Source: Actinomycetota bacterium
GTDB lineage: Bacteria; Cyanobacteriota; Vampirovibrionia; Obscuribacterales; Obscuribacteraceae
Length of the DNA stretch: 11,575 nucleotides
Direction: 5' to 3'
Assembly: GCA_903970355.1 (NCBI GenBank)
Contig: CAJCIF010000197.1
Location: 1 to 11,575 of the forward strand
Shown: one piece after another, positions 1-11,575 of the stretch
How positions within the stretch are numbered: position 1 is the first letter of the stretch
Layout of the letters: every line of letters starts with the position of its first letter
The notes under the pieces: model-generated
What the model was told of the DNA's origin: nothing
Database searches by the model: none
The model's input: only the letters and a program-made list of their open reading frames with translations
Position numbers and translations under genes: made by a program

Positions 1-342
1 CAATTCCACTACGGCGACTTTTCTGCGAGCCGCTTCTCGCAACGTTTCGATTGCTGCTTTTGCTTTCAATTGGTTCGAGCACATAAGCGACTGAACTACG
101 AGCGCGTTTTCGACATCTCGTTCGCTTACGTGTTGAAGCATGGTGCAAACTCTTCCTACCGGCTGGGTTGTCTGCCTGGCAACGGCAAGACATTCTTGGA
201 ATACGTTCGATTTGATAAGACCGGCTTCAATCAAGATTTCGCCGATTTTTGGTTTGCTTACGGGCATAGAGCTTTGCTTTTGAAGAATGCTTCTACCTTC
301 ATAACGATTGCCAATGCGTCCCCGGTTATTTTCTGCCAACAT
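1..342 (-). CDS. MshEN-like (type II secretion E N-terminal) domain protein, 3' part missing
   Basis: Reading leftward from the ATG at 342-340, the frame stays open for 114 codons and runs off the window, so only the N-terminus is seen. Residues 31-46 read PKIGEILIEAGLI followed by a helix (NVFQECLAVARQ), then PVGRVCTMLQHVSERDVENALVVQSL at about 61-86. This is the paired pattern 'hGxhLhxxGhhxxxxhxxALxhQ' of MshEN domains, which bind c-di-GMP in some type II/IV secretion ATPases and also occur as free-standing modules in signalling proteins. The first 26 residues are polar and look like a linker. Met27 (ATG at 264) is an alternative start directly before the domain. A GGGGA lies 9 nt upstream of the 342 start, and a promoter candidate fits that start. 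The c-di-GMP-binding RLGxxL-type signature is only partly kept (PVGRVC), so binding is not assured. The downstream domain, for example an ATPase, is outside the window. Confidence 0.6.
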   Translation of the reverse strand, partial: MLAENNRGRIGNRYEGRSILQKQSSMPVSKPKIGEILIEAGLIKSNVFQECLAVARQTTQPVGRVCTMLQHVSERDVENALVVQSLMCSNQLKAKAAIETLREAARRKVAVVEL

Positions 343-523
343 TTTTTGTATCCCCAAAACGCTTATGCCATGCCTGCATCATAGCCTTGTCAAGGGAAAA
401 TGGTAATTCGTTAATTCGGTATAGCACATTCGCGTATAAAACAGGCGAAACCGGCATAACCAAGCCATTACGTGCCAACAGAAACAATGGTGAAAATCCA
501 AAAAAAATTTTCGAAAGCTGTGT
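343..523. other. Intergenic region with A/T tract, no gene seen
   Basis: This spacer lies between the end of the tetR-like gene and the start of the MshEN-like gene, both read leftward. It holds the promoter candidate at 378-406. It also holds a run of eight A at 500-507, which reads as a T-tract on the minus strand about 17 nt after the tetR stop. No GC-rich stem precedes the T-tract, only a weak TTTCGAAA palindrome, so a classical intrinsic terminator is not supported. No tRNA or other RNA gene is recognisable. Confidence 0.5.
378..406 (-). promoter_or_regulatory. Candidate sigma70-type promoter for the MshEN-like gene
   Basis: On the minus strand TTACCA (406-401) and TATGAT (383-378) are separated by exactly 17 nt, and transcription would start near 372, about 30 nt before the ATG at 342. 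A consensus TTGACA (393-388) lies inside the spacer and could be an alternative -35, but no good -10 lies 17 nt from it. Seen by eye only. Confidence 0.35.
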
Positions 524-1186
524 TTAAGCGCTCTTTGAGACGATGTGCTCAGGATTTAGGACGCTGGCGATAACCATATCGATGGTTTCCCTCGTGTGCC
601 TTTCCTTCATTTCATCGCTCATTAAGTCCGTGCCTGCCGGCCAAAGGCTGCGAACGTTGTTGTATGAGGTGTAGTAAAAGACGCACATTCCAATGACGTT
701 TACAGCGGTTTGCTCGGGATCCAATTTTCGAAAATGCCCCGATTCAATACCGCGTTTCAATATATCTATTACTGGAGTATAGGTGACAGCCACGAACATA
801 TCGGTGTAAAAGCGGCCTTTGTTCTGCATCGACTCAAAGAGAAAAATCGGTGGCACTTTCGGACTGTCCTTTGCGTGCCTCATGAACATTTTCAGATAAC
901 GCCCGAGAGCTTCAACCGGATCAACCGATTGCAGATCGACCTTTTGCAAAGCCAGTAGTCGTTTGGTTACCGATCGGTCTAGAACCGCTCTGTAGAGACC
1001 TTCTTTATCGCCAAAATGATAAAATATCATCGCTTTTGTCACGCCTGTGTTCGCTGCAATTGCTTCCGTGCGAGCTCCCAGGAGCCCGGCGCGAGCGAAC
1101 TCATCTTCAGCAGCGTCCATGATGCGATTCTTTGTGGCATCTGAGTCGCGCGAAGGCGGGTTTGATTTTCGAATTGCTGTTGTCAT
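524..1186 (-). CDS. TetR/AcrR-family transcriptional repressor, probable regulator of the adjacent RND efflux operon
   Basis: The 220-aa product has the length and layout of the TetR/AcrR family. An N-terminal three-helix DNA-binding domain (about 18-65) contains TKNRIMDAAEDEFARAG and the helix-turn-helix with its tail, TGVTKAMIFYHFGDKEGLY (47-65), a typical family signature. It is followed by an all-helical ligand-binding and dimerisation region that is poorly conserved in the family, so the inducer cannot be read. The gene is divergent from the pump operon, 175 bp apart, with two copies of a palindromic motif between them. This is the usual arrangement of a local repressor released by a pump substrate. 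The start ATG at 1186-1184 lacks a clear Shine-Dalgarno sequence. Family assignment is seen directly; control of the pump is inferred from context. Confidence 0.92.
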   Translation of the reverse strand: MTTAIRKSNPPSRDSDATKNRIMDAAEDEFARAGLLGARTEAIAANTGVTKAMIFYHFGDKEGLYRAVLDRSVTKRLLALQKVDLQSVDPVEALGRYLKMFMRHAKDSPKVPPIFLFESMQNKGRFYTDMFVAVTYTPVIDILKRGIESGHFRKLDPEQTAVNVIGMCVFYYTSYNNVRSLWPAGTDLMSDEMKERHTRETIDMVIASVLNPEHIVSKSA

Positions 1187-1204
1187 TTTATGTCGAAAAT
1201 TAAC

Positions 1205-1219
1205 TTACCAAACGATTAG
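1205..1219. promoter_or_regulatory. Candidate degenerate TetR operator upstream of the tetR-like gene
   Basis: TTACCAAACGATTAG matches the better operator at 1318-1332 (TAACCGACCGGTTAG register) at 11 of 15 positions. It lies 19 nt upstream of the repressor start codon, where binding would give autorepression. It is a poor palindrome by itself, and the call depends on similarity to the second site. Confidence 0.4.
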
Positions 1220-1297
1220 TCTACCAAGCCTCATGGATTCCTGTCAAATGCTTCTTTGGTTCTGCTGGCGGTCATCTGTGGTCATTGACAAATGCAG

Positions 1298-1303
1298 TAT
1301 AAT
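1298..1303 (+). promoter_or_regulatory. Candidate -10 box of the RND efflux operon promoter
   Basis: A perfect TATAAT lies at 1298-1303, with the putative start near 1310, immediately before the operator at 1315-1336. A consensus TTGACA at 1285-1290 is only 7 nt from it, so the two cannot be one promoter. The -35 at proper spacing (about 1275-1280) is weak, as is common for activatable or repressed promoters. TTGACA could instead pair with CTAAAA at 1308-1313 (17 nt spacing). Confidence 0.4.
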
Positions 1304-1314
1304 GTATCTAAAAT

Positions 1315-1336
1315 TAATTAACCGACCGGTTAGTTA
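1315..1336. promoter_or_regulatory. TetR-type operator of the RND efflux operon
   Basis: The core TAACCGACCGGTTA (1319-1332) has two perfect 6-bp arms, TAACCG and CGGTTA, around a 2-nt centre. With one mismatched pair the symmetry extends to 1315-1336. Palindromes of this ACCGACCGGT type are well-known targets of TetR-family repressors that control efflux and detoxification genes. The site lies just downstream of the candidate -10 box, where binding would block transcription of the pump genes. Confidence 0.65.
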
Positions 1337-1361
1337 GGAAGAAGCAAGCACTACCGATTTT

Positions 1362-4300
1362 ATGTGGATTGTCGAACTAGCTCTGAGAAAGCCCTACACA
1401 TTCGTAGTGGTATCACTACTAATTGCTCTTTTAGGCGTGCTTTCAATTACTAAAATGCCAACGGACATTTTTCCGTTCATCAATACTCCTGTCGTTAGCG
1501 TTATCTGGACTTATACCGGCTTGCCCGCTCAAGAGGTGGAGTCGCGCATGGTGTGGATTTCTGAACGCGCTATGACGACAGTTACAGCCGACATCGAACA
1601 CCTTGAGTCCAAATCACTCAATGGTCTAGGTGTTATCAAAGTGTTTTTGCGTCAGGGTGTCGATCTCGGTAAAGCCGTAGGTTTGATGAGTTCCATCAAC
1701 CAAACGATCTTGAAGGTTTTGCCGCCTGGCATAACGCCTCCACTTGTGACTTCCTACAGTGCTTCCGATGTGCCTATTATGCAATTGGGTGTTGATAGCC
1801 CAAATATGACCGAAGCGGAACTTTATGACTGGGGGCTGAATTTCGTTAGAACGAGATTGGCGACGGTTGGTGGTTGTTCGGTGCCATTACCATATGGTGG
1901 CAAGCAACGGGAGGTGATGGTGGATATAGACACCAATCAACTCTATGCAAAAGGATTATCGCCAAACGATATAACTACCGCTCTTAATGCTCAAAACGTC
2001 ATTCTGCCGGCGGGAACGGCAAAGATTGGCACTAAAGAGTATCCGGTAAAAACAAATAGCAGCCCACTCGAACTTGCCGCGCTAAACGACCTGCCGGTTA
2101 AACAAGTGAACAATGCCAGCATCTATTTAAAAGATATTGGCTTTGTGCATGATGGATTTGCCACCCAAACAAACATTGTGCGGATCAACGGTCATAAGTC
2201 CACTCTATTAAATGTCTTCAGGAGCGGTTCGGCATCGACGCTTACAGTGGTTCAAGGTGTAAAAGACGTTCTTCCCGCACTACTGCAAACATTGCCGAAG
2301 GACTTGCGAATCGAGATTCTTTCGGACCAATCGATATTTGTGAAAAACGCAGTTCACCAGGTTGTAAGTGAGGCAGTCACGGCAGCCGGTTTAACTGGTT
2401 TGTTGATGTTGGCTTTGCTCGGTGATTGGCAAAGCACTTTGATTGTTGCGGTTTCCATTCCACTTTCAATTTTGGCCTCGATCATTATGATGGGCGGCTT
2501 GCACGAAACGTTAAACACAATGACATTAGGTGGGCTAGCTCTTGCAGTGGGGATGCTCGTTGATGACGCGACTGTGGAAGTTGAAAATATCCACCGCAAT
2601 ATGGCAAGCGGCAAGCCCTTGCACGATGTCATTCTTATGAGTGCTCAACAAATTGCCACTCCCGCTTTTGTCTCCACCATATCCATATGTATTGTTTTTG
2701 TCCCGGTTGTTCTTCTTACCGAACCAGCAAAATCGCTCTTTGTGCCCCTGGGAATGGCGGTGGTATTCGCCATGCTTGCCTCTTATTTTCTTTCGAGAAC
2801 GCTTGTTCCGGTAATGGCTCTCTATCTGTTGCCGAAAGACCACCATGCCGCCGGAGGCGCACATGCGCCTAAACCGGGCTTTTTCAAGAAGATCCATTAT
2901 TGGATTGACAACAATTTCAATAAGGCAAGAGATTCATATCACGGCGTTCTGGATAAGGCGCTTAAAGCACGGGGATTTGTTATCCTCGGATTTTTGGCTT
3001 TTTATGCATGTGCATTTTGTCTCATTCCTTTCATAGGACAAGATTTCTTTCCGGCCGTTGATGGTGGTGCATTACGCCTGCATTTGATTGCTCCGGCAGG
3101 TTCTCGTATAGAAGAAACAGACAGAATGTTTAATCGGGTCGACCGCGCCATTAGAACCATTATTCCGCCTAACGAAATAAAAGTGATAACGGATAACATC
3201 GGATTGCCGACAAGTGGTATCAATCTTGCTTTTGGCGACAACATCACCTTTAGTGATTTCGATGGAGAAATGTTGATTACGCTTACGGAAGAGCGCAAGC
3301 ACTCAACCTTCTATTATCAAAAGGCTATTCGTAATTACTTGAATAAAAATATGCCTGAAGTGACTTACTTCTTCCAATCTGCCGACATTGTTGGACAGAT
3401 ATTGAACGCCGGTCTACCTGCACCAATTGACATTCAGGTGACCGGGCGCAATAGAAAAGATAACTACAAACTAGCATTGGATCTGCGCAAGAAGATTGCC
3501 CTTGTGCCGGGGGCAGTGGATGTCACCTTGCTTCAGGTTCCCAATTTGCCACAGTTGAATGTTGATGTCGATCGCACAAAAGCTTTGCAGCTTGGTCTTC
3601 GCCAATCTGATGTGGCAAACTCTTTGCTAACCTCATTGAGTTCGAGTTTCCAGGTTCAGCCTAACTATTGGGTTAATCCTCAAAACGGTGTCAACTACTA
3701 TGTAGCTGTGCAAACGCCAACATACAAAATTAACTCAACCGATGATATTTCTAATTTGCCCATCACTTCTCCGAAATTGAATAAGCCTGAATTACTCACA
3801 AACTTAGCAAAAATAGGACGCAGCACCACAAGTGCGATCGTCAGTCACTACGCAATTCAGCCGGTGTACGACATCTACGTAAACACCCAGGACAGAGATT
3901 TGGGTGGTGTCACTGAGGATATTCGTAAAGTTGTTGATAGCTTCAAAAAAGAAGTTCCACGCGGCACGTTCGTACAAATAAGAGGGCAAGCTGACAGTAT
4001 GAACGCTGCCTTTAGCGGACTTCTGAGCGGGCTTGTTTTCGCCTTGATTCTAATTTACCTGTTGCTGGTAATAAACTTTCAGTCCTGGCTTGATCCGGTC
4101 ATTATCTTGATGGCAATTCCAGGAGCCTTCGCCGGCATTGTGCTCATGCTATTTGCCACTCAAACAACGCTAAGTGTGCCCGCTTTAATGGGCGCGATCA
4201 TGAGTATTGGTGTTGCATCCTCCAACAGTATCTTGATGGTGACCTTTGCAAACGAAAAACAAGAGGAAGGGCTCGATCTAATTGAGTCTGCCTCTCAAGC

Positions 4301-4556
4301 CGGATATACTCGTTTCCGACCGGTCATCATGACAGCCACCGCTATGATTATTGGTATGCTGCCAATGGCAACCGGTTTGGGCGAAGGTGGCTCGCAAAAC
4401 GCACCGCTCGGTCGCGCAGTTATCGGCGGATTACTTGTAGCAACAACTGCAACCCTTTTATTCGTACCGTTAGTTTTTACGATGCTAAAGAGAAAGTCGA
4501 AATCCTCTCAAAAGCAAGAGTCTTCTGGGCAAATGCCTAATGCACCTGCTACATAG
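1362..4556 (+). CDS. RND-family multidrug-type efflux pump, inner-membrane permease (AcrB/HAE1-like)
   Basis: The 1064-aa product is full length for an AcrB-type RND permease. It starts with a short cytoplasmic helix and TM1 (about 12-30). Two large periplasmic loops (about 31-330 and 560-880) hold the pore and docking domains, and two blocks of membrane helices lie at about 332-490 and 885-1042. TM4 carries the motif GLALAVGMLVDDATVEVENIHRN, with the proton-relay pair Asp401-Asp402 matching AcrB Asp407/408. In TM10 the segment SIGVASSNSILMV puts Ser954 where AcrB has Lys940. The product is expected to expel substrates by proton antiport, working as a trimer with the adaptor encoded 18 nt downstream. 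Transcription is probably repressed by the divergent TetR protein. The start ATG lacks a close Shine-Dalgarno sequence (AGGAAG is about 20 nt away), but MWIVELALRKP is a normal start for this family. Substrate is unknown; CzcA-type metal signatures are not evident. Confidence 0.95.
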   Translation: MWIVELALRKPYTFVVVSLLIALLGVLSITKMPTDIFPFINTPVVSVIWTYTGLPAQEVESRMVWISERAMTTVTADIEHLESKSLNGLGVIKVFLRQGVDLGKAVGLMSSINQTILKVLPPGITPPLVTSYSASDVPIMQLGVDSPNMTEAELYDWGLNFVRTRLATVGGCSVPLPYGGKQREVMVDIDTNQLYAKGLSPNDITTALNAQNVILPAGTAKIGTKEYPVKTNSSPLELAALNDLPVKQVNNASIYLKDIGFVHDGFATQTNIVRINGHKSTLLNVFRSGSASTLTVVQGVKDVLPALLQTLPKDLRIEILSDQSIFVKNAVHQVVSEAVTAAGLTGLLMLALLGDWQSTLIVAVSIPLSILASIIMMGGLHETLNTMTLGGLALAVGMLVDDATVEVENIHRNMASGKPLHDVILMSAQQIATPAFVSTISICIVFVPVVLLTEPAKSLFVPLGMAVVFAMLASYFLSRTLVPVMALYLLPKDHHAAGGAHAPKPGFFKKIHYWIDNNFNKARDSYHGVLDKALKARGFVILGFLAFYACAFCLIPFIGQDFFPAVDGGALRLHLIAPAGSRIEETDRMFNRVDRAIRTIIPPNEIKVITDNIGLPTSGINLAFGDNITFSDFDGEMLITLTEERKHSTFYYQKAIRNYLNKNMPEVTYFFQSADIVGQILNAGLPAPIDIQVTGRNRKDNYKLALDLRKKIALVPGAVDVTLLQVPNLPQLNVDVDRTKALQLGLRQSDVANSLLTSLSSSFQVQPNYWVNPQNGVNYYVAVQTPTYKINSTDDISNLPITSPKLNKPELLTNLAKIGRSTTSAIVSHYAIQPVYDIYVNTQDRDLGGVTEDIRKVVDSFKKEVPRGTFVQIRGQADSMNAAFSGLLSGLVFALILIYLLLVINFQSWLDPVIILMAIPGAFAGIVLMLFATQTTLSVPALMGAIMSIGVASSNSILMVTFANEKQEEGLDLIESASQAGYTRFRPVIMTATAMIIGMLPMATGLGEGGSQNAPLGRAVIGGLLVATTATLLFVPLVFTMLKRKSKSSQKQESSGQMPNAPAT

Positions 4557-4574
4557 GAGTACAGAGGTCCTAAT

Positions 4575-5963
4575 ATGGAAACTATTGAAGTTCCAACTAC
4601 AAACAACTCACAGCCAACTCCCAAGCGACGCAACGTACTCAAGGGTGCTGCGAATATGTATGTCATTTTGCCCATCGTCATCTTCGCTACGGTCGTTGCG
4701 ATAGGGGTCATACCGAGAGTCCAACGCGGTACAGAACTGAATAAAGTTCACGAAGCACTGGCAACAAAAATCCCGGAGGTTAACGCTGTAAAAACCGCGC
4801 CGGCAGATTCGAAAACGACGTTGCTCCTACCCGGTGATATTCAGCCGATTCAAAACATTCCGATCTATGCTCGCGCTGACGGCTACATATTGAAACGATT
4901 TGTGGACATCGGCGATATCGTTAAAAAGGGAGATTTGCTGGCGATTATCGACACTCCTGAATTGGATCATCAACTCGAACAAGCAAGAGCAGATTTGCGT
5001 ACAGCCGAAGCGAATCTAACGACAGCCCTTGCCGACCGCCAAAATTATGCTGCTCAATTGTTTTCGGCCCAGGCAACCATCAAGCAATCTCGCACAAATC
5101 TTGAATTTAGCAATGTAGAGTACAAACGGTATCAGGATCTTGCTATTCAAGGTGCAATTTCATATGAGCAACGCGATCAAACTCTAAAGCAATACAATTC
5201 GGATGTTGCTGCTCAACAAGTTGCGCAAGAAAATGCAAAAGCGGCACTTGCACAAACGGTCTCTGCTGATGCAAGAATTGCAGCTGCCAAGCAATCGGTT
5301 GAATCAAGTCAAGCCAATGTTGAACGCATAAGAGCATTGCAAAATTTCAATCGAGTCATTGCTCCTTCAGATGGGGTTATCACAAATCGATTGGTTGATG
5401 CAGGTGCTCTAGTTGCAGCGGGCGGCTCTCAAGGAACAACTGAATTGCTTGAGATGGCGCGCACGGATATGCTGAGAATTTATGTGGATGTTCCGCAAAG
5501 CGATTACCGATTCATTCATAACGGTGATAAGGCCGATATTATTCTGCAAGAGTTTCCGGGCAAAAAATTTGTGGGAACAGTAACCAATCTTGCCGGCAGC
5601 TTGAACTCTAATTCGAGAACTCTACAAACAGAACTGCGAATCCAGAACCAGGAACATGTCCTGCGTCCAGGGTCCTATGCTGATGTGCGTTTTGTCTTCA
5701 ACCAACCTAGCCCACCGCAGGTGATACCAAACAGCGCTGTGGTGACAAGGAACGATGGCTTGTATGCATATGTTGTTAATGACGGGCATGTGAAATTCCA
5801 GCCAATTGAAGTGGCGCGAGATTACGGGAATCGAGTTGAAGTTGCTCGTGGACTGGCGGCAAACAATGTAGTTTTGCTAGATCCACCAGACACATTGCTT
5901 GATGGCGATGAAGTTCATCCCAAAATAACCGAACCCAAGAAAGAGCCGGAGAAGCAAAAATGA
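4575..5963 (+). CDS. Periplasmic adaptor (membrane fusion protein) of the RND efflux pump, HlyD/AcrA-like
   Basis: The 462-aa adaptor would link the inner-membrane pump to an outer-membrane channel. A cytoplasmic tail is followed by one membrane anchor (about 28-46). The first lipoyl half contains YARADGYILKRFVDIGDIVKKGDLLAIID (about 98-126). A long Gln/Ala-rich helical hairpin (about 131-255) follows, then the second lipoyl half (VIAPSDGVITNRLVDAGALV, 261-280), a beta-barrel (about 286-375) and a membrane-proximal domain (about 380-450). The tail is Lys/Glu/Pro-rich. The anchor is a true transmembrane helix, because no lipobox cysteine is present. The gene starts 18 nt after the permease, with GAGG about 10 nt before its ATG, and its stop overlaps the next start (ATGA). 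Permease-before-adaptor order is the reverse of acrAB. N-terminal extension and anchor match adaptors of many environmental RND operons. Confidence 0.93.
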   Translation: METIEVPTTNNSQPTPKRRNVLKGAANMYVILPIVIFATVVAIGVIPRVQRGTELNKVHEALATKIPEVNAVKTAPADSKTTLLLPGDIQPIQNIPIYARADGYILKRFVDIGDIVKKGDLLAIIDTPELDHQLEQARADLRTAEANLTTALADRQNYAAQLFSAQATIKQSRTNLEFSNVEYKRYQDLAIQGAISYEQRDQTLKQYNSDVAAQQVAQENAKAALAQTVSADARIAAAKQSVESSQANVERIRALQNFNRVIAPSDGVITNRLVDAGALVAAGGSQGTTELLEMARTDMLRIYVDVPQSDYRFIHNGDKADIILQEFPGKKFVGTVTNLAGSLNSNSRTLQTELRIQNQEHVLRPGSYADVRFVFNQPSPPQVIPNSAVVTRNDGLYAYVVNDGHVKFQPIEVARDYGNRVEVARGLAANNVVLLDPPDTLLDGDEVHPKITEPKKEPEKQK

Positions 5964-6580
5964 AAACGCAATTTAAGCTTGCGATTTCATCCGGTTTGTC
6001 ATTGTGCACAACTTTACTTTGCAGCATCGATGTGAATGCTGATGTCCCTTCGCAAAGACCAGACCCAGCAGTCTATCAAACCTATTTGAAATCAGGTTCT
6101 GATGTTGTTCGCGACCGAAATTCCGGGACGTTCCAATTGCAGATACAGACTCGTGACAAAGTGAATAAGGCCTTAAGCAGCGGAGCCATTTCTGCAGACG
6201 AAGCCGCTCGGCTCAATACTGAAATAGATGACGTCAATGAAAAGGAAATGTGGTACCGCACTGGTGCTGACGATGTTCCTCAAACCGTAACTGATGAAAG
6301 CAGAAGGCGCCTTAACGAAATAAGTCAGACAGTAGCAACCAAAATACCTAAACAATCTGGAACGATCTTACCGGCGCAGGATCACATCGCAATTCACAAG
6401 GCTATATCCGACGCATTCGCGAAAAAGAAGATTACAAATGACGAGGCCACGAAATTTTATTCAGACTTAGCCCAGATCGAAGCAGATATGGAAGCTCTCC
6501 AAAACGATCCCGCTGCATCGCCGAAGGATACGAACGAGCTGAATCAAAAATTGGCAAACCTGCGTAAACACATCCCGTAG
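5960..6580 (+). CDS. Exported small helical protein with two internal repeats, third gene of the efflux operon; function unknown
   Basis: The 206-aa product has a Sec signal peptide (cleavage likely after Ala27, VNA-D); the LLC in it does not fit a lipobox. I do not recognise the family. Two similar units are visible. Unit A (about 64-127) contains DKVNKALSSGAISADEAARLNTEIDDVNEKEM followed by a short helix with RRRLNEISQTVATKI. Unit B (about 143-204) contains IHKAISDAFAKKKITNDEATKFYSDLAQIEADMEAL followed by NELNQKLANLRKHI. Each is a pair of helices around an 'aIsxdEA' turn plus a third helix. The start ATG overlaps the adaptor stop (ATGA), so translation is coupled and the protein is probably made together with the pump. 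It may be a periplasmic accessory or sensor of the pump, but this is inference from position. It is far too short to be a TolC-type outer-membrane channel. Confidence 0.8.
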   Translation: MKTQFKLAISSGLSLCTTLLCSIDVNADVPSQRPDPAVYQTYLKSGSDVVRDRNSGTFQLQIQTRDKVNKALSSGAISADEAARLNTEIDDVNEKEMWYRTGADDVPQTVTDESRRRLNEISQTVATKIPKQSGTILPAQDHIAIHKAISDAFAKKKITNDEATKFYSDLAQIEADMEALQNDPAASPKDTNELNQKLANLRKHIP

Positions 6581-6598
6581 GGTATCAGATTCGATTGG

Positions 6599-6693
6599 TA
6601 ACGTACGGGCATGGATTCGACGCTAACGTAGGGGCATGGCACTGCCATGCCCACTATATTTATTGGGCGCTGCAATGCGGCGCCCCTACGTTA
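6599..6693. repeat. Composite REP/MITE-like palindromic repeat with two hairpins and a partial upstream copy
   Basis: An outer inverted repeat, TAACGTAGGGGC (6624-6635) and its exact complement (6682-6693), encloses two 21-nt hairpins. Each hairpin has 10-nt arms and a single central base. Hairpin 1 (6632-6652) pairs GGGCATGGCA with TGCCATGCCC perfectly. Hairpin 2 (6665-6685) pairs GGGCGCTGCA with TGCGGCGCCC through one wobble pair. A 16-nt direct copy of the left edge (TAACGTACGGGCATGG, 6599-6614, one mismatch to 6624-6639) precedes it by 25 nt. This is the build of a dispersed bacterial REP-type or miniature repeat. It sits between convergent genes and may also act as a bidirectional transcription stop. 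It overlaps the 3' end of the phosphoribosyltransferase gene and supplies its last codons. Confidence 0.8.
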
Positions 6694-7337
6694 CGCAACA
6701 ATGCCACCACTTCCTCATCCGTCAATTGATGAAAATCCTGGTAATAAAACCCGACTGCAGCCAAATTGGGTAACGCCAATAACGACACCACACCATCTGC
6801 AACCCGGCTCATCTCATTACTGGCTTGTTCTGACATTACCGGACAGGCAAGGACAACGCCGGCGGCTCCCTTTTGCCGAAGTGCTTTGACCGCAACGAGT
6901 GCTGTTAATCCTGTTGCAATGCCATCATCAACAACGATCGTCCACTTGCCAATATAATTTTGCGCATTTAGCCCAGCACTTCTTCGCAAATGATCTTCGC
7001 GACGCTTGGTTTCCGAAGTTAGATACTTCACCTGCGCATCTATGTAACTTGATGGCGTACCAGTGAAATAGGCACTTCTAGAATTGAGAGCCATTGTTCC
7101 ATCGGAAGACATTGCTCCAATAGCGAGTTCTTCATTTCCAATGGCATGAATCTTTTTTGATACCAGAACATCAATTTGACATTTGAAGGTTTCTGCTATT
7201 TCAGCGGCTACCGGTACGCCACCGCGCGGAAGCGCCACAACAACATATTGAGAAGAGTCCGGACCTTTCTCAGGCAAACTGGACTGCAGTTTTTTTGCAA
7301 GCAAGAGACCAGCTTGCTGCCGATTTAAAAACATCAA
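6660..7337 (-). CDS. Predicted phosphoribosyltransferase (COG1926-type, PRTase I fold)
   Basis: The 225-aa cytoplasmic protein carries the type I phosphoribosyltransferase signature TIVVDDGIATGLTALVAV (133-150), the loop that binds the phosphoribose of PRPP. It also carries ALPRGGVPVAAEIAETF (35-51) near the N-terminus. The ending YYQDFHQLTDEEVVALL (198-214) is typical of the COG1926 group, whose substrate is unknown. The frame can start at TTG 7337 or at the directly following ATG at 7334; ATG is more likely, and no strong Shine-Dalgarno sequence is seen. It lies 12 nt after the exported 130-aa gene and is the last gene of a three-gene leftward operon. The last residues (about Asn216-Gln225 plus the TAA) are encoded by the palindromic repeat, so the original C-terminus has been replaced or extended. 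The domain core is intact, and activity is probably kept. Confidence 0.88.
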   Translation of the reverse strand: MMFLNRQQAGLLLAKKLQSSLPEKGPDSSQYVVVALPRGGVPVAAEIAETFKCQIDVLVSKKIHAIGNEELAIGAMSSDGTMALNSRSAYFTGTPSSYIDAQVKYLTSETKRREDHLRRSAGLNAQNYIGKWTIVVDDGIATGLTALVAVKALRQKGAAGVVLACPVMSEQASNEMSRVADGVVSLLALPNLAAVGFYYQDFHQLTDEEVVALLRNVGAPHCSAQ

Positions 7338-7349
7338 TTCGTACCAGAG

Positions 7350-7742
7350 CTAGTCCTTATGTTTTGTCACTTTCTTCGTTTTGAGATTGACGTCGTAAAA
7401 TCCGAAAGTTACTTCGTGTTCCGGCATGTCTTCCAAAACGTGCACCACATAAATTTTGCCATAATGCTGTTCAATGCGCCAGGCAGGTCGACCTTCTGTT
7501 TTGGGATTCGTGCCGTTTGGTCCTTTGAATTCGCTCAGCCATTGTTTGACATCGTTCTCTTTATTAACAAGATTGATTGCTTCGTCTTCCGATTTCGCAG
7601 CCTCTTGTTCGGCTTCGGTTTTGGTTGGCGACTTGGTTGCTGGTGCCTTGGTTGCTGGCGATGATTTACCACTTTCATTGGCGAGCGACACTTGGCTGGT
7701 TATTAAACCAGCAACAAGAACAATGAAAATTCGAACTGGCAT
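7350..7742 (-). CDS. Small exported protein with a PepSY-like C-terminal domain; function unknown
   Basis: The 130-aa product begins with a Sec signal peptide (about 1-21, cleavage after SLA). A Lys/Thr/Pro/Ala-rich linker (about 24-50, repeated PATK units) follows, then a compact domain (about 53-127). That domain ends GKIYVVHVLEDMPEHEVTFGFYDVNLKTKKV, a run of beta-strands with the 'Y.V...(D/N)..T..V' rhythm of PepSY-like domains, which often occur in secreted regulators or inhibitors. The match is weak and given as a resemblance only. The ATG follows the TGA stop of the upstream gasdermin-like gene with no gap (TGAATG), so the two are almost certainly translationally coupled. Role with its neighbours is unknown. 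Confidence 0.75.
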   Translation of the reverse strand: MPVRIFIVLVAGLITSQVSLANESGKSSPATKAPATKSPTKTEAEQEAAKSEDEAINLVNKENDVKQWLSEFKGPNGTNPKTEGRPAWRIEQHYGKIYVVHVLEDMPEHEVTFGFYDVNLKTKKVTKHKD

Positions 7743-8474
7743 TCACGCTACCGCTACCGGTTCGGGAACGGCATCTGGCAGTAAATCAAATTCAATAAAT
7801 TGGCCGCGTTTCAGATTGAGCGTTTCGGATAGATTCTCCGGCAAATGTCCATTCTTTTCCAATTTGATCAAATGGAACACAATGGCGAACACGAGCGGGT
7901 CACCACTATCGATTTCGAGATTCGACTCGCCGCCAAGTATAGTTATCTTTGAAGTGCTATAGGTCGTTGTCACCACATATAGTTCTTCTTCCAAATTGCT
8001 ATTGCCCAGATGTTTGTAATCGGCTTTCGTAAAATCGAAGCTCTTGCCTTTCATGGCTCTTTCGAGATAGCTTAGATCCACAGTGCGTTTTGTTACAGGT
8101 TGACCTAACTCAATGGAAACTCTTTCTTCGGCTGAGAGCTTCTTGGAAATTTTATCGGAAGTTTCCGGAAGCATTTCATTAAGGAATGGCTTTGCCACGG
8201 CAACGGCTTCAGTACCGTTGAGTATCCGGGTTCGGAATCCGGTTTGCGCTGGCGGTGCCACCATACTTGAAGTAATAGATGGCAACGAGATGAACTCGAA
8301 CGCTGACCTTAAGCAACCAATCGGAACCAGACTACTATTACTCGAACTCATTGAGTAGAGTTGGAATGGCTGAACGTGAGGGCGTGGCGCGTGCACAGGC
8401 ACTGCCTTAAACTCTTCGCGAATCAGATTGTCGAGGGGATCTTCGTTTTTGCATGGTAGTGAAATGATAGGCAT
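7743..8474 (-). CDS. Gasdermin-like pore-forming protein candidate (bacterial gasdermin, bGSDM-like)
   Basis: This 243-aa protein has no signal peptide or membrane helix. Its pattern resembles bacterial gasdermins, which are latent cytoplasmic proteins that form large membrane pores after a protease removes a short C-terminal peptide. Visible points, from memory of the family rather than an alignment: an early strand with 'hxxhPxPxxxxxPhxLh' (FKAVPVHAPRPHVQPFQLY, 22-40); GFRTRILNG (79-87); RVSIEL (118-123) before TVDLSYLERAMKG (131-143); an acidic turn leading to EEELYVVTTTYSTSKITIL (162-180); and PLVFAIVFHLIKLEKNG (193-209). Length fits. Cys8 could be the N-terminal palmitoylated cysteine found in studied members, and the last residues (FDLLPDAVPEPVAVA) could be the inhibitory tail. 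No protease is encoded next door, which is unusual. A strong AGGAG lies before the ATG. It heads a three-gene leftward operon. It could also be an unrelated beta-rich family. Confidence 0.45.
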   Translation of the reverse strand: MPIISLPCKNEDPLDNLIREEFKAVPVHAPRPHVQPFQLYSMSSSNSSLVPIGCLRSAFEFISLPSITSSMVAPPAQTGFRTRILNGTEAVAVAKPFLNEMLPETSDKISKKLSAEERVSIELGQPVTKRTVDLSYLERAMKGKSFDFTKADYKHLGNSNLEEELYVVTTTYSTSKITILGGESNLEIDSGDPLVFAIVFHLIKLEKNGHLPENLSETLNLKRGQFIEFDLLPDAVPEPVAVA

Positions 8475-8707
8475 AAGCTCTCCTCGCGGGCGAATAGCGA
8501 TCCTAGACCGCCGTCCGGGTGGTCTTGAGTGATTCCTTCGCCTTTATATTAGCTTAGCAATTCCCTCATGTGAGCATGGAATTTGAGTTTCGACAAAAAG
8601 CTTGATACTACGAATCTTAGAGATTTTTCAAAATCTGTGCTGTTAAACTTATTACCGCAAAACTAATTCGTACCTTATAACTGCCTTTTTGATCGGGTAA
8701 TTAAGCA
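8475..8707. other. Divergent intergenic region between the gasdermin-like operon and the IPT/TIG gene
   Basis: The 233-bp spacer must hold the promoters of both divergent units. Leftward elements are the AGGAG ribosome site (8480-8484 region), the inverted repeat at 8505-8525 and the AT-rich TAATATAAA box. Rightward, TATAAC lies about 30 nt before the IPT/TIG gene without a convincing -35. The AT-rich stretch 8580-8700 holds no recognisable gene or structured RNA. Confidence 0.4.
8505..8525 (-). promoter_or_regulatory. Inverted repeat in the leader of the gasdermin-like operon
   Basis: On the minus strand the arms AGACCACC and GGCGGTCT (one wobble or mismatch) enclose a 5-nt loop, about 31 nt before the start codon and upstream of the AGGAG ribosome site. 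There is no following T-tract, so it is not a classical terminator. It could be an RNA leader hairpin or a protein operator. A possible -10 region, TAATATAAA (8551-8543), lies just upstream, which would place the repeat right at or after the transcription start. Confidence 0.4.
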
Positions 8708-9640
8708 ATGAAAATCAGCCGTGCTTTCCTTCTGTCTTCGCTTTTCATTCTGCCCTTCTTCGCCGGTGCAGCCTTAGCAGATGATCCACCTCCAATCACG
8801 CTTGCTCAATCGAAGGTGTTTACGGCTTCATCAGATAAAGAACAACACTTTGCAGACTCTATCAATTTGCAAAACGGACAAGACAAACTTCATCTGACCC
8901 TCACGTACACAGACGGTTCAGATTCGAGCCCTTCATTTAAATGGATTCGAATTGCTTCGCCGAGTATGAACTATGTCACAGAAGCACAATTTGCCGACAA
9001 AAAGGTTTTGGCCATTGATGTGACGGGAGAGCTTGCAAATGATGGCAATCAGTTATTGGTAACGGCTGCAGGTCCAGTTGGTGCCACCTTTTCTTGGAAG
9101 TTAACGACCCCTCAGCCTCGAATAACAGGAGTGAATCCTGCTACGGTAAATTCCGGTAGTCACGTTGTAATATCTGGGCATAACTTTTGTCCTGATGTAG
9201 CAAACGACACCGTCACAGTTGACGGACAGAACTTTACAGTCACCGATGCCACGCCACACAATCTTGTTGTGAAAATTCCTCAACAATTCAAGGGCGGGAC
9301 CGTTGAGGCAAAGGTGAAGGTTGCTGGGCTAGATGCCGGTACGGCAAAATTCACCATCCAGTCAGTGCCCTTTCTAAAAAGCGTAGACAGCGCCTGGGTT
9401 GCAGCCGGTGCACCTTTCACAATTACAGGCAGCAACTTCGGAACGAACAAAAGTCTTGTGCAAGTCTGGGTTGGACCATATGAAGCTAATGTCACCGCCG
9501 TAACACCAACCTCCATAACGGCTGTCAGTCCGCTCATTTACATTGAAAAACCAATGGGCTTCTACCAACCGCTCAAGGTTATTGTTAACGGAGTCAAAGC
9601 TTCCAATCAATTGACGATCAGTACAAGCGGTAATTTGTAA
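8708..9640 (+). CDS. Exported protein with two IPT/TIG (immunoglobulin-like) domains
   Basis: The 310-aa product has a clear Sec signal peptide (about 1-24, cleavage ALA-DD). A first region (about 30-132), predicted beta-rich, is not recognised. Two IPT/TIG domains follow. The first (about 137-218) opens [24 protein letters not shown]. The second (about 221-306) opens [25 protein letters not shown]. Both show the family pattern 'P.I..v.P....aG..vtI.G.nF' and end in V.V.G strands. Such domains are found in cell-surface and exported proteins that bind sugars, proteins or matrix. There is no C-terminal anchor, sorting signal or enzyme domain, so a secreted or periplasmic binding or structural role is likely. 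It is transcribed alone, divergent from the gasdermin-like operon, and 89 bp upstream of ispG. Confidence 0.88.
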
Positions 9641-9661
9641 CTCGTAATCGGCGACCGAAGT

Positions 9662-9690
9662 TTGCACAAGCAAGTCAGGGTCTGTGCTAT
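9662..9690 (+). promoter_or_regulatory. Candidate promoter of ispG
   Basis: TTGCAC (9662-9667) and TGCTAT (9685-9690) are 17 nt apart in the 89-bp gap before ispG, giving a start near 9697 and a leader of about 33 nt. The -10 is imperfect; TATTGT at 9688-9693 is an alternative with poor spacing. Read-through from the IPT/TIG gene is also possible, as no terminator is seen between them. Confidence 0.3.
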
Positions 9691-9729
9691 TGTGGCTCAG
9701 AGTGTTCTTTTCGGCTTAATGAAACAGAA

Positions 9730-11013
9730 ATGCCAGCGATACAAAGAAGACGATCTTACCGCGTAAAAGTAGGCGACAAGTTTATTGGGGGCAACGAGCC
9801 CATACTTGTTCAGTCCATGACGAATACGCCTACAGAAGATGTCACTGCCACTGCTCAACAAGTTAAAGAATTGTGGGAGAGCGGTTCTGAGATCGTTCGC
9901 ATCACTGTAAATACTCGCGAAGCCGCAGCTGCAGTCCCGAAAATTGTTACCGAATTGGAGAAGTCGGACGTTAACGTTCCGCTTGTTGGTGACTTCCATT
10001 TCAATGGACACCTTCTCCTGACTGAATATCCCGACTGTGCAAAACTGCTGGCGAAATACCGTATAAACCCTGGAAATGTCGGTAGGGGTGAACGTCACGA
10101 TCCAAACTTCAGTCGCATGGTTGAAGCTGCGCTCAAGTGGAACAAGCCGGTGCGCATCGGCGTTAACTGGGGTTCTTTGGATCAAGATTTGCTCGCCAGA
10201 ATGATGGACGAAAACGCAAAATTGGCAGAACCACTTGATGCGCATGCTGTCTTAATTGAGGCCATTGTGCAAAGTGGCGTAGAATCTGCTCACCTCGCTG
10301 AATCGTATGGCATGCCGAGAGATGGTATCGTCCTTAGTGCCAAAGTCTCGAATGTTCAAGATGTGATTGAAGTTTACCGACGCCTGGCTTCGCGATGCGA
10401 ATATGCATTGCACCTGGGCCTTACGGAAGCAGGCATGGGTGATAAAGGTATTGTCGCTTCAACCGCTGCCCTTTCAACATTGCTTATGGATGGCATTGGC
10501 GACACTATTCGAGTAAGCATCACACCAAAAGTCGGTGACAACCGAACGCGTGAAGTTGAAATTTGCCAACATATTTTGCAATCTCTGGATTTGCGATCTT
10601 TCACCGCGCAAGTTACTGCCTGCCCTGGATGTGGCCGTACCACAAGCACCGTTTTTCAAGAGTTGGCTAGTGATATTCAAGAACACCTCGTTAAGCAGCG
10701 CGCCATTTGGAAAGAAACGTATCCGGGTGCAGAAGAACTGAAAGTGGCGGTGATGGGTTGCATCGTCAACGGACCGGGAGAGTCGAAGCATGCGAATCTT
10801 GGCATCTCGTTGCCGGGAACCTTCGAGGAGCCGAAAGCACCGGTCTATGTCGATGGGAAGCTGCTGACGACGCTTAAGGGCGATCGCATCGTCGAAGAGT
10901 TTCAAGTGATTGTCGACGAATACGTCCAGAAGCGGTACGGCGCGGGCGGGGCCGGCCGCCACGAGTCTCTCGGGACCAGCGTCGAAGCGCCACTGTTCGC
11001 TGTGCTGAATTAG
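9730..11013 (+). CDS. ispG: 4-hydroxy-3-methylbut-2-en-1-yl diphosphate synthase (IspG/GcpE), MEP pathway
   Basis: The 427-aa cytoplasmic iron-sulfur enzyme converts MEcPP to HMBPP in the penultimate step of the MEP isoprenoid pathway. The N-terminal TIM-barrel domain starts [28 protein letters not shown] and includes FHFNGHLLL (89-97) and RINPGNVG (111-118). The C-terminal domain carries the [4Fe-4S] ligands in TACPGCGRT (Cys298, Cys301) and [11 protein letters not shown] (Cys344), with catalytic-type Glu351. It is a complete two-domain enzyme of the usual bacterial length, without the extra middle domain of some lineages. The ATG at 9730 lacks a strong ribosome site, but the N-terminus matches family starts. 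From about codon 337 the DNA becomes GC-richer, with C/G-ending codons, and the tail [24 protein letters not shown] (404-427) is not typical of the family. The enzyme call is secure; a uniform origin of the gene is not. Confidence 0.97.
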
Positions 11014-11160
11014 CCAGTTCGAGATTGAGCGGCTCCGTTGCGCAGCGGCACATCGCGTTCAACGCCTCAATCCCATTCCGCTGATTTATAGCCAGGGTTT
11101 AACAAGTTTTCTATTGACTTCCATGCGCGGCGCGGCCTAACCTCTTCACGAGGCGAACAA
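11014..11160. other. Spacer between ispG and the radical SAM gene, with a candidate promoter
   Basis: This 147-bp spacer has TTGACT (11114-11119) and TAACCT (11138-11143) 18 nt apart, followed by GAGG at 11150-11153 just before the ATG at 11161. The set is a plausible promoter and ribosome site for the radical SAM gene. A near-palindrome CCGTTGCGCAGCGG (11035-11048) follows the ispG stop but has no T-tract, so no terminator is claimed. Confidence 0.4.
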
Positions 11161-11575
11161 ATGGCGAATATCGCGCGCACCGCTCGTACGCTTTTCCCGA
11201 TTCTTCAGCCGTCGACAACCGGCCTCGCCCGTATGGCAGCGGAGGCTTCCCACGTAGCCGACGGCCATCAGATCGAGTTTCGTGCGCTCGAGGTGCGGTC
11301 GATCCTGAACAAGACCACTTCGCGGCGCAGGCTTTCGCTCGCCTGGTCGATCAACCCGTACCGAGGCTGCGAGTTTGCCTGCCGCTACTGCTATGCACGC
11401 TATACCCACGAGTTCCTCGGACCGGAATATCGCGACCCCGCGCTTTTCGAACGGCTCATCTTTCTTAAGGAGAACGCCGCGTGGCTGCTCGAACAGGAGC
11501 TCCGCACCCATGTGCCCACTGAGGAGATCGCGCTTGGGACAGCGACCGACCCTTATCAGCCCATCGAGCGAAGCG
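11161..11575 (+). CDS. Radical SAM protein, SPL/Rv2578c-like, 3' part outside the window
   Basis: The frame opens at ATG 11161, behind a GAGG ribosome site, and stays open to the window end (138 codons). Residues 60-85 include WSINPYRGCEFACRYCYARY, with Cys70, Cys74 and Cys77 as the CxxxCxxC motif that binds the radical SAM [4Fe-4S] cluster. THEFLG follows, and later GTATDPYQPIE (126-136). This combination is typical of the spore-photoproduct-lyase-like group annotated 'Rv2578c/PA0069 family radical SAM protein', whose reaction is not established. The preceding REFRALEVRSILNK-like stretch (39-51) also fits. Base composition is GC-rich (near 60-65% by count over 11,221-11,340), unlike genes left of about 10,700. 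The minus-strand frame overlapping it is an artefact of this composition. True spore photoproduct lyase is unlikely in this setting. Confidence 0.9.
   Translation, partial: MANIARTARTLFPILQPSTTGLARMAAEASHVADGHQIEFRALEVRSILNKTTSRRRLSLAWSINPYRGCEFACRYCYARYTHEFLGPEYRDPALFERLIFLKENAAWLLEQELRTHVPTEEIALGTATDPYQPIERS

What the first reader, a model, noticed from the sequence alone, without database searches (positions are those of the whole stretch)
7743..8474. Candidate bacterial gasdermin: a latent pore-forming cell-death protein
The 243-aa product shows several features I associate with bacterial gasdermins. These are the early 'FKAVPVHAPRP..PFQLY' strand, the RVSIEL...TVDLSYLERAMKG segment, the acidic turn before ELYVVTTTYSTSKITIL and the late PLVFAIVFHLIKLEKNG strand. 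The same LYVV...T and VhAhxh rhythm is also found in animal gasdermin N-domains. Size, lack of signal peptide, a cysteine near the N-terminus (Cys8) and a short Pro/Val-rich tail also fit. If right, it would be a divergent member, and the encoded cell-death trigger would be new.
Basis: partly seen in the sequence, partly recalled or inferred. Interest (0 to 1): 0.85.

Follow-up and report, generated by a model that had tools for sequence, protein, structure and literature searches.

The report
Divergent bacterial gasdermin, missing one hairpin
A bacterium carries a distant relative of gasdermins, the proteins that kill cells by punching holes in their membranes, but this copy appears to lack one of the two membrane-piercing hairpins and no activating protease was recognised beside it.

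Summary
The 243-aa ORF (7743-8474, minus strand) matches PADLOC's bGSDM model (E=2.6e-13, residues 8-179). Two halves match separately and collinearly; the reversed protein does not match. NCBIfam prok_gasdermin matches below its cut-off (29.2 against 100 bits). Cys8 aligns with the N-terminal Cys invariant in five aligned sequences. A low-confidence AlphaFold model still ranks gasdermins first in PDB, without significance.

It is not a canonical bGSDM. The stretch that should hold the second transmembrane hairpin is 24 residues long, against 53-56 in six other bGSDMs, so that hairpin is probably gone. This rests on length and register; the piece after the gap is not significant alone. No peptidase was recognised among 11 window proteins scanned; caspase-like and CHAT genes lie on other contigs. 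The adjoining secreted-protein gene is not a dedicated partner. No close relative was found in the collections searched.

Verdict: a divergent, probably one-hairpin gasdermin homologue; whether it makes pores is open.

The parts
7743..8474 (-). Gasdermin-like CDS, 243 aa
   Evidence: PADLOC bGSDM E=2.6e-13; NCBIfam prok_gasdermin E=7e-7, 29.2 bits, below cut-off 100; codon usage
8478..8485 (-). RBS-like GAGGAGAG before the ATG
   Evidence: read from sequence
8451..8453 (-). Codon of Cys8, aligned with the palmitoylated Cys of bGSDMs
   Evidence: invariant column in a five-sequence alignment; lipidation inferred from reviews
7938..8453 (-). Part matched by the bGSDM profile, residues 8-179
8103..8237 (-). 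Hairpin-1 region, residues about 80-124, present but more charged than in relatives
   Evidence: alignment A7; 14 of 43 residues charged against 8 of 42, 8 of 42 and 11 of 45
7899..7931 (-). Short link GESNLEIDSGD (residues 182-192) where the second membrane hairpin is expected
   Evidence: 24 residues between anchors against 53-56 in six bGSDMs; tight turn in a low-confidence model
7857..7898 (-). PLVFAIVFHLIKLE, read as the core strand after hairpin 2 (inferred)
   Evidence: by eye; AlphaFold strand 184-203; profile of this segment alone not significant, 766 of 5000 shuffles as high
7803..7808 (-). Arg223-Gly224, possible cleavage site 20 residues from the end (inferred, weak)
   Evidence: 1106 of 20000 shuffles also have such a dipeptide
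7746..7805 (-). C-terminal tail, candidate autoinhibitory peptide (inferred)
   Evidence: position and length only; reviews
7350..7742 (-). 130-aa ORF with an N-terminal signal-like stretch (by eye), starting at the base after the gasdermin stop; likely co-transcribed, not a dedicated partner
   Evidence: relatives in 25 of 50 family genomes, own included, none of 19 fetched loci with gasdermin, PRTase or TIG relatives nearby

Best explanation
The gene encodes a divergent member of the gasdermin superfamily in an unnamed bacterium. It keeps the N-terminal Cys, the globular 'palm', hairpin 1 and a C-terminal tail about as long as in solved bGSDMs, but has lost most or all of the second membrane-spanning hairpin. 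Most likely mechanism (inferred): the protein waits in the cytosol, held shut by its C-terminal tail and possibly an acylated Cys8; a protease encoded elsewhere clips the tail, perhaps at Arg223-Gly224; the released core binds the inner membrane and damages it with only one hairpin per subunit, or only together with a partner, as the last step of a suicide response. Shown here: homology, coding, the shortfall in length, no protease recognised on the contig. Not shown: acylation, cleavage, membrane damage, trigger. Homology about 0.93, hairpin loss about 0.6, membrane-damaging action about 0.5.
Confidence: 0.5

Rival explanations
1. It is a non-pore gasdermin: with a hairpin gone it cannot make a barrel and serves as a membrane-binding, sensing or regulatory protein (pejvakin-like), or it is decaying.
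For: Short hairpin-2 region; unusually charged hairpin 1; no protease recognised on the contig; pejvakin shows that a gasdermin can lose pore formation (PMC8742441, abstract and passages).
Against: Intact frame with native codon usage, N-terminal Cys kept and a tail of near-normal length argue against decay; no regulatory partner was found.
Confidence: 0.25
2. It is an ordinary pore-forming bGSDM: hairpin 2 is present but unrecognisable (for example within residues 184-230), and the C-terminal end is what was shortened.
For: Residues 180-243 have no significant profile match at all; the post-hairpin and the hairpin-2 segment profiles are both not significant; the single-sequence model puts a helix at 193-207.
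Against: The hydrophobic PLVFAIVFHLIKLE resembles the core strand LVFGFKAxPLWIE by eye and the alignment-based model makes it a strand paired to 165-181.
Confidence: 0.2
3. It is not a gasdermin.
For: No Pfam match, no PDB sequence match, hhalign against a narrow bGSDM alignment fails.
Against: E=2.6e-13 with two collinear halves, a second library and an empty reversed control. Pfam-A also misses the three undoubted bGSDMs that I scanned.
Confidence: 0.05

Closest known systems
Bacterial gasdermins (bGSDM), solved from Vitiosangium (7n51, 8sl0), Runella (7n52) and Bradyrhizobium (7n50)
   Same: Profile match over residues 8-179, N-terminal Cys, small size without a large C-terminal domain, tail of similar length
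   Different: About 30 residues missing at the second membrane hairpin; below NCBIfam's cut-off; no protease recognised beside it
Cyanobacterial-type bGSDMs found here (L026, L027, L003, Gloeothece plasmid L005)
   Same: Same family model (145-231 bits); collinear in alignment A7
   Different: 16-19% identity in alignment A2, full hairpin 2 in L026, L027 and L005; a profile built from them does not find our protein
Pejvakin
   Same: A gasdermin family member without pore formation (PMC8742441, abstract and passages), which ours may be
   Different: Vertebrate protein; no sequence comparison was made
Fungal RCD-1
   Same: Gasdermin-like protein without an observed proteolytic step (PMC11760362, passages); 8jyy is Foldseek rank 2 at E=0.96
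   Different: Fungal, acts as a heterodimer of two alleles; no partner gene was found beside ours

Membership tests
Gasdermin superfamily (bacterial branch) | Significant match to a bacterial gasdermin profile | tested here: met
   PADLOC E=2.6e-13, halves 3.9e-5 and 4.3e-5
NCBIfam NF051890 prok_gasdermin (equivalog) | Score above the curated cut-off of 100 bits | tested here: not met
   29.2 bits, E=7e-7
Gasdermin superfamily (bacterial branch) | Gasdermin N-domain fold | tested here: inconclusive
Canonical pore-forming bGSDM | Conserved N-terminal Cys that is palmitoylated | tested here: inconclusive
   Cys8 aligned and invariant; lipidation itself not testable here
Canonical pore-forming bGSDM | Two transmembrane hairpins (beta3-5 and beta7-8) | tested here: inconclusive
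   Length says the second is missing (24 against 53-56); segment profiles not significant
Canonical pore-forming bGSDM | C-terminal autoinhibitory peptide of about 20 residues | not testable with these tools
   Tail present; Arg-Gly 20 residues from the end, but 1106 of 20000 shuffles have such a dipeptide
Canonical pore-forming bGSDM | Pore formation and cell death | not testable with these tools
   needs experiment
bGSDM-protease defence operon | Adjacent protease gene | tested here: not met
   No peptidase family among 11 window proteins scanned; PF00656 and CHAT matches only on other contigs; the contig ends 7.7 kb downstream and 3.1 kb upstream of the gene

The most novel reading that the evidence does not exclude
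A gasdermin built with a single membrane hairpin, controlled by an unlinked protease: either it makes a different barrel with two strands per subunit, or bacteria have turned a gasdermin into a non-pore membrane protein.
Probability: 0.4. Interest if true: 0.75.

Novelty: new variant of a known kind. Interest (0 to 1): 0.52.

Why it matters
Bacterial gasdermins are described as two-hairpin pore formers, usually with a linked protease (reviews). A natural homologue that keeps the latent-effector features but lacks one hairpin would show how much of the gasdermin machine membrane attack needs, or that bacteria too have gasdermins without pores. It also places the family in an order where none of the other 52 genomes searched has a match.

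Tried and rejected
Dedicated partner: the 130-aa gene right after the gasdermin was tested and rejected. It has relatives in 25 of 50 family genomes, own included; none of the 19 loci fetched around the others (flanks up to 1.5 kb) held gasdermin, PRTase or TIG relatives (in 4 of the 19 even the 130-aa gene itself fell below that call's threshold). Conserved island: 10 regions upstream of IspG in relatives held only IspG of the nine window proteins used.

Close relatives of the protein: none in plasmids, phages or viral contigs. In genome contigs one hit, L004, a chance word match in a helix-turn-helix ORF. Relatives: 1 of 60 genomes, the own one. With the bGSDM model: 2 of 386 phylum genomes, 1 of 53 in the order, 1 of 382 in the class, 3 of 388 in another class, 2 of 42 in one order of that class (samples overlap; the own genome is one match in each of the first three). 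Genomes outside this phylum could not be searched with the model, and the large protein database was not available.

Negative results: a profile of four bGSDMs does not report the protein at E up to 10 among 2000 shuffles; hhalign against A3 gives 0.1% probability; pairwise tail alignments: 374, 358 and 722 of 1000 shuffles score as high; segment profiles: pre-hairpin 33 of 5000 shuffles as high, post-hairpin 766, hairpin 2 1518. Single-sequence AlphaFold failed, pLDDT 34.2.

Full report
What is there. The ORF at 7743-8474 is on the minus strand and encodes 243 aa. An RBS-like GAGGAGAG precedes the ATG, and a 130-aa ORF on the same strand starts at the base after its stop codon. Codon log-odds trained on window neighbours are +0.10 in its frame and negative in the other five. 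The contig (G000:C197) is the whole 11575-base window. Its IspG is 74% identical to that of the nearest relative in the same family, so the contig fits that lineage.

Is it a gasdermin? PADLOC's bGSDM model hits residues 8-179 at E=2.6e-13. Residues 1-100 and 100-180 hit it separately (E=3.9e-5 and 4.3e-5) in the right order; the last 64 residues and the reversed protein give nothing. NCBIfam prok_gasdermin hits residues 21-179 at E=7e-7, but with 29.2 bits against a cut-off of 100. The bGSDM model rang in 0 of 14 control genomes at limits of 0.001 to 0.01 and in 1 of 14 (Corynebacterium glutamicum) when the limit was loosened to 0.1. Pfam-A has no match, but it also misses the three clear bGSDMs that I scanned. 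Against: phmmer against PDB finds no gasdermin, and a narrow four-sequence bGSDM profile fails with HMMER and with hhalign. So the protein is far from the cyanobacterial-type bGSDMs but fits the broad profiles. I put gasdermin homology at about 0.93.

Comparison set. All four score 145-231 bits against the model. In the five-sequence alignment Cys8 is invariant and our protein is 16-19% identical to the others.

What is missing. Canonical bGSDMs run from a strand like YVVTxxxxSNxFxVxA through about 40 residues to a strand like LVFGFKAxPLWIE. The review PMC12547243 (passages) describes beta3-5 and beta7-8 as the two transmembrane hairpins, preformed as beta-alpha-beta motifs in bGSDMs; that this stretch is the second one is my placement from the order along the sequence. 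From the VVT-like anchor to the conserved F there are 53-56 residues in L026, L027, L005, 7n51, 7n52 and 7n50, but 24 here. After that F there are 47 residues here, against 48, 53 and 48 in 7n50, 7n51 and 7n52 (counted by hand from the chain numbering) and 61 and 79 in L026 and L005. So the shortening sits at hairpin 2, if PLVFAIVFHLIKLE is rightly read as the strand after it.

How good is that reading? For: resemblance by eye; the AlphaFold model, in which strands 165-181 and 184-203 join by a tight turn although no alignment row covers residue 193 onward; and VIA-align's last aligned pair, where residue 201 (five after our F) pairs with a residue five after the F in 7n50 and 7n52 and six after it in 8sl0 and 9a84, if entry numbering equals chain numbering. 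Against: in 7n51, the best match, the last aligned residue is 255, which does not fit that register; the segment profile is not significant; the model is weak (pLDDT 43.3). If the reading is wrong, part of the C-terminal end is missing instead, since 64 residues cannot hold both. I give hairpin loss about 0.6. Hairpin 1 is there, but it carries 14 charged residues of 43 against 8 of 42, 8 of 42 and 11 of 45.

How it may work. Reviews (PMC10989679, PMC9612521 and PMC12547243, passages; PMC9079055, whole text) describe bGSDMs as held inactive by a short C-terminal peptide and a palmitoylated N-terminal Cys, and cut by a neighbouring protease after Leu or Arg about 20 residues from the end. Here Arg223-Gly224 lies 20 residues from the end, but 1106 of 20000 shuffles have such a dipeptide too. 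No peptidase family was recognised among the 11 window proteins scanned. The genome has three caspase-like (PF00656) places and one CHAT place on other contigs; trypsin-like proteases were not searched, and at 65.7% completeness genes may be missing. The 130-aa neighbour is shared by 25 of 50 family genomes, own included, and was seen in other contexts, so co-transcription is likely but partnership is not. I therefore propose a latent effector cut by an unlinked protease and attacking the membrane with one hairpin. A non-pore gasdermin, like pejvakin (PMC8742441, abstract and passages), is the main rival.

Novelty. Searches of the paper library for gasdermin with Cyanobacteria plus Melainabacteria, with Obscuribacter, with 'second hairpin' plus 'lack' plus 'pore-forming', and with 'abortive infection' plus 'orphan' gave 0, 0, 1 and 4 papers; I saw only the listings, and by title none of the five is about a bacterial gasdermin lacking a hairpin. 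The primary bGSDM papers are not held, so a short-hairpin member may already be in their supplements. I call it a new variant of a known kind, filed as a gasdermin homologue and not as a canonical bGSDM or as the NCBIfam equivalog.

Noticed in passing
L027:251-2949: A 482-aa bGSDM with a long C-terminal extension that by eye resembles an M15-type peptidase (no Pfam match), shortly after an ORF with YkuD and glucosaminidase domains: a gasdermin possibly fused to, and beside, cell-wall enzymes.
   Followed up: partly
L026:260-3316: bGSDM ORF (1492-2322) with a phage-lysozyme (PF00959) ORF at 2783-3316 and transposase-like ORFs on its other side.
   Followed up: partly
L003:1492-1947: bGSDM that ends after about 140 matching residues, before hairpin 2, followed by a pentapeptide-repeat-like ORF; looks truncated.
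   Followed up: no
L005:7998-8954: Gloeothece verrucosa plasmid protein WP_013334731.1, annotated hypothetical, is a clear bGSDM (213.9 bits).
   Followed up: partly
window 7350-7742 (-): Small, apparently secreted 130-aa protein of unknown function with relatives in 25 of 50 genomes of the family, own included, in varying gene contexts.
   Followed up: partly
L083, L084, L085, L086: Caspase-like (three) and CHAT (one) protease genes elsewhere in the same genome; L083 has a long N-terminal repeat region that looks like TPRs by eye.
   Followed up: partly
window 524-6580: TetR regulator divergent from an RND efflux permease and its periplasmic adaptor, followed by a 206-aa ORF; an ordinary efflux operon.
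   Followed up: no
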